From Candidatus Sumerlaeota bacterium (GTDB lineage Bacteria > Sumerlaeota > Sumerlaeia > JAFGJS01): a stretch of DNA of 55,547 nt. Shown here in pieces: positions 1 to 55,547 of the stretch (positions are counted from its first letter, which is position 1; every line of letters starts with the position of its first letter). The notes below the pieces were generated by a model. It was not told where the DNA came from. It did not search any database and saw nothing but the letters and a program-made list of their open reading frames with translations. Both the position numbers and the translations under genes were made by a program. The stretch lies in the NCBI GenBank assembly GCA_016928995.1, contig JAFGJS010000083.1, positions 1 through 55,547 on the forward strand, read 5' to 3'.

Positions 1-78
1 TGCCTTGAAAAAACGGGGGGACGGCGGAATTGCATTCAGCAGAGATTGGGATGAGCAAAAGTAGAGTGTATTTTTAAA

Positions 79-426
79 TTGGCTCAAATGTTACAGCCTG
101 CGAATAGTGCAAAGCCATGTAGTGAGATATGGCCCAAAGTCCTAAAAGATTTTTCAGGAATTTGTGCTAGACAATGCTCTACGAAGCCTAATACAAGTTT
201 TTTTCAGTTTAACTGCGGAACGGCTTGCGATGCAGCAGCAACCGAAGTGAATAGCAGATTGGGTAAGTACGGTTGGGGGTGTTCTTGCTTTTCGTATAAT
301 GTATGGACTGATAAGCCTGGTGGATATGGAGTACATTATTTTATGGCATGCTCAGATCCAAATGGTAATTGGGAATATCACAATGTATCTCCTGGATTTT
401 CTCCTCAGACACTTTATTCATGGTAG
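79..426 (+). CDS. Hypothetical cysteine-rich protein, AT-rich accessory gene
   Basis: I do not recognise the family. The 115-residue product starts at a TTG (79) or, more conventionally, at the ATG at 88; neither has a clear Shine-Dalgarno. It has several cysteines, including a CGTAC and a GCSC segment, and an aromatic, Gly/Asn-rich C-terminus ending in LYSW. No signal peptide or membrane helix is visible. The reading frame is clearly more AT-rich than everything after about 530 and is followed by a tiny ORF with a very strong ribosome site, which suggests an acquired or leftover accessory cassette. It could also be the displaced C-terminal part of a larger gene whose body lies outside the window. 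Function is unknown. Confidence 0.4.
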   Translation: MAQMLQPANSAKPCSEIWPKVLKDFSGICARQCSTKPNTSFFQFNCGTACDAAATEVNSRLGKYGWGCSCFSYNVWTDKPGGYGVHYFMACSDPNGNWEYHNVSPGFSPQTLYSW

Positions 427-453
427 TGTAATAGATATAGGAGGAGAGATAAT

Positions 454-501
454 ATGGAGCATATAATTAATATTCTTGGAGTTACATTAAAGTCTCATTA
501 A
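454..501 (+). pseudogene. 15-codon ORF with strong ribosome site, probable gene remnant
   Basis: An AGGAGGAG sequence (438-445) sits nine bases before an ATG that opens only 15 codons before TAA. Such a strong ribosome site on so short a frame, in the same AT-rich patch as the preceding gene, looks like the surviving 5' end of a gene whose body was deleted. It may have been a partner of the upstream ORF. The product, if made, has no recognisable feature. Confidence 0.3.
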
Positions 502-561
502 AAGAACCTTACAATGGCTGATTTAGACGACATCGTCGAGATCATTGCAGGAGGAGTGGAA

Positions 562-930
562 ATGTCCGATCTTTTTCGAAGCACGAATGTGTATTATCCG
601 ACAGGGCCATCGCAGCCCATGAGCGAAGTTGGGCGGACGGAGCAGCCGGAACAACAGCGGAAAACCGATGCAATGGAACTTGGCATGCGGCTGGACCGGA
701 TCGCGCTGATCTGCCAAGCGATGTGGGAGTTGCTGCGCGAACACACGGGTATGTCGGACGAGGACGTGATGCAGAAAATGGCGGAAATCGACTTGCGCGA
801 CGGCAAAGAGGACGGCAAGATGCGCCACAAAGTCGTGACGTGTCCGAACTGTAAACGTCCGGCGAACACGCGCATGGCGCGCTGCTGGTTCTGCGGCCAG
901 GAATTCAAGCGCGAGCATTTGTTTGAGTAA
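562..930 (+). CDS. Small protein with C-terminal zinc ribbon
   Basis: A 122-residue protein whose C-terminus carries two cysteine pairs, CPNC and CWFC, about 16 residues apart. This is a typical treble-clef or zinc-ribbon spacing, so it probably binds one zinc ion. The middle is charged and helical. I chose the ATG at 562 because AGGAGG lies at 550-555, seven bases upstream; an in-frame ATG at 514 would add 16 residues but has no ribosome site. No enzymatic motif is visible. It could be an adaptor or nucleic-acid-binding protein. It stands alone, with an inverted-repeat block immediately downstream and proC beyond it. Confidence 0.6.
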   Translation: MSDLFRSTNVYYPTGPSQPMSEVGRTEQPEQQRKTDAMELGMRLDRIALICQAMWELLREHTGMSDEDVMQKMAEIDLRDGKEDGKMRHKVVTCPNCKRPANTRMARCWFCGQEFKREHLFE

Positions 931-952
931 TTGATGTTACACATATGCTTTT

Positions 953-1106
953 TTTTGACAGGATTAACAGGATCGACTGGATTGAGAAGAGAATAATTTC
1001 ATTTGATTGAACGGACAAACATCATCCGATGAACAATGCCCATTGAAAAATTTGTTTAGGACGAACAAGAGTCAATATCTTGTTGATCCTGTTTATCCTG
1101 TCTAAA
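953..1106. repeat. Inverted pair of ACAGGAT-type microrepeat arms, no ORF inside
   Basis: Left arm 953-978 and right arm 1082-1106 are near-complementary (about 22 of 25 bases) and are built of degenerate 9-bp units of the ACAGGATTA type. A ttgatgttac direct repeat lies outside each arm (931-940 and 1107-1116). The spacer of about 100 bp has no convincing ORF. It begins shortly after the zinc-ribbon stop codon. It has the same architecture as the ORF-bearing inverted units elsewhere in the window. Confidence 0.75.
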
Positions 1107-1171
1107 TTGATGTTACTCCATAGTATCGATGAACTATAAGATCTGATCAATATTCTATTGAGGTGAACGGG

Positions 1172-1990
1172 ATGGCGGAAAAGGAATTGCGGATTGGTTC
1201 GATCGGCGCGGGGAACATGGCGACGGCGTTGCTGGGCGGCATCGTGAAGGCCGGCATCGTTAAGGCGGATGACTGCCTGGCGTGCGACGTGCTGGATGCG
1301 GCGCGTGAAAAATTCACGCAAGCCACAAGCCTCGCGGCGACGGATCAAGCCGAACGCGTGATGCGGCAATGCGACATTATTCTGCTGGCGGTGAAGCCCT
1401 TCGTGATGCTCGAGGCGCTGGCGCAGCTCAAGCCGTTCGCGGAAGAGCGTCATCTGTTCATCTCGATTGCGGCGGGAATTCGCGCGAACAAAATCGAAGC
1501 GACCCTGGGCGGCGCCCCGCGCGTGATTCGCGTGATGCCGAACACCCCGGCGCTGCTGGCTTGCGGCGCGGCGGGAGTGAGCAAGGGCGCGAATGCGACG
1601 GACGCGGACATGGCGCTCGCATTGCAGCTGATGAATGCCGTGGGCGTGGCTATCGAAGTTCCAGAAGAAAACATCGACGCCGTGACAGGCGTCAGCGGCA
1701 GCGGCCCGGCGTACTTCTTTTACTTTGTTGAACAAACAATCAAAGCCGGCGTCGCGGCGGGTCTCGAGGAAAAAGACGCCGAGCTGCTGGCGAAGCAGAC
1801 CATGCTGGGCGCGGCGCGGATGTTGATGGAGCGCCCGGAGACGCCGGAGGAATTGCGCCGCGCCGTGACTACGCCGAACGGCACGACCGCGGCGGCGCTC
1901 AAGGTTTTCGAAGACGCCGGATTGAACATAATTTTTGAAAACGCCGTGCAAGCTGCCACAAACCGCAGCCGCGAACTAGCCGACACATAG
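1172..1990 (+). CDS. proC: Pyrroline-5-carboxylate reductase
   Basis: Catalyses the last step of proline synthesis, NAD(P)H-dependent reduction of 1-pyrroline-5-carboxylate, in the cytoplasm. The N-terminus has the Rossmann nucleotide-binding motif GAGNMATALLGGI. The middle carries MPNTPALL. The C-terminal dimerisation domain has the family signature GVSGSGPAYFF followed by TTPNGTTAAAL (usually T-S/P-P-G-G-T-T). Its 272 residues match the family. The ATG at 1172 was preferred over a GTG at 1163 because GAGG at 1159-1162 is correctly spaced for the ATG. It stands alone between repeat blocks. An inverted repeat (2027-2036 with 2055-2064) after the stop may act as a weak terminator, but it has no T-run. 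Confidence 0.95.
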   Translation: MAEKELRIGSIGAGNMATALLGGIVKAGIVKADDCLACDVLDAAREKFTQATSLAATDQAERVMRQCDIILLAVKPFVMLEALAQLKPFAEERHLFISIAAGIRANKIEATLGGAPRVIRVMPNTPALLACGAAGVSKGANATDADMALALQLMNAVGVAIEVPEENIDAVTGVSGSGPAYFFYFVEQTIKAGVAAGLEEKDAELLAKQTMLGAARMLMERPETPEELRRAVTTPNGTTAAALKVFEDAGLNIIFENAVQAATNRSRELADT

Positions 1991-2142
1991 CAGTTCCCAT
2001 TCAATCCTGGAATCATTAAGCGCAAGGGATTTCCGGGATGAAATAAAATCATTTCCGGAAATCCTCTCGCCATGGATTTTGACTGCCGGTATAGCTCATT
2101 CCGCATCATTGTATCCATTTTCAATGAGCGGCATCAATCAGC

Positions 2143-2215
2143 ACCGCGACCGTCAGGGAGCGGCCCAACTGCCATTGCGGCAAGGGTTTGCTGGCCGCTC
2201 CCTGACGGTCGCGGT
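2143..2215. repeat. REP-like palindrome with 23-bp perfect arms
   Basis: Arms 2143-2165 and 2193-2215 are perfect reverse complements (accgcgaccgtcagggagcg core), separated by 27 bp. Between proC and the next gene this is the only strong structure. It looks like a dispersed REP-type element. No ORF is supported in 1991-2387. Confidence 0.8.
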
Positions 2216-2291
2216 ACTGAATCAGAACAATAGGAATTCTGCGAGCCAGTCAAAACACAAAAATGAATATCCTACACAATAAATAAAGTGT

Positions 2292-2331
2292 TTGACACTT
2301 TTCCGGAAATAGTAAAATTTACACGTGTAAA
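2292..2331 (+). promoter_or_regulatory. Putative promoter with 14-bp palindrome
   Basis: TTGACA at 2292-2297 and TAAAAT at 2313-2318 form a possible -35/-10 pair with a short 15-bp spacer. A perfect palindrome TTTACACGTGTAAA (2318-2331) overlaps the end of the -10 and would cover the start site, a repressor-like position. It precedes the exported protein starting at 2388. Confidence 0.4.
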
Positions 2332-2387
2332 CACGGCGATAAATGCAATTTATGGCAACTTTTTATTGTAAGAAGGGGATTTGAACT

Positions 2388-3443
2388 TTGAAACAAATGG
2401 GGCGTCAGCAATCGATTTATCGCTGCATGGTTCGATACGGATTCCTATTCATCTTGTCAGCGAATGCAGCATCTGCGCAGTGGCAGTCAACGGACATCGG
2501 CGAAGTTAAAGTGCCGGGATCGTTTCAACAGAATGACAACACATTCATCGTCAAGGGTTCTGGCCATAACATCTGGAACAAGGAAGATGAATTCCAATTT
2601 GTCTATCGGGAAGAAAACGGCGATATCTCAATCTCCGCGCGAATCGTTTCGCTGCAGAACACACACAAATGGGCCAAGGCCGGATTGATGCTTCGTGAAT
2701 CACTGAATCCTGATGCTAAGTTCATCAATTGCAACCTTTCTCCACAAGGCGTCTGCTTTCATAAACGGACAGCCGTTCGAGCCAATGCTGAAAATGCATC
2801 CGAGTCAATTGTGATCGAAATGACTCCTCCTTGCTGGATTCAGTTGAGCCGCAGCGGCGACACCTTCACAGCGTATCATTCCCTGGATGGATCCCAGTGG
2901 ATCAAAATCGACTCAGTCGATCTGGACATGGACGACAAACTCTACGCCGGCCTGATCGTTTGCAGTCACAATGACGACGTGATCTGCGAAGCGCAATTTG
3001 ACAATGTCAGCCTGGCAAAGGACTGGAATGTTGAATATACCGGCAGTCAAAGACAACCGCCGCAAGAGCACGCCGAAGTCAAGCTGGATGCCGCGAATCA
3101 AAGCGCGATCAATGAGCCAAAAAGCGGCGCGCTGATTGCGCCAAATCCCTTCAGCTCATCCAAACGGCTCATGCTATTTTACCGGCCGGACGATCCCAAA
3201 TGCGATGTTTTCACGCTGGAGCTTGAAAATGCGCGCATCTCCGATAAATTTCCGGAACTGAATATCGAGTGGATCGACGTCAAACAAAATCCAAAACTCA
3301 TGAAACAACATGATATTCTCATTGTTCCGACAGCGATTGTCTGTATGAACGACGGATCGAATGAAAAGTTTGTCTGCTACGGCGCCAAGGGCGATGATTT
3401 CATCAAGTGGCTGTCCAAACATTTCATTCCCGCTGAAGAATAA
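2388..3443 (+). CDS. Exported LamG-like (DUF1349-type) protein with thioredoxin-like tail
   Basis: A 351-residue exported protein. The N-terminus has a hydrophobic signal segment ending near ANAASAQW. Residues of about 35-215 match the concanavalin/LamG-like domain seen in DUF1349-type proteins: GSGHNIWNKEDEFQFVYR, WAKAGLMLRESL, WIQLSRSGDTFTAY and the closing FDNV. Such beta-sandwiches are usually carbohydrate- or surface-associated. The last 100 residues, from LMLFYRPDDPKCDVF to the end, suggest a thioredoxin-like fold with a single CDVF cysteine rather than CxxC; this part is inference. The start is a TTG at 2388, placed about nine bases after AAGAAGGGG; an ATG at 2397 is also possible. It is monocistronic. 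Confidence 0.65.
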   Translation: MKQMGRQQSIYRCMVRYGFLFILSANAASAQWQSTDIGEVKVPGSFQQNDNTFIVKGSGHNIWNKEDEFQFVYREENGDISISARIVSLQNTHKWAKAGLMLRESLNPDAKFINCNLSPQGVCFHKRTAVRANAENASESIVIEMTPPCWIQLSRSGDTFTAYHSLDGSQWIKIDSVDLDMDDKLYAGLIVCSHNDDVICEAQFDNVSLAKDWNVEYTGSQRQPPQEHAEVKLDAANQSAINEPKSGALIAPNPFSSSKRLMLFYRPDDPKCDVFTLELENARISDKFPELNIEWIDVKQNPKLMKQHDILIVPTAIVCMNDGSNEKFVCYGAKGDDFIKWLSKHFIPAEE

Positions 3444-3519
3444 CGAACCATTATTTCAGTTCGACTGACCATATCCCCGGGATTTGCCGTTGGAGACATT
3501 CCTGCGATCAGCGGCGCCT

Positions 3520-4509
3520 TCAGGACATCAGCGCGATGGAGGTCAGGACTTCGGCGAATGAATCGACCTGGCGCTGCTGCTTGTTGGCGTAGGCGTCGAC
3601 TTCGGTGCGGCGATCCACGTACACCACGCCAATCACCTGACGCTTGCTGTTGAAGATCGGCGAGCAAATCGCGGCCTTGATCTCCAGCATGAGAATGCTC
3701 TGCGCCTGCTCAAAACGCTCGTCGTCCATCAGCGAACTGGAAATGATCGTCTTGCCATCCTCCACCGTTTTCCGCACAATGCTCAGGCTCATCGGCCGGC
3801 TATGCTTGTCGCCGGTCCAATCCGCAATCGTCCCATAGCGCGAGCGCACGACCCATTTTTCGGTCCTGGGATCGATCATCATCACAAATCCGTTCTGTGA
3901 ATGCGTCTCCTCGGCCAGATGCGCGATGGCGAGATCGAGGCGCTGATTGAACGGCAGGTCCATGGACAAAAAACGGTGATAGGTGTTGGTCCGCGAGAGT
4001 TGCCGGATCTCCTTGCGCAACTTGCGCATCTCCTGACGCAAGTTGTGCCATTCCTTCTCCGTCTCGTCCGATCCCTCGAACTGTTTGCCCAGCCCGACGA
4101 CGGTCTCGTCGAGCCGATGGACGCTTTTCAGCAACGGCTGGCCGATCGGCTCCAGGCGCTTCACGCCGTCTGAGATGGTGCGGGCGAAATCCGAATCGAT
4201 CTGCCGCGAGACGGAGCCGTCAATGAAACTCAGCAAGGACTTGCCGATGCGGATATCATCTTCGTTGCGCAGAACCTGCTGCTTGATTCTCTCGCCATTG
4301 ACGAACGTGCCGTTGCTGCTGTTCAGATCCGTGAGAACGTATCGCCCTTCCTCCAAGGTGATGCGCGCATGCTGCTTGGAGGCGCCGCTGTCCTCGATCT
4401 TGATGTCGGCCATCGTTCCGCGCCCGAGGATGAAAGACTCCTGTCCTGTCAGCCAAACCGTGTAGGCCCAGTTGCTCCGTCCCTCTACGATCAAACGTCC
4501 ATCCGCCAT
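3520..4509 (-). CDS. FHA-GAF signalling protein
   Basis: Cytoplasmic signalling protein of about 329 residues. The N-terminal forkhead-associated domain shows the expected pThr-binding signature: LGRG, then SKQHARI, then LNSSNGTFVNG. A charged coiled-coil-like linker containing ETEKEWHNLRQEMRKLRKEI follows. The C-terminal half is a GAF domain with the typical closing AAICSPIFNSKRQVIGVVYVD. FHA reads phosphothreonine and GAF senses a small ligand or redox state. There is no kinase, HD-GYP or GGDEF output domain, so the partner must be elsewhere. The ATG at 4509 is preferred because AAGGAG precedes it; an upstream in-frame ATG at 4557 lacks one. It is divergent from the flagellin gene, so a link to motility is possible but unproven. 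Confidence 0.8.
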   Translation of the reverse strand: MADGRLIVEGRSNWAYTVWLTGQESFILGRGTMADIKIEDSGASKQHARITLEEGRYVLTDLNSSNGTFVNGERIKQQVLRNEDDIRIGKSLLSFIDGSVSRQIDSDFARTISDGVKRLEPIGQPLLKSVHRLDETVVGLGKQFEGSDETEKEWHNLRQEMRKLRKEIRQLSRTNTYHRFLSMDLPFNQRLDLAIAHLAEETHSQNGFVMMIDPRTEKWVVRSRYGTIADWTGDKHSRPMSLSIVRKTVEDGKTIISSSLMDDERFEQAQSILMLEIKAAICSPIFNSKRQVIGVVYVDRRTEVDAYANKQQRQVDSFAEVLTSIALMS

Positions 4510-4703
4510 TCTCACGCGCTCCTTATCATGGATGATGAATCCATGGATTGAATTCAAAAAAAACGAGACTCCGTTTCCCTGGAGATTGCATTTTCAGCGC
4601 CGGACAAGACCGCCGCAAGGATAAAAACAAGCGTCCCAGCGACCGGCGTCATCCTTCCGCATCATCGCCGGGTTGACAACATCGCCCGTAAACGCGACGC
4701 CAG

Positions 4704-4719
4704 TGGCCTGAAACTTGCA
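4704..4719 (+). promoter_or_regulatory. Sigma-54 (-24/-12) promoter of the flagellin gene
   Basis: TGGCCT-N5-TTGCA, with the GG (4705-4706) and GC (4717-4718) dinucleotides at exact -24/-12 spacing, lies about 60 bases before the flagellin ATG. It fits the RpoN consensus TGGCAC-N5-TTGCA with only the fifth and sixth positions changed. Flagellin expression is therefore likely RpoN-dependent. No RpoN or its activator is in the window. Confidence 0.75.
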
Positions 4720-4777
4720 GAGATGACGGTAAAAGCATCTTAGGCGGAAAAAATTTCCGTCTCCGGGAGCGTATGCC

Positions 4778-6205
4778 ATGGGCATTAAAATCAATCAAAA
4801 CGTTCAGAGCATGATCATCCGGCACAAGCTGAATAAGACGACCAACAGCTTGGACCAAGCTTATGAACGGCTGTCGTCCGGGTTGCGAGTGAATAAAGCC
4901 GTGGACGATCCTTCCGGCATTTCAACCTCGAAAAACATCGAGGCGCAGATTCGCGGCCTGCAGCAGAACCTGCAGGGCATCAACAACGGAATCAGCCTGG
5001 CCTCGATCGCGGAGTCGGCGATGGCGCAGATCACGGATTCGATCCAGCGCATCCGTGAATTGGCCGTGCAAGCGGCGAACGACACGTTGTCGAACTCGCA
5101 ACGCGAACTGATTCAGGAGGAAGTGGATCAGATGCTGGATGAAATCCAGCGGATGGTCACCACGACGGATTTCAATGGGAAATTATTGCTCGATGGCTCG
5201 TTCACGGACGCTCGAATCATGACCGGCACGGCGTCGGGCGAGTTCATCGTCTGTTCGATCCGCGATCTGCATATCAACGTGCTGGGCGCCAAGGCCGACG
5301 TGCTGGGCGTCAACAGCGTAGACGCCGTTCCATTGGCCGACGGCGAACTGCTCATCAACGGCGATGCAATCGGGGCGTCGGCATCGGACGGCGTATCAAG
5401 CGCGCTTGCCGACAGCTCCGCCCTGGCCAAGGCGAATGCGATCAATGCGAGATCGGGACAGACGGGGGTGACGGCGACCGCTGAGCCGAACGTCGTCACG
5501 GGCGTCGCGGCTGTCGGTTCGGGGATGCTGGATGGAACGACAACAAGCCTGTCGATCAACGGCGTGAACGTTGGAGTAGCGGTGATTGACGACGGCGTGG
5601 GCCTGGTCAGCGCAATCAACAAGCAAAGCAACGTGACCGGCGTGACAGCCAGCCTCAACGAATTGAACCAGCTCGTGCTGACTGCCGAGGATGGCCGCAA
5701 CATCCAGGTCGACACGACCGGCAGCATCGCGGATGAGCTCGGACTAGCAGCGGCTGACAGCGACCTGAATGAAGTCTATACCAGCACGGTGCGGCTCATC
5801 TCCACCGAACCGATCCAAGTCTCCGGCCTCTTGGATCGCATCGGATTCGACGCCGCGCAAGCGTTCACGGACGTGGATTTAAGCACGGCGATTTTCTCGA
5901 TCGATGTGACGACAACCGAGGGCGCGAACGAGGCGCTGAACACGCTGGATCGCTCGGAAAGCGTGATGCTGAACACGCGCACGGAACTGGGAGCGATTCA
6001 AAACCGGCTGGAGAGCGCGTCCAACGCGCTGTCGCTTTCCGTCGAAAATCTGAATTCCACGAATTCGAAGATCGTCGACGCGGATTATGCGGAAGAGACG
6101 GCGAGAATGACGCAGAATCAAATCCTGCAGCAGGCGGGCATTGCGATCCTGGCGCAAGCCAACGCGCAACCGCAGCAGGCGCTGGATTTGCTCTTCAACA
6201 GTTAA
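4778..6205 (+). CDS. fliC: Flagellin
   Basis: Structural subunit of the flagellar filament, exported through the flagellar type III apparatus and polymerised at the tip. The conserved N-terminal D0/D1 helices are plain: INQNVQSMIIRHKLN, ERLSSGLRVNKAVDDPSG and IQRIRELAVQAANDT. The C-terminal D1/D0 helix includes LGAIQNRLESASNALS and ends LAQANAQPQQALDLLF. The variable centre (about residues 145-375) is Ala/Val/Asp-rich and contains a segment like the flagellin hook-IN motif around SINGVNVGV. At 475 residues it is of medium length. GGGAGCG precedes the ATG. It is followed after 67 bp by fliS, so chaperone and substrate are probably co-transcribed. Confidence 0.96.
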   Translation: MGIKINQNVQSMIIRHKLNKTTNSLDQAYERLSSGLRVNKAVDDPSGISTSKNIEAQIRGLQQNLQGINNGISLASIAESAMAQITDSIQRIRELAVQAANDTLSNSQRELIQEEVDQMLDEIQRMVTTTDFNGKLLLDGSFTDARIMTGTASGEFIVCSIRDLHINVLGAKADVLGVNSVDAVPLADGELLINGDAIGASASDGVSSALADSSALAKANAINARSGQTGVTATAEPNVVTGVAAVGSGMLDGTTTSLSINGVNVGVAVIDDGVGLVSAINKQSNVTGVTASLNELNQLVLTAEDGRNIQVDTTGSIADELGLAAADSDLNEVYTSTVRLISTEPIQVSGLLDRIGFDAAQAFTDVDLSTAIFSIDVTTTEGANEALNTLDRSESVMLNTRTELGAIQNRLESASNALSLSVENLNSTNSKIVDADYAEETARMTQNQILQQAGIAILAQANAQPQQALDLLFNS

Positions 6206-6272
6206 TATCGAATCGAATGCAAGGGATGCTCGCTCAATCGAGCAAATAGACTCTCGACAGGCAGGATGCGAC

Positions 6273-6737
6273 ATGTATCAGCAAAATGCGGCGAAATCGC
6301 TCAAAAATTACCATCAGACTCAGCTGCGCACGGCCGACCGGCGCGAGATCATCCTCTACATGTATGAAGGAACGATCATGCATCTCAATCGCTCCTTGAA
6401 CGCGGTGAAACAAGACAACCTGCCGGAGCGTTCGGTCAATATTGGCCGGGCGATTGATATTATGATGGAGCTGACCTGCATCCTGGATTTCGAGAAGGGC
6501 GGCGAGATTGCGCAGAATCTTTGTTCGCTCTATTCCTTCAGCATCCAGGAATTGATGCAGGCCAACACGACCAAGGATCGCAAGCAGGCCTTAAAAGGCA
6601 TCCGGCATTCGTTGTCAATCATGACCACCTTGCGCGACGCGTGGGATAAAATGATGCATCTGACGGATCCGGAAAAATTGACCGAAGAGGAAAAGCAAAA
6701 CGCCGGTCAGCAGACCATCCGGAACTTTTACGGCTGA
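6273..6737 (+). CDS. fliS: Flagellin chaperone FliS
   Basis: A 154-residue, all-helical cytoplasmic chaperone that binds the C-terminal helix of flagellin and stops premature polymerisation. It starts MYQQNAAKSLKNYHQTQL and has the family's DRREIILYMYEGTIMHL (usually P-x-x-L-I-x-x-L-Y-D/E-G), then a long helix with RSVNIGRAIDIMMEL and a later LRDAWDKM. The ATG at 6273 lies after CAGGATG. It is 67 bp downstream of fliC and probably in the same transcript. The tail of about 20 charged residues (DPEKLTEEEKQNAG) is slightly longer than usual. Confidence 0.92.
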   Translation: MYQQNAAKSLKNYHQTQLRTADRREIILYMYEGTIMHLNRSLNAVKQDNLPERSVNIGRAIDIMMELTCILDFEKGGEIAQNLCSLYSFSIQELMQANTTKDRKQALKGIRHSLSIMTTLRDAWDKMMHLTDPEKLTEEEKQNAGQQTIRNFYG

Positions 6738-6814
6738 AACGCCGCCCTGCCATTTCCCAACTCCGGCTCATTCGAAGCAGGTTTAATGTTAAGGGAACAT
6801 GAAAATAAGTGATT

Positions 6815-6845
6815 CTCGCACAGAGCACACGGAGCGCACAGGGAT
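6815..6845. repeat. Unpaired CACAGAG-type microrepeat arm
   Basis: A single arm of degenerate 9-bp cacagagcg-like units, resembling the inverted pair at 49831-49907. No complementary arm was found nearby. The rest of 6738-6905 shows nothing. Confidence 0.5.
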
Positions 6846-6905
6846 TCAATAATTTTGTTTACATGGTTTAAAAATCAGATCTTTGTGGTGAATTTTAAGA
6901 TTGTC

Positions 6906-8075
6906 TTAAGTGCGAATCATGACACTGCGCGCGGTCTCGCGGCCCAGGTTTGTGAGACGCAGACGGTCGTGCTCGCGTTGAATGTAGCCCTTGCGCAAGG
7001 CATGGGACACAACTTGCCGGACGCGATCCTCTCCGAATTTAAAATGCTCGCGAAGGTGCCTCAGGCTGCTTTCCGCCTCCTGATCCGGCCGGCCCTCATG
7101 GTGGAAGAGGTGGACGGCGAGCATTTGCGCGGGAAACTCGAAGCGCTGCGCGCGACGCACGGCCCATTGCGCCAGCAGACCGCGATCCGGCGCCATCATC
7201 AGTGCATGCAGAAAAATCACCCCGCTCATCGTGGCGATGCTCCCGGCATAGGAAAAATCGAAGAAGAAGGCCAACGGAATGCCGGTCCACGCGGCCAGCA
7301 ATCCAGCGGCGGCGCTGAGCAGCAGCATGCGCGAGAGCCGGTCAGTAAGCAGGTAAGCCGTGGCGGGCGGCGCGATCATCAGCGCGACGACCAGGATCGA
7401 ACCGACGGCGTCGAACGCGCCGACGCAGGTCACGCTCACCATCGTCATCAGGCCGTAATGCACCAGCGCGGGCGAAAATCCAAGCGTGGCCGCGAGTCCA
7501 GCATCGAACGAGACGATTTTCAGTTCCTTATAAAACAGCGCGATCAGAATGACATTCAGCGCGAGAATTCCGCTCATGATGTAGAGCGCCTTGGGCCGCA
7601 GCGTGAGGCCAAAGAACTGCATTGAGTCCAGCGCGGAATACTCCAGCGAGCCGAGCAGCACGGCGTCGGCGTCGATATGCACATTTTTGAATTGGCGGCT
7701 GATGATGATCACGGCGATGGAAAAGAGAAACGGAAAGACCAGGCCGATTGCGGCGTCTTCCTTCAAGCGCCGCGTGGTGATGATCAGTTCCGTGAGCGCC
7801 ACGGTGAGCAGCCCGGCGGCGGCCGCGCCGATGATCAGCAGCGGCGAACCAAGCGCGTCGCCCATGCCGATTTGGGTCATGACGACGAAGGCGATGACGA
7901 TGCCGAACAGCACGGAATGGCTGATCGCGTCGCTCATCAGCGCCATCTTGCGCAGCACGAGAAACGTGCCCGGCAGCGCGCAAGCCACAGTGACCACGGA
8001 CGCGATCAGAACGACATCCAGCAGCGCCCGCCACTCATCATATTGTATGTTTCTGAGCCAATCAATCATTCGCAA
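6906..8075 (-). CDS. Metal ABC transporter permease with C-terminal winged-helix-like tail
   Basis: Inner-membrane permease of the ABC-3 (ZnuB/MntB) family for Mn, Zn or Fe uptake. The first 290 residues hold about eight to nine hydrophobic helices and family landmarks: LRKMALMSDAISHSVLFGI near the N-terminus, KEDAAIGLVFPFLF, and VGSILVVALMIAPPATAYLL. The last 95 residues are soluble and look like a winged-helix domain (SSLRHLREHFKFGEDRVRQ ... GYIQREHDRLRLTNLGRETA). The tail may sense metal or regulate transport (inference). It is the last gene of the minus-strand transporter operon and pairs with the permease at 8728-9849, giving a heterodimeric pore. An alternative start two codons later is possible. 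Confidence 0.88.
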   Translation of the reverse strand: MRMIDWLRNIQYDEWRALLDVVLIASVVTVACALPGTFLVLRKMALMSDAISHSVLFGIVIAFVVMTQIGMGDALGSPLLIIGAAAAGLLTVALTELIITTRRLKEDAAIGLVFPFLFSIAVIIISRQFKNVHIDADAVLLGSLEYSALDSMQFFGLTLRPKALYIMSGILALNVILIALFYKELKIVSFDAGLAATLGFSPALVHYGLMTMVSVTCVGAFDAVGSILVVALMIAPPATAYLLTDRLSRMLLLSAAAGLLAAWTGIPLAFFFDFSYAGSIATMSGVIFLHALMMAPDRGLLAQWAVRRAQRFEFPAQMLAVHLFHHEGRPDQEAESSLRHLREHFKFGEDRVRQVVSHALRKGYIQREHDRLRLTNLGRETARSVMIRT

Positions 8076-8085
8076 TTACGCCTTT

Positions 8086-8658
8086 TTATGAATCCAAGTT
8101 CCGGATTTTTCGTAGTACCTGTTCGCGTTCCACGTCATATTGCGTTTTCGCGCTTTGGAATTTGCCTAAACGATTGGAGGTGGAAAAGGCGGAACTGACA
8201 ACAGCAAGAATAACGAAAACAATCATACCTAAGGGAACAAGAGTGACGAGAAATGGAGCGTTCATGGATCGCATGCCGCCGAAAATCGTCAAGGCGACGA
8301 TGCTAAAAATCGCTAAAAACACCACGCCTGCAATCACGCTAACGATTTTATTGGGCTTGCCGATGATCTCGTCGGGCATTTTGTAATCTTTGTCATCCTT
8401 GACCATATATTGCCGCTTTCCACTCTCCCATTCGCGGTCGAGCCGCTCCAGTTCGTGCTGGAGTTTGATGATCTCCAGATTCTCGTCGATTTTCTCCGTG
8501 CGCTGTTCGATTTTTTCCAGCACCTCGGTGTAGCTCGCCGATCCCTCGCGGTGTACGCTAAGCTTTGAATTGCAATAATTGCATGTCAGGAACCGGGTTG
8601 ATTCCGGAACCTCCAACGTCGCCCCGCAGTTGTTGCATTGCATACTTTGCAGCTTCAT
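8086..8658 (-). CDS. Zinc-ribbon membrane protein within the metal ABC operon
   Basis: A 190-residue protein. The N-terminus is a zinc ribbon with two CxxC pairs (CNNC and CNYC, about 18 residues apart). A coiled-coil-like segment follows (EKIEQRTEKIDENLEIIKLQ and LERLDREWESGKRQYMVK), then two membrane helices (VSVIAGVVFLAIFSIVALTI and FLVTLVPLGMIVFVILAVV), then a basic C-terminus. The start at 8658 is chosen because GAGG lies eight bases upstream; ATGs at 8664 and 8682 are too close to it or lack one. It sits between the two permease genes, 69 bp after one and 11 bp before the next, so it is probably co-transcribed. A role in metal handling is an inference from location only. Confidence 0.65.
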   Translation of the reverse strand: MKLQSMQCNNCGATLEVPESTRFLTCNYCNSKLSVHREGSASYTEVLEKIEQRTEKIDENLEIIKLQHELERLDREWESGKRQYMVKDDKDYKMPDEIIGKPNKIVSVIAGVVFLAIFSIVALTIFGGMRSMNAPFLVTLVPLGMIVFVILAVVSSAFSTSNRLGKFQSAKTQYDVEREQVLRKIRNLDS

Positions 8659-8727
8659 TGACATCGCCTCGATTAAGTTCATTGCATCTTTCGCCCATTA
8701 GACAAGCAAAAGGGGTTATGGTTCCAG

Positions 8728-9849
8728 TCATCCTCTCGACGGCTGCATCAATTCCGCGGCGCGCGACACGCCCTCGGGCGTCAGCGCCCAGCGATGCGAA
8801 TTCACCCGGACGGCCCAGCCTTGCCGGGCCAGCTGCTCCATGACGCTGTTCGCCGGAAGCCGGCCGAACGCGCCCAGCACGCGCACGTCATGGCCATGCT
8901 CGTGCAGCGGATCCTCAAGCCGCGCCAGGTTGACCAGCACGGTCTCCGCGCGCATGGACCGGCGATGGCGGTAGTCGCGCACCCAGGCCCACAGCAACCC
9001 GCGGTTCGGCGCGAACAGCAGCGACACCATCACGATGACGCTGACGTAGATCACAATCGTCGGTCCAGTGGGCAGGTCGTCCACCTGGCTGCTGTGAATC
9101 GCTCCGGCCACGCCGCTGAATGCGCCGAACGCCGCCGCGAGGAAAACCATCCGCCCCATCCGGTCGGTCCATTGCCGGGCGGAAGCCGCCGGGGCGATCA
9201 GCATCGCGCTCATCAGCACCACGCCTACGGTCTGAAGGCCGATGACGATGGAGAGCACGATCAGCGTGGTCAGCAGCACGTCCATCACGCGCACCGGGAT
9301 GCCGCTGCAATGCGCGAAATCCGGATCGAACGAGAGCAGTTTGAACTGCTTCCAGAACAACGCGATGATGAGCAACGCAACGACGCCAATCGTCGCAATT
9401 TTCGTCACGTCCGAGGCGATCAGCGTGGACGCGCTGCCCCAGAGGAATTTATTCAAGCCCGCTTTGTTTCCGGAGGGCATGTTCTTGATCACCGTGAGCA
9501 GCACCGTGCCGAAGCCGAAGAAGACGGAAAGCACAATCCCTTGCGCGGAGTCCTGCTTGATGCGCGTACGACGCACGATCAGCATCACCAGCAGCGCGCC
9601 GATCCATCCGGCGAGTCCGCCGCCGGCCACAAGCAGCAGCAGCGGATCCTTGCTCAGCGTAAGCATGAAGACGAGGCAGATGCCGGGCAGCGCCGCGTGC
9701 GACATGGCGTCGCCCAACAGACTCTGCTTGCGCAGCAGCGCGAAAGACCCCAGCGCGCCCGCGATCAAACCCAGCGATCCCGCGCCCAGCGCCACGGTGC
9801 GCAGGGTGTAATCGAACAGCAGGTCATGTAATATTTGTCCGATGTTCAT
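8728..9849 (-). CDS. Metal ABC transporter permease with C-terminal winged-helix-like tail
   Basis: ABC-3 family inner-membrane permease, 373 residues. Landmarks are LLRKQSLLGDAMSHAALPGI, KQDSAQGIVLSVFFGFGTVL and GVVLMSAMLIAPAASARQW. About eight or nine membrane helices occupy residues 15-290. The final 80 residues form a soluble domain resembling a winged helix (VMEQLARQGWAVRVNSHRW ... LTPEGVSRAAELM). The start codon ATG overlaps the stop codon of the ATPase gene (ATGA), so the two are translationally coupled. It acts with the ATPase at 9846-10631, the second permease and the lipoprotein at 11135-12088. Mn or Zn is the likely substrate. Confidence 0.9.
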   Translation of the reverse strand: MNIGQILHDLLFDYTLRTVALGAGSLGLIAGALGSFALLRKQSLLGDAMSHAALPGICLVFMLTLSKDPLLLLVAGGGLAGWIGALLVMLIVRRTRIKQDSAQGIVLSVFFGFGTVLLTVIKNMPSGNKAGLNKFLWGSASTLIASDVTKIATIGVVALLIIALFWKQFKLLSFDPDFAHCSGIPVRVMDVLLTTLIVLSIVIGLQTVGVVLMSAMLIAPAASARQWTDRMGRMVFLAAAFGAFSGVAGAIHSSQVDDLPTGPTIVIYVSVIVMVSLLFAPNRGLLWAWVRDYRHRRSMRAETVLVNLARLEDPLHEHGHDVRVLGAFGRLPANSVMEQLARQGWAVRVNSHRWALTPEGVSRAAELMQPSRG

Positions 9850-10631
9850 TGTGCGTCCGCCCGTAAACCTTTGTTCAAATAAGCCGAACGCCCACCGTAG
9901 GTCTTCTGTACGTTTTCCAGGCTCATCACTTCTTCGACCGGCCCGAGCGCCACTCCGCGCACGTTGAGCAGCAGCGCCCAGTCGAAATATTCCTTCAGCG
10001 TCTCCAGGTCGTGATGGACTACGATGACCGTCTTGCCCTGAGCGCGCAGTTCCTGCATGAGCTGGATGATCGCCCGTTCCGTCGCGGCGTCCACCCCGGC
10101 GAAAGGCTCGTCCATGAAGTACACCTCGGCGTCCTGAATCAAGGAGCGCGCGAGGAAAACACGCTGTTGCTGTCCGCCGGAAAGCTGGCTGATCTGGCGC
10201 CGGGCGAAATCCGCCATGCCGACCTTTTCCAGGCACTCGATCGCGCGATTCCGGTCCTCCGCGCCGGGGCGTTTGAACCAGCCCAGCCGGCCGTAGCGGC
10301 CCATGATCACGACATCGAGCGAGGTCGTGGGGAAATCCCAGTCCACGCTGCCGCGCTGGGGAACGTAACTCACCAAGTGCCGCTGTTCAGGATACGGCTT
10401 GCCGAGAATCAGCACGCGGCCCGCCGCCGGAGTCAGCAATCCGAGCACGGCCTTGATGAACGTCGATTTTCCCGCGCCGTTCGGTCCGACGATGGCGAGC
10501 ATCTTGCCTGACGGGAGCTGCACGTCCACGTCCCAGAGCACCGGCCGCTCATGATAGGCCACGGTCAAGTCCGCGACGTCGAGCGCCAAATCAGGATTCG
10601 GCGCAGTTGGATGATCAGGTGGGTAAGTCAT
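9846..10631 (-). CDS. Metal ABC transporter ATP-binding protein (MntB/TroB type)
   Basis: A 261-residue cytoplasmic ATPase powering metal uptake. It has Walker A GPNGAGKST, Q-loop YVPQRGSVDWDFP (the WDFP after the Q-loop is typical of the Mn/Zn family), signature LSGGQQQRVFLARSL, Walker B VYFMDEPFAGVD and switch His VVHHD. The stop overlaps the permease ATG. Upstream, the operon is interrupted by a repeat-bracketed GxxExxY pseudogene (10652-11130), which separates this gene from the binding-protein gene on the same strand. Confidence 0.94.
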   Translation of the reverse strand: MTYPPDHPTAPNPDLALDVADLTVAYHERPVLWDVDVQLPSGKMLAIVGPNGAGKSTFIKAVLGLLTPAAGRVLILGKPYPEQRHLVSYVPQRGSVDWDFPTTSLDVVIMGRYGRLGWFKRPGAEDRNRAIECLEKVGMADFARRQISQLSGGQQQRVFLARSLIQDAEVYFMDEPFAGVDAATERAIIQLMQELRAQGKTVIVVHHDLETLKEYFDWALLLNVRGVALGPVEEVMSLENVQKTYGGRSAYLNKGLRADAQ

Positions 10632-10651
10632 AATATTTCCACGAATGTAAA

Positions 10652-11130
10652 TTAACGCAAAGCCGCAAAGGCGCTAAGATGCAAAGTATTTTAAAAAAAA
10701 TTATAAATTGTTCACTACACGATGAATTCCATCTTTCACCAATTGTTCTCCGAAATTGATGACCATCCCTAATTTTAATTTCGATAGCCGTAAATAAGTT
10801 AGAACTTGCGTTTCAAATATGGATTTGTATTACGTTGTCGCCTTGCATTCCACAATGACTTTTCCCTGGATCAATAGGTCCAGACGCAATTGGGAATCTA
10901 ATAGATTTCCTTTGTATTCAACGGGAATGACGACTTGACGCTCAACTTTCAATCCTCGCATTTGTAATTCAGTGAAGAGCGCCTCTTCATATACACTCTC
11001 TAACAATCCAGGACCACCCAGAGTACGGTGAACCTCAATTGCAGCATCAACAATAATTTTTACTTAACGCATCTTCATCTTTCATACTTCATTCTCTGCG
11101 TCTTTGCGTCTCTGCGCCTCTGCGTTGAAT
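10652..11130 (-). mobile_element. Cassette-like unit A: inverted microrepeat arms around a GxxExxY pseudogene
   Basis: The left arm (10652-10686) and right arm (11094-11130) are inverted and made of degenerate 8-bp units of the ACGCAAAG / GCGCAGAG type. The right arm ends directly before the pseudogene ATG at 11092, and the left arm begins about 15 bp after its stop. On the other side, the right arm ends four bases from the stop codon of the metal-binding lipoprotein gene (11135). The unit interrupts the metal ABC operon while keeping the host strand direction. No transposase is present. Confidence 0.65.
10701..11092 (-). pseudogene. GxxExxY (PDDEXK_3-like) pseudogene, frameshift and in-frame stop
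   Basis: Read on the minus strand, the degraded frame gives AAIEVHRTLGGPGLLESVYE, which contains the GxxExxY motif as GLLESVY. It continues with RLDLLIQGKVIVECKATT and the C-terminal LTYLRLSKLKLGMVINFGE. These are hallmarks of the GxxExxY family (nuclease-fold-like PDDEXK_3; function unproven). A TAA interrupts the frame right after ECKATT, and the region near the ATG (11090-11092) is in another frame with a stop before VKIIVDAAIEV. At least two inactivating changes are therefore present. It is clearly more AT-rich than the surrounding transporter genes. Confidence 0.8.
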
Positions 11131-11134
11131 CGGT

Positions 11135-12088
11135 TCATTCCGTTTCAGGCGTTTTCAGGGCGTTGACGATGGTGTCGATGTTATGCTTGACCATGCCGAT
11201 GTACGTCCCGCCTTCCGTGCCGGCCTCGCCGAGGGCGTCGGAAAAAAGCTCGCCGCCGACCTTGACCTCCCAGCCCAACGCCCGCACTGCTTCCGTCACG
11301 GCGCGGATATTGCGTTCGGGCACGGAAGATTCGATGAAAATCGCACGGATTTTATTTTCAGCGACGAACTTCGCCAAATCCTGCACGTCCTTCGTGCCTG
11401 CTTCAGCCTCGGTGCTGATGCCCTGCAAGCCCATGACCTTGAAGCCGTATGCGCGGCCGAAATAGCGAAAGGCGTCGTGCGCCGTGATCAGAATCCGCTG
11501 CTGCTCCGGCAGTTCCGCCGCTTTGTCCTGCACGTATTGATGGAGCTCGGCCAGTTGCTCCAGATACGCCTCGGCGCGTTGTTTGAATTCCTCCGCGTGC
11601 TCCGGCTCCATTGCGCATAGCGTGCCGCTTACCGCGCGCACAGTCTCCATCCAAAGCGGCACGTCGAACCAGATATGCGGATCATGGTAGCCCGAGACAT
11701 TATCCACAGTAAGTAATTTGTCTTCCGGAATCCCCTGCGTGACCGTGGTCACCCGTTTTGAATCAGCCAGTTTCTCCAGCACATCGCCCATCTTGGCTTC
11801 CAGGTGCAGACCATTGTAAAAAATCACGTCAGCGCGCGACATCTTGCGCAAGTCGCCCGCGCTGGCCTTATAGGAATGCGGATCGACGCCCGCGCCCATC
11901 AAGCCAATCGCCTCCACGCGGTCGCCGCCGATGATGGTGATGGCGTCGTTAATCTGGCCAATGGTGGAAACGGCTTGAATTTTTTCGATTTTCCGTGCGC
12001 CGGAAGGCGAGGTATCGCCGCAGCCGCACAGGGCGATGACGCCTGTCAGCAGCATTGCGAAGAGAACAATATGCTTCATGCGAGTCAT
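11135..12088 (-). CDS. Metal ABC transporter substrate-binding lipoprotein (TroA/MntA type)
   Basis: Periplasmic, membrane-anchored metal-binding protein, 317 residues. The N-terminus MTRMKHIVLFAMLLTGVIAL is followed by a lipobox cysteine (LCGCGD). Probable metal ligands are the His in GVDPHSYKAS, the His in YHDPHIWFD, the His in ITAHDAFRYFGRAYGF and an acidic residue near GGELFSDALGEAGTEGG. This His-His-His-Asp pattern resembles TroA, fitting Mn or Zn. The ATG at 12088 lies eight bases after AGGAAAGG; longer in-frame starts are unlikely because of the signal peptide. It is the first gene of the transporter operon. Its stop codon is adjacent to the right arm of cassette A. Confidence 0.9.
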   Translation of the reverse strand: MTRMKHIVLFAMLLTGVIALCGCGDTSPSGARKIEKIQAVSTIGQINDAITIIGGDRVEAIGLMGAGVDPHSYKASAGDLRKMSRADVIFYNGLHLEAKMGDVLEKLADSKRVTTVTQGIPEDKLLTVDNVSGYHDPHIWFDVPLWMETVRAVSGTLCAMEPEHAEEFKQRAEAYLEQLAELHQYVQDKAAELPEQQRILITAHDAFRYFGRAYGFKVMGLQGISTEAEAGTKDVQDLAKFVAENKIRAIFIESSVPERNIRAVTEAVRALGWEVKVGGELFSDALGEAGTEGGTYIGMVKHNIDTIVNALKTPETE

Positions 12089-12177
12089 ACCAACAGCCTT
12101 TCCTGTGCTGCTTATACCGATTGATGCCGCATTTCTAACATGCGCCTTCAAGACTTGCAACCCTGTTGATGATAATT

Positions 12178-12211
12178 TGTTATGAACGATCTTTTCGAAT
12201 TTCATGTAACA
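12178..12211. promoter_or_regulatory. Possible operator upstream of the metal transporter operon
   Basis: An imperfect inverted repeat, TGTTATGAA (12178-12186) and TTCATGTAACA (12201-12211), lies in the divergent region between the metal-binding protein and the sigma-factor gene, about 90-120 bases before the transporter start. A Zur/MntR/Fur-type site is conceivable, but the sequence does not match a known consensus closely. Confidence 0.2.
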
Positions 12212-12326
12212 TTGCTCCGGCGCCGCATCTAAGCAGTGAACACATCCGGCGATTATACCGGCGAAATGGAGTTGACGAAACAGCCCGAATCGTCTGCAAT
12301 GCAGGAAATGCAAGCGAGGCCGGGCC

Positions 12327-13070
12327 ATGAGCGAGTCGGAGCAAATCCTGAGTGAAATCAGCGCAGCGCGGCGCGATGGACGTCGCGAGGATTTCCTCAA
12401 AGGCGTGAATGCGCTGGTGAATCAACACCGCAACTGGCTGGAGTATCGCTTCGGCTACGACGAGAGCGTGGAGGACGGGCTGCAACAGGCGGTGGTGAAG
12501 GCGATAGAGGCGGCGGATTTCGATGCGATCCTGCATCCCGACGCCTACTTCAAGCAAGTGGCGGAGAATTACATCCGCACGGAGCGGCGCAAGCGCAATC
12601 GCGCCGAGTCGCTCGACGCGCTGGAAGAGGCGGCGTTCGAGCCGTCCGATCCCGCTCAGAATGATGATCCGCGAGAACGGATGATCATCGAGGAAAACGC
12701 GACGCTGTTGCGCAGGCTCGACCTCCCCGGATTGATGGCCGGGGCGCGCAGGGCGCTGGAGCGGAAATCCGAATTGCAGGCGTACCTGCTGCAACGCCGC
12801 GCGGACGTTGAAAAAGTTTCTTACTCCGCGCTGGCGGAGGAACTGGGAATGAAGACCGACACGCGCAGCCTGACGCGGCTCCGCGTGCAGCATGTGCGGG
12901 CCAAGCAGAATTACAACGCGCTGTTCGTCGAGGCGTTTCGCCGCAAAGCCGGGAAGGAACAGGAAGAATGCGAATCCGCGTTCCGGCATTATCTCTGCAA
13001 CATGGAGCGATACCCGCCCCTCGACGAACTTGGTTCGGACGCGGGCGCGACGGCAGGAGGAGAATCATGA
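12327..13070 (+). CDS. ECF-like sigma-70 family factor
   Basis: A 247-residue protein resembling extracytoplasmic-function sigma factors. Residues of about 20-100 form a region-2-like helix bundle with the basic run YFKQVAENYIRTERRKRNRA followed by SLDALEE, typical of ECF region 2.3-2.4. The C-terminal part (SYSALAEELGMKTDTRSLTR) could be the region-4 helix-turn-helix, but it lacks the usual LPxxxR motif, and a longer, charged tail follows. It would direct RNA polymerase to a small regulon. Its stop overlaps the ATG of the next gene (ATGA), so it is probably coupled to a partner that may act as anti-sigma factor. GAGG precedes the ATG. Confidence 0.6.
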   Translation: MSESEQILSEISAARRDGRREDFLKGVNALVNQHRNWLEYRFGYDESVEDGLQQAVVKAIEAADFDAILHPDAYFKQVAENYIRTERRKRNRAESLDALEEAAFEPSDPAQNDDPRERMIIEENATLLRRLDLPGLMAGARRALERKSELQAYLLQRRADVEKVSYSALAEELGMKTDTRSLTRLRVQHVRAKQNYNALFVEAFRRKAGKEQEECESAFRHYLCNMERYPPLDELGSDAGATAGGES

Positions 13071-13636
13071 ACAACTCTTCATTCGATAAATGGGTGAACA
13101 ACAACGCGGCCTTCGACGGCTTGCGCGAGGCTGCCTATCGCGGCGATGCGGAGTCGCACCGCAAGGCGGATGATTTCGCGCGCAAGTGCCGCGTGGAGGG
13201 CTTGCCCGGCGAACTCGACGGATTGCACGTCTGGAAATCGGCGAAGAAACTGCTCGACCGCGCGGTGGAAATGATCGCGCCGTTCCCCCTCATGGCTTAT
13301 CAACCCGCCTCGCTTGGCGCGGCGTCCGCGCTGACCGCATCGACGACAAAATACATCCCGGAGATCGGCGGCTACCTGCGCATCGAACTCACCGCGGATG
13401 ACGAGGGCGCCGTGCGGATGACGCTCTGGCTGGAGGATCATGAAGGCGCGCGTCCGGCGGAGGAATTCAGCCTCGCGGGCGAACTGGAGCCCGAAGGCCG
13501 GTCAATCGCCGCCGTCGCCGACTCGCAAGGCGCAATCACGGTCAAACTGCGCCCCGAAGCTAATCACACGCTGCTGTTCGATCTTGCCCTGGCCGGCGAA
13601 ACCATCGCCGAGGGTCTGCAGCTGTCGTTGAGTTAA
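13067..13636 (+). CDS. Hypothetical protein coupled to ECF-like sigma factor
   Basis: I do not recognise this 189-residue protein. It starts at an ATG overlapping the sigma-factor stop, with GGAGGAG just upstream, so translation is coupled. The N-terminal 75 residues are helical and charged (RKADDFARKCRVEGLPGEL). The C-terminal half is predicted beta-rich and acidic (YLRIELTADDEGAVRMTLWL). There is no membrane helix or zinc motif, so it is not a classic transmembrane or ZAS anti-sigma factor. A regulatory partner of the sigma-like protein is the simplest guess from the coupling. Confidence 0.5.
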   Translation: MNNSSFDKWVNNNAAFDGLREAAYRGDAESHRKADDFARKCRVEGLPGELDGLHVWKSAKKLLDRAVEMIAPFPLMAYQPASLGAASALTASTTKYIPEIGGYLRIELTADDEGAVRMTLWLEDHEGARPAEEFSLAGELEPEGRSIAAVADSQGAITVKLRPEANHTLLFDLALAGETIAEGLQLSLS

Positions 13637-13647
13637 CTCGGGTTTTT

Positions 13648-13830
13648 TCACTACGAAATGCACGAAATGACGCGAAAAACTACTTTACATTTTTCATTGA
13701 CGAAGCGTTCGTTTTTGACTTCTGGGTGATAACCAAAGTTAACCAGTAAACCAAGTTTCATGCCGGTTGATTTCAAGTATCGTGATCTTTGCAGTCATCT
13801 TTTCGCGTTCCTTCGCGCGTTTCGTAGTTA
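13648..13830 (-). mobile_element. Cassette-like unit B: arms around a deleted GxxExxY remnant
   Basis: Arms at 13648-13680 and 13800-13830 are inverted and made of degenerate 9-bp units (ACGAAATGC / GCGAAA types), the same arm family as unit C. The space between them is only about 120 bp and holds a C-terminal fragment of a GxxExxY gene. It starts 12 bases after the stop of the sigma-partner gene. The rest of 13831-14019 shows nothing else. Confidence 0.65.
13690..13787 (-). pseudogene. C-terminal fragment of a GxxExxY gene
   Basis: Minus-strand translation gives YLKSTGMKLGLLVNFGYHPE and then VKNERFVNEK, nearly identical to the C-terminus of the copy at 14931-15319 (YLKSTSMKLGLLVNFGHHPK ... 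YERFVNEK). Everything N-terminal of this, including the GxxExxY motif, is missing, and the arm follows almost directly. It is a deletion derivative of a once complete unit. Confidence 0.75.
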
Positions 13831-14019
13831 TGATAAAATCCGAGTGCCAACATCGCGAAGTAGCTATCTTGCCCTGGCCGGAGAGATCATCGCTGAATAT
13901 CCGCAAGCATCATGTATCTAACTTGATTAATATCAGATATATGCATGCGAAAATCCGACGCAAAGCGAGATCCTGAGTCTAATTTTATTTTGGTTTATGC
14001 GCTTTTATCAAATTTTTAT

Positions 14020-14055
14020 TTGACTTTTACCTCCTATACCATGATAATCTATTCA
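14020..14055 (+). promoter_or_regulatory. Promoter giving an apparently leaderless mRNA
   Basis: TTGACT (14020-14025), a 17-bp spacer and GATAAT (14043-14048) form a good sigma-70 promoter. Seven bases after the -10 the predicted start site coincides with the A of the DUF2089 ATG (14055). No Shine-Dalgarno precedes that ATG, so the mRNA would be leaderless or nearly so. Confidence 0.6.
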
Positions 14056-14417
14056 TGAGTCAAGCAAGAAAGAAATCCAATTGCCCTTATTGCGGCGCCG
14101 CGATGCGTCCGGTCGTCATGGCCTGCGACAGCTGCCAGGTGGAAATCCGGGGACGATTCCGGCAAACGCTGTTTTCCCGTTTGCCCATGGAGGATCTGGA
14201 GTTCCTTGAGCGCTATCTCCTGGCGGAATTCAGCATCAAGGCGTTGGCCGAAAAATCCGGATTGGGATATGTCGCTATTCGAAACCGTCTGGATCGCGCC
14301 ATCGAGTCGTATCGCAAGCTCCTCGGCAACGAAGACGCCAAACGCGCCATTCTGGATCAATTGGATCGAGGTGAAATCTCGGCCGAAGCGGCAGCGGAGG
14401 CTCTGGAAAGGTTGTGA
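14055..14417 (+). CDS. DUF2089 family protein
   Basis: A 120-residue protein with an N-terminal zinc ribbon (CPYC and CDSC) and a helical domain (LPMEDLEFLERYLLAEFSIK ... EKSGLGYVAIRNRLDR) that resembles a helix-turn-helix. It matches the DUF2089 family, small putative transcription regulators. The C-terminal segment ILDQLDRGEISAEAAAEALE looks like the short SHOCT-like motif often found in this family. It precedes a SHOCT-membrane protein gene by four bases, so the two form an operon and may act together. The start is fixed by the promoter at 14020-14048. Confidence 0.8.
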   Translation: MSQARKKSNCPYCGAAMRPVVMACDSCQVEIRGRFRQTLFSRLPMEDLEFLERYLLAEFSIKALAEKSGLGYVAIRNRLDRAIESYRKLLGNEDAKRAILDQLDRGEISAEAAAEALERL

Positions 14418-14421
14418 CAAA

Positions 14422-14895
14422 ATGGAATCATCGGACGTTTCATCGCAGGAAAAACTCGACCGTCTATTTGCTGAGAAAAAAATCACGCAGGCGGAGTATG
14501 AGCGGCTGCAGCGATCGCTCGCAGGAGGCGCGAGCAATGTCGAGGATGAAAAATCCATCGAGGATCAAAGACCGGTGGAACGCAGCAAGCAGCTGCCCTG
14601 GCAGGTGTGGTTGAGCATCGGCATACTGACGGTCGCGGGATTCATGCAGTTCGCGCTATTAATCGGCAAACAACCACTAGCTGCGATCATCATCGTCGCG
14701 ATCAGCATTCCGATGATCTACGGGCTTTATCACAAGCACCGCTGGGCGTTCATCGTGTTTATTGTCTTTTGCCTGATCTCCATCATCGGAGTGTTCAAGA
14801 ATCCAATCGCCGTTCTGTTGAATCTCATCTTCGGCTTCATCTTGTTCACGGCGCATCCATATTTCTTCAGCAAAAGAGACATTTCTATTCCGTGA
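14422..14895 (+). CDS. SHOCT-domain membrane protein
   Basis: A 157-residue protein. The N-terminal 30 residues form a SHOCT-like motif (EKLDRLFAEKKITQAEYERL). After a charged linker come three to four membrane helices (VWLSIGILTVAGFMQFALLI, LAAIIIVAISIPMIYGLYH, AFIVFIVFCLISIIGVF, AVLLNLIFGFILFTAH). The ATG at 14422 follows the DUF2089 stop by four bases, with only a weak ribosome site, which suggests coupling. SHOCT motifs probably mediate oligomerisation. The function is unknown; a membrane-linked regulator working with DUF2089 is plausible. Confidence 0.65.
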   Translation: MESSDVSSQEKLDRLFAEKKITQAEYERLQRSLAGGASNVEDEKSIEDQRPVERSKQLPWQVWLSIGILTVAGFMQFALLIGKQPLAAIIIVAISIPMIYGLYHKHRWAFIVFIVFCLISIIGVFKNPIAVLLNLIFGFILFTAHPYFFSKRDISIP

Positions 14896-14896
14896 A

Positions 14897-15355
14897 AAAC
14901 TACGAAATGCGCGAAAGTTCGCGAAAAGGTTTATTGTTTTTCATTGACGAAGCGTTCGTATTCGATTTTGGGATGATGACCGAAATTGACCAGCAGACCG
15001 AGTTTCATGCTGGTTGATTTCAGGTAATTGATGATTTGGGCGCGATGTTCGTCCGCGATATTTTTCACGGCTTTGATTTCGAGGATGATTTTATCGAAAC
15101 AGAAGAAATCCGGCTTGTAGGTCTGCTTCAGTTCTCTGCCCTTATATTGCAGTTTGAGTTCCTTTTGTTCTTCAAACGGAATCCCAGCCTGCGTCAATTC
15201 CATACTCAAGCATTCCTGGTAAACAGCTTCCAAAAAACCACTCCCCTTCCCTTATAAACCTCAAAGCAAGCCCCAATAATTCGATAACTCTCCTCTTTAT
15301 AAACAATTCTATTCTCCATATTTTTTTTCGCGCCTTTTCGTATTTTTCGTAGTTA
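14897..15355 (-). mobile_element. Cassette-like unit C: inverted microrepeat arms around a GxxExxY gene
   Basis: Left arm 14897-14929 and right arm 15321-15355 are inverted and built of degenerate 9-bp ACGAAATGC-type units. The right arm ends one base before the ORF's ATG (15317-15319), and the left arm begins one base after its stop (14931). The outer end of the right arm contains the TAA used as the stop codon of purD (15353-15355). The left arm starts just after the SHOCT gene. The unit is therefore packed exactly between two host genes. Confidence 0.7.
14931..15319 (-). pseudogene. GxxExxY (PDDEXK_3-like) gene with one-base frameshift
   Basis: From the ATG at 15319 the frame reads MENRIVYKEESYRIIGACFE then VYKGRG and shifts. 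The +1 frame then continues GFLEAVYQECLSMELTQAG, with the GxxExxY motif as GFLEAVY, DFFCFDKIILEIKAVK with nuclease-like D...E-x-K residues, and a C-terminus of YLKSTSMKLGLLVNFGHHP. A single missing base just before the motif accounts for the break, so it is either a fresh pseudogene or an assembly error. An internal start near 15233 would give only 100 residues, lacking the N-terminus. The biochemical function of the family is unproven; the PDDEXK_3 assignment suggests a nuclease fold. Confidence 0.85.
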
Positions 15356-16624
15356 ACCCAAAACCCGATTCCCGATGTCGCGGCGGATGGTTTTGCCTTC
15401 GAATTCGATTTTATCCATCAGGGCGTAGCATTTGCTTTGGGCGTCGCGCAGGCCATCGCCAAGCGCCGTGACGCAGAGCACGCGGCCGCCGCTGGTGACC
15501 AATTCGCTGTTCTGCGAGGCGACTCCGGCATGAAAGACCATGTGCTCGTCCGATTCACCCACCGCATCCACTCCGGCGATGACTTTGCCCTTGGCGTAGC
15601 TGCCGGGATATCCGGCGCTGGCGGCCACCACGCCGATGGCAGTGCGCGAATCCCACTCCAGCGTGATCTGATCCAGGCGGCCTTCGCAGCAAGCCAGCAT
15701 CACCTCGACCAGGTCGCTCTTCAGGCGCGGCAGCACGCATTGCGTCTCCGGATCGCCGAAGCGGACGTTGAACTCGATCACTTTCGGGCCGTCATCGCCA
15801 ACCATCAGCCCGGCATACAGCACGCCGACATACGGCAGGTTGCGGCGCTGAAATTCCGCGACGACCGGCTGCAGGATTTCGCGGTCGATGCGTTCGGCCA
15901 TGGCTTCGTCCACCACCGGCGTCGGGGAATAGGCGCCCATGCCGCCGGTGTTCGGTCCGGTGTCGCCTTCGCCGATCTGCTTGTGATCCTGCGCGGCTTC
16001 CATGCGCCGGACCGTCTTGCCGTCCACGAACGCGAGCATCGAGGCTTCCTGCCCGGTGAGGAATTCCTCGACCACCACGCGCGGGGCGTCATCGCCAAAA
16101 ATGTTGTCTTCGAAAATCGCCTTGAGCTGCGCCTTGGCGTCGTCCGCATCGGGATGAATGCTCACGCCCTTGCCCGCGGCCAGTCCGTCGTACTTCAACA
16201 CGTACGGCGCGGCGTTGGCGTCGATGTACGCCTCGGCGTCGGCGCGGTTGTCGAACGTGGCGTATGCGCCGGTCGGCACGCCCGCGTCCTGCATCAATTG
16301 CTTGGCGAAGTCCTTGCTGCCTTCGAGCAGCGCGGCGCCCTTGCGCGGGCCGAAAACCTTCACTCCGGCGTCAATCAACGCATCGGCCAATCCATCGACC
16401 AACGGCGCTTCCGGTCCGACGGCGACGAGCTCGATTTGATGGTTCGTGACGAAATCCTTCACCGCGTCGAACGGGGCTTTCAACGCGAGATCAACGTTCT
16501 CGCCGACTTGCGCCGATCCAGCGTTGCCCGGCGCGATGTAAAGTTTCGAGCACAGCGGCGACTGCGCCATTTTCCAAGCCATGCAATGTTCCCGCCCGCC
16601 CGAACCGATGAGAAGAATGTTCAT
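15353..16624 (-). CDS. purD: Phosphoribosylamine-glycine ligase
   Basis: Second step of purine synthesis: ATP-dependent ligation of glycine to phosphoribosylamine. The 423-residue protein begins MNILLIGSGGREHCMAWKM, the standard N-terminus, and has the ATP-grasp features VLKYDGLAAGKGVSI, GPNTGGMGAYSPTPV and EFNVRFGDPETQ. The ribosome site CAGGAG lies nine bases before the ATG. Its 5' untranslated region is the left arm of cassette D, and its stop codon lies within the right arm of cassette C. It is on the same strand as pyrC, with unit D between them. Confidence 0.96.
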   Translation of the reverse strand: MNILLIGSGGREHCMAWKMAQSPLCSKLYIAPGNAGSAQVGENVDLALKAPFDAVKDFVTNHQIELVAVGPEAPLVDGLADALIDAGVKVFGPRKGAALLEGSKDFAKQLMQDAGVPTGAYATFDNRADAEAYIDANAAPYVLKYDGLAAGKGVSIHPDADDAKAQLKAIFEDNIFGDDAPRVVVEEFLTGQEASMLAFVDGKTVRRMEAAQDHKQIGEGDTGPNTGGMGAYSPTPVVDEAMAERIDREILQPVVAEFQRRNLPYVGVLYAGLMVGDDGPKVIEFNVRFGDPETQCVLPRLKSDLVEVMLACCEGRLDQITLEWDSRTAIGVVAASAGYPGSYAKGKVIAGVDAVGESDEHMVFHAGVASQNSELVTSGGRVLCVTALGDGLRDAQSKCYALMDKIEFEGKTIRRDIGNRVLG

Positions 16625-16646
16625 GAATGCAACTCCTGATATTTTT

Positions 16647-17160
16647 TTAACGCAGAGACGCAGAGGCGCAAAGACCCATTAAGCGATCTCTGTGTTGATA
16701 TTTGCGTGTCCTCTTTATGTTTCGTCAACACTTGCGCGGTAGATGCTGAGCATGATGATGCAACCGAGTTCCCCGGCCAGTTTGGATAATGCCGGAGGTA
16801 TTGACAAAGTTTTCATCACCATATCTTTCGTGAAAAACAACCCAATATCGAAATCGGCGTATTCAATGCCGGGATAATTCATGAGACGCTGAAACTCAGC
16901 AGAATATTCCGTCAAAAAATCAATGGTATCTTGAATTTGAGGTTCTAGCTCATGTTCGCCAATGTCGGATACACTGATTTGAAATCCCGATCTCACATGC
17001 GGTTCAGCACGAAATGATTGTTGCTCGCCTTTGTGATAGATCTCAGCAAAATCTTTCCAGCATGATTCCGCGATGAATCCATCAACATCGAAGTTTTCTC
17101 CTGCCACCCTGAAGATGCATCCCGGCATGTTCTCAGCGCCTCTGCGTCTTTGCGTTAAAT
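16647..17160 (-). mobile_element. Cassette-like unit D: arms around an unrelated 137-aa ORF
   Basis: Left arm 16647-16676 and right arm 17132-17160 are inverted ACGCAAAG/GCGCAGAG-type 8-bp unit arrays, the same arm family as units A and E. The right arm ends four bases before the ORF's ATG (17128) and, on its other side, five bases from the pyrC stop (17166). The left arm is 23 bases from the purD ATG. The enclosed gene is intact and is not a GxxExxY protein, so the same arms carry different cargo. Confidence 0.65.
16715..17128 (-). CDS. Hypothetical 137-aa protein carried between inverted arms
   Basis: I recognise only a loose similarity to small uncharacterised proteins that begin MPGCIFRVAGENFDVDGF. 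No catalytic motif, signal peptide or membrane helix is visible. The fold appears mixed alpha/beta (FQISVSDIGEHELEPQIQ, IEYADFDIGLFFTKD). The last part, LSKLAGELGCIIMLSIYRAS, is well defined and the frame is intact. There is no normal ribosome site, because the repeat arm abuts the ATG. Base composition is lower in GC than purD and pyrC. Its placement between arms like those of the GxxExxY units suggests it travels or spreads the same way. Confidence 0.55.
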   Translation of the reverse strand: MPGCIFRVAGENFDVDGFIAESCWKDFAEIYHKGEQQSFRAEPHVRSGFQISVSDIGEHELEPQIQDTIDFLTEYSAEFQRLMNYPGIEYADFDIGLFFTKDMVMKTLSIPPALSKLAGELGCIIMLSIYRASVDET

Positions 17161-17165
17161 CGGTT

Positions 17166-18479
17166 TCACGACACCGATTTAATTTTTTCGTTGATCGCGC
17201 CGTGGGCGTAGGCGATGCGGCCGGCGACGATGGTGGTGTGCGGCCAGCCTTTGAATTTATGCCCGTAGAAACACGAGTTTTTCGAACGCGAGAAGAACGT
17301 GTCGCTCGTCACTTCGCGCTCGGTGTTCAGGTCGATGATCGTCACGTCCGCCGGACCGCCAACGAACAGTTTGCCCTTGTCCTCCCAGCCCATCACGCGC
17401 GCCGGACCGGCGGTCATGCGCTCGATCAGCGTGTTCAACTCCAAAACGCCGCTCTCGACCAGCACGGTGTAGACGCTGGGGAAGGCCGTCTCCAGGCCGA
17501 TCGTGCCATTCGGCGCGTCGATGAAGGGCAGTTCCTTTTCCATCTCGGTGTGCGGAGCATGATCCGTGGCGATCAGATCGAGCGTGCCGTCGCGCAAACC
17601 ATCGCGCAACGCCTGCCGGTCCTCCTCGCTGCGCAACGGCGGATTCATCTTGGCGTAGGTGTTGAAGCCCTCCACCGCCTCCTCGGTCAGACAGAGATGA
17701 TGCGGCGTCGCCTCAGCCGTCACATACACGCCGCGTCGCTTGGCGGCGCGGATGAGCTCCACGGAGCGCTTGGCGCTGACGTGCTGCACGTGCAGATGCC
17801 CGCCGGTCATCGCGGCCAGCTCCACGTCGCGCGCGATGATCACCGCCTCGGCCGCGCTGGGGTATCCGGGCAGGCCGAGTTTGGCGCTCATCTCGCCGGC
17901 ATGCATCACGTGGCCGTTGCTCAGGTTCAAGTCTTCCGAGTGCTGCAACACCGGCACGTTGAACATGCTGGTGTATTCCAGCGCGCGGCGCATGATCTCG
18001 CCGTTCATCACCGGCATTCCGTCGTCGGTGAAAGCCACGGCGCCCGCGCGGACCAGGTCGCCGAACTCGGTGATCCGCTCGCCTTGCAGCCCAGCGGTGA
18101 TCGCCGCGGCGGTGTACACGCGCACTACGGCGCGCTGATTGGCGATATGGTAAATGTTGTAGACATCGGCCTGGGTGTCGATGGGCGGCTTGGTGTTCGG
18201 CATGGCCAGAATCGAGGTGAAGCCTCCGGCGGCGGCGGCGTAGGAGCCGGTGCGCACCGTCTCCTTATCCTCCTCGCCCGGCTGGCGCAAGTGCACCTGA
18301 AGGTCGATCAAGCCCGGCGTGACCAGCAGCCCGGCGGCGTCGATGATCTCGTCCGCCTGCACGCCGATCTTGCCGTCGATGGCCTTAATCGTCTCGCCGT
18401 CGATCAGAATGTCAGCGGTCTGATCGAAATTATTAGCGGGATCAACCACGCGCCCGCCGCGAATCAAAATGGTAGCCAT
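17166..18479 (-). CDS. pyrC: Dihydroorotase
   Basis: Cyclises carbamoyl-aspartate to dihydroorotate in pyrimidine synthesis. At 437 residues it is a long, type-I (PyrC/AllB-like) dihydroorotase. It has the metal-binding motif DLQVHLRQPGEEDKET (the usual form is DxHVHxRxPG), MPNTKPPIDT, GHLHVQHVSAK with His ligands, VTAEATPHHLCLTEE and the catalytic Asp region LDLIATDHAPHTEMEKE. Note LQVHL where DxHxH usually gives two histidines; one ligand is replaced by Gln, which also occurs in non-catalytic PyrC-like (PyrX) proteins. All other ligands appear to be present. The stop lies five bases from the arm of unit D. Confidence 0.88.
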   Translation of the reverse strand: MATILIRGGRVVDPANNFDQTADILIDGETIKAIDGKIGVQADEIIDAAGLLVTPGLIDLQVHLRQPGEEDKETVRTGSYAAAAGGFTSILAMPNTKPPIDTQADVYNIYHIANQRAVVRVYTAAAITAGLQGERITEFGDLVRAGAVAFTDDGMPVMNGEIMRRALEYTSMFNVPVLQHSEDLNLSNGHVMHAGEMSAKLGLPGYPSAAEAVIIARDVELAAMTGGHLHVQHVSAKRSVELIRAAKRRGVYVTAEATPHHLCLTEEAVEGFNTYAKMNPPLRSEEDRQALRDGLRDGTLDLIATDHAPHTEMEKELPFIDAPNGTIGLETAFPSVYTVLVESGVLELNTLIERMTAGPARVMGWEDKGKLFVGGPADVTIIDLNTEREVTSDTFFSRSKNSCFYGHKFKGWPHTTIVAGRIAYAHGAINEKIKSVS

Positions 18480-18610
18480 GTCGCCGCCCCCATAAATTTA
18501 TCGTCATCCGATGTGCAATCTTTGGCGGAACACGCAAGGCTTGCAACTGCAAAATGGAGAAGTCGCAGGAAGGGGAGTATCTCATATTTATCCGGTATTT
18601 CGTTACTGAC

Positions 18611-18751
18611 TCTTGCTCCTGCTCTTGCTCTTGCTCTCAATCGAATTCCAACGCCGGATTTGGAAATCGGATTCAACTTGCTAACGCTGCGTAGAAATGA
18701 AATTACCGGCTCCGCGAAGAGCGGAATATCAGAGCAAGAGCATGAGCAAGA
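18611..18751. repeat. Inverted pair of GAGCAA/TTGCTC microrepeat arms
   Basis: Arm 18611-18638 (ttgctc repeats, 6-bp units) is complementary to arm 18730-18751 (agagcaagagcatgagcaag). The 90-bp interior has no convincing ORF. The rest of the 590-base gap between pyrC and ppdK holds a possible -35 TTGACA at 18909-18914, but no clear -10 and no gene that I can support. Confidence 0.6.
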
Positions 18752-19073
18752 AAAAACATGGATAAAGTCATGATACGCCCGTAGGAAGTCCATACACCAA
18801 ATACTCAAAAAACTGATCAATCTTGGGCGCCTTCTTCATCTCCAGCTTCGGGGAGGCGACTTTGTTCAAAAAAAACGCCAAAAACGCCGGAAAAAGAACG
18901 ATTCGGCATTGACAAGTTTATGCCTGCGCTATTGATTGATGCTGTTTGGGCGCAAAAACACGGTTGAACGCCCATTTTTCCAGGCGGGCCCGCTGCATCA
19001 AGCCCTGCCGCCAAACGCAAAATAATACCACATCAAATAACAATCCCTTATGGATGATTAAAGGAGATCACTT

Positions 19074-21845
19074 ATGGTTGCTAAAGCTGCGAAAAAACCC
19101 GCGGCGAAAAAATCCGCGCGCGCGCCGAAAATGGTTTATTCCTTCGGCGGCGGCAAGGCCGACGGCAAGGCCGGCATGAAGAACCTTCTCGGCGGCAAAG
19201 GCGCCAACCTGGCCGAAATGGCCTCGCTCGGCGTGCCGGTGCCTCCGGGCTTCACCATCACCACTGACGTTTGCACGGCGTACTACGCCAACAAACGCGC
19301 CTATCCGAAAGGCCTGGACGACCAGGTGAAGAAAGCCATGGCCAAGGTTGAAACGATCATGGACCAAAAGTTCGGCGATGCGAAAAATCCGCTGCTGATG
19401 TCCGTGCGTTCCGGCGCGCGTATGTCGATGCCCGGCATGATGGAAACCGTGCTGAATGTCGGCCTGACTAGCAAGACGATCCCGGGCATGATCGAAAAAA
19501 CCGGCGGCAATGAGCGCTTCGTGTATGACGCGTATCGCCGTCTGATGACGATGTATTCCGACGTCGTGATGGAAAAGGCCGCGGGCGTCGAGCCGAAGAC
19601 CGAGCATGACGCCGTGCGCCATAAACTGGAAAGCGAACTCAGCCGCGTCAAAAAGGCCAAGGGTTGCGAACTGGATACGGATCTGACCGCTGATGACCTG
19701 AAAAAACTTTGCGACACCTACAAGAAAATCATCAAGTCCACCCTGGGCAAGGAATTCCCCGATGACGCCTGGGAGCAGCTGTGGGGCGGCGTCGGCGCCG
19801 TGTTCCAGAGCTGGATGGGCAAACGCGCCATCGCCTACCGCAAGATCGAAGGCATTCCGCAGGAATGGGGCACAGCGGTGAACGTGCAGTCGATGGTCTT
19901 CGGCAACATGGGCGACAGCTCGGCGACGGGCGTGGCCTTCACGCGCAATCCGGCCACGGGCGAGAACTGGTTCTACGGCGAGTGGCTGATTAACGCGCAG
20001 GGCGAGGACGTGGTGGCCGGCACGCGCACTCCGTACGCGCTGAACAAGAAAATCAAAAACGACGAAAACAAACAGTACAAGTCGCTCGAAGAGGCGATGC
20101 CGAAACTGTATAAGGAACTCGTGGCCATCCGCAATCGGCTGGAGAAACACTACAGTGACATGCAGGACCTGGAGTTCACGATTCAGGAAGGCCGCCTGTG
20201 GATGCTGCAAACCCGCACTGGCAAGCGCACCGGCGCCGCGGCGCTGAAGATCGCCGTGGACATGTGCAATAGCAAAATGATTTCGCAGACCGAGGCGATC
20301 GGCCGCGTGAAACCGAGCCAGCTCGACGAACTGCTCCACCCGATGGTGGACATGGTCGAAGAGAAAAAACACAGCGCCATCGCGGCTGGCCTTCCGGCCG
20401 GACCTGGCGGCGGCGTCGGCAAAATCGTCTTCAATCCCGAGCGCGCCGAAGAACAAGGCGGCAAGGGCGAGAAGGTGATCCTGGTGCGCGAAGAAACGAG
20501 CCCCGAGGATGTGCACGGCATGCACGCCTCCGAGGCGATCCTCACCGCTCGCGGCGGCATGACCTCCCATGCGGCGCTCGTGGCGCGCGGCTGGGGCAAA
20601 TGCTGCATCGTCGGCTGCAAGGCCCTCGAGATCGACTACGCCAAACGCCAGATGACCGTTAATGGCAAGGTCTATAAAGAAGGCGATATCATCACGCTGA
20701 ACGGCACCACGGGCAAGATCTACGAAGGCGCGTTGCCGCTGATCGTGATCGACCCGGCGAAAAACAAAGACCTGGCCACGTTCCTCGGCTGGTGCGACAA
20801 GGCCCGCAAACTGGGTGTGCGCACGAACGCCGATTCCCCAGCCGACGCCAAACAGGCCCGTTTGTTCGGCGCCGAGGGCATCGGTCTTTGCCGCACGGAG
20901 CACATGTTCTTCGATCCCGAGCGCATCATTCACGTGCGCGAGATGATCCTGGCCACGGACGATGCAGAGCGCCGCACCGCGGTAATGAAACTGCTCCCCT
21001 ACCAGAAGAAAGACTTCCTGGGCATCCTGGAAGCGATGAAGGGCCTGCCGGTCACCATCCGCTTGCTGGATCCGCCGCTGCATGAATTCGTCGGCAGCCT
21101 GCTGGAAGACGAAAAAGCGCTGCAAGACGTCGCCAAGGCCACCGGCAAGCCGGTGAGCGCGATCAAGGCGCGTATCGAAGCGCTGCATGAGTTCAACCCG
21201 ATGCTCGGCCACCGTGGCTGCCGTCTGGGCATCGCCTACAGTGCCATCACCGAGATGCAGGCGCGCGCGATTCTCGAAGCCACGGCTGAACTGACCAAGA
21301 AAAAAGTCAAGGTCCTGCCCGAAATCATGGTTCCGCTGGTCGGCAACGTCAAAGAGCTGGCGAACCAGAAGGCGATCATCATGGAAGTGGCCAAGGAAGT
21401 GAAAGCCAAATACAACCTGAAAAAACTGGACTTCATGGTCGGCACGATGATCGAAGTGCCGCGCGGCGCTCTGACTGCTGATGAAGTGGCCCAGGAAGCC
21501 CAGTTCTTCTCCTTCGGCACGAACGACCTGACGCAGATGGGCTGCGGTTTCAGCCGCGACGACTCCGGCGGTTTCCTGCCGTTGTACGTCGAAATGGGCA
21601 TCTATCCCGCGGATCCGTTCCAGAGCATCGATCAGGACGGCGTGGGCCAGCTGATGGAAATCGGCGTCAAGAAGGGCCGCAAGACCCGCCCGGCGCTGAA
21701 GTGCGGCATCTGCGGCGAGCACGGCGGCGATCCGAGCTCGATCCACTTCTGCCACAAAATCGGCTTGAACTACGTCAGTTGCTCGCCGTTCCGCGTGCCG
21801 ATCGCACGCCTGGCCGCTGCACAGGCAGCTATCGCTAACAAATAA
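19074..21845 (+). CDS. ppdK: Pyruvate, phosphate dikinase
   Basis: Interconverts pyruvate + ATP + Pi and phosphoenolpyruvate + AMP + PPi in central carbon metabolism. The 923-residue protein has the ATP-grasp N-domain (MVYSFGGGKADGKAGMKNLL, GGKGANLAEMASLGVPVPPG), the phosphohistidine swivel with catalytic His in GGMTSHAALVARGWGK near residue 497, and the PEP-binding TIM barrel (GLCRTEHMFFD, SFGTNDLTQ, and the catalytic Cys in KCGICGEHGGDP). A short Lys/Ala-rich leader (AKAAKKPAAKKSARAP) precedes the conserved start and is unusual for the family. AAAGGAGA precedes the ATG. It is monocistronic, with a strong terminator after the stop. Confidence 0.97.
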   Translation: MVAKAAKKPAAKKSARAPKMVYSFGGGKADGKAGMKNLLGGKGANLAEMASLGVPVPPGFTITTDVCTAYYANKRAYPKGLDDQVKKAMAKVETIMDQKFGDAKNPLLMSVRSGARMSMPGMMETVLNVGLTSKTIPGMIEKTGGNERFVYDAYRRLMTMYSDVVMEKAAGVEPKTEHDAVRHKLESELSRVKKAKGCELDTDLTADDLKKLCDTYKKIIKSTLGKEFPDDAWEQLWGGVGAVFQSWMGKRAIAYRKIEGIPQEWGTAVNVQSMVFGNMGDSSATGVAFTRNPATGENWFYGEWLINAQGEDVVAGTRTPYALNKKIKNDENKQYKSLEEAMPKLYKELVAIRNRLEKHYSDMQDLEFTIQEGRLWMLQTRTGKRTGAAALKIAVDMCNSKMISQTEAIGRVKPSQLDELLHPMVDMVEEKKHSAIAAGLPAGPGGGVGKIVFNPERAEEQGGKGEKVILVREETSPEDVHGMHASEAILTARGGMTSHAALVARGWGKCCIVGCKALEIDYAKRQMTVNGKVYKEGDIITLNGTTGKIYEGALPLIVIDPAKNKDLATFLGWCDKARKLGVRTNADSPADAKQARLFGAEGIGLCRTEHMFFDPERIIHVREMILATDDAERRTAVMKLLPYQKKDFLGILEAMKGLPVTIRLLDPPLHEFVGSLLEDEKALQDVAKATGKPVSAIKARIEALHEFNPMLGHRGCRLGIAYSAITEMQARAILEATAELTKKKVKVLPEIMVPLVGNVKELANQKAIIMEVAKEVKAKYNLKKLDFMVGTMIEVPRGALTADEVAQEAQFFSFGTNDLTQMGCGFSRDDSGGFLPLYVEMGIYPADPFQSIDQDGVGQLMEIGVKKGRKTRPALKCGICGEHGGDPSSIHFCHKIGLNYVSCSPFRVPIARLAAAQAAIANK

Positions 21846-21894
21846 ACGCGCATCACAGAACACATGTTCTTGATGCTTCGAATTAATATCGATG

Positions 21895-21928
21895 CAGGGA
21901 GCGAGTTTTTTCGCTCCCTGTTTTTTTT
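21895..21928 (+). terminator. Intrinsic terminator of ppdK
   Basis: Perfect 10-bp stem CAGGGAGCGA (21895-21904) / TCGCTCCCTG (21911-21920), a six-base loop and eight Ts. Confidence 0.93.
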
Positions 21929-22180
21929 GCATCAAGATGATGCAACCTGACGATTTAGAAACATTGTCGATTATGTAAAAAAAACTTGCAATAAAGAGCC
22001 TTATTGTGGTGTTGATTGATATACGGACATAGTTAAATCGCATCCACTGCAATCGAAAGACGATGCGCAAGGATGCACAAATAACGGGCAAAATTCTCAA
22101 AACGCTGCTAAGATTCCGACCGCTCCCGCCGCTATCGCCAAGCCCGCATACGCAGAGTCAAGACGCGGAGGAGACTGATC

Positions 22181-22282
22181 ATGGATCAGCAACAGAGACA
22201 AGCAAGCGAAGGGATGCTGGCATTAGTCCTGCTGGCGGTGCTGTTGGGGATCTTGCTGGCGCTTTCGACGCACGGCGCGTAA
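22181..22282 (+). CDS. 33-residue single-span membrane peptide
   Basis: A very short gene. A GCGGAGGAG ribosome site at 22165-22173 is correctly placed before ATG 22181. The product begins MDQQQRQASEGM, then has one strong hydrophobic span (LALVLLAVLLGILLALS) and ends THGA. An intrinsic terminator (22342-22374) follows 60 bases later, and the ppdK terminator precedes it, so it is an independent transcription unit. The ribosome site, the clean amphipathic-to-hydrophobic design and the own terminator argue that it is real. The function is unknown; small membrane peptides often modulate transporters or sensor proteins. Confidence 0.6.
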   Translation: MDQQQRQASEGMLALVLLAVLLGILLALSTHGA

Positions 22283-22341
22283 TCCTGATTCACGCTTTTA
22301 TCACCGCTCACGCCATCACATGACGTGAATAATAGATAATG

Positions 22342-22374
22342 AAAAAGACGCGATTTATTTTGCGTCTTTTTTTT
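22342..22374 (+). terminator. Intrinsic terminator after the small membrane peptide gene
   Basis: AAAAAGACGC (22342-22351) pairs with GCGTCTTTTT, and the T-run continues to 22374. Confidence 0.88.
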
Positions 22375-22430
22375 ATCGGAAAAAAACTGATGTATTCAAT
22401 AAAGTGGAAGCAACTGTCCCGGCCGCGAAC

Positions 22431-22540
22431 ATTCGGGGCTGAGGACAGCCCCTCTCACTTGCCATCCATCCTGAAATCGCTATCGAAATAGGGATCGGGA
22501 TCGAAATTATTTCGGGGCTGAAAATAGCCCCTCCTACATG
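22431..22540. repeat. Two short hairpin repeats, GGGGCTG-CAGCCCC type
   Basis: Direct copies near 22431-22458 and 22511-22538 (ttcggggctgaggacagccc and ttcggggctgaaaatagccc), each a small hairpin. They lie downstream of tyrS (minus strand). They look like dispersed intergenic repeats. Confidence 0.6.
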
Positions 22541-22570
22541 GATAGCCGCTTACTCTTTCGAAAATCCCAT

Positions 22571-23866
22571 CTATTCGCAGCGCACCAGGCAATAATTCTT
22601 TTTGCCGCTGCGCAGCACCAGCATGCTTTCCGACGCTAAATGTCCTAAATTCAACGCAGCTTGAATGTCGGTTTGCTTGTTGTTATTGACGTACGCGCCG
22701 CCGTTCTGGATGAGTTTGCGCGCCTCGCCCTTGGATTTGCACAGCCCGGAGTCCGCCAGCAACTGAATCAGCGGAATGCCAGCCTCCAGTTCCGCCTTCG
22801 CGATCGCCGTCGATGGCACATCGGCGAAAATATCGTTCAAGTCCGCATCGGACAGCCCATCAATGCTGCCGCCGAACAGCGCCTGCGAAGCCTGCTCCGC
22901 CTTGGCCAATCCCGCCTCGCCATGCGCCCAGCGCGTCATCTCGCGCGCCAGCAAGCGCTGACCCTCACGCTGATGCGGCGTCTCGGTGTGCGCCTGGGCC
23001 GCCGCCTTGATCTCCTCGATAGGCAGAAAGGTCAACAGCAGCAGCAGCCGCTCCACATCCCGGTCATCGGCGCGGATGAAGTACTGATAATATTGATACG
23101 GGCTGGTTTTCTCCGGATCGAGCCAGACCGCGTTGCCCGCCGACTTGCCGAATTTCTCGCCGGTCGCCGTGGTCAGCAGGGGAAACGTCACGCCGAAGCT
23201 GTTTGACGCCGAACCGTGCTTGCGGCGGATCAACTCCGTGCCTGCCACGATGTTGCCCCATTGATCCGAACCGCCGAGCTGCGCCGTGCATTGCTCCTGC
23301 TCCCAGAGATGCAGAAAATCGTAGCCTTGCAGCAATTGATAGGAAAACTCAGTGAACGACATTCCCTCGCCGTCGAGGCGGCTCTTCACGGAATCCTTGC
23401 TGAGCATCTCGCCCATGCGGAAATGCTTCCCCACGTCACGCAGGAAGTCGATCAAGGTGAAGTTCTTCATCCAATCGTAATTATTCACGATCATCGCCGG
23501 ATTCGCGCCGCTGAAGTCGAGCAGGCGCTCGAACTGCACGCGCTGACCGGCCAGGTTCCGCTCGATCTGATCCGCCATGAGCAGGTTGCGTTCGCTCGAT
23601 TTGCCCGACGGATCGCCGACCATCCCGGTCGCGCCGCCCATCACCACGATCGGCCGGTGTCCGGCGCGCTGGAAGTGACGCAGCCCGATGATCGGCACCA
23701 GGTTGCCCACGTGCAGACTCTCCGCCGTCGGATCGAAACCGCAATACACCGTGCGCGGCGCCTCGGCGAAAAATTTCTCCAGTTCCTCCTGCGGCGCGGT
23801 TGTCTGCGCGATGAATCCCCTTGCCTGCAACTCCTCCATCAAGCCCACGGCATCGTCCTCGCTCAT
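22571..23866 (-). CDS. tyrS: Tyrosyl-tRNA synthetase
   Basis: Attaches tyrosine to tRNA-Tyr. At 431 residues it is of the TyrRS class Ic bacterial type. The HIGH-like motif appears as CGFDPTAESLHVGNLVPI, the tyrosine pocket as SYQLLQGYDFLHL and QLGGSDQWGNIVAGTELIRR, the KMSKS-like loop as GEKFGKSAGNAVWLD, and a C-terminal S4 RNA-binding domain runs from LCKSKGEARKLIQNGGAYVN to the end. No obvious ribosome site precedes the ATG at 23866. No T-box is visible. It is alone on the minus strand. Confidence 0.96.
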   Translation of the reverse strand: MSEDDAVGLMEELQARGFIAQTTAPQEELEKFFAEAPRTVYCGFDPTAESLHVGNLVPIIGLRHFQRAGHRPIVVMGGATGMVGDPSGKSSERNLLMADQIERNLAGQRVQFERLLDFSGANPAMIVNNYDWMKNFTLIDFLRDVGKHFRMGEMLSKDSVKSRLDGEGMSFTEFSYQLLQGYDFLHLWEQEQCTAQLGGSDQWGNIVAGTELIRRKHGSASNSFGVTFPLLTTATGEKFGKSAGNAVWLDPEKTSPYQYYQYFIRADDRDVERLLLLLTFLPIEEIKAAAQAHTETPHQREGQRLLAREMTRWAHGEAGLAKAEQASQALFGGSIDGLSDADLNDIFADVPSTAIAKAELEAGIPLIQLLADSGLCKSKGEARKLIQNGGAYVNNNKQTDIQAALNLGHLASESMLVLRSGKKNYCLVRCE

Positions 23867-24063
23867 TAAAAAAATGACAGGAGCGCTCTGGCTCCCGCTT
23901 CAACTTAAGTGGATTCTAGTTCGCCATGCAACAAGGTCAAGCCAAACTAAATGGAATCCTCCATAAAGCCATGCTGAAAATGTGACGGTAAAAAACATAA
24001 AATCAGGCGGAATCATGATCCGCTGAAAACGCTTGCTGCCGGTCCAAGCTTCTCTTTGCTCAA

Positions 24064-24161
24064 CGCGAAAATTATTTTTTCGCGGATCCTGACAATAGAA
24101 TCGCTTTTGCGGGTATTGAACCTATGCAGCGCGAATCGCGCAGGGCATGCATCTTTTTTTT
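24064..24161 (+). terminator. Orphan hairpins, second with T-run
   Basis: CGCGAAAA (24064-24071) pairs with TTTTCGCG (24077-24084). Then GCGCG-aat-CGCGC (24129-24141), with flanking ATGC/GCAT, is followed by eight Ts (24154-24161) on the plus strand, an intrinsic-terminator design. No plus-strand gene precedes it (tyrS is on the other strand), so it may end a small RNA or simply protect the bactofilin promoter. Nothing else is seen between 23867 and 24172. Confidence 0.5.
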
Positions 24162-24172
24162 CAAATCGGCGC

Positions 24173-24202
24173 TTGATTTCATGCCGGACCGTGGGGCATA
24201 AT
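24173..24202 (+). promoter_or_regulatory. Putative promoter of the bactofilin gene
   Basis: TTGATT (24173-24178), an 18-bp spacer, CATAAT (24197-24202); about 115 bases before the ATG at 24317. Confidence 0.45.
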
Positions 24203-24316
24203 TTGAAAACGGTTGTACCCCCAGATCCGGGATGAACCGCGCAAATGGTAAAATCAGCGGCGACGCTGCGCGAAGTGCCGCGCAGGCTGAGCCGTCCTCA
24301 AGGAGCATCTGAAACG

Positions 24317-24949
24317 ATGGCTTTGTTTGGCAAGCGACATCGCAACACCGAAGAGCCGGAGTCAAAACCGGAGGAGACGAAACGCACGGCCATGCCGGCA
24401 TCGCAGACAACGGCTCCGCTGTCTCAGTCGCCGCCGAAAACGGAAACCAAACCCGAGCCGGTAGCGGCAGATTTGAAGGTCACTCCAACTAAAGGGACGG
24501 GAACACGGACTATGGACACCCAACCACGCAATTCGACTGTAGGCACAGTGATCGGTGAAGACACCAACATCGACGGCAAGGTGCACTCCAAAGGCACGTT
24601 GCGCATCGACGGCACGATCAAGGGCGAGGTGAACGCCGACGACAAAGTCATCGTCGGCCAGACCGGCGAGGTCTTCGCCAGCATCGAGGCCAAAATCGTC
24701 ACGATCAGCGGCAAGGTGCACGGCAACATCATCGCCACCGAGCGCGTGGAGCTTCAGCCGACCTGCGAAATCCTCGGCGACGTTCAGACCGCCGCGGGCG
24801 CGCTGATCATCGAGAGCGGCGCGAAACTCGAAGGCAACTGCACCATGGGCATCAAGGGCGGCGGAAGCGGATCGCGTCCAGCGCAGTCATCCATGAGCTC
24901 ATCGTCGTCAAAACCCGCCGAACCCGCAGGCGCCAAATCCGGTTCTTAA
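24317..24949 (+). CDS. Bactofilin family cytoskeletal protein
   Basis: Bactofilins form non-polar filaments that shape the cell or position envelope machinery. The 210-residue product has a central beta-helical domain (residues of about 75-180) with the typical repeats TVIGEDTNIDGKVHSKGTLR, IDGTIKGEV, TISGKVHGNIIATERVEL and GDVQTAAGALIIESGAKLEG. The N-terminal 70 residues are disordered, Lys/Pro/Thr-rich and basic at the start (MALFGKRHRN); the C-terminus is Ser/Gly/Ala-rich. The start at 24317 follows AAGGAG (spacing long, about 12). It is monocistronic with its own terminator. Confidence 0.9.
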   Translation: MALFGKRHRNTEEPESKPEETKRTAMPASQTTAPLSQSPPKTETKPEPVAADLKVTPTKGTGTRTMDTQPRNSTVGTVIGEDTNIDGKVHSKGTLRIDGTIKGEVNADDKVIVGQTGEVFASIEAKIVTISGKVHGNIIATERVELQPTCEILGDVQTAAGALIIESGAKLEGNCTMGIKGGGSGSRPAQSSMSSSSSKPAEPAGAKSGS

Positions 24950-24978
24950 AGTTCATCGCATGACAGGATTACGAGAAT

Positions 24979-25019
24979 CGGCGGGATTTTCAACTTTATG
25001 AAGATCCCGCCGGTTTTAT
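24979..25019 (+). terminator. Intrinsic terminator of the bactofilin gene
   Basis: Perfect 9-bp stem CGGCGGGAT (24979-24987) / ATCCCGCCG (25004-25012), followed by GTTTTATT. Confidence 0.85.
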
Positions 25020-25079
25020 TGCGCCCTGTTGCTCCAGACGCCGGGCGCATCTTTGTTCCACCACGGTGATGCTCATTGA

Positions 25080-25242
25080 TACGGCTGTCATGATTTTTGC
25101 GGGGCAAAAATCCCGCCAGCCTGGGGATGTTTTATCGCTCAACCCAGGCTGGCGCTCACGGCCGCAAGCGGCCTACGCTCTGGCCTGGGCTGGGATACGC
25201 AGCGCTTTCAGCGCTGATAAAGAGCCATGGTTTAAGAGATAT
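25080..25242 (+). repeat. 163-bp dispersed intergenic repeat, copy 1
   Basis: Highly similar, in the same orientation, to 31338-31500. It contains nested inverted repeats: CCCAGGC...GCCTGGG enclosing a GGCCGC-aa-GCGGCC hairpin, plus AGCGCTTTCAGCGCT. It lies 95 bases before ruvB. There is no ORF. Confidence 0.85.
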
Positions 25243-25336
25243 TGGGCTTTCCGCAGCTTAAGAGAGATGCATTCTCAGATGCCTGGCATGAATATTTCAT
25301 CTTGTCATTCGCCTTGGATGCCCTTAGATTTTTCGC

Positions 25337-26386
25337 ATGCCTGATTCATCGTCCAATCCGCATGCGGAATACCTGCGTCCGCAAAAGCTCTCCGAGGAAG
25401 CCGGAGTGGAGACGGCGCTCCGTCCACAGAGCCTGAGCGACTTCGTCGGCCAGCATGAGTTTCTCGAACGCATACAGATCGCCATCGAGGCCGCCCGCAA
25501 GCGCGAGGAACCGCTGCAGCACGTGCTGCTTTACGGTCCGCCCGGTCTGGGCAAGACGACGATGGCGCGCATCATCGCCAACGAACTCGGCGTCGGCTTC
25601 CGTCAGTACCAAGGCTCCTCGCTCGACCGCAAGGACACCCTCGCCGCGATCCTGACCGAGGTCAATCACGGCGACGTGATCTTTATCGACGAGATTCACC
25701 GGCTTAACCCGGCTGTGGAGGAGTGCCTGTATCCCGCCATTGAGGATTTCGAGTTCCACATTGTAATCGGCGACGGTCCGCACGGCCGTTCGGTGAAACT
25801 CGAACTGGAAAAATTCACCATGGTCGGCGCCACGACGCGCGCTGGCATGATCACCGCGCCGTTGCGCGACCGCTTCCCCATCGTCGAACGGCTGCGCTTC
25901 TACACGCCGGAGGAGCTGGCCGTCATCGTGCGCCGCACGGCCGGCATCATGAACATCGGCATTGATGAGGAAGGCGCGGTCGAGATCGCCCGGCGCTGCC
26001 GCGCCACGCCGCGCATCGCCAATCGCCTCGTAAGCCGCGTGCGCGACTACGCCGAGGTGCGCGCCGACGGCCGCATCACCAGGCAAGTCGCTGAGCAGGC
26101 CTTCGAGATGTACGGCGTGGACTCAGCCGGACTCGAACCCGTGGACCGGCTTTATCTGCGCACGATCATCGAGAAATTCAAAGGCGGGCCGGTCGGGCAG
26201 AATTCCATCGCCGTGGCGATCAGCGAAGACGAAGACACGATCCTGGATTACATCGAGCCATTCCTGATTCAGACCGGTTTCATCAAACGCACCGCCCAGG
26301 GCCGCGTCGTCACGGAAACCGGCTTCAGGCACATGGGCTTCAAACCCACCGGCGATCCCCAAGGCGCTCAGGGGGAGTTTATTTAA
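25337..26386 (+). CDS. ruvB: Holliday junction branch-migration helicase RuvB
   Basis: Hexameric AAA+ motor that, with RuvA, drives branch migration of Holliday junctions. The 349-residue protein has [11 protein letters not shown], Walker [13 protein letters not shown], Walker [12 protein letters not shown], sensor 1 [11 protein letters not shown], the arginine finger region [13 protein letters not shown], and the C-terminal winged-helix ending [20 protein letters not shown]. RuvA and RuvC are not adjacent. No clear Shine-Dalgarno is visible before the ATG. Upstream is the dispersed repeat. Confidence 0.97.
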
Positions 26387-26413
26387 GCGATAGATACGTG
26401 AGATGCGTCTGGC

Positions 26414-27646
26414 TCATATCGAGAAACTGGCGCTGATCATGCCCTTCAAGCGTTTCGCCGGGACGTAATCCGGGCGTAAATTCAATGCGCGTTCACAGCT
26501 CTCCAGCGCGCTGGCATAATCCTGCAGATCGAAATGAATCAACGCCCGGACATAGTAGGCGTTCACCTGCCCTCCGTTCAAGACGATGGAAGCGTCGAAA
26601 TCCTGCAGCGCCTCCTCATGCCGCCCCAAGACCCGGAAACTCAGACCACGATGATTCAACGCGCGGTAATTTTGCGCGTTCAGCTCCAGCGACCGGTTAA
26701 AATCCTCAATCGCTTTTTCATAATCGGACAAGACAAACCACGCCATCCCGCGGTGATTATGGACGATCGAGCGAATGAAAGGTTCCGGGCGCATCTGCAA
26801 AATTCGTCCGTAGAGTTCAATGGCGGTTTCAAATTTCTCATCGCTGTGCGCCATCAAGGCTTGAATTAAAAGCTGCCCAATCGGCCCGTCGATATTCTCC
26901 TGGGGCAGTTCCGGACCGGCAGGCTGGTTTTGCCCGGCTTCATCGAGCAATGAGAAATGCTCGTCAATCGAGGCGAGCTTTTCGCGCAGGGTTTCACGCC
27001 GCCGGCCATTCTGGGCTTCGATGCTGCGCAAGCCGTCGCGAATCTCCTGAAACAAGGTGTCTGAAAGATTCAGCATCGCGTTCAAAGCGGCCAGTTTTCG
27101 TTTCACGGTCTCCTTCAAGACCGAATAATCCGACTTGTAAATTAATTCATGCTCCACTTCGGCCCAGGCTTCCTGCAGAATCGTCCGCAGTTGAATTTCA
27201 ATCACAGGCTCGGTGTACGGCATGCGCGCCGGCATCATTTCATCCGGCAATTCGATCAAGAGATGGGTCGCATCGTAGCCGAATTCCCGGAAATTCTGAC
27301 GCCTCGATTTGCGCTCCTCCTCCACAACCTGAAAGTTGCGCAGGATCAGTTCTTCCGCCTGGCCTAAATCCTCGACAAATGGGCAAATGACGCGCAGAGC
27401 GATCAGATCGTTGATCGTCAGTTGCCGCCGGAGCCGCTGGAGCCGGAGGAGCTTCTCAAAAAAACTATCAAATGTCTTCACCCTCATCTTTACGTTCGCG
27501 TTGATTCCTTCACGAATCAGCAAGGTCTGTAACTGCCGGCTGATCGCATGCAAGGCGGTTTCATATCCAACGTTCAACCGCTGGTAAAACGAAAGCAGTT
27601 TGTGCCGGTCCAACGGATCCGGAAGAGAATCGGGCGGTATATCCAT
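26414..27646 (-). CDS. RelA/SpoT-domain protein fused to TPR repeats
   Basis: A 410-residue protein likely to make (p)ppGpp or a related alarmone. The N-terminal half carries the synthetase fold: KTFDSFFEKLLRLQRLRRQ, NDLIALRVICPF, a GYDATHLLIELP segment (usual G-Y-x-x-x-H), and EIQLRTILQEAWAEVEHELI, where the EIQLRT motif positions the acceptor nucleotide. From about residue 270 there are three to four tetratricopeptide repeats (HNHRGMAWFVLSDYEKAIED, ALNHRGLSFRVLGRHEEALQ, YYVRALIHFDLQDYASALES). There is no hydrolase domain. The TPR fusion suggests activation through a protein partner. The start at 27646 agrees with the promoter at 27690-27719, which lies downstream of a longer alternative start. 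Confidence 0.85.
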   Translation of the reverse strand: MDIPPDSLPDPLDRHKLLSFYQRLNVGYETALHAISRQLQTLLIREGINANVKMRVKTFDSFFEKLLRLQRLRRQLTINDLIALRVICPFVEDLGQAEELILRNFQVVEEERKSRRQNFREFGYDATHLLIELPDEMMPARMPYTEPVIEIQLRTILQEAWAEVEHELIYKSDYSVLKETVKRKLAALNAMLNLSDTLFQEIRDGLRSIEAQNGRRRETLREKLASIDEHFSLLDEAGQNQPAGPELPQENIDGPIGQLLIQALMAHSDEKFETAIELYGRILQMRPEPFIRSIVHNHRGMAWFVLSDYEKAIEDFNRSLELNAQNYRALNHRGLSFRVLGRHEEALQDFDASIVLNGGQVNAYYVRALIHFDLQDYASALESCERALNLRPDYVPAKRLKGMISASFSI

Positions 27647-27689
27647 GTATTCATCCGAATGTTGTAAGGAATTGAGGCATATTAAGCGT

Positions 27690-27719
27690 ATTATAATCGA
27701 TCGTGGGATCAGGACACAA
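27690..27719 (-). promoter_or_regulatory. Promoter of the RelA/SpoT-TPR gene
   Basis: On the minus strand, TTGTGT (27719-27714), an 18-bp spacer and TATAAT (27695-27690). The predicted transcription start is near 27684, a leader of about 38 nt before the ATG at 27646. Confidence 0.55.
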
Positions 27720-27847
27720 CCGAAACCGGAAAATTCGTCCATTCAGCTCCCGGCTTGCATTGAGCGTCCAACTCGATAATAAATCTTGTTGATCATCGAA
27801 AATCACGCTCGTATGGTCTGCCCAATTTATCGCGGAGGAATAAAACC

Positions 27848-29068
27848 ATGGCTTCGAACTTTGAGTATCCGAAACTGAATCCCGACTGGCGCCCGCAAGG
27901 CTTCCGTTGCGCGGGAATCTATTGCGGCATCAAGGAGTCGAAGCGCCATGACCTGATGCTGATCGTCAGCGACCATCCCGCCATAGGCGCCGCAATGTTC
28001 ACCACGAACGCCTTCTGCGCCGCTCCGGTGCTGATTTCGCGCCCCGTGGCCGAGGCTGGAAAATTCCGCGCCGTCGTCTGCAACAGCGGCAACGCCAACG
28101 CCTGCACAGGTCCCAAGGGCCTGGAAAATGCTAAAAAAATGCAGCAAAAGGCCGCGGATACATTGAGCGTCGCGCCGGAGGAAGTGCTCGTTTGCAGCAC
28201 GGGCGTGATCGGCTCGCACCTCAACATGGACGCTATCCTTGGCGGCATTCCGCAAGTTGCGCAGTCGCTCAGCGACGACGGTTGGGAGAGCGTGGTCGCG
28301 GCCATGCGCACCACGGATGCTTTCCCGAAATACTTCGGTGCGACATTCGAGATCGGCGGCAAGACGGTCCGCCTGCTCGGTCTGGCCAAGGGCGGCGGCA
28401 TGATCCATCCGAACATGGCCACGATGCTCTCGTTCCTGGTCACGGACGCGGCCATCGAACCGGACGCTCTGCGCCAGGCTTTGCGCGACGCGGTGAACGC
28501 TTCGTTCAACGCGATCTCCGTGGACGGAGACACCAGCACCAACGACACGGTGGCGATCATGGCCAACGGCGCGGCGGGCAATGCGCCGATCCAGCTTGGC
28601 GCCCCGGAATATAAAGAATTTTGCCAGCGCCTGGAAACGGTCTGCATCGTGCTGGGCAAGTTGATCGTGCACGATGGCGAAGGCGCCACGCGCATGGGCA
28701 TCATCAACGTGCGTGGCGCGGAAAGCGACGCTGACGCGCTCAAGGCCGCACTTGCTGTGGCGCGCTCGCCGCTGGTGAAGACCGCGCTGTACGGCGCCGA
28801 CGCCAACTGGGGCCGCATCGTCTGCGCGCTGGGCTATAGCGGCGCGAAGGTCAATCCGGAGAAGACCTGCGTCTCACTCGCCGGACACCTGATCTTTCAC
28901 GACGGCCTGCCGATGGAGGTCAACGAAGCCCGTACCAAGGCTGGTCTGGAAAAGGAAGAGGTGCCGATCGACATCGATCTGGGAACCGGCGGCGAGGGCA
29001 AGGCGACCTACTACACCAGCGACCTGACCCACGAATACATCCAAGTCAACGCGTTTTATCGCACGTGA
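27848..29068 (+). CDS. argJ: Bifunctional glutamate N-acetyltransferase / N-acetylglutamate synthase
   Basis: Ornithine acetyltransferase of arginine synthesis. It transfers the acetyl group from N-acetylornithine to glutamate and may also use acetyl-CoA. The 406-residue precursor has the autocleavage site in GGGMIHPNMATMLSFLVTDA, with the nucleophilic Thr of MATML near residue 190. Other signatures are FTTNAFCAAPV, NSGNANACTGPKG, CSTGVIGSHLNMD and YGADANWGRIVCALGYSG. GGAGG lies correctly before the ATG. It is monocistronic. Large hairpins follow the stop. Confidence 0.96.
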   Translation: MASNFEYPKLNPDWRPQGFRCAGIYCGIKESKRHDLMLIVSDHPAIGAAMFTTNAFCAAPVLISRPVAEAGKFRAVVCNSGNANACTGPKGLENAKKMQQKAADTLSVAPEEVLVCSTGVIGSHLNMDAILGGIPQVAQSLSDDGWESVVAAMRTTDAFPKYFGATFEIGGKTVRLLGLAKGGGMIHPNMATMLSFLVTDAAIEPDALRQALRDAVNASFNAISVDGDTSTNDTVAIMANGAAGNAPIQLGAPEYKEFCQRLETVCIVLGKLIVHDGEGATRMGIINVRGAESDADALKAALAVARSPLVKTALYGADANWGRIVCALGYSGAKVNPEKTCVSLAGHLIFHDGLPMEVNEARTKAGLEKEEVPIDIDLGTGGEGKATYYTSDLTHEYIQVNAFYRT

Positions 29069-29084
29069 TTTTAGAAAATTGAAT

Positions 29085-29184
29085 GTGGGGAAAAAACCTT
29101 TTTGGAAAAAGGTTCTTTCCCCCACGCCCCCTTTTCCAAAAACTTTAGGTCTGAACGGCTCCGCATGCATGCGGAACCATTCAG
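29085..29184. terminator. Two large hairpins between convergent genes
   Basis: Hairpin 1 (29085-29125) pairs GTGGGG with CCCCAC and AACCTTTTT with AAAAAGGTT. Hairpin 2 (29151-29184) has the perfect palindrome TCCGCATGCATGCGGA inside CTGAACGG / CCATTCAG. They lie between convergent argJ and the pseudopilin-like gene and may end transcription from both sides. Confidence 0.6.
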
Positions 29185-29188
29185 CCGT

Positions 29189-29641
29189 TTAATGAATGCT
29201 TTGCAGCAGCCAGATGTCGCCGTTGCTGATTGTGCCGTTGGTGGGATCGTAAGTGAATTCGATGAGTTGCTGTTTGGCTTTTGACGGTTTGAGCGAAATC
29301 AATCCATCTCTGAATAATTCAGTTTTTCCGAGATCATAGTCGCCATCCGGACCGGCGCTGACAAGGATGAAGCCCATCTTCATGCCTTCGATCATGCCTT
29401 GATAGCCGAAGGATTTATTTTCTTCCAGGCAAAAGCGGTCAGTGAAATTCAAGTAGCGCAATTCCAGCGCGGTCCAACCTTCCGGCGGATTCTCGCGCAC
29501 ATCTTCAAAAGTGAAAACGTCGCGCTCCCAATCCCATTCAGGATTGGGCAAGTCGTGATGGCGTTGTTGAATCGAATGCAGTTCCTCGGCAAGCAATTCC
29601 ATTTTTATTCTGACACGGTCGGCGAGCGTTTGCGTGCTCAT
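29189..29641 (-). CDS. Pseudopilin (GspG-like) C-terminal part
   Basis: A 150-residue protein. MSTQTLADRVRIKMELLAEE continues as an amphipathic helix, and the C-terminal domain resembles type II secretion major pseudopilins: MGFILVSAGPDGDYDL, then FTYDPTNGTISNGDIWLL (YDPTNGT-x-S-x-GDI is a pseudopilin hallmark in environmental bacteria). It lacks its own N-terminal hydrophobic pilin helix, but that helix is present at the end of the overlapping upstream ORF (AAIAVPSFF). The ATG overlaps the upstream stop (ATGA), and a seven-T run spans the junction. It is probably one gene with 29638-29970, joined by a -1 slip, or split by a one-base error. Confidence 0.7.
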   Translation of the reverse strand: MSTQTLADRVRIKMELLAEELHSIQQRHHDLPNPEWDWERDVFTFEDVRENPPEGWTALELRYLNFTDRFCLEENKSFGYQGMIEGMKMGFILVSAGPDGDYDLGKTELFRDGLISLKPSKAKQQLIEFTYDPTNGTISNGDIWLLQSIH

Positions 29642-29970
29642 AGAAAAAAACTCGGCACAGCGATAGCAGCAATAATCGGAATCAAGATCGCAATCACGAG
29701 CCATGTCCATGCGCGGCGCATGAGTTTCGCCTTGCAGCTGAGCAGAAGAATCAGCCCGGTCAACAGGCTGAGACCGCATAAAATTGCGCTGCCAATCACA
29801 AAACGTGGCAAAGCTCTCCAAATCTCTGGTTCCGGCATGTCATCCGTGAATCGCCATCGATATGGATGCGGCCATATAACATCGATGAAGGGCATGCAGA
29901 ATCCCAACAGAAAAACTGCCAGTGCCATCCATTCAAGTCGATCAACACTTAACAAGCTGGGCTTTCTCAC
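29638..29970 (-). CDS. Membrane protein ending in a pilin-like helix (N-terminal part of split gene)
   Basis: A 110-residue protein with three hydrophobic spans: WMALAVFLLGFCMPFIDVI, FVIGSAILCGLSLLTGLILL and TWLVIAILIPIIAAIAVPSF. The last span ends exactly like a type IV prepilin helix (A-A-I-A-V-P-x-F). It stops five residues later, at a TGA four bases from the downstream ATG. In the -1 frame the reading continues SMSTQTLADRVRIKMELLAEE, which is how a pilin helix normally goes on. No canonical prepilin peptidase G|F site precedes the helix. Confidence 0.65.
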   Translation of the reverse strand: MRKPSLLSVDRLEWMALAVFLLGFCMPFIDVIWPHPYRWRFTDDMPEPEIWRALPRFVIGSAILCGLSLLTGLILLLSCKAKLMRRAWTWLVIAILIPIIAAIAVPSFFL

Positions 29971-30104
29971 AATGCCCTTCCAGAATGAGTCGATTGTATA
30001 TCCATCAAAGGCTGAAACATAGCATCTTTGACAGCTAAATTCATAGAATGTTGCACATGATTTTCACTGAAACAGCGAAGGTGTGCAGGCGTTTAAAAAG
30101 GGAA

Positions 30105-30219
30105 AAGGGCTGTTCTCCAACTGTCGGTTTCTGCGGAACCGAAAAGCCTTGGGGGTTTCTCTTATTTTTTTATACCCCCCGCGAGGTCAAAGCCTCCGAG
30201 TTTTGAAGCAACAGCCCTT
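30105..30219. ncRNA. Structured intergenic element, candidate RNA or MITE-like repeat
   Basis: AAGGGCTGTT (30105-30114) and AACAGCCCTT (30210-30219) are a perfect 10-bp closing helix around three hairpins: CGGTT/AACCG (30125-30141), GGGGGT/ACCCCC (30151-30179) and GAGG/CCTC (30183-30196). On the minus strand the last arm is followed by TTTTCCCTTTTT, like a terminator. No ORF is present. I cannot match it to a named RNA family. It could also be a non-coding mobile repeat. Nearby is GACAGG-A-CCTGTC (30224-30236). Confidence 0.4.
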
Positions 30220-30316
30220 GAGCGACAGGACCTGTCTTTACCTAATTTTCATTATGCATGAGCTGCTCTGAAAGATCAAGCAGAATCGTCGCGCGCCGCG
30301 CAGAATATATGCTTCT

Positions 30317-30334
30317 GAACATATACATATGTTC
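30317..30334. promoter_or_regulatory. 18-bp perfect palindrome, candidate operator
   Basis: GAACATAT-AC-ATATGTTC, perfect 8-bp arms with a 2-bp centre. It lies between the yebC stop and the structured element. It resembles a stretched LexA box (GAAC-N10-GTTC instead of N4), so it does not fit the usual LexA spacing. Confidence 0.35.
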
Positions 30335-30418
30335 GTAAAATACGATTCCGCTTCCTTCATGCATCATGCAATTTTCAGCGCACGGATAACGCCGCATTCA
30401 CGTGTCATATCATGAGCG

Positions 30419-31174
30419 TCATTCGCCGCCGTACATTTCCATCAGTTCGTCATCCATTTCGAAGTTGGCCGCGACGGATTGCGCGTCGTCCAGTTCTTCA
30501 AGCATGGAGAGCATCTTGAGCAGACTCTTCGCGTCCTTTTCCTCGGTCACCTTGACGGTGTTTTTCGGAATCATGGCGGCTTCGGCGCTTTCAATGTCGC
30601 AGCCCGCCGCTTCAAGCGCTTCGCGGACCTCATGCACCTTGGTGTAATCGGTGTAGACGGCGAATTCGCCTTCCTCGTGAACCACATCCTCGGCGCCGGC
30701 TTCCAGAGCCTCCATCATGAACTCGTCCTCGTCCTTGCCTTCGTCGCTGAGAAGGATGCGGCCGCGTTTGTCGAACATCCACATCACGCTGCCCGGCTCG
30801 CCCAGGTTGCCGTTGTTTTTCGAGAATGCATGCCGCACTTCGCTGGAGGTGCGGTTGCGGTTGTCGGTCAGCGTCATCACGAGCACCGCCACGCCGCCCG
30901 GGCCGTAGCCTTCATAGGTGATCTCCTCGTAGTTCGCCCCTTCAATTTCGCCTGTGCCCTTCTTGATCGCGTTGTCGATGTTCTTGGCCGGCATGTTGGC
31001 CGCCTTGCACGCCGCCACGGCTGTGCGCAGACGAGGATTAAAATTCGGATCGCCGCCGCCATCGCGCGCCGCAACGGTCAGCTCGCGGATCAAACGGCTG
31101 AACAACGCGCCGCGCTTGGCGTCCACGGCCGCCTTTTTATGCTTAATCGAATGCCACTTGCTATGACCCGACAT
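30419..31174 (-). CDS. YebC/PmpR family protein
   Basis: A 251-residue member of the YebC/TACO1 family. These act as DNA-binding regulators and, as shown for several members, help ribosomes through polyproline stretches. The start is [20 protein letters not shown] followed by [16 protein letters not shown]; later come [40 protein letters not shown] and the acidic C-terminus. The ATG at 31174 has AAGGAG seven bases upstream; the upstream in-frame ATG at 31189 has none. With efp in the same window, a translation-rescue role is plausible, but the genes are not linked. Confidence 0.93.
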
Positions 31175-31337
31175 CGGAGACTCCTTCATCGTCTGGATGG
31201 CGAAGCGTTAATTTCAATTTCGCCTCGGTTTTCTTCATCAACGCCGAGCATTATCGGCGATTTACCACGTTTGTCAACGGCCAAAGAACAAGCTGAAAAA
31301 CACCGGGTGCAGCTTTTTCCGGCGACAAAGGATCAAA

Positions 31338-31500
31338 CACGGCTGCCATGATTTTTGCATCGCATAAATCCCGCCAGCCTAGGTTGTGTTTGCCTTCTAC
31401 CCAGGCCGGCGCTCACGGCCGCAAGCGGCCTACGCTCTGGCCTGGGCTACGATCTTAAGCGCTTTCAGCGCTAATGAGGAACCGTGATTAAAGAGATATC
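31338..31500 (+). repeat. 163-bp dispersed intergenic repeat, copy 2
   Basis: Second copy of the element at 25080-25242, in the same orientation, with nested CCCAGGCC/GGCCTGGG and GGCCGC/GCGGCC hairpins. It lies about 170 bases before deoA. Apart from this repeat, 31175-31671 has no visible gene. Confidence 0.85.
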
Positions 31501-31671
31501 TATATTACCATTAGCGAGACAAGAGTACACCATAAACGGGACGACTACTCGTTACACACTCAACACTTAACGCATTGCACGGATTGGTTTTTCCTTTACT
31601 CGCATCCGCTCGAATCACAAAATAAACAGAGCTGTAGATCCGGTTGAATCGCGACAGGAAAGGAAGATGGC

Positions 31672-32988
31672 ATGCGGCTGTTGGACATCATCATCGCCAA
31701 ACGTGACGGAAAAGAACTGAGCCGCGAACAGATCCAGCATTTCGTGCGGGAATATGCATCCGGCGGCGCGCCGGACTATCAGGCCGCGGCCTTGCTAATG
31801 GCGGCGTTTCTGAATGGCATGACCACGGCGGAGCAGGGCGCACTGGTTCAGGCGATGACAGATTCCGGCGAGCGCTACGACCACTCGGCGCTGGGCCGCA
31901 TTCCGGTGGACAAACACTCAACGGGCGGCGTGGGCGACAAGGTGTCGCTGCTGCTGGCGCCGATCGTGGCTTCGGCGGGCGTGCCCGTGCCGATGATCTC
32001 CGGCCGTGGACTCGGCCACACCGGCGGCACACTGGACAAGTTGGAGGCGATTCCAGGCTTTGACACACGGCTTTCGCGCGAGCAATTCAGCGAATTGCTC
32101 GCGCGCGTGGGCGTGGCCATGGCGGGACAGAGCGAGCGCTTCGTGCCGGCGGACCGCAAACTTTACGCCCTGCGCGATGTGACCGGAACGGTGGAGTCGA
32201 TCCCGCTGATCGCATCGAGCATCATGAGCAAGAAAATCGCGGAAGGCGCGAAAGGGCTCGTGCTGGATGTGAAAACGGGCAGCGGCGCCTTCATGCAAAA
32301 CGACGAGGATGCGCTGCAGCTGGCGCGCACACTCGTTGAAACCGGCGAAGCGGCCGGAGTGCGCACTGTGGCATGGCTGACGGACATGAGCCAGCCGCTG
32401 GGGCGCGCGATCGGCAACGCCAATGAAACGGCGGAGGCCATCGCCGGTCTGCGCGGCGATGGGCCGCCGGACCTGATGAAGGTGACCGAGACGCTCTGCG
32501 CCGAAATGCTCGTGCTTGGCGAAGCAGCGCCCGACATCGAGACGGCGCGGCAAATTATACAAAAGCAAATCGCCAGCGGCGCAGCGCTGGATAAATTTCG
32601 CGAAATGGTCGAAGCGCAAGGCGGCGATCCGCGCGTTGCGGACAATCCCAGTCTGCTGACCATCGCACCGCAGACGATGGAAATCGCGGCCCCGCGCAAA
32701 GGCTGGATCGCGGGCTTCGATTGCCGCGAGATCGGCTTTGCCGCGTGCGTGCTGGGCGCCGGCCGTGAAACCAAGGAAGACTCCGTCGATCCGTCGGTTG
32801 GGATCGAGGCGCTCAAGCGCATCGGCGATTCCATCGAGGCAGGCGAACCGCTTTTCCGCGTCTTCTGGCGCAAGCAGGACCGCATGGAAGCCTGCCGCCG
32901 CCGGCTGGAATCGTGCGTGCAGATCGCGAATGAACCTTGTTCGCCACCGGAGCTGATCCGGCGGCGCATCTCTCATCAGGAGGATTAA
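31672..32988 (+). CDS. deoA: Thymidine / pyrimidine-nucleoside phosphorylase
   Basis: Splits thymidine (and possibly uridine) with phosphate for nucleoside salvage. The 438 residues fit the family. Motifs are the phosphate-binding DKHSTGGVGDKVSL, SGRGLGHTGGTLDKLE, the family's ADRKLYALRDVTGTVES and SSIMSKKIAEG, and DVKTGSGAFM. AAGGAAG lies before the ATG. It is followed after three bases by a zinc-ribbon/DUF4190 gene, then by DUF58, all on the plus strand with short spacing. Confidence 0.95.
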   Translation: MRLLDIIIAKRDGKELSREQIQHFVREYASGGAPDYQAAALLMAAFLNGMTTAEQGALVQAMTDSGERYDHSALGRIPVDKHSTGGVGDKVSLLLAPIVASAGVPVPMISGRGLGHTGGTLDKLEAIPGFDTRLSREQFSELLARVGVAMAGQSERFVPADRKLYALRDVTGTVESIPLIASSIMSKKIAEGAKGLVLDVKTGSGAFMQNDEDALQLARTLVETGEAAGVRTVAWLTDMSQPLGRAIGNANETAEAIAGLRGDGPPDLMKVTETLCAEMLVLGEAAPDIETARQIIQKQIASGAALDKFREMVEAQGGDPRVADNPSLLTIAPQTMEIAAPRKGWIAGFDCREIGFAACVLGAGRETKEDSVDPSVGIEALKRIGDSIEAGEPLFRVFWRKQDRMEACRRRLESCVQIANEPCSPPELIRRRISHQED

Positions 32989-32991
32989 TCG

Positions 32992-33510
32992 ATGGCCAAA
33001 GCAGAATTCCGCTGTCCCGCATGTGGAAGCACGATTCGCGTCAACGCGACCGGTCTGGGCATGTCGATCAACTGCCTGGAGTGTCTGACCTCGATCCAGG
33101 TTCCACGCGATGCGCGAATCGTGGAAGGCGCCGATACGCCGCCTCCGCTTGAACAAAAAGTCGCTTTCGAAAAAAGCCGCTCGTTTGAACCTCAACGTGA
33201 AACGCCGTACTTTCAATCCACTCCGCAGCCCAAGCAGGACGACTCCTATAAAGACGGCATTGGCTTGATCGTCCCATATCGCAACGGCTATGCCCTGGCG
33301 GCCTATTATTGCGGCGTCTTCGGGCTGATGCCCTGTATCGGCATTCCCATCGCTCTGGCTGGATTCATCCTGGGATGGATGGGTTTGCACTTTCGCCATC
33401 AAAATCCGGAGAGCCGCGGCGCCGCGCATGCCTGGGCCGGAATCATCCTGGGAGGCTTATCGCTGCTGGGACATGCGGCGTTAATCGTTGTCTTGGCCTT
33501 AACGTCTTAA
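32992..33510 (+). CDS. Zinc-ribbon and DUF4190 membrane protein
   Basis: A 172-residue protein. The N-terminal zinc ribbon has CPAC and CLEC pairs in the MJ0042-like style (FRCPACGSTIRV ... INCLECLTSIQVP). A disordered Gln/Pro-rich linker follows. The C-terminal DUF4190-like domain has two membrane helices (AYYCGVFGLMPCIGIPIALA and GIILGGLSLLGHAALIVVL) linked by FILGWMGLHFRHQNPESRG. GGAGGA lies before the ATG. It lies three bases after deoA. The function is unknown. Confidence 0.75.
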   Translation: MAKAEFRCPACGSTIRVNATGLGMSINCLECLTSIQVPRDARIVEGADTPPPLEQKVAFEKSRSFEPQRETPYFQSTPQPKQDDSYKDGIGLIVPYRNGYALAAYYCGVFGLMPCIGIPIALAGFILGWMGLHFRHQNPESRGAAHAWAGIILGGLSLLGHAALIVVLALTS

Positions 33511-33548
33511 CGCGATCATCGAACGCTCAATAAAAACGGCGGGAACAC

Positions 33549-34889
33549 ATGCCGAAATTAGCTATCCTTCGTAAATCATCGGCGCAGGCGCATCACGACG
33601 GGATGCAGCCATCAAAAACCGCATACCGCCGGCCGGGATGGCTGTCACGTTTCTATGCCTATTGCTGGCATTTCAAAATCACGCGCAATGGACGCTATCT
33701 CATGCTGTCGCTGGCCGCGGCGCTCAGTGTGAGCGTGGGATCGTCGTCCTTTGATATTCCGCTTTATCAGATCGTCTTCGCGCTGAGCGGACTTTTGGCC
33801 GGCGCGTTTTGCCTAGGAGCGCTCAACCGGCCCCGGATTGAATTAAAAGGCGATCCTCCGCGGCGTATCACAGCCCGTGAAAACGCTGAAACGCCGATCG
33901 AAGTCATCAATCGCTCGCGCTTCCCTGCGCTGGAAGTGTCCGTCGGATTCGTGAAACTGCCGCCCGGCCTGGAACTGAAGGATTGCGATCAGTATACGCC
34001 ATTGTTGCTCAGCGGAGAAAGCATCGCCATGCCCTTGACGTTGCGCGCGGCGCGCCGGGGATATTACGAACTGCCGCCCATGCTGGCCTATTCGTGTTTC
34101 CCGTTCAACTTGTTCCGCTTCGCCGCCCGGCGCCATCAGGGACGCAAAACACAACCCAGCGTGCTATACGCCGCGCCGCAATTCCGGCGGCTGACCAGCA
34201 TCGACGTGCCGATGGGGCTGAAGTATCAGCCCGGCGGCATCGCGCTCACGTCGAATATCGGCGAATCGCCGGAATACATCGGCAATCGCGAATATCGCTA
34301 TGGCGATCCGCTGCGGCGCATCGACTTCAAATCCTGGGGACGGCTGGCGCGGCCCATTGTGCGGGAATATCATGAGGAGTACTACTGTCGCATCGCGCTG
34401 GCGCTCGATACATTCGTGCCAGGAAGACGGCCAGAGCCGCAGGAAGGCTTCCCGCAACTGGAAGCGGCGATCAGCATCACCGCAGCCATCGCGGATGCCC
34501 TTTCTCGTGGAGAATATCTGATCGACCTTTTCGCCGCGGGACCGGAACTATACACCTTCCGCGCGGGACGCAACGTTGCGCACCTGGACAATATGCTGGA
34601 GATCCTGGCGTGCGTGGAGCCATGCCGTTTCAATCCCTTCGAAGCCATCGCGCCGCCCTTGGCCGAGGAACTGGGCAACATCACGACCATGATCGGCGTG
34701 TTTCTGGACTGGGACGAAACGCGCGAGCAGCTCGTGCGCGCAGCCGTTGAAGCGGGATGCAGCGTGAAACTCATCGTCGTCCGCAATAGCAAAACCACGC
34801 GGCCGCTCGATCAGGCGCTGGAATTTACCCAGGACGTGCGGCAGCTCAGCGCCGATGAAATCGAACGAGGCGCGTTGGAATCGCTATAG
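33549..34889 (+). CDS. DUF58 family membrane-anchored protein
   Basis: A 446-residue protein. Two N-terminal membrane helices (residues of about 50-100: YLMLSLAAALSVSVGSSSF, IVFALSGLLAGAFCLGAL) are followed by a beta-rich domain and the DUF58 core GNREYRYGDPLRRIDFKSWG, continuing RLARPIVREYHEE and a von Willebrand A-like fold (CRIALALDTF). DUF58 proteins usually occur with MoxR ATPases and transglutaminase-like proteins, neither of which is present here. It is likely in the operon with the preceding gene. The function is uncharacterised. Confidence 0.85.
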   Translation: MPKLAILRKSSAQAHHDGMQPSKTAYRRPGWLSRFYAYCWHFKITRNGRYLMLSLAAALSVSVGSSSFDIPLYQIVFALSGLLAGAFCLGALNRPRIELKGDPPRRITARENAETPIEVINRSRFPALEVSVGFVKLPPGLELKDCDQYTPLLLSGESIAMPLTLRAARRGYYELPPMLAYSCFPFNLFRFAARRHQGRKTQPSVLYAAPQFRRLTSIDVPMGLKYQPGGIALTSNIGESPEYIGNREYRYGDPLRRIDFKSWGRLARPIVREYHEEYYCRIALALDTFVPGRRPEPQEGFPQLEAAISITAAIADALSRGEYLIDLFAAGPELYTFRAGRNVAHLDNMLEILACVEPCRFNPFEAIAPPLAEELGNITTMIGVFLDWDETREQLVRAAVEAGCSVKLIVVRNSKTTRPLDQALEFTQDVRQLSADEIERGALESL

Positions 34890-34899
34890 GACCGAAGCG

Positions 34900-35418
34900 T
34901 TACGCGTCCGGCTGCTCACCAGCGCCGGCTTGCGGCCGGGAGGCCAGCTCGCGGTCGAGCATGAACAGCGCGCCGGGCGCGTCTTTCGCCATCCGCAGCT
35001 GCTGCACGACCTCATCCACCGAGGATTCTTCCTCGACTTGCTCGGACACAAACCACTGCAGGAAATTATCCGTCGCGTGATCTTTTTCTTTCCGGGCGAT
35101 GTCCACCAGCTTGTTGATGCTGTCGCTGATGAACTGTTCGTGTTTATACGCCGCTTCGAACGCATCGAGCGGCGACTTCCAGCCGTGCTGGGGTTTTTCA
35201 ATCGCCACCAGCGTCACCTCGCCGCCGCGCTCATGCACGTAATCGAAAATCTTCATCGCATGCGCCAGTTCCTCCTGAGTCTGCTGGCGCATCCAAATGG
35301 CGAATCCTCGCAGATTGATCTGCTCAAAGTACGCCATCATCGATAAGTACAGATACGATGAAAAATATTCCTTATTGATCTGCTCATTCAGCGCTTTCTG
35401 CATGTTTTTCGTCAACAT
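34900..35418 (-). CDS. Ferritin
   Basis: Iron-storage protein of the bacterial FtnA type, 172 residues forming a four-helix bundle that assembles into a 24-mer. Ferroxidase ligands are visible: the Glu in NEQINKEYFSSYLYL, the E-x-x-H pair in QTQEELAHAMKIFDYV, and the third-helix acidic residues in HEQFISDSINKL and WFVSEQVEEESSV. The start is set at 35418 because AGGAGG lies six bases upstream; the ATG at 35424 is too close. The C-terminal tail (LASRPQAGAGEQPDA) is not conserved. The gene lies next to a metal-binding protein gene on the same strand, 194 bases away. Confidence 0.93.
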   Translation of the reverse strand: MLTKNMQKALNEQINKEYFSSYLYLSMMAYFEQINLRGFAIWMRQQTQEELAHAMKIFDYVHERGGEVTLVAIEKPQHGWKSPLDAFEAAYKHEQFISDSINKLVDIARKEKDHATDNFLQWFVSEQVEEESSVDEVVQQLRMAKDAPGALFMLDRELASRPQAGAGEQPDA

Positions 35419-35493
35419 ATCCATCCTCCTTAATTCGAGCGAAACAACCGCGCAGACTTCGACGATTGTGAGTGCTCTGGCGTTTTGCCGCTG

Positions 35494-35526
35494 TATTGAA
35501 ATACGGACATATCAACATATTCAATA
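35494..35526. promoter_or_regulatory. Inverted repeat upstream of ferritin
   Basis: TATTGAA (35494-35500) and TTCAATA (35520-35526) are 7-bp arms with a 19-bp spacer, about 75-110 bases before the ferritin ATG. It could be a metalloregulator site; no consensus match. Confidence 0.25.
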
Positions 35527-35611
35527 GGTGTTTGCAACGGATTTCCGGCATTCATCAAAAATTAATAAAATTGTGAAACTAGGAACAAGATGTTAGAGAT
35601 GGAGATACGAA

Positions 35612-36598
35612 TTACTGCAGAGATGACGGCGAAGCCGTTTCAGCGCCAGGCGCTTCGATCATGGCGTCCCGGATCGCCGCGCTCATACGCCGCAGATTAC
35701 CCAGCACATCCCGGGCCAGCGGATCGAGCGCTACAATCCGTCCGTCAATGCCGCGCGCCAGAATTTCCGCGCTTTTTGGGTCAAATTGCGGTTGCACGAA
35801 GATTACTTTCACCCCATCCCGGCGCGCCTGTTTCGTCAACTCCAACAGACGGCGTGGCGTAGGCTGGCGGCCTTCGAGTTCCACGGCCTCCTGTTGCAAG
35901 CCGTAAGCGCTTAAAAAACAGCCAAATGCGGGATGATAGACATATACGCGGCGGCCATTGAACGGCGCCAAATCACGCTGGCATTCCGCATGCAGCGCCT
36001 CGATCTCATCGAGTAACGCCCGGAGATTCTCCCGGTATTGCGGCGCATGCGCCGGATCGACGTCGATCAGGGCCTGGGCGGTGTTTTCCGCGATGATCTT
36101 CAGCTGCGGCGGTCCGAGCCAGATATGCGGATCTTCAACCGTCTCGTCGTGATGATGATCTTCTGCATGCTGATGAACCTCGTGATCATGCGCTTCATGC
36201 TGCACGGCATCCTCCGCATCTCCCCCGGCGCCCTGACCCACATGTACGATCCGCGGCCCGGCGCCGTCCGGCGCGGCGTCGCGAAGCTTGCCGATCAAGC
36301 GGCTTTCGAACGGCATGCCGCCGATGTAGAACAATAAATCGGATTGACAGATTTCCATGATCTGGCGCGGAGACGGTTCATAGGTATGCGGTCCCTGACC
36401 GGGCTGCACGATCACGTTCACCTGGGCATATTCACCCGCGATGCGCTCCACCAGTTGCGCTTGCGGCGGGATGCTGACGCTGACCTGAAGCCGGGTATGC
36501 GCCGGTTTGATTGGTTTCTCTGGCGGCTGATCCTGAGCCAGCGCGCATATCGTCAGCGCGCTGTATATCAGCCATGCCGCAATCGTAGATCGTCTCAT
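35612..36598 (-). CDS. Zinc-type ABC substrate-binding protein with His-rich loop
   Basis: A periplasmic metal-binding protein of the ZnuA type, 328 residues. The signal peptide MRRSTIAAWLIYSALTICAL is followed by QDQ. Metal ligands are probably the His in GPHTYEPSPRQ, the His in VEDPHIWLGP and the His in YVYHPAFGCFL. A flexible His/Asp/Glu-rich loop (EAHDHEVHQHAEDHHHDE) lies between the first two ligands, as in ZnuA proteins. GAGGAG is before the ATG at 36598. No ATPase or permease gene is nearby, so it may share the pore at 6.9-10.6 kb or another. It is divergent from lptF. Confidence 0.88.
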   Translation of the reverse strand: MRRSTIAAWLIYSALTICALAQDQPPEKPIKPAHTRLQVSVSIPPQAQLVERIAGEYAQVNVIVQPGQGPHTYEPSPRQIMEICQSDLLFYIGGMPFESRLIGKLRDAAPDGAGPRIVHVGQGAGGDAEDAVQHEAHDHEVHQHAEDHHHDETVEDPHIWLGPPQLKIIAENTAQALIDVDPAHAPQYRENLRALLDEIEALHAECQRDLAPFNGRRVYVYHPAFGCFLSAYGLQQEAVELEGRQPTPRRLLELTKQARRDGVKVIFVQPQFDPKSAEILARGIDGRIVALDPLARDVLGNLRRMSAAIRDAMIEAPGAETASPSSLQ

Positions 36599-36803
36599 GC
36601 TTGGCGTCTCCTCGCACAAAATGATATTGTCTTATCAGTTGATAGCGCCTTCAAGCGAAATCGCCGCATCAAACCGTCAAATCCACCTTTGCCGTTCTGA
36701 GGTCGAAAAACTTTGACAGTGCGAACAACGCCCTTAAAATCCGCATGAGCTGTCCGCAACGCGCGGACCACGCGACTCAAAAAACCGGAATTACGGCTCT
36801 TCG

Positions 36804-37934
36804 ATGTTTGGCATTCTTCAACGATATGTGCTGCGTGAAACGCTGGGACCGACGCTGCTGGGTTTGATCGTTTTCACCTTCATGCTCTTCACGGCCGAGC
36901 TCTTCGATCTGATGGACGCATTGCTGCGTCACGGCGTCTCGCTTTTTTCAATTCTGAAATTGTTCAGCTGCATTTTCCCCACGCTGCTGGCGCAAACAAT
37001 TCCGATGGCGATCCTGGTCGGCGTGCTGATGGGTTTTGGCCGGCTCTCCGGCGAGTTGGAGATCATGGCCATGCGCACCAGCGGCGTGAACCTGACGCGG
37101 CTGATGGCGCCCGTGATGGCCTTCGCCGGAGTCGTCACGGTCATTCTGATCATGCTCAACATCTCATGGTTTCCCGCGTTGAACCGGACGATGAAACTCA
37201 CGATCAATCAGATCGAATTCGAGGGGATGTCCAATCCCACGCCCGGCACACATTACGACGAGGATAGTTTCGGCGACAGCGAGCAGTCCTTCGACTTTTT
37301 CTACACTACCTACGACAAAAACGATCCGGAAAAACCGCTGAAGGACTGTTACCTGGTCGTCAAAAACTTCGCGCGCAACCAATACGACGGCGCCAGCAAG
37401 AACAAAACTGTGATCGCCGCCAAGAGCGCGAAAATCACCGCGATCCCGGAAAAACTCCAAATGCGCTTCATTTTTTACGACGGAGAGGCGCTTTCCATTA
37501 ATCCCACAGAGCCTGATGCGACGCGCATCATGCGCTTTAACCGGCTCGAACGGATCATCGTCAATCCGCCATCGCGCCGGAAAAAGCCTAAAGAATTCAG
37601 CGTTGGAGAATTGAATGAACAAATCCGGGACGCGTATCATCCCAAACAACGCGGCGCCTTCCGTGTCGAACGGATCAAGCGTTTCTCCGTGCCGGTGGCC
37701 TGCCTGGCGTTCGCCTGGTTCGGCATTCCGCTGGCGATCCTGATCCGGCCGCGCGGCAAAGCGGCATCGTACTGCTTCACCATCGGGTTGATCTTTTTCT
37801 ATTACATCCTGCTTCAATTCGGCGAACAGCTGGCTCAGAGCGACAGCATCCTCGTCGGACCTGTGGTTTTTTCGCCCAACATCATCCTCTTCGCGCTCGG
37901 CGCCTGGCTCTGGAAAAAAACGATCTACTCATGA
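36804..37934 (+). CDS. LptF/LptG-family lipopolysaccharide export permease
   Basis: Inner-membrane permease of the YjgP/YjgQ family, which with LptB moves lipopolysaccharide to the outer membrane. The 376-residue protein has the family's N-terminus (LQRYVLRETLGPTLLGLIVF), six membrane helices in a three-plus-three pattern, the periplasmic beta-jellyroll between them (residues of about 130-270), and the C-terminal RPRGKAASYCFTIGLIFFYY. LptF and LptG cannot be told apart from one gene alone, and the partner is not here. It supports a diderm envelope. Confidence 0.88.
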   Translation: MFGILQRYVLRETLGPTLLGLIVFTFMLFTAELFDLMDALLRHGVSLFSILKLFSCIFPTLLAQTIPMAILVGVLMGFGRLSGELEIMAMRTSGVNLTRLMAPVMAFAGVVTVILIMLNISWFPALNRTMKLTINQIEFEGMSNPTPGTHYDEDSFGDSEQSFDFFYTTYDKNDPEKPLKDCYLVVKNFARNQYDGASKNKTVIAAKSAKITAIPEKLQMRFIFYDGEALSINPTEPDATRIMRFNRLERIIVNPPSRRKKPKEFSVGELNEQIRDAYHPKQRGAFRVERIKRFSVPVACLAFAWFGIPLAILIRPRGKAASYCFTIGLIFFYYILLQFGEQLAQSDSILVGPVVFSPNIILFALGAWLWKKTIYS

Positions 37935-38001
37935 ACAGCGCCCTTCGATCCAGCATGAAAAAGAGCTTCCGCTTATCCTTCAAGCGGCGTAGGATGATCG
38001 C

Positions 38002-38328
38002 ATGAAAAAGCCAATCTACTCCCGCTTCCAAAAAACGGCGCTGATCCTGCGGGATGAGCTCGCCATCGACCGTACGCTGCTGGCCAACGAGCGAACGCTG
38101 CTGGCCTACTTGCGTTCCGCCGTCGCCCTGATCATCGCCGGCGTCTCGATCATCCATTTCGCCCAAGCCGCCTGGTTTGGATTAGTGGGCTTGGCCTGTC
38201 TGCCAGCCGGCATCGTCGTTGGGATCATCGGTCTGGCTCGATTCCGCAAAATGAACCGCTCCATTTCACAGGTGCGCATGCATGCACATCCTGACACGGA
38301 GCAAAACACCGAAAAAGCCGCGGATTAA
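38002..38328 (+). CDS. DUF202 (YidH-like) membrane protein
   Basis: A 108-residue protein with the DUF202 signature RDELAIDRTLLANERTLLAY followed by LRSA, then two membrane helices (VALIIAGVSIIHFAQAAWF and LACLPAGIVVGIIGLARF). The function of the family is unknown. It starts 67 bases after lptF and is probably co-transcribed. The short C-terminal tail is charged. Confidence 0.8.
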   Translation: MKKPIYSRFQKTALILRDELAIDRTLLANERTLLAYLRSAVALIIAGVSIIHFAQAAWFGLVGLACLPAGIVVGIIGLARFRKMNRSISQVRMHAHPDTEQNTEKAAD

Positions 38329-38526
38329 GATAATCAGGCGCCGATCACAGCTCTTATATTATCCAGCGCTTTGCTACATGAATACAGTTTTTCCGGCAAA
38401 CGTTCGCCCTTGACAGTCGTTTCTCGCGCGGGCTGAATAACCGTCTTGGTTCGCCGGAAGAGGCGCACGCGCGCTGATTTTCCATGCAATGGAATCGGCG
38501 AGGAATCTAGGAGGAGAAAACAAAAT

Positions 38527-39093
38527 ATGGCAAGCATTTCCGTGACTGAATGCCGCGGCGGCCGCAAGCTGCTGATCGACGGCGATCTGTATGTGGTGCT
38601 GAAATACGAGCATCATAAACCGGGCAAGGGACGCACCGTGGTGCGCTTGAAAATGCGCAATATCAAAACCGGAAACGTGCTGGAGCGGACCTTCAGCCAC
38701 TCCGACTCCGTGGAAGAGGCGGATATCACCACGGCGAAAATGCAGTATCTGTACGCGCAGGAAAATAAACATATCTTCATGGACTTGGAGTCGTATGAGC
38801 AGATTGAGATCGACGACGAGTTGCTGGGGATGCAGGTCAACTTCATGCAGCCGGAAATGGAAGTGATGGTGACGCTGTTCGAAGGAACCCCGATCGGCGT
38901 GGAAATGCCGCAGAAGATGGATTTCGAGGTGACCGACACCATGGACGCCGTGCGCGGCAACACCGCGACAAACGTGACCAAGGACGCCACGATCGAGACG
39001 GGATTCGTCGTGCAGGTGCCGCTGTTTGTCAAAGTCGGCGACCGGATTCGCATCCGCACGGAAGACGGCACATACGTCGAGCGCGCGAACTAA
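38527..39093 (+). CDS. efp: Elongation factor P
   Basis: Binds between the P and E sites to help the ribosome through consecutive prolines. The 188-residue protein has three beta-barrel domains. The loop that reaches the peptidyl-transferase centre is YEHHKPGKGRTVVRLKM, with the conserved Lys of PGKG present, so post-translational modification is possible; no EpmA/EpmB/EarP is in the window. The second half includes LESYEQIEIDDELLG and the C-terminal IETGFVVQVPLFVKVGDRI. AGGAGGAG lies before the ATG at 38527; upstream in-frame starts have no ribosome site. Confidence 0.95.
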   Translation: MASISVTECRGGRKLLIDGDLYVVLKYEHHKPGKGRTVVRLKMRNIKTGNVLERTFSHSDSVEEADITTAKMQYLYAQENKHIFMDLESYEQIEIDDELLGMQVNFMQPEMEVMVTLFEGTPIGVEMPQKMDFEVTDTMDAVRGNTATNVTKDATIETGFVVQVPLFVKVGDRIRIRTEDGTYVERAN

Positions 39094-39130
39094 ACGGCGA
39101 TCATCCGGAAAGAGGCGCCGGAATTTCTTG

Positions 39131-39159
39131 TTGTGATGTCACGGAGATTGTGATATAAT
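39131..39159 (+). promoter_or_regulatory. Promoter of rpsA
   Basis: TTGTGA (39131-39136), a 17-bp spacer and TATAAT (39154-39159). It predicts a start near 39166 and a 5' leader of about 235 nt. Confidence 0.7.
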
Positions 39160-39211
39160 AAAATTTTATGCATTGATCGGGTGACAATACGTTTGGCAAT
39201 AGACATCGGCA

Positions 39212-39238
39212 GGGACGGCGGCGTTTGACGGCCGTCCC
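39212..39238 (+). promoter_or_regulatory. Hairpin in the rpsA leader
   Basis: GGGACGGC (39212-39219) pairs with GCCGTCCC (39231-39238). The leader is long and structured, as is common for autoregulated ribosomal-protein mRNAs. It has no T-run, so it is not a simple terminator. Confidence 0.45.
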
Positions 39239-39401
39239 GCAAAAAACAGGAGAATCTGGAAATTCACTGAATCATTATGACGGGCATATTTTCACGCGGA
39301 AAACGTTGTTTATGATTTTTGCATTGACCCCTTTCCCCAGATGCAGTACTCAATTCAGCCTGAATTTCAGTTCGAAAAACAAAGAAAAATAGGTCCGATG
39401 A

Positions 39402-41771
39402 ATGTATGAGGAATCAAAGCATCAGGCTTCCAAGCCTGATGAAATGATGGAAAAGACGGTGGATGAATCAACCGCGGCAGACGCATCAGCGTCTGAAAAC
39501 AAGGAATCAAGAACGGAAAACGATGCCATGAACGAGTTGCAGTCTTCCCAAAAGCCGGAAGAGACGGTGAGCGCTACGCCTGCGCCGGAAACCGCTTCAC
39601 CGGAGCCGGCAAACGAAGTCAACGCCGAGGAAGCTCAGGCCGATGCGGCCAATCCCGCAAGTCCCGGCGTCTCCAACATGGAGCCGGCGCTTGACGAAGC
39701 GGATCCCGAAGATCCCGAGAACGCCTCCGCTGAGGAAGAAGGTCCGGATGAATTCGCGGAAATGCTGGAGAGTTCCCTGAGCCAGATCAAAAAGTACCGC
39801 ACGGGGGACATCATCAGCGCGCGCGTTGTGGCGCTGGAGAGCGAATGGGCGCTGCTGGACTTCGGCGAAAAATCCGAAGGCGTAATCGCGCTGACCGAAT
39901 TCACCGACAACAAGGGAAAAGTCCATCTGAACGTGGGCGACGAACTGGCGGTGATGGTGACCGGCCGCGATGATGAAACCGGCCAGCTCACTGTTTCGCA
40001 TAAGCGCGCGCAAGAGCGCGTGGGCTGGGAATCGGCGCTGGCGTCGAGCAAAAACGGCGCCGCCGTGAAAGGCCGCGTAATCCGCGTGGTGAACAAGGGT
40101 GTGATCGTCAACATCGGCATCGACGCCTTCATGCCCGGCTCGCAGATCGACGTGCGTCCGGTGAAAAACATGGAGGAATGGATCGGCCGCGACGTGGAAG
40201 TCTGTGTGCTGGATTGCGATCCAAAAAACCGCAAGTGCATCGTTTCACGCCGTAAAGTGGAAGATTCGCGCCGCCAGGAAGCCGCCAGCGAACTGCTCGA
40301 TTCGCTTAAGGCCGGCGATGAACGCCTGGTCGTCGTGAAGAAAATCATGGACTTCGGCGCGTTCTGCGATCTGGGCGGCATCGACGGCTTGATTCCGCGC
40401 TCCGAACTCTCCTGGGACGTCAATCCCAATCCGGCCGACATCCTCAAAGTCGGCGACGACCTGAAGGTCAAAATCATCGACATTAACCTCGAAAAGCGCA
40501 AAATCGCGCTCAGCCGCAAGCAGATGCGCCCCGATCCGTGGGAAAGCATCACGGCGGAATATGAGGCGGGACGGACCGTGAAGGGCGTCGTGGTGCACGT
40601 CACGGCGTTCGAGGCATTCGTCTCGATTGAAGAGGGCGTCACGGGCCGCGTGCATCATGAGGACCTGACGTGGGCCAAGGGCCGCGTGAAAGTCAACGAT
40701 CACCTGAAAGTCGGCGATCCGGTGCGCTGCCTTGTGCTCGACATCGATCACAAGCGCCGCCGCCTGAAACTCGGCGTCAAGCAGCTCGAAGCCAATCCGT
40801 GGCAGACCATCGAGGACGATTTCCCGATTAAAAGCACAGTGACGGGTGAGATCGTCTCGCTGACGAACTTCGGGGCCTTCATGCGGCTCAACGAATTTAT
40901 CGACGGCTTGATTCACGTCACCGACATCACATGGGACCGCAGCATCCGCGATCCGAAACAGGCGCTGAAAGTCGGCGACACCGTCGAGGCGATGGTGCTC
41001 AGCATCGATAAAGAAAAACAGAAGATCAATCTAGGGCTGAAGCAACTCGAGGAAAGCCCGTTCGTGGCCTATACGCGGCTGCACAAGCCGGGCAGCCTGG
41101 TGGAAGGCAAGGTCGTGAAGCTTCTCGATTTCGCCGTCGTGCTGGAACTGGCGTCCGGCGTAGAGGGCTTCATCCACGTCTCCCAGCTCTCCGATGAACG
41201 CGTGGAAAAACCAACCGACATGGTAAAGGAAGGCGACCTCTTGCAGGCGCAGATCAGCAAGATCGACAACAAGCGCCGCCGCGTGGAGCTTAGCCGCCGC
41301 GCGATGATCCGTGAGCAGGAGCGCAAAGAGATCGAACACTACGCTCAGGGCGCTCAGCCCGCCGGACAGACCTTCGCGGAGTTGTTCGACGGATTGAACA
41401 TCCAAACCGTAGATGGCGCGCAACCGGCGCCGAAAGCCGTTAAGGAAGAACCGGCGCCGGCGCCGAAGCCGGAACCGGAGTTGGCGGAAACCGAACCGCC
41501 CACGACGTCTATTTATGCTCCGAAACAGGCTGATGCCGCGCCCGTTTTGCAGGAGACCGGGCCTGCGCAGGAAGCAACCGCGTCCGCGACAAAAGCCCCG
41601 GCTCCCGCAGTCGAAGATGCCGCAGCGCCACAGGACTTACTGAGCTTCGCTTCCGCGACGGAAGAAGCAACGCCAGTCACAGCAGAAGACGATACACAGC
41701 CTTCGCTCCCCCTGGAGACGAATGAAACGGAAACCGCCGACAGCGAGGAAGAGAAACAGCCTGAGGCGTAA
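39402..41771 (+). CDS. rpsA: Ribosomal protein S1 homologue with six S1 domains
   Basis: RNA-binding protein that docks mRNA on the 30S subunit. The 789-residue product has six S1 OB-fold repeats between about residues 132 and 640, recognisable from TGDIISARVVALESEWALL, GRVIRVVNKGVIVNIGIDAF, VVVKKIMDFGAFCDLGGIDG, GVVVHVTAFEAFVSIEEGV, GEIVSLTNFGAFMRLNEFID and GKVVKLLDFAVVLELASGV. It also has a 130-residue N-terminal acidic, Ala/Ser/Glu/Pro-rich extension and a C-terminal Ala/Pro/Glu tail of about 140 residues. Both tails look disordered and make the protein longer than typical S1 (about 560). The ATG at 39402 has only a weak AGG ribosome site, as in many S1 genes. Confidence 0.92.
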   Translation: MYEESKHQASKPDEMMEKTVDESTAADASASENKESRTENDAMNELQSSQKPEETVSATPAPETASPEPANEVNAEEAQADAANPASPGVSNMEPALDEADPEDPENASAEEEGPDEFAEMLESSLSQIKKYRTGDIISARVVALESEWALLDFGEKSEGVIALTEFTDNKGKVHLNVGDELAVMVTGRDDETGQLTVSHKRAQERVGWESALASSKNGAAVKGRVIRVVNKGVIVNIGIDAFMPGSQIDVRPVKNMEEWIGRDVEVCVLDCDPKNRKCIVSRRKVEDSRRQEAASELLDSLKAGDERLVVVKKIMDFGAFCDLGGIDGLIPRSELSWDVNPNPADILKVGDDLKVKIIDINLEKRKIALSRKQMRPDPWESITAEYEAGRTVKGVVVHVTAFEAFVSIEEGVTGRVHHEDLTWAKGRVKVNDHLKVGDPVRCLVLDIDHKRRRLKLGVKQLEANPWQTIEDDFPIKSTVTGEIVSLTNFGAFMRLNEFIDGLIHVTDITWDRSIRDPKQALKVGDTVEAMVLSIDKEKQKINLGLKQLEESPFVAYTRLHKPGSLVEGKVVKLLDFAVVLELASGVEGFIHVSQLSDERVEKPTDMVKEGDLLQAQISKIDNKRRRVELSRRAMIREQERKEIEHYAQGAQPAGQTFAELFDGLNIQTVDGAQPAPKAVKEEPAPAPKPEPELAETEPPTTSIYAPKQADAAPVLQETGPAQEATASATKAPAPAVEDAAAPQDLLSFASATEEATPVTAEDDTQPSLPLETNETETADSEEEKQPEA

Positions 41772-41792
41772 TCCACTCTGTAAAAAGACGAC

Positions 41793-41832
41793 AACGCCGC
41801 GCGAAACAAATACTCGCGCGGCGTTTTCTTTT
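41793..41832 (+). terminator. Intrinsic terminator of rpsA
   Basis: Perfect 12-bp stem AACGCCGCGCGA (41793-41804) / TCGCGCGGCGTT (41814-41825), followed by TTCTTTTC. Confidence 0.92.
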
Positions 41833-41859
41833 CTCTGATTCTGACGGACTATTTTCCTA

Positions 41860-42354
41860 TCACGCTTGCAGCATTTTCGTCAGCAGGCGGTCCAATGCGT
41901 TGGCGAAACGCTGGAAGTCCTTCTGCACATACGGCGGCGGTCCGCCGCGCTGCTCCAGCGTATGCGAACGCAATTCCTGCATCAGATTGCGCGTCGCCAG
42001 TTTTTCGCCGATCGATGCCGCATCGTAAATCTGCCCGCGCGGATCGATCGCCACGCCGCCTTGCTTCACCACTGCGTCCGCCAGCGGGATGTCCGCCGTG
42101 ACCGTCAGATCGCCTGCGCGCATTCGCTCCAAAATCTCCTTGTCCGCCGCGTCCGCGCCAGAATCAACGATGATTAATTCCACATCGCCCCCATCTTCGG
42201 GAAGGTTCATTGTTTGCGCGCACACCATCCGCACTCCCACGCCGCGACGCTGCCCCGTGCGCATGACCAGCTGCTTCACCGGCCGCGGGCAGGCGTCGCC
42301 GTCGATCCAGATCAACGGCGCAGCGGAAAGAGAATTGGCATCAGCCGCGCTCAT
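41860..42354 (-). CDS. YaiI/YqxD family (DUF188) protein
   Basis: A 164-residue PIN-like protein. The start of the conserved domain is IWIDGDACPRPVKQLVMR, followed by VELIIVDSGADAADKEIL, DLTVTADIPLADAVVKQGG and DPRGQIYDAASIGEKLATR. The acidic residues of DGDACP and VTADIPLA resemble the metal-binding pocket of PIN nucleases, but the activity is unproven. Its ATG overlaps the stop of the glycosyltransferase-like gene (ATGA). Confidence 0.88.
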   Translation of the reverse strand: MSAADANSLSAAPLIWIDGDACPRPVKQLVMRTGQRRGVGVRMVCAQTMNLPEDGGDVELIIVDSGADAADKEILERMRAGDLTVTADIPLADAVVKQGGVAIDPRGQIYDAASIGEKLATRNLMQELRSHTLEQRGGPPPYVQKDFQRFANALDRLLTKMLQA

Positions 42355-44006
42355 TGCTTCTGCGCCTCCTCCAGCATTTCGCGCAGCCTTCGCTGATGTT
42401 CACGGACGTAGGCATCCCATAAATCCTGACGCACGTATAATTTCAAAAACACCGCCGGGCGCAGGCCATACAGGCTGACGGCGTATTGATCGCGCAAAGT
42501 CTGCTTCACATCCGGTTCCAGCTCGCTTTGCACGATGATAATCGCCGCATCCGCGCGATCCGGCGGCTGAGAGTGATAGCCCACGCGCGCATAGCGGCGC
42601 AAATACCACGGCAACGGCCAGTAATCCGGACCGTCGGAGATGACATGCATCGGCATGCGCTCGTGTTCCGAATGCAACTCGCTCAGCTCGCTGATCAGCC
42701 GCGTCATCGCCGTCAAATCCGGCGACGTGTGCGCATAGACATACGGATTGCGAAAGTCCGCCGCATAGCGCGTCGTGCCCAGCCGCGTTTGATCCAGCAG
42801 CATCCCGGCCGCGGCCAGCGCCACGCACCACACCAGAAGCCGCCAGCGCCAATCCGGCGAGATAATCCGCGCCGCGAAACAAACTCCGATCCCGCTGAGC
42901 AACGCCAGGCCATGCAGCGCGCCCAGCATGCACCACGGCGTTTTATACGGAATCAGCGAATATGCCAGCAGCAAGAGCGTTGTCATCACCGCCAACGCGC
43001 GCGTCAGCCCCGGAGACGTTCCCTTCGGCAACCATGACCGGCGCAGCGCCGCAAGCAGACCCAATGCGCCCAGCAACGCCAGCGGCGCCTCGCTGAACCA
43101 CATCCCTGCGCCGTTTTTGAAATAGATGATGCGTTCAAGATAGAAGGTCCACGGATGCCGATGAGCATCCGCGTCCGCCAGACCGCGTCCGATGTATTCA
43201 AGATACGCCTGCAACGAGCGCGGCAGATTCCCCCAGTTGGTGAACGGCATGGTGAACGCCGCCGTCCACAATGCCGTGAATCCCAGCAAAAACCACGGCG
43301 CGCCGCGCCAAAGCATGGCGGCGGGAGAAACCGTTCGCTGTCCGGCGGATTCATCCTCCGCTTCTAACGGCACGGATGGCCGCCGTTCCAGCGCAATCGC
43401 GACCGCCGCGCCCGCGATCATCGCCAGCCACACGATGACCGCCGTCTCCTTGGTCGCGCCCATCAGCGCCGCGCATGCGCCGCAAAGCAACGCCCAGCCG
43501 CGATTGTTCGACGCCGTATATTTCCATCCGCTGAGCAACGCCGCAAACGTGAAAAAGACCAGCGGCGTTTCGTGGATATAATAGCGGCTGTAATACGTCA
43601 ATCCATGCGACACGGCCGTAAACAGCGCAGCCCACAACGCCGGCCAGCGCCCGAGCGCTCCGCCCGCCAGCAGCGTCAGCGCCACGATCCCCACGCCGAA
43701 CGCCGCCGGCACAGCGCGCAAGGTCCACTCGTCCATCGCGACGTATTTCTTGACGCCTCGCGCCCAAAACACCGGCGCCGCCGCCAGATGCAACACCGGC
43801 CCATGATACTCCGTCGCGTCGTATTCGTAATCTCCGCTTTCCAGCAGGATTCCCGTGATCGCCGCCTGCACGGCCTCGTCCGTATGCATCGGCCGTTCAT
43901 CCAGCGCGTCAAAGCGCAGCCATACGGCCAGCGTCACGACTCCCGCCACGGCCAGATAATACGCCAGTTCCTGCCAGAATGTTTTGCTCGTTTCGCTCAT
44001 GATCAT
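42351..44006 (-). CDS. GT-C-like membrane protein (TIGR03663 / Agl23-like)
   Basis: A 551-residue integral membrane protein with about ten to twelve hydrophobic helices. The first loop has WLRFDALDERPMHTDEAVQA, with the acidic DE pair typical of GT-C glycosyltransferases that use polyprenyl-phosphate sugars. Further landmarks are YDATEYHGPVLHLAAAPVFW and GLTYYSRYYIHETPLVFFTF. The C-terminus is soluble (HVISDGPDYWPLPWYLRRY). It fits the flippase-associated or glycosyltransferase-39-like group. The substrate is unknown. Start options are 44006 or 44000. It is coupled to yaiI. Confidence 0.8.
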   Translation of the reverse strand: MIMSETSKTFWQELAYYLAVAGVVTLAVWLRFDALDERPMHTDEAVQAAITGILLESGDYEYDATEYHGPVLHLAAAPVFWARGVKKYVAMDEWTLRAVPAAFGVGIVALTLLAGGALGRWPALWAALFTAVSHGLTYYSRYYIHETPLVFFTFAALLSGWKYTASNNRGWALLCGACAALMGATKETAVIVWLAMIAGAAVAIALERRPSVPLEAEDESAGQRTVSPAAMLWRGAPWFLLGFTALWTAAFTMPFTNWGNLPRSLQAYLEYIGRGLADADAHRHPWTFYLERIIYFKNGAGMWFSEAPLALLGALGLLAALRRSWLPKGTSPGLTRALAVMTTLLLLAYSLIPYKTPWCMLGALHGLALLSGIGVCFAARIISPDWRWRLLVWCVALAAAGMLLDQTRLGTTRYAADFRNPYVYAHTSPDLTAMTRLISELSELHSEHERMPMHVISDGPDYWPLPWYLRRYARVGYHSQPPDRADAAIIIVQSELEPDVKQTLRDQYAVSLYGLRPAVFLKLYVRQDLWDAYVREHQRRLREMLEEAQKQ

Positions 44007-44059
44007 CTTCGCCGATCATTCCGGGGAACCGGTCTCCCGGTCAATCGCTAAAAAAACAT

Positions 44060-44190
44060 TTAACGCAAAGGCGCAGAGACGCAAAGAGCGCAACGGCATT
44101 CAACATGATGAACTTAACGAATCAATAGTGTAAAAGCATACAATCCAAAAAACCTTTGCGCTCTTTGCGTCTCTGCGCCTTTGCGTTGAA
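44060..44190. repeat. Unit E: inverted ACGCAAAG-type arms, empty
   Basis: Arms 44060-44092 and 44156-44190 are near-perfect reverse complements over more than 30 bases and are made of 8-bp ACGCAAAG / GCGCAGAG units as in units A and D. The spacer of about 65 bp holds no ORF. It lies between the divergent glycosyltransferase-like genes. Confidence 0.85.
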
Positions 44191-44291
44191 TCCAGTTTAT
44201 TTTTTTGACACGCATCCGGCGTTGTGATTCGCTTTTCATCGCACAGCAAAACCCTTTTCCTGTGTCTGCGTTGAACGAAGGGAATGCCTTC

Positions 44292-45767
44292 ATGCCGGAT
44301 CCACTAAACGGTGAAACAAAGCATCTGAAATTCATCCGCCTGGCCATTGGGTGCGCATTCCTGCTGTCATCGGCCGCCATCATCGCCGCGGCGCGAGGCG
44401 ACTTATGGCTCGATGAAATCTGGTCGCTGGCCTTCGCGCACGACGCCCGGTCGGCCGCGGATATCTTCCTGCACTATCACCATGACAACAATCATCCGCT
44501 GTGCACTCTATTCCTGTATTGCGTAGGGGAGCCGGACTGCCTCTACGTCTATCGTCTCTTATCCGTGCTATCCGGCATCGGCGCCGTGTTGCTTGCCGGC
44601 TTCGTGGCAAAGGAAGAGTGGGGGTATCCCGAAGCGTTGTGCAGCGTCGTGCTCATCGGGTCATCCTATCCCCTGCTGCTCTATTTCTCAGAAGCGCGCG
44701 GTTATGCTCCGGCGATCTTCTTCGGTTTGGCGGCCTATGCGGCGTTGCGCCACAATCTGCGCAGCCGGCATTGGGCGACCCTTGTTCTGTTTTGGCCGGC
44801 TTCGATCCTGGGCATGCTCTCCCATGCGACTTTTATCATGCTGAGCGCGTCGCTTTTTTTGGCAAGTCTGGCGCATCAAGTTCAGGCGCACGAATCGATC
44901 CGGCGGGGAATCATGCGACTTCTCGCTCAGCATTACGTTCCGCTGACGTTCTTTGCGTGGTGGTATGTTTTTTACCTGAAGGACATGGAAATCGGCGGCG
45001 GACCGGTCTATCGCACATGGGCGGTGATCGGACAGGCGTCGGCGCTGATTTTTGGCCTTCCAGACGCCGTCGCATTCCATGTGGCAAACATCACGGCATT
45101 CCATGCCGTAGCGATCATCTTCATCCTGCTCGTTGTTGTTCCGGGCGTTGCGATCCTCTACTGGCGACACGACTTGCAATGGATTTTTTTTCTCGCCATG
45201 CTGCTCATCATGCCTGCGGCGATGTTGATTCTGTCGCGCCCGAAATTCCTCTATTTCAGGTACTTCATCATTTGCTTTCCGTTTTTCCTGCTGCTGCTGG
45301 CGCAGCTGGCATGTCATTGCAGCCGGCTATGCCCGCCGCGCTGGCGCTGGCTGGCCTTTGCGCCGATTGTGTTGGTCGTCGCGGGACAAATTCCTCGAGA
45401 CTATCATTTGCTTGTGACTGGCCGGGGGGATTATTCCGCCGCGCTCGAATACATCCTCGCAGCTTCACCGGACGGCCCGATAACCGTCGGCAGCGACCAC
45501 GATTTTCGCAACGGGATGGTCATTGGATTTTATGCACATCGCATAACCGGCGGAGAGCGTCTGCGTTATCTTGATCAATCCCGATGGCTCGTTGAATCGC
45601 CCGAGTGGATCTTCGCGCACAATCAGGATCGGACCTTCCAGCCGATCCAGGAACACGCGCTGAAAGGAATCGGCGTCTATCGCCTGATCAAGGTCTTCCC
45701 CTTTTCGGGAATCTCCGGATGGAACTGGGTGCTATACCGGCGATCATTCGAACCGCCAGCGCCATAA
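44292..45767 (+). CDS. GT-C-like membrane glycosyltransferase
   Basis: A 491-residue integral membrane protein with about ten hydrophobic spans. The N-terminal loop after helix 1 has RGDLWLDEIWSLAFAHDA, the acidic GT-C signature, followed by HYHHDNNHPLCTLFLYCVG. A second conserved feature is LYFSEARGYAPAIFFGLAAY, characteristic of glycosyltransferase-39/ArnT-like proteins. The soluble C-terminus contains GPITVGSDHDFRNGMVIGFY. The ATG at 44292 follows AAGGGAA. It is divergent from the other GT-C gene, with unit E between; both may glycosylate lipid or protein. Confidence 0.75.
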   Translation: MPDPLNGETKHLKFIRLAIGCAFLLSSAAIIAAARGDLWLDEIWSLAFAHDARSAADIFLHYHHDNNHPLCTLFLYCVGEPDCLYVYRLLSVLSGIGAVLLAGFVAKEEWGYPEALCSVVLIGSSYPLLLYFSEARGYAPAIFFGLAAYAALRHNLRSRHWATLVLFWPASILGMLSHATFIMLSASLFLASLAHQVQAHESIRRGIMRLLAQHYVPLTFFAWWYVFYLKDMEIGGGPVYRTWAVIGQASALIFGLPDAVAFHVANITAFHAVAIIFILLVVVPGVAILYWRHDLQWIFFLAMLLIMPAAMLILSRPKFLYFRYFIICFPFFLLLLAQLACHCSRLCPPRWRWLAFAPIVLVVAGQIPRDYHLLVTGRGDYSAALEYILAASPDGPITVGSDHDFRNGMVIGFYAHRITGGERLRYLDQSRWLVESPEWIFAHNQDRTFQPIQEHALKGIGVYRLIKVFPFSGISGWNWVLYRRSFEPPAP

Positions 45768-45802
45768 GCGGAAAATTGCATTTTAAAACACGCAACGGCC
45801 GC

Positions 45803-46507
45803 TTATTCTTTCGATTTGCCGTAGACTTCGAGTTCGATGATGTGATTCAGCGAATTCGAGGTGTTGCCGTTGGTGTAGGAGCGGACATAGCGCGCGGTTT
45901 CGCCGTTCACCGCGATCACGCGGCCGGTGTTATTATCCACGTACTCCATGTCCTCGCCCACGCCCAAACCAGACGAATCGTCGTGGTCGTTGTTGAACAC
46001 AGTCCGCACGTTTGAGGTGAACGCATCGTCGTCCGCCAGTTGAATCACCACGTCCTTGTAGGCGCGCGGTTCGCCGTGATAGTGCCACACCGCGACGGCC
46101 CAGATTTCGCGCGGCGTTTCCAGATCGACCTGCACCCATTGCGCGCCCGGATCGAACTCGACGAAACTGCCGTCTGTGCCGGCCTTGTCACCGTCAGTGA
46201 CCATCTCCAAGTCACCGACGAACGGCTCGGAACTGGCTGTCACGGGTTTGCCGGCCGAAATCAGCTGCGTTCCTTTCGGCGCCTTCACCGGCTCGCGCTT
46301 GGCGGTTCGCGGCTCCAGGTTGTCCGACTCCAGATTTTTCGGCGTGCCGGTGAACAGTTCCGTGGGAAATTCAATTTCCAACACCACCTGATCGTCTGTC
46401 TCCGGCGCAGACTCAGTCGCCGCCTCTTCTCCGGCCCAAGCCGTTGAAGAAAGCGACAGCGCAATGATCGCGCAAAGAATTCGATTCATCCATGTCCGCA
46501 GATTCAT
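45803..46507 (-). CDS. Exported F5/8 type C-like protein
   Basis: A 234-residue secreted protein. The signal peptide MNRILCAIIALSLSSTAWAG follows a few extra residues from the ATG at 46507, which has AAGGAGAA upstream. The C-terminal 150 residues resemble a galactose-binding (discoidin/F5-8 C) sandwich: PVTASSEPFVGDLEMVTDGD, FVEFDPGAQWVQVDLETPRE, IWAVAVWHYHGEPRAYKDVV, and RYVRSYTNGNTSNSLNHIIE. These bind carbohydrate or surfaces. It is the last gene of the run from apbE downward. Confidence 0.75.
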   Translation of the reverse strand: MNLRTWMNRILCAIIALSLSSTAWAGEEAATESAPETDDQVVLEIEFPTELFTGTPKNLESDNLEPRTAKREPVKAPKGTQLISAGKPVTASSEPFVGDLEMVTDGDKAGTDGSFVEFDPGAQWVQVDLETPREIWAVAVWHYHGEPRAYKDVVIQLADDDAFTSNVRTVFNNDHDDSSGLGVGEDMEYVDNNTGRVIAVNGETARYVRSYTNGNTSNSLNHIIELEVYGKSKE

Positions 46508-46529
46508 TTCTATTGTTCTCCTTATCATC

Positions 46530-48242
46530 TCAAACCTTCGCATCATTGTGGCGAGGGCGCGTCGCCAACGCCGCCAGTGTGAAAACAACCAGCAACGCGA
46601 TGCCCTTATATTTTAAATTGCTCCAAAGCACATAGACGCTGCAAATCCCACTTAAAACAGCTGCAATAATCATCAGTAAATTCCATGCCAGCCGCGCGTT
46701 GCCTGAAGGCAGCTTGTCGCCAAGCATTCTCTTATTGTTCATCAGCAGGAGAAATGTGAAATATGCCACGGGCAACAATACCATGCCGAAATTCGAAGTC
46801 GGCACCACCAGCCAAAAGGGAACAGCGGCGCCCCACAACATCGCGCCGGCAAATCCCGACAGCCCCGGCAGCAGGCAGGCGATCAGGTATGGCGCGCCTT
46901 TCGATTCCAATCCCAGCATCTCACAAACCGTGAAGCCGTTGATCAACATCAGAATAATGATCGTCGAAATCGCCATGCCTAATACGCCGATGCCAAACAC
47001 TTTCTGCGCAAAAAATTGCCCCGTCACCGGTTTCAGCGAATTCGCCAGCGTGTCCGCGTTCCGCTTCACCAACAGCGCCGCCATTTTCTTGTCCGCGGCA
47101 GGCAATGCCGCCACTTGTTCGCCGATCCTCGCCTTTTGCTCTTCTGCGCTCAGGCCATCAATCGACGCAATGAAATTTGCATCGGCCTTCACGCGCTTCA
47201 CGGCGTTGGCTGTTACGCTTGCCGGTGGATTCACCAACTGACCATTCTGATAACTGGCATCCGGCGCGCCGTGAAACTGCGTGGCTGCGGCGATCACGAC
47301 GCATCCTGTGGCCAGCACAAAGGGAATGAACAGACCCGTGCTGAGATCGAAAATCGCCAAACCGCGAAAATCCTTGTCCCATCTTTTCTTCAGCATTGAA
47401 TAGGGCAGCAGAAAAGTCATATTGATGCCAACCGCCGTTGCGACCGCCGTGATCACAACCTTGCGCAAGGAGTCCATCCATAACCCGGTCCAAAACTCCC
47501 GGTATTCCGGAGCACATGCGTCGATGGCTTGCTGGATCGTGGCCGATGGCGCGAAGAGCATGCCCGGTTTGGGGATCAATCCGCTGAAGATCGCGCCCCA
47601 GTCCAGCGCGCCCTTCATCGTCATCTTGAACACTACAGCGAAAAAACTAACTACAATAATCCCCACCATAACCTTCAGCACGATCTCGAAGGCCTTGATG
47701 CCCTTGCTGCCTTTGTCGTACATGAACACGACGCCGGAAGTGACGATCAGGAAAAAAAGGCCGATGGCCCAACTGCCGCCCGATCCGTCCAGCGACGGGA
47801 TCAGGTTCTGCTGCACCGCCGCCGTGCCCAGCGAAAACTGCGGCATGGCCCAGACCAGATTCGCCATCAGCGTGGCGATGGCCCAACCCCATCCCAGCAC
47901 GGGACTGACGTTCCGGTTGATCGCCTGAAACGGACGCTCGCCGGTGGATAGCGTGACAAAGGCGATTGCGCTGAGCATGATTACGCCCATGATCATCGCC
48001 AAGGGTTGCAGCCACATGAATGACAATCCGCCCAGCACGCCCAGATACAACGCGCCGCCCAAGGATCCACCGCCCAATGTGATCGCGCTTTGCAGCCAGC
48101 CCGGTCCGGACAGCCGCGTGTAAGCACCCAGCACGGCCAACGGTCCCCGCTGGCGCGCGCTCAAAATCATTTCACGTTCCTGCTCGGAAGTCGCCATATC
48201 GGCAGTGTTCGTATTCACCCGATTCGCAGTCTCATCCGCCAT
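46530..48242 (-). CDS. Nramp-like divalent-metal transporter lacking canonical metal motifs
   Basis: A 570-residue membrane protein with about eleven hydrophobic spans. The order of helices and segments such as GPGWLQSAITLGGGSLGGAL, GKRWDKDFRG-like loops (KKRWDKDFRGLAIFDLSTGL) and FTVCEMLGLESKGAPYLIAC resemble the Nramp/MntH superfamily. In true Nramp proteins helix 1 carries DPGN and helix 6 MPH; here the matching places read LGGGS and LPYSM. Metal transport is therefore uncertain. An Ala/Lys-rich soluble insertion (residues of about 330-405) is unusual. It lies 22 bases upstream of the F5/8 gene and downstream of DUF1080. Confidence 0.6.
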   Translation of the reverse strand: MADETANRVNTNTADMATSEQEREMILSARQRGPLAVLGAYTRLSGPGWLQSAITLGGGSLGGALYLGVLGGLSFMWLQPLAMIMGVIMLSAIAFVTLSTGERPFQAINRNVSPVLGWGWAIATLMANLVWAMPQFSLGTAAVQQNLIPSLDGSGGSWAIGLFFLIVTSGVVFMYDKGSKGIKAFEIVLKVMVGIIVVSFFAVVFKMTMKGALDWGAIFSGLIPKPGMLFAPSATIQQAIDACAPEYREFWTGLWMDSLRKVVITAVATAVGINMTFLLPYSMLKKRWDKDFRGLAIFDLSTGLFIPFVLATGCVVIAAATQFHGAPDASYQNGQLVNPPASVTANAVKRVKADANFIASIDGLSAEEQKARIGEQVAALPAADKKMAALLVKRNADTLANSLKPVTGQFFAQKVFGIGVLGMAISTIIILMLINGFTVCEMLGLESKGAPYLIACLLPGLSGFAGAMLWGAAVPFWLVVPTSNFGMVLLPVAYFTFLLLMNNKRMLGDKLPSGNARLAWNLLMIIAAVLSGICSVYVLWSNLKYKGIALLVVFTLAALATRPRHNDAKV

Positions 48243-48284
48243 TCTACAAGTCCTCCAAAAGAAATCGCCTGCCTGGCAGGCATG

Positions 48285-49028
48285 TCATTCAATTTCCTGA
48301 ATCCGCAAATTCCGCCACATCACCTGCAATCCCGGACGGCCTTGATGCACTTGCAATCCGATGATCCCCTTCGGCGTTTTGTCATCCTTCAAATCCGCCG
48401 CCGCAACGTCGTTGAGCCAAGTCTTGAGCGAGCCGCCGATCGCCTCCACGCGCACCTTGTTCCATTCGTTTTGTTTGAACGCGCCTTTGGTTTTCTCCAC
48501 GAAAGATTTTTCCGACGCTGCATCGCCGCGAACCGGAACCAGCCACTCGCGGCCGCGCTCTTCATAAATGCCCGCCGACCAGGCTCGATCCGACGGATCG
48601 ATCTCAATCTGATAGCCGTATACAAACTCGCGGCCGCGATCATCCGTCTCATAATGGCTGCGAATCTGCACACCGGAATTCATCGCGGAATCCACCTTGA
48701 ATTCGTATTCCAAAATGAAATCGCCGTATTCCTTATCGGTGCAGAGAAAGCCATTATGCTGGCGGCGAACCACCGTGCCCACGATGGCGCCGTCCACGAC
48801 TTCATATTCCATTTGTCCGCCGTGCCGCGTCCAGCCATCCAGAGTTTCGCCGTCGAACAATGCGACCCATCGCCCCTTGCCGGTGTTTGCTGTTTCTGAT
48901 GTCGCCGCAGTTTCCGTTGTTAACGTCGTTTTCTTCATCGTCTCAGCGGCGCCGGCGTCATCCTCGCTTTGCACACTCATTGAAATCAGCAACGTCGCAA
49001 TTAAAATTAAACCAAAATGCTTGTCCAT
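48285..49028 (-). CDS. Exported DUF1080 (3-keto-disaccharide hydrolase-like) protein
   Basis: A 247-residue secreted protein with an N-terminal signal (MDKHFGLILIATLLISMSVQ). The DUF1080 concanavalin-like domain is clear: WVALFDGETLDGWTRHGGQM, YGDFILEYEFKVDSAMNSGV, QIRSHYETDDRGREFVYGYQ, IEIDPSDRAWSAGIYEERGR and GIIGLQVHQGRPGLQVMWRN. The family degrades or binds glycosides, with some members acting as 3-keto-disaccharide hydrolases. It fits the Gfo/Idh/MocA oxidoreductase at 53.1 kb, which could produce keto-sugars, though the genes are 4 kb apart. Confidence 0.88.
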   Translation of the reverse strand: MDKHFGLILIATLLISMSVQSEDDAGAAETMKKTTLTTETAATSETANTGKGRWVALFDGETLDGWTRHGGQMEYEVVDGAIVGTVVRRQHNGFLCTDKEYGDFILEYEFKVDSAMNSGVQIRSHYETDDRGREFVYGYQIEIDPSDRAWSAGIYEERGREWLVPVRGDAASEKSFVEKTKGAFKQNEWNKVRVEAIGGSLKTWLNDVAAADLKDDKTPKGIIGLQVHQGRPGLQVMWRNLRIQEIE

Positions 49029-49096
49029 GAATCTCGCTCCTTCTGTTTCATGCTCATCATAGTCACTCTAACGCATTGGCTTTCGGGCGGGAAAAA

Positions 49097-49822
49097 TCAA
49101 TGCTTTTTTCCGGTTTCCGGCGATTCCGCCTCATCCTTTTCCTGCAACATCGATTCATATTCCAACGGATGATCCGCTTTCAATTCTCCCAGCGGAATCT
49201 TTCCATGCAGCCAGGTCAAGGAGCCCGGGAATTTCTTTGGGTTGAAGTGTACGTTGTAAAAGTGCCATACGAATAGCGCCAGCGTGGCAAGCACGGCTTC
49301 GTCCGCGTGCACTTCCGCCGCCAGCCGGTATGGCAGCCAGGGCGCGACGCTCGCGGCAAGCTGGTCGAACCAAAGCACAAGCCCGGTGCCGATCATGATC
49401 ACGCAGCCCCAATACACGGCCCAGTAATCGAACTTCTCGTAATATGTGTAGCGCCCGAATTTCGGCCGTTCCTCGCGCAGGCCAAGGAAATACATTGAGT
49501 TCTGCGTTACGTCGGCCACATCTTTCCAGCGCGGCAGCAACAGCCAGAATTCGCGGCGGCCCTCGCGCGTGAAAATAGTGAATAGAGTGTGATACAGCGA
49601 CACCGCGATCAGGGCTGAGGCTGCGATGCGATGAATCACTCGAATCGCGTCGATCCCCTCAAAGTCCTGACTCCACCAGAATAGCTCCGGCCGGCCCATA
49701 AACCAAAGAAACGCGCCCGTGAAAATCAAAGTCAGCACCGCAAGCAGCAAAACCAAATGTTGAATGCGATACTGCAAACTGAATCGCTGCGCCATTTCCG
49801 GCTTTTCGTATGAAGCGCTCAT
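49097..49822 (-). CDS. Membrane cytochrome b (b561/formate dehydrogenase gamma type)
   Basis: A 241-residue inner-membrane dihaem cytochrome b, likely exchanging electrons between quinone and the adjacent multihaem cytochrome c. Four helices hold His candidates: RIQHLVLLLAVLTLIFTGAF, VIHRIAASALIAVSLYHTLF, DYWAVYWGCVIMIGTGLVLW and VHADEAVLATLALFVWHFYN continuing VHFNPKKFP. The C-terminal tail is charged and cytoplasmic. It lies downstream of the seven-haem protein on the same strand, separated by the inverted repeat at 49831-49907. Confidence 0.87.
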   Translation of the reverse strand: MSASYEKPEMAQRFSLQYRIQHLVLLLAVLTLIFTGAFLWFMGRPELFWWSQDFEGIDAIRVIHRIAASALIAVSLYHTLFTIFTREGRREFWLLLPRWKDVADVTQNSMYFLGLREERPKFGRYTYYEKFDYWAVYWGCVIMIGTGLVLWFDQLAASVAPWLPYRLAAEVHADEAVLATLALFVWHFYNVHFNPKKFPGSLTWLHGKIPLGELKADHPLEYESMLQEKDEAESPETGKKH

Positions 49823-49830
49823 TATATTGA

Positions 49831-49907
49831 TTCACCACAGAGCGCACAGAGGATCACAGAGTTTGTCTTCTAAAAGTCATTCTGTGTCCTTCGTGGCTCT
49901 GTGCGAG
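49831..49907. repeat. Inverted CACAGAG-type arms, empty
   Basis: Arms 49831-49861 and 49881-49907 are imperfectly complementary arrays of 9-bp cacagagcg-like units with a 19-bp spacer. They lie between the cytochrome b and cytochrome c genes. The same unit type appears unpaired at 6815-6845. Nothing else is seen in 49908-49989. Confidence 0.65.
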
Positions 49908-49989
49908 GATTTAACTGCTCCATAATCTTCGGATCATTCGAATTTTCCATTTTGAACTTGTTTAGGATTTCAGATTTCGAATTCATATT

Positions 49990-51948
49990 TCAAGTTTTTG
50001 ACCGGCGCACTAATTGCTGGATCAAATCCGCCAGAATATGCAAAATCAGCAGCGTCATGGTCACGATGATCAGCCATTTGAACGCCAGGCCTACGCGCAC
50101 GTATTCCAGCTCGTACTCGCCCTGCATGTCGATCTGCCGCGAACTCGGAGCCGGACTCGCCGTCGTCGTGCCGTCCACCGCGACCTTGCCGAAAAAGAAC
50201 GGCGAGTTGTCCGCGTGGCAATCGGTGCATTCCAGCGCCCCCATCGATTGCCCTTCGCCGCGCACATCATGCGCCAGCGGCCAGGAGTATGACGCCGCCG
50301 CCGGATGCTCGAACGTATCCACGGATCCCGCATGGTTCAAATGATGCGCCACACCGCCGCTGACGAACACCGCCTTGCTCGTTACGCTGTCGTCGAACGA
50401 GGCTTGTAGCGCTTGCAGCGCCGTTGCGATCTCTTCCGAGCCCAACGGCTCCCAGCCTTTCAGAGCCTCTTCATCTTCTTCCGTCTCCTGCGGCGCCTTC
50501 AGCGCATCTTCCAGCGCCTTGTTCACCTGTTCGATTCCCAGCGGCGCAATCGCATCGCCGACCATCGCGCCCCAAAACGACGGCCAGATCATCCGGTGCA
50601 CGCCGATTTTTCCGTTCTCCTGCCTCACGAATACAGGCTCCGTGATATATGGCGGATCGGACGGCGAACGATGCTCCTGCGCAAGCCCCAACGCATGGGC
50701 CATGGCCGTTTGCACCCGGTACGTCCGGTCTCCCGGCCAATTGCCGCTATGGCAGACCGTGCATTCCAGCTCCTCCAGATGCACAATCGGCAAATCTTCA
50801 TGATCCGCAAGCGGCGCACCGAGACGACCGGCCGTTGCCGGTTGCGTCTCGCCTTCCTGCTCGATGTGGCAGGCGCGGCAAGTCAGCGTGCCCGCTGTCA
50901 CGCGCAGCGAACCGGCGCCGGTCTCGCCCTCGTAGCCGCGCGACATCGCATGATCCAGCCCATGCCGATGACAATCGACGCAATGCATCCCAGCGCGCAG
51001 GTGCACGTCTTTGTCACGCTGAAATCGAGGCGGCAGGCTCGGATCCGCGCCGTGCGTCGAGTGGCAGAAATAACATCGCTCATCCTTAGGCGCGCGCACG
51101 ATGTCGAAATACGCCTGCCCTTGATCGTCGAATAAATACCGGCGGTATTTTGTCCGCGGCAGTTGCGCCGCGCTGGTGAAGTCGTCCGGATCGTAATTGT
51201 CCGGCAAATTTTCCGCATAGCCCATTACCGAGGCTAATCCTGAGGCAGCGACAGGCGCCCACTTGAAATTCTGATGCGCAATCATGCTCGCACGCAGATC
51301 CGCACTGTAGCGCATGTTTCCGCTATGGCAGATCAGGCAGTCGTTTTCCAGCGCGCCGCTGATTTTCCAGCGTTCCTTTGCCGCGCCGTGATCATCAACG
51401 TCATGCCCGCCCAACGCCAGAATGTCCGCCGGCACGTCGAATTCCTCGAATTCGTCGAGCGCCTTTTGCGCGCCGCTGTCCGCCGCTGTGTTTTGCTTTT
51501 GCTGAAAGATCGGCCCGCCAGGCAAATGCCGGCCAAAACGCAAGGCGAACTGCCAATCCGTCAGGCCCAGCGCCGACGGGCGATACGTCCCCGGCCATTC
51601 GCGATAGGAAAGCGGCAGCGCCGTGCGCGTCGCCGGATCGGTCCAGATCCACGGCTCGCCTTGGCGGCCCGGCGCGATGTCAGTCTCTCCGGCGTTGAAG
51701 TGCCAGCCCTCGTTGACATCATCCACATCGTGACACTTGCTGCACGTCGCCGCGGGAGAATACGGCTCGCCAAATTCCCGTTCCTGCGGGGCGATCTTTT
51801 CGCCGTCCGCGTCGTAGATGTTGATCAGATGCACATAAGGCGAGCGGCTGTCTGTGCGATAATCGTCATCCTCGTCGCACAGGCCAAGTTTCGTAAACAT
51901 CAACAACACCGCTGCAATGAAAAAGAGGGAACGCTTTGACATCGTCAT
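49990..51948 (-). CDS. Seven-haem c-type cytochrome, membrane-anchored
   Basis: A 652-residue periplasmic cytochrome. The N-terminal signal MTMSKRSLFFIAAVLLMF is followed by seven CxxCH sites: CSKCH, CLICH, CYFCH, CVDCH, CRACH, CTVCH and CTDCH. A C-terminal helix (WLIIVTMTLLILHILADLI) anchors it to the membrane. Spacing is irregular, with a large haem-free stretch of about 150 residues before the last haem. It probably takes electrons from, or gives them to, the cytochrome b encoded next. I cannot assign a substrate; it does not obviously match NrfA, OTR or a decahaem conduit. Confidence 0.88.
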   Translation of the reverse strand: MTMSKRSLFFIAAVLLMFTKLGLCDEDDDYRTDSRSPYVHLINIYDADGEKIAPQEREFGEPYSPAATCSKCHDVDDVNEGWHFNAGETDIAPGRQGEPWIWTDPATRTALPLSYREWPGTYRPSALGLTDWQFALRFGRHLPGGPIFQQKQNTAADSGAQKALDEFEEFDVPADILALGGHDVDDHGAAKERWKISGALENDCLICHSGNMRYSADLRASMIAHQNFKWAPVAASGLASVMGYAENLPDNYDPDDFTSAAQLPRTKYRRYLFDDQGQAYFDIVRAPKDERCYFCHSTHGADPSLPPRFQRDKDVHLRAGMHCVDCHRHGLDHAMSRGYEGETGAGSLRVTAGTLTCRACHIEQEGETQPATAGRLGAPLADHEDLPIVHLEELECTVCHSGNWPGDRTYRVQTAMAHALGLAQEHRSPSDPPYITEPVFVRQENGKIGVHRMIWPSFWGAMVGDAIAPLGIEQVNKALEDALKAPQETEEDEEALKGWEPLGSEEIATALQALQASFDDSVTSKAVFVSGGVAHHLNHAGSVDTFEHPAAASYSWPLAHDVRGEGQSMGALECTDCHADNSPFFFGKVAVDGTTTASPAPSSRQIDMQGEYELEYVRVGLAFKWLIIVTMTLLILHILADLIQQLVRRSKT

Positions 51949-52030
51949 ATCGCATCATCCTTGGAAAAGCGCCATGATGCAAAATCTTGGCAATTCATGG
52001 CGTCCGCCGCAAGCACAGAAGGAGAAACGA

Positions 52031-53017
52031 TCAGCTTTTTTTCCAATGCAAACCCTCCCACGCCCCAAAAGTTCTCAGCCATGGATCGCCGTTTTGTTGG
52101 TCCAATAAAATAGCGCGCACGCCGGGATGCGCGGCGCAATACGCCGCAATCGCCTCGTCGGACATCAACAGAAACGCAGTCGATAATGCGTCCGCCTCGG
52201 CCGCTCGCGGCGCCACAGCCCAAGCGCCCAGGCGGCGGGCCGGATCGCCAGTCTCCGGATTCAGCACATGCGGACGATCCGCCGTGGATGAAGCCGCCAC
52301 GGCGCAATCCCGCGCGATGAATGACGCCAGCGGCTCGTTTTCCAGACGCGGATCGCTCACCGTCATCGGCCAACCCTCCAAGCCCGGCGCAGCGCCAACG
52401 GCCAGCATCACGCTCTCGCCGCCGTTCAAAAAAAACGGCGAGACGTCCATCGACCGTAAAACTTCCGCTCCTATATCAAGCGCAAAGCCTTTGCCGATGC
52501 CGCCCAGATCAAGCCGCACACCGTCCGCCAACAGCCCCACGATCAGCGAATCCTCATCAATGGAAATCAGGTCCATTCCCACGACGCCCGGTCCGTCCGG
52601 TTCGTCCGGCGCAACGCCTCCCGCCGGTTCATCACCCTCGGCATCCCAAGGTTTGCGACCGGTCAACAATGCCCCCACGGTCGGCTCGAACGCGCCGCCG
52701 GTCTCCTGCCAGACCGTTCGCGCGCGCGACAGGCAGTCCAGCGTCAGCGGACTCACTTTCACCGCCTCGCCCGCGCACAACGCGTTGATCCGCGAAATGT
52801 CGCTCGTAGGAATGAAATAGCTCAAGGCTCGTTCGACTTGATCGATTTCATGGAAGACCAGCGCCGCCATTTCCTGCATCGCCGCGGGACTCGGCGCATC
52901 CAGCAAAACATCAAACACCGAGGCCATCGCCCGATGCCGGTATCGCGCCAAAGGATGCTCCAATGCCGTATTGTTGATTCGTTGAACCTGCTCGATAGAA
53001 AAAATTTCGCTCATCAT
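52031..53017 (-). CDS. apbE: FAD:protein FMN transferase
   Basis: Attaches FMN covalently to Ser/Thr of target flavoproteins such as Rnf or Nqr subunits. The 328-residue protein has the family core MASVFDVLLDAPSPAAM, VERALSYFIPTSDISRINAL, VRLDLGGIGKGFALDIGAEV, FFLNGGESVMLAVG and HVLNPETGDPARRL, with AEADALSTAFLL near the C-terminus. No signal peptide or lipobox is visible, unlike many periplasmic ApbE proteins. The gene lies 82 bases upstream of the multihaem cytochrome on the same strand. No clear FMN acceptor protein is in the window. Confidence 0.92.
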   Translation of the reverse strand: MMSEIFSIEQVQRINNTALEHPLARYRHRAMASVFDVLLDAPSPAAMQEMAALVFHEIDQVERALSYFIPTSDISRINALCAGEAVKVSPLTLDCLSRARTVWQETGGAFEPTVGALLTGRKPWDAEGDEPAGGVAPDEPDGPGVVGMDLISIDEDSLIVGLLADGVRLDLGGIGKGFALDIGAEVLRSMDVSPFFLNGGESVMLAVGAAPGLEGWPMTVSDPRLENEPLASFIARDCAVAASSTADRPHVLNPETGDPARRLGAWAVAPRAAEADALSTAFLLMSDEAIAAYCAAHPGVRAILLDQQNGDPWLRTFGAWEGLHWKKS

Positions 53018-53019
53018 AC

Positions 53020-53094
53020 TCGTAGGGCGGGCCTTGACCCACCATCGTGATTTGCTGTTCTGGTAAATGGCGGGTCGAGGCCCCCCCTACACGA
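53020..53094. repeat. Inverted repeat, GTAGGGCGGG type
   Basis: tcgtagggcgggccttgacc (53020-53039) is complementary, with mismatches, to the segment ending ggccccccctacacga (53070-53094). It lies between the tat oxidoreductase and apbE genes. Confidence 0.6.
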
Positions 53095-53103
53095 ATAGAT
53101 GAC

Positions 53104-54483
53104 TCAGGCTTTAAAATCTTCCGGTTTGAACTCGATCTTGCCGCCCGCCTTCGCCGCTTGATTGGCCTTCAACACCGAAACCGCAACGGCGTACGCCTCC
53201 TCCGCCGGACAGGTCAGTTCCGCCTCGCCGCGAATTGCCTTCAGAAAATTCTCAATATGCAATTGATGCGGATTCTTATTCATCTCCGCCGTCAGCTGGC
53301 CCGCATGGCCCTCGGCGGCTTTGCTGCGTTGCGGATCGATTTTCATCCCGCCTTCATCCGCCTTGGTCTCGGCCTGCGACGCTTCATCCAGCCATTCCGG
53401 CGCCGCCGCGCTGGCTTCCTTGAAGAACGCATTCTTTTTCGTCAACTCGGAGATGATCAACGAGCCTTTCGGACCCATGAATTGCTCGAAAAACAGCCCG
53501 TGGCTGGTGCGCAAATCCACCTGGTAGGATCCCAGCGCCACGCCCCACGGCTGCTTGTACTCATATATCGCGATCGTATGGTCGAACGATTCCGGCGTAT
53601 AACCCGCGTTGTTCGCCTTAGCCTCGCTCAGCGCGAACTGGTTGCCGCCAACGGCATAGACGCTGCTCGGATTCATCCGCTGGAACCAGTTAAACACGTC
53701 GATCTGATGCGAGCCCAGGTCGGTCATCGGACCGCCGGAATACTTCTCAAACCAGCGCCATTCGTAGAACTCCTCCATGGAGCCGTAGCCGTATCGCGCC
53801 AGATAATCCTTCGTCATGCCATACTTGGACAGCATGTTCGACGGCAGCGGCGTGATCGGCTTGCGCTGGTTCCACTGGCCGTTCATCGTCACGATGTCGC
53901 CGAAAAATTTCTCTTTATGCATCAGGTTGTAGGCGTGCTTGTAATACGGATTGCTGCGGCGCTGATGGCCGATCTGCAGCAATTTGCCCGTTTTACGGGC
54001 CGTCTCCACCATGCTGCGCGCCAGGGATAGATCGTTGGACATCTCCTTCTCGCAATACACATGCAGTCCGGCATTCAGACAGGCGTTCGTATGTTCATGA
54101 TGCACGAAGTCCGGCGTGGCGATGATCACGGCGTCCAGATCGCTTTCCTGCGCCAGCATTTCCTGGTACGTCGCATAAAATTTCGTTTCCTGCTTCGCCG
54201 CCTTGCAATACGCCTGCGCGCGGCGCGAGCTGTATTCCCACATGTCGCAAACCGCCTTGACGCGCAATGGAACGTCCGTGATCTTCAAGGCGTCGCCCAG
54301 CAAAATCTTTCCCTGCCGTCCTGCGCCGATCAACGCGATATTCAACGCGTCCGATTTCCCCGCATCCTGCGCGCGCAGAATCGCCGGCGCCAAAGCCAGT
54401 CCGGCTCCGGTCAGCGCCGCTGAGCGAATGAATGAACGCCGGCCAATGCCGGATAGAACCGCCTCTTGTTGCTCTTGTGCCAT
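53104..54483 (-). CDS. Tat-exported Gfo/Idh/MocA family oxidoreductase
   Basis: A 459-residue NAD(P)-dependent sugar oxidoreductase, probably periplasmic with a pre-bound cofactor. The twin-arginine signal is GRRSFIRSAALTGAGLALAP. The Rossmann motif is IALIGAGRQGKILLGDALK, and the family motif appears as LHVYCEKEMSNDLSLARSM, with EKE instead of the usual EKP. Substrate-domain landmarks are GHQRRSNPYYKHAYNLMHK and GGPMTDLGSHQIDVFNWFQR, with the catalytic His. The start at 54483 has GAAGCGAGG upstream; an in-frame start at 54633 is less likely. It may act on sugars or glycosides together with the DUF1080 protein. Confidence 0.9.
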   Translation of the reverse strand: MAQEQQEAVLSGIGRRSFIRSAALTGAGLALAPAILRAQDAGKSDALNIALIGAGRQGKILLGDALKITDVPLRVKAVCDMWEYSSRRAQAYCKAAKQETKFYATYQEMLAQESDLDAVIIATPDFVHHEHTNACLNAGLHVYCEKEMSNDLSLARSMVETARKTGKLLQIGHQRRSNPYYKHAYNLMHKEKFFGDIVTMNGQWNQRKPITPLPSNMLSKYGMTKDYLARYGYGSMEEFYEWRWFEKYSGGPMTDLGSHQIDVFNWFQRMNPSSVYAVGGNQFALSEAKANNAGYTPESFDHTIAIYEYKQPWGVALGSYQVDLRTSHGLFFEQFMGPKGSLIISELTKKNAFFKEASAAAPEWLDEASQAETKADEGGMKIDPQRSKAAEGHAGQLTAEMNKNPHQLHIENFLKAIRGEAELTCPAEEAYAVAVSVLKANQAAKAGGKIEFKPEDFKA

Positions 54484-54814
54484 TACGCAACCTCGCTTCA
54501 TCGAGTGAAAAATGTTTCCGTCTGTTAAGACCCGTTTCCGGCGATGCGAGTTAGTCTCGCGAAAAAAAAGATTCAACGGGACGTTCGTTCTCCGTTTCTT
54601 CAACGTCAACAGCGGATCATCGAGGATAATCATGGCGGCTCAAAATTCCAGCGTCAAGCACAACGCCCCGGCAATGCAGATCAATCAAGCGCGCCCTTGG
54701 AATGACGCCTCGATTTCGCTTGACCCGTTATCAATCGAGCCTTACTTTTGCAGCTTCAAGCTTAAGCGACCGCCAAGAAGTCCATGCGGTTGATCCGGAT
54801 CGCCGACAAATACG
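54484..54814. other. Intergenic region without supported gene
   Basis: A divergent promoter region between the Tat oxidoreductase and cysC. A plus-strand frame (54512-54793) has no ribosome site, no recognisable motif and no family resemblance. I see no strong promoter or operator. Confidence 0.5.
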
Positions 54815-55453
54815 ATGGGCCAACCAAAATCCGCCAATATCACCTGGGTCGACGGCAAAATCCAGCGCGCAGACCGTGAAAAGCTGCTCGGTCAGCGCGG
54901 CGCGCTCCTTTGGTTCACGGGGCTATCGGGCAGCGGCAAAACCGCCATCGCACTCGATCTGGAGCGCAGGCTGTTGCAACGCGGCAAACTGTGCTATCGC
55001 CTCGATGGCGACAACATCCGCTTCGGTTTGAACCGCGATCTGGATTTCTCGCCCGAAGGCCGCGAGGAGAACATCCGCCGCATCGGCGAGGTCGCCAAGC
55101 TCTTCGTTGATGCGGGCGTGATCGTCGCCGCCTGCTTCATCAGCCCCTACCGCAACGACCGGCGGCGCGTACGCGAACTCTTTTCCAATCCGGAAGATTT
55201 CATCGAAATTTACGTTCAGGCGCCCCTGGAAGTCTGCGAACAACGCGATCCCAAGGGGCTGTACCGCAAGGCCCGCGCCGGGGAGATCGCCGACTTCACC
55301 GGCATCCATCAGCCCTATGAGGCGCCTGAGACGCCAACCCTGACACTCAACACCGCAGAGGAATCAGTAGAGCAATGTTCCGCCCGCATCATCAGCCACC
55401 TCGAAGCCTGCGGTTGCCTTTGTGGAAACGGCAAACCCGCCGAAGACAAATAA
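54815..55453 (+). CDS. cysC: Adenylylsulfate kinase
   Basis: Phosphorylates adenosine 5'-phosphosulfate to PAPS. The 212-residue protein has the P-loop WFTGLSGSGKTAIALDLE (usual GLSGSGKST), CYRLDGDNIRFGLNRDLDFS, REENIRRIGEVAKLFVDAG, VIVAACFISPYRNDRRRVRE and the lid DPKGLYRKARAGEIADFTGI, then HQPYEAPETP. The Ser/Thr order in the P-loop (K-T-A rather than K-S-T) is a minor variant. The C-terminal tail is Cys-rich (CGCLCGNG) and not conserved. No Shine-Dalgarno is obvious. No sulfate adenylyltransferase gene is in view. Nothing is seen in the last 90 bases of the window. Confidence 0.93.
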   Translation: MGQPKSANITWVDGKIQRADREKLLGQRGALLWFTGLSGSGKTAIALDLERRLLQRGKLCYRLDGDNIRFGLNRDLDFSPEGREENIRRIGEVAKLFVDAGVIVAACFISPYRNDRRRVRELFSNPEDFIEIYVQAPLEVCEQRDPKGLYRKARAGEIADFTGIHQPYEAPETPTLTLNTAEESVEQCSARIISHLEACGCLCGNGKPAEDK

Positions 55454-55547
55454 TAATCCGTCGAGCTAATTTAAAAATAGGCCAAACGTCGAATTTTAAA
55501 GACATCAATTGGAGAGTCTGCTTGATTCAGCCCCAGCCTTACGCCAA

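Follow-up and report, generated by a model that had tools for sequence, protein, structure and literature searches.

The window, a 55,547-nt stretch of DNA of Candidatus Sumerlaeota bacterium, contains small elements that consist of an arm, a single gene and an inverted arm and comprise ~430-550 bp. We regard it as the leading explanation, with a probability of roughly 60%, that these units are mobile elements whose product, a predicted nuclease of the GxxExxY family, acts on their own arms. Such elements are very widespread between genes across Bacteria and Archaea and apparently undescribed: a search of the open-access literature found no published description of arm-bounded elements of this type, and the name GxxExxY turned up there in two papers, each of which mentions it in passing.

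Four units with inverted arms had been predicted, and all four were confirmed (units A to D, Table 1); two more units present in the window, E and F, had been missed. In units A, B and C the GxxExxY gene has decayed, unit D is a passenger-gene unit, and units E and F are hairpins without a gene. The GxxExxY genes of units A and C reach 147.9 and 137.2 bits, exceeding the curated TIGR04256 cut-off of 35 bits, and the remnant in unit B is 83% identical to the corresponding part of unit C. The original prediction also placed an unrelated gene in one unit, which holds for unit D, whose passenger ORF matches DUF4279 weakly; a single relative was detected in 39 genomes of the class (G010), and arms are absent there. 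The word of unit F encloses GxxExxY genes in other genomes, and the same word type was found around GxxExxY at locus L082. RNA folding showed the arms as the closing stem in units A, B and D (z -3.5 to -4.3), the arm stem of unit C being weaker (z -2.1). An Rfam search of the window matched no known structured RNA.

Table 1. Positions of the arms and of the enclosed genes or remnants of units A to F in the window.
Feature	Position	Strand	Evidence
Unit A 3' arm, ACGCAAAG units, inverted copy of 5' arm	10652..10686	-	
Unit A GxxExxY pseudogene, internal TAA, out-of-frame start	10713..11063	-	TIGR04256 E 3e-40; genome search, 1 TAA
Unit A 5' arm	11093..11129	-	
Unit B 3' arm, ACGAAATGC units	13650..13678	-	83% complementary to unit B 5' arm
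Unit B GxxExxY C-terminal remnant	13690..13779	-	PF13366 (Pfam PDDEXK_3) E 3e-4
Unit B 5' arm	13800..13828	-	inverted repeat with 3' arm
Unit C 3' arm	14898..14927	-	77% complementary to unit C 5' arm
Unit C GxxExxY gene with frameshift	14931..15319	-	TIGR04256 E 1.5e-43 read through break; genome match 14946-15245
Unit C 5' arm	15325..15354	-	inverted repeat with 3' arm
Unit D 3' arm, ACGCAGAG units	16646..16674	-	90% complementary to unit D 5' arm
Unit D passenger ORF, intact, 137 aa	16715..17128	-	sub-threshold DUF4279 match, E 0.006
Unit D 5' arm, ends 2-3 nt upstream of ATG	17131..17159	-	
Unit E hairpin without gene, ACGCAAAG/ACGCAGAG arms	44060..44190	.	RNA fold z -11.5
Unit F hairpin without gene, 9-nt arm word GACAGGATTA	953..1106	.	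RNA fold z -5.5

Each arm comprises 25-35 bp with three to four degenerate units, and GxxExxY arms mostly follow the pattern CRCNRAG plus 1-3 nt. Searching the genome with the arm motif, as had been proposed, showed that it is far more common than expected by chance (172 matches compared to 33 for the reversed pattern); a wider arm pattern gave 379 matches and 59 for its reverse. The genome has eight GxxExxY genes (TIGR04256), each flanked by arms, seven of them by inverted arms and one by arms in the same orientation (locus L003). The assumption of two arm sequences did not hold, as more than two arm words are present in this genome already: there are many words but one design. The two arms of one unit agree with each other at three variable positions (r 0.93, 0.80 and 0.89), while base-by-base co-variation of the arms in register was not significant in a unit-by-unit test with 11 units. 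A co-variation test with block shuffling was apparently positive; its result was set aside because shuffling destroys the repeat phase. Chance or low complexity was excluded by random-position and mismatched-pair controls and by the reversed-pattern counts. Terminators were rejected as well: on the outer sides, T-rich sequence tends to precede the 5' arm and A-rich sequence to follow the 3' arm, unlike the hairpin with a downstream T-run of a terminator.

Mobility of the elements and borders defined by the arms are well supported. On the complete chromosome of G166, which belongs to another phylum, two unrelated loci contain two and three tandem copies that are 96-97% identical, with GxxExxY as the sole gene inside. 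Identity runs from CACGCAGATTTCGCAGAT to the outer edge of the inverted arm, and the flanks are unrelated, which bears out the idea of gene cassettes bordered by the arms. As far as these two loci themselves show, neither has a direct target duplication. Sites lacking the unit had been suggested as a check, and two of them were found in sister species. For the source genome itself, the comparison reached relatives at the level of its class. At the lexA/cysteine-desulfurase site the joined flanks form one HSP of 1,096 columns in G034, whereas the filled locus yields two HSPs; neither G034 nor G007 carries a unit at the rdgC-like site. Arms are wholly absent from the empty orthologous sites. The units are located preferentially between co-oriented genes (both neighbors co-directional with the unit, 28 vs. 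6, p 2e-4).

Arms recur around GxxExxY genes within the class of the source genome and far beyond it: an inverted-repeat score of at least 15 was obtained at 59 of 76 testable GxxExxY loci from bacteria and archaea, compared to 6% of random positions. About one fifth of the GxxExxY loci have no detectable arms. The density of arms correlates with the number of GxxExxY genes (rho 0.71, p 3e-7; 39 genomes, kinship being ignored). Genomes were scanned with a consensus GxxExxY protein, since the alignment offered no conserved stretch; this query favors consensus-like members. GxxExxY genes were present in roughly a fifth of the diverse bacterial genomes sampled. Phylum labels change 22 times on the GxxExxY tree (minimum 13, shuffled 32), which suggests that some spread across phyla is likely, although the evidence from the tree is weak.

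The GxxExxY protein is predicted to be a single-domain PD-(D/E)XK nuclease similar to Cas4 and lambda exonuclease. In 53 intact relatives (the copies in the window are broken) D67, E77, K79 and Q91 are invariant and Y95 is nearly so; the catalytic D...ExK and the downstream Q residue (QxxxY) of PD-(D/E)XK/Cas4/RecB-like nucleases are thus present. The structure model (pLDDT 95.6) matches Cas4 SSO0001 best (Z 9.4, 99 residues, rmsd 3.8) and also matches lambda exonuclease, Hjc and AddAB, with Foldseek E-values of 2.5e-3 at best; a sequence search of solved structures with GxxExxY gave no match. We infer a role of this nuclease in the movement of the element. The earlier suggestion that the units could be non-autonomous is not supported in that form, as most ORF-bearing units share this one family, possibly the enzyme itself.

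A second gene family is enclosed in the same architecture. S23/23S-IVS four-helix-bundle genes are flanked by arms with 7-nt repeats in 11 of 14 units, whereas GxxExxY arms have repeats of 8-10 nt in 56 of 63 units and of 7 nt in none of the 63 (p 5e-11 for period 7). Since the arm periods around the two families differ, repeat length follows the enclosed gene. The S23/four-helix-bundle units would form a second, parallel system that has a protein of its own. Those on plasmids of Nostoc, Calothrix and Anabaena have 7-nt arms resembling the cyanobacterial STRRs (heptanucleotide repeats), which are degenerate 7-nt units in tandem, located between genes. STRRs are described as repeats and are not known to form the arms of an element with a gene inside.

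In the proposed mechanism, the GxxExxY protein would recognize the repeated arm units, or their hairpin in single-stranded or cruciform DNA, and cut there. The freed element would then insert between other genes. It may be circular, as the tandem copies have one common junction, and a circle would carry the junction AATCAGC-TTTAAGTGGGTTG-CACGCAG. The enclosed gene would need no promoter of its own and be transcribed from the host operon; the 5' arm ends in a purine-rich stretch at the expected position of a ribosome-binding site. Arms left behind after decay of the gene (A, B, C) or its loss (E, F) could still be mobilized in trans, and in unit D the arms surround a passenger gene. Recombination or an enzyme acting on the arm fold had both been suggested as the cause of spread. 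The data favor the enzyme over recombination between arms, given that empty sites have no arms and arm words vary between units.

Some observations count against a nuclease acting on its own arms. Arm words differ between units with similar proteins, which is difficult to reconcile with ordinary sequence recognition; G004 shows an arm excess despite having no GxxExxY gene, and there are the armless loci and the same-orientation arms of L003. The actor may alternatively be a trans-acting enzyme encoded elsewhere in the genome.

More tentatively, at somewhat below even odds, the units could represent a new class of autonomous elements, spread over Bacteria and Archaea, that are mobilized via their microrepeat hairpins by the nuclease they encode. 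The protein would set the repeat length, the words would drift between copies with both arms of a copy kept alike, GxxExxY and the unrelated S23 four-helix bundle would have converged, and many of the short repeats dispersed through environmental genomes would derive from such elements. If GxxExxY is shown to be the gene inside a mobile unit, a large family of orphan nucleases would gain a function, a large share of those dispersed repeats would be explained, and the long-puzzling 23S rRNA intervening sequences (IVS) would join a broader group of small mobile elements. The dependence of repeat length on the protein is directly testable.

An explanation at the RNA level, which we consider unlikely, is that the units are IVS-like inserts that RNase III cuts out of operon transcripts at their stem, with insertions thereby tolerated, abundance reflecting survival in operons and the protein being incidental or acting on RNA. 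The 23S rRNA IVS, the closest known relative, has exactly such a plan: 428-444 nt, a 28-bp terminal stem, an S23 ORF in the loop and excision by RNase III; its distribution is sporadic and mobility has been proposed (PMC4990558). In the units described here, terminal inverted repeats similarly close a stem around one small ORF, and the intergenic four-helix-bundle units share the protein family (PF05635, TIGR02436). However, known IVSs lie inside 23S rRNA genes, while the window units adjoin protein genes, e.g. an ABC transporter, purD and pyrC; their arms are tandem microrepeats, and units A-C carry GxxExxY, an unrelated predicted nuclease, instead of S23. The co-directional location of the units in operons and the pairing of the arms when transcripts are folded in silico speak for this reading, but ~30% of the upstream neighbors are not co-directional. 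In addition, the arrival of copies at new sites is left unexplained, and a mere dsRNA stem should not tie repeat length to a gene family.

Somewhat less probable still is that an unrelated recombinase or transposase moves the units in trans, GxxExxY and four-helix-bundle genes being separately selected cargo, e.g. for phage defense. Besides unit D some other arm pairs contain unrelated ORFs, and the genome encodes a Y1/RAYT-like transposase (L300). GxxExxY genes are rare on plasmids (8 of 72,556) and were not found among 50,697 phages, which points to reliance on some chromosomal process. Against this, one cargo family dominates (GxxExxY in 28 of 48 enclosed ORFs of at least 60 aa, in a sample enriched for GxxExxY), the arm period follows the enclosed family, and arm density in genomes without GxxExxY is mostly at background. 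The units resemble REPIN-RAYT systems in having many short hairpins per genome that seemingly depend on a small dedicated protein, with no fixed large transposon. RAYTs, however, are Y1/HUH transposases and REPs are short fixed palindromes, whereas the arms here are degenerate with words varying by unit, many copies have the gene inside the arms, and the protein is a predicted PD-(D/E)XK nuclease; L300 lies apart from the units and has its own palindromes. With MITEs and insertion sequences the units share inverted termini, mobility, and decayed and gene-less derivatives; unlike in these, the gene has no DDE, HUH, tyrosine or serine recombinase domain, and the arm sequence is not conserved family-wide.

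That hairpins came first, as host repeats arising from slippage and template switching, with genes landing between them later by recombination and the arms not being part of a mobile unit, is very improbable: gene-less hairpins are common and the arms are slippage-prone microrepeats, but the empty orthologous sites have no arms at all, and the near-identical copies contain the arms and end with them.

All four cassettes predicted between 10652 and 17160 were found, each consisting of a gene or its remnant between inverted microrepeat arms. Units A and C contain GxxExxY genes (TIGR04256, PF13366 PDDEXK_3) disrupted by a stop or frameshift and unit B retains only a C-terminal GxxExxY remnant; these three are examples of decay. 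The ORF of unit D is intact and unrelated to GxxExxY, with a sub-threshold match to DUF4279, and its sole relative among 39 genomes of the class is not flanked by arms, showing that the arms are able to enclose a passenger gene. In RNA folding, units A, B and D are closed by a stem of their arms (z -3.5 to -4.3), and unit C less strongly so (z -2.1). Two additional units, a hairpin (z -11.5) and an inverted pair with arms TTTTGACAGGATTAACAGGATCGACTGGAT (z -5.5), contain no gene; GACAGGAT, a 9-nt word of the latter, was seen again in several gene-less hairpins across the genome. A further inverted microrepeat pair, TCTTGCTCCTGCTCTTGCTCT / AGAGCAAGAGCATGAGCAAGA, is located between pyrC and the next gene. 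Unit B is flanked by a 40-nt stretch repeated in the same orientation (80% identical), which could be the mark of a gene duplication or of an old large target duplication.

Coordinates of arm-bounded units and associated repeats in the window
Feature	Left arm or copy	Right arm or copy	Extent
Unit A, inverted arms	10652-10686	11093-11129	
Unit B, inverted arms	13650-13678	13800-13828	
Unit C, inverted arms	14898-14927	15325-15354	
Unit D, inverted arms	16646-16674	17131-17159	
Gene-less hairpin			44060-44190
Gene-less inverted pair			953-1106
Inverted pair next to pyrC			18611-18751
40-nt stretch flanking unit B	13581-13620	13866-13905	

The source genome (4.55 Mb in 161 contigs) encodes eight GxxExxY genes, all of them closely flanked by microrepeat arms, which are inverted at seven and in the same orientation at the eighth (locus L003). 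The arm words vary from gene to gene (ACGCAGAG, CACAGAGG, ACGAAATG, GGAGATATG, AATCCTGTT). Allowing one mismatch, motif ACGCARAGNCGCARAG has 172 matches in the genome versus 33 for the reversed pattern, and a 0.72-Mb scan detected numerous arm pairs with and without a gene. The observation behind the original prediction was confirmed and extended, while its interpretation was upheld only in part.

Inverted arms were likewise present at most GxxExxY genes of the same class (37 loci), the words differing again. In a set of 76 GxxExxY loci spanning many species of Bacteria and some of Archaea, the inverted-repeat score was at least 15 in 59 (median 22). Random positions attained this level in 6% of cases and mismatched upstream/downstream pairs in 20%, a value elevated by the C[AG]C[N][AG]AG word type that the units have in common. 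Locus L336 of genome G082 scores 71, long GGGAAGAGAGG-type repeats enclosing its GxxExxY unit on both sides. Among named organisms, the gene is flanked by fabD and fabG in Sphingomonas parapaucimobilis, located downstream of radA in Bacteroides finegoldii, and has other neighbours in further species. No phage record out of 50,697 contained it; 8 of 72,556 plasmid records did, all eight typed as non-mobilizable and most very large.

Sister species within the window's class supplied the empty-site comparisons that the original prediction called for. A unit between lexA and a cysteine desulfurase gene is present in genome G038 and absent from G034, where a query of the joined flanks gave a single continuous match of 1,096 columns and split into two pieces at the filled locus. 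A second, rdgC-like site has a unit in G038 but none in G034 or G007. The content of one intergenic site varies with the genome: a GxxExxY pair, a different GxxExxY type, or a unit of the four-helix-bundle kind. In the complete 2.25-Mb chromosome G166, from another phylum, two loci contain near-identical units (96-97%) as a 472-bp repeat in two and three tandem copies. At both, identity extends from CACGCAGATTTCGCAGATAACGCAGATT to the outer edge of the inverted arm, and the flanks are unrelated; no direct duplication was seen at the borders of these two loci. The short sequence TT[TG]AAGTGGGTTG stands as a replacement at every internal junction of the arrays, which would be expected from movement or amplification of the array or of a circular form. 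Taken together, a mobile element bounded by its own arms and inserted between genes is well supported. Two of the three tandem GxxExxY copies at one locus of G166 (L356, 3450-3590 and 4500-4620) carry a hairpin-like insert of ~130 bp at the same position. The gap between MoxR and DUF58 genes (L208, L246-L249) is an insertion hotspot, containing a GxxExxY unit, a nucleotidyltransferase, another insert or almost nothing, depending on the genome.

Arms and enclosed protein are linked. The more GxxExxY genes a genome has, the larger its per-Mb excess of arm motifs (Spearman 0.71, p 3e-7 over 39 genomes, kinship ignored), genome G004 departing from this relation. Genes of the four-helix-bundle family (S23, the protein known from 23S rRNA intervening sequences; TIGR02436), which is unrelated to GxxExxY, have inverted microrepeat arms in 24 of 30 cases, cyanobacterial plasmids being among the carriers. 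Their repeats are 7 nt long in 11 of 14 units, compared to none of 63 GxxExxY units, where 56 have 8, 9 or 10 nt (Fisher p 5e-11 for the 7-nt contrast); since both arm types coexist in one genome, genome background does not explain this difference. Variable bases agree between the two arms of a unit (r 0.93, 0.80 and 0.89 at positions 2, 4 and 5), and two orthologous pairs, thrS-TauE and a cysteine desulfurase site (the latter judged by eye), show an apparent change of the same repeat unit in both arms. A stricter register test with 11 units was not significant, thus of the proposed arm co-variation we retain shared words and not base-pair co-variation. Two four-helix-bundle units with 7-nt arms are located within CRISPR-Cas clusters of Anabaena sp. 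90 and Picosynechococcus plasmids (L408, L411), in the arrangements cas6-unit-cas4 and cas10/cmr2-unit-cmr3.

In the GxxExxY protein, residues G24, Y30, D67, E77, K79 and Q91 are the same in all 53 intact relatives, and Y95 in nearly all; they include the PD-(D/E)XK triad with a QxxxY-type motif. A sequence search of solved structures yielded no relative. The structure model (pLDDT 95.6) is nearest to Cas4 SSO0001 (Z 9.4), followed by lambda exonuclease, archaeal Hjc and AddAB, with modest Foldseek E-values. Fold likeness predicts a nuclease, a shared fold being no proof of function. Adjoining GxxExxY domains in a single open frame (G007:C4:266074-266901 and G015:C73:5068-5910; 302 and 360 aa) are possibly fused tandem units.

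Units are co-oriented with both neighbours in 28 versus 6 cases, which fits read-through expression. The purine-rich repeats lie in the 5' arm, near the start codon, in 57 of 67 scorable units, and may provide a ribosome-binding site there. The nuclease probably acts on its own arms, as tandem sites or hairpins, whereupon the unit would be excised and then inserted; gene-less hairpins would be decayed or trans-mobilised copies.

Searches of the open-access literature with GxxExxY, arm sequences and related terms found no description of this system. We rate the elements as small inverted-repeat mobile elements, nearest to the 23S rRNA intervening sequence, in which an ORF lies in the loop of a ~28-bp terminal stem, excision is by RNase III and mobility is suspected (PMC4990558). 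The plan of this closest described element is alike, but location and protein differ, and there is a real chance that the mechanism of the arm-bounded units is new. REPIN-RAYT systems (e.g. PMC3116915) also combine abundant hairpins with a dedicated protein, but differ in that they use a Y1 transposase and have fixed palindromes as repeats. Elsewhere the source genome encodes a RAYT-like Y1 transposase (L300 3009-3620, G000:C148), accompanied by palindromic repeats of its own, GTCCCGAAGGGAC.
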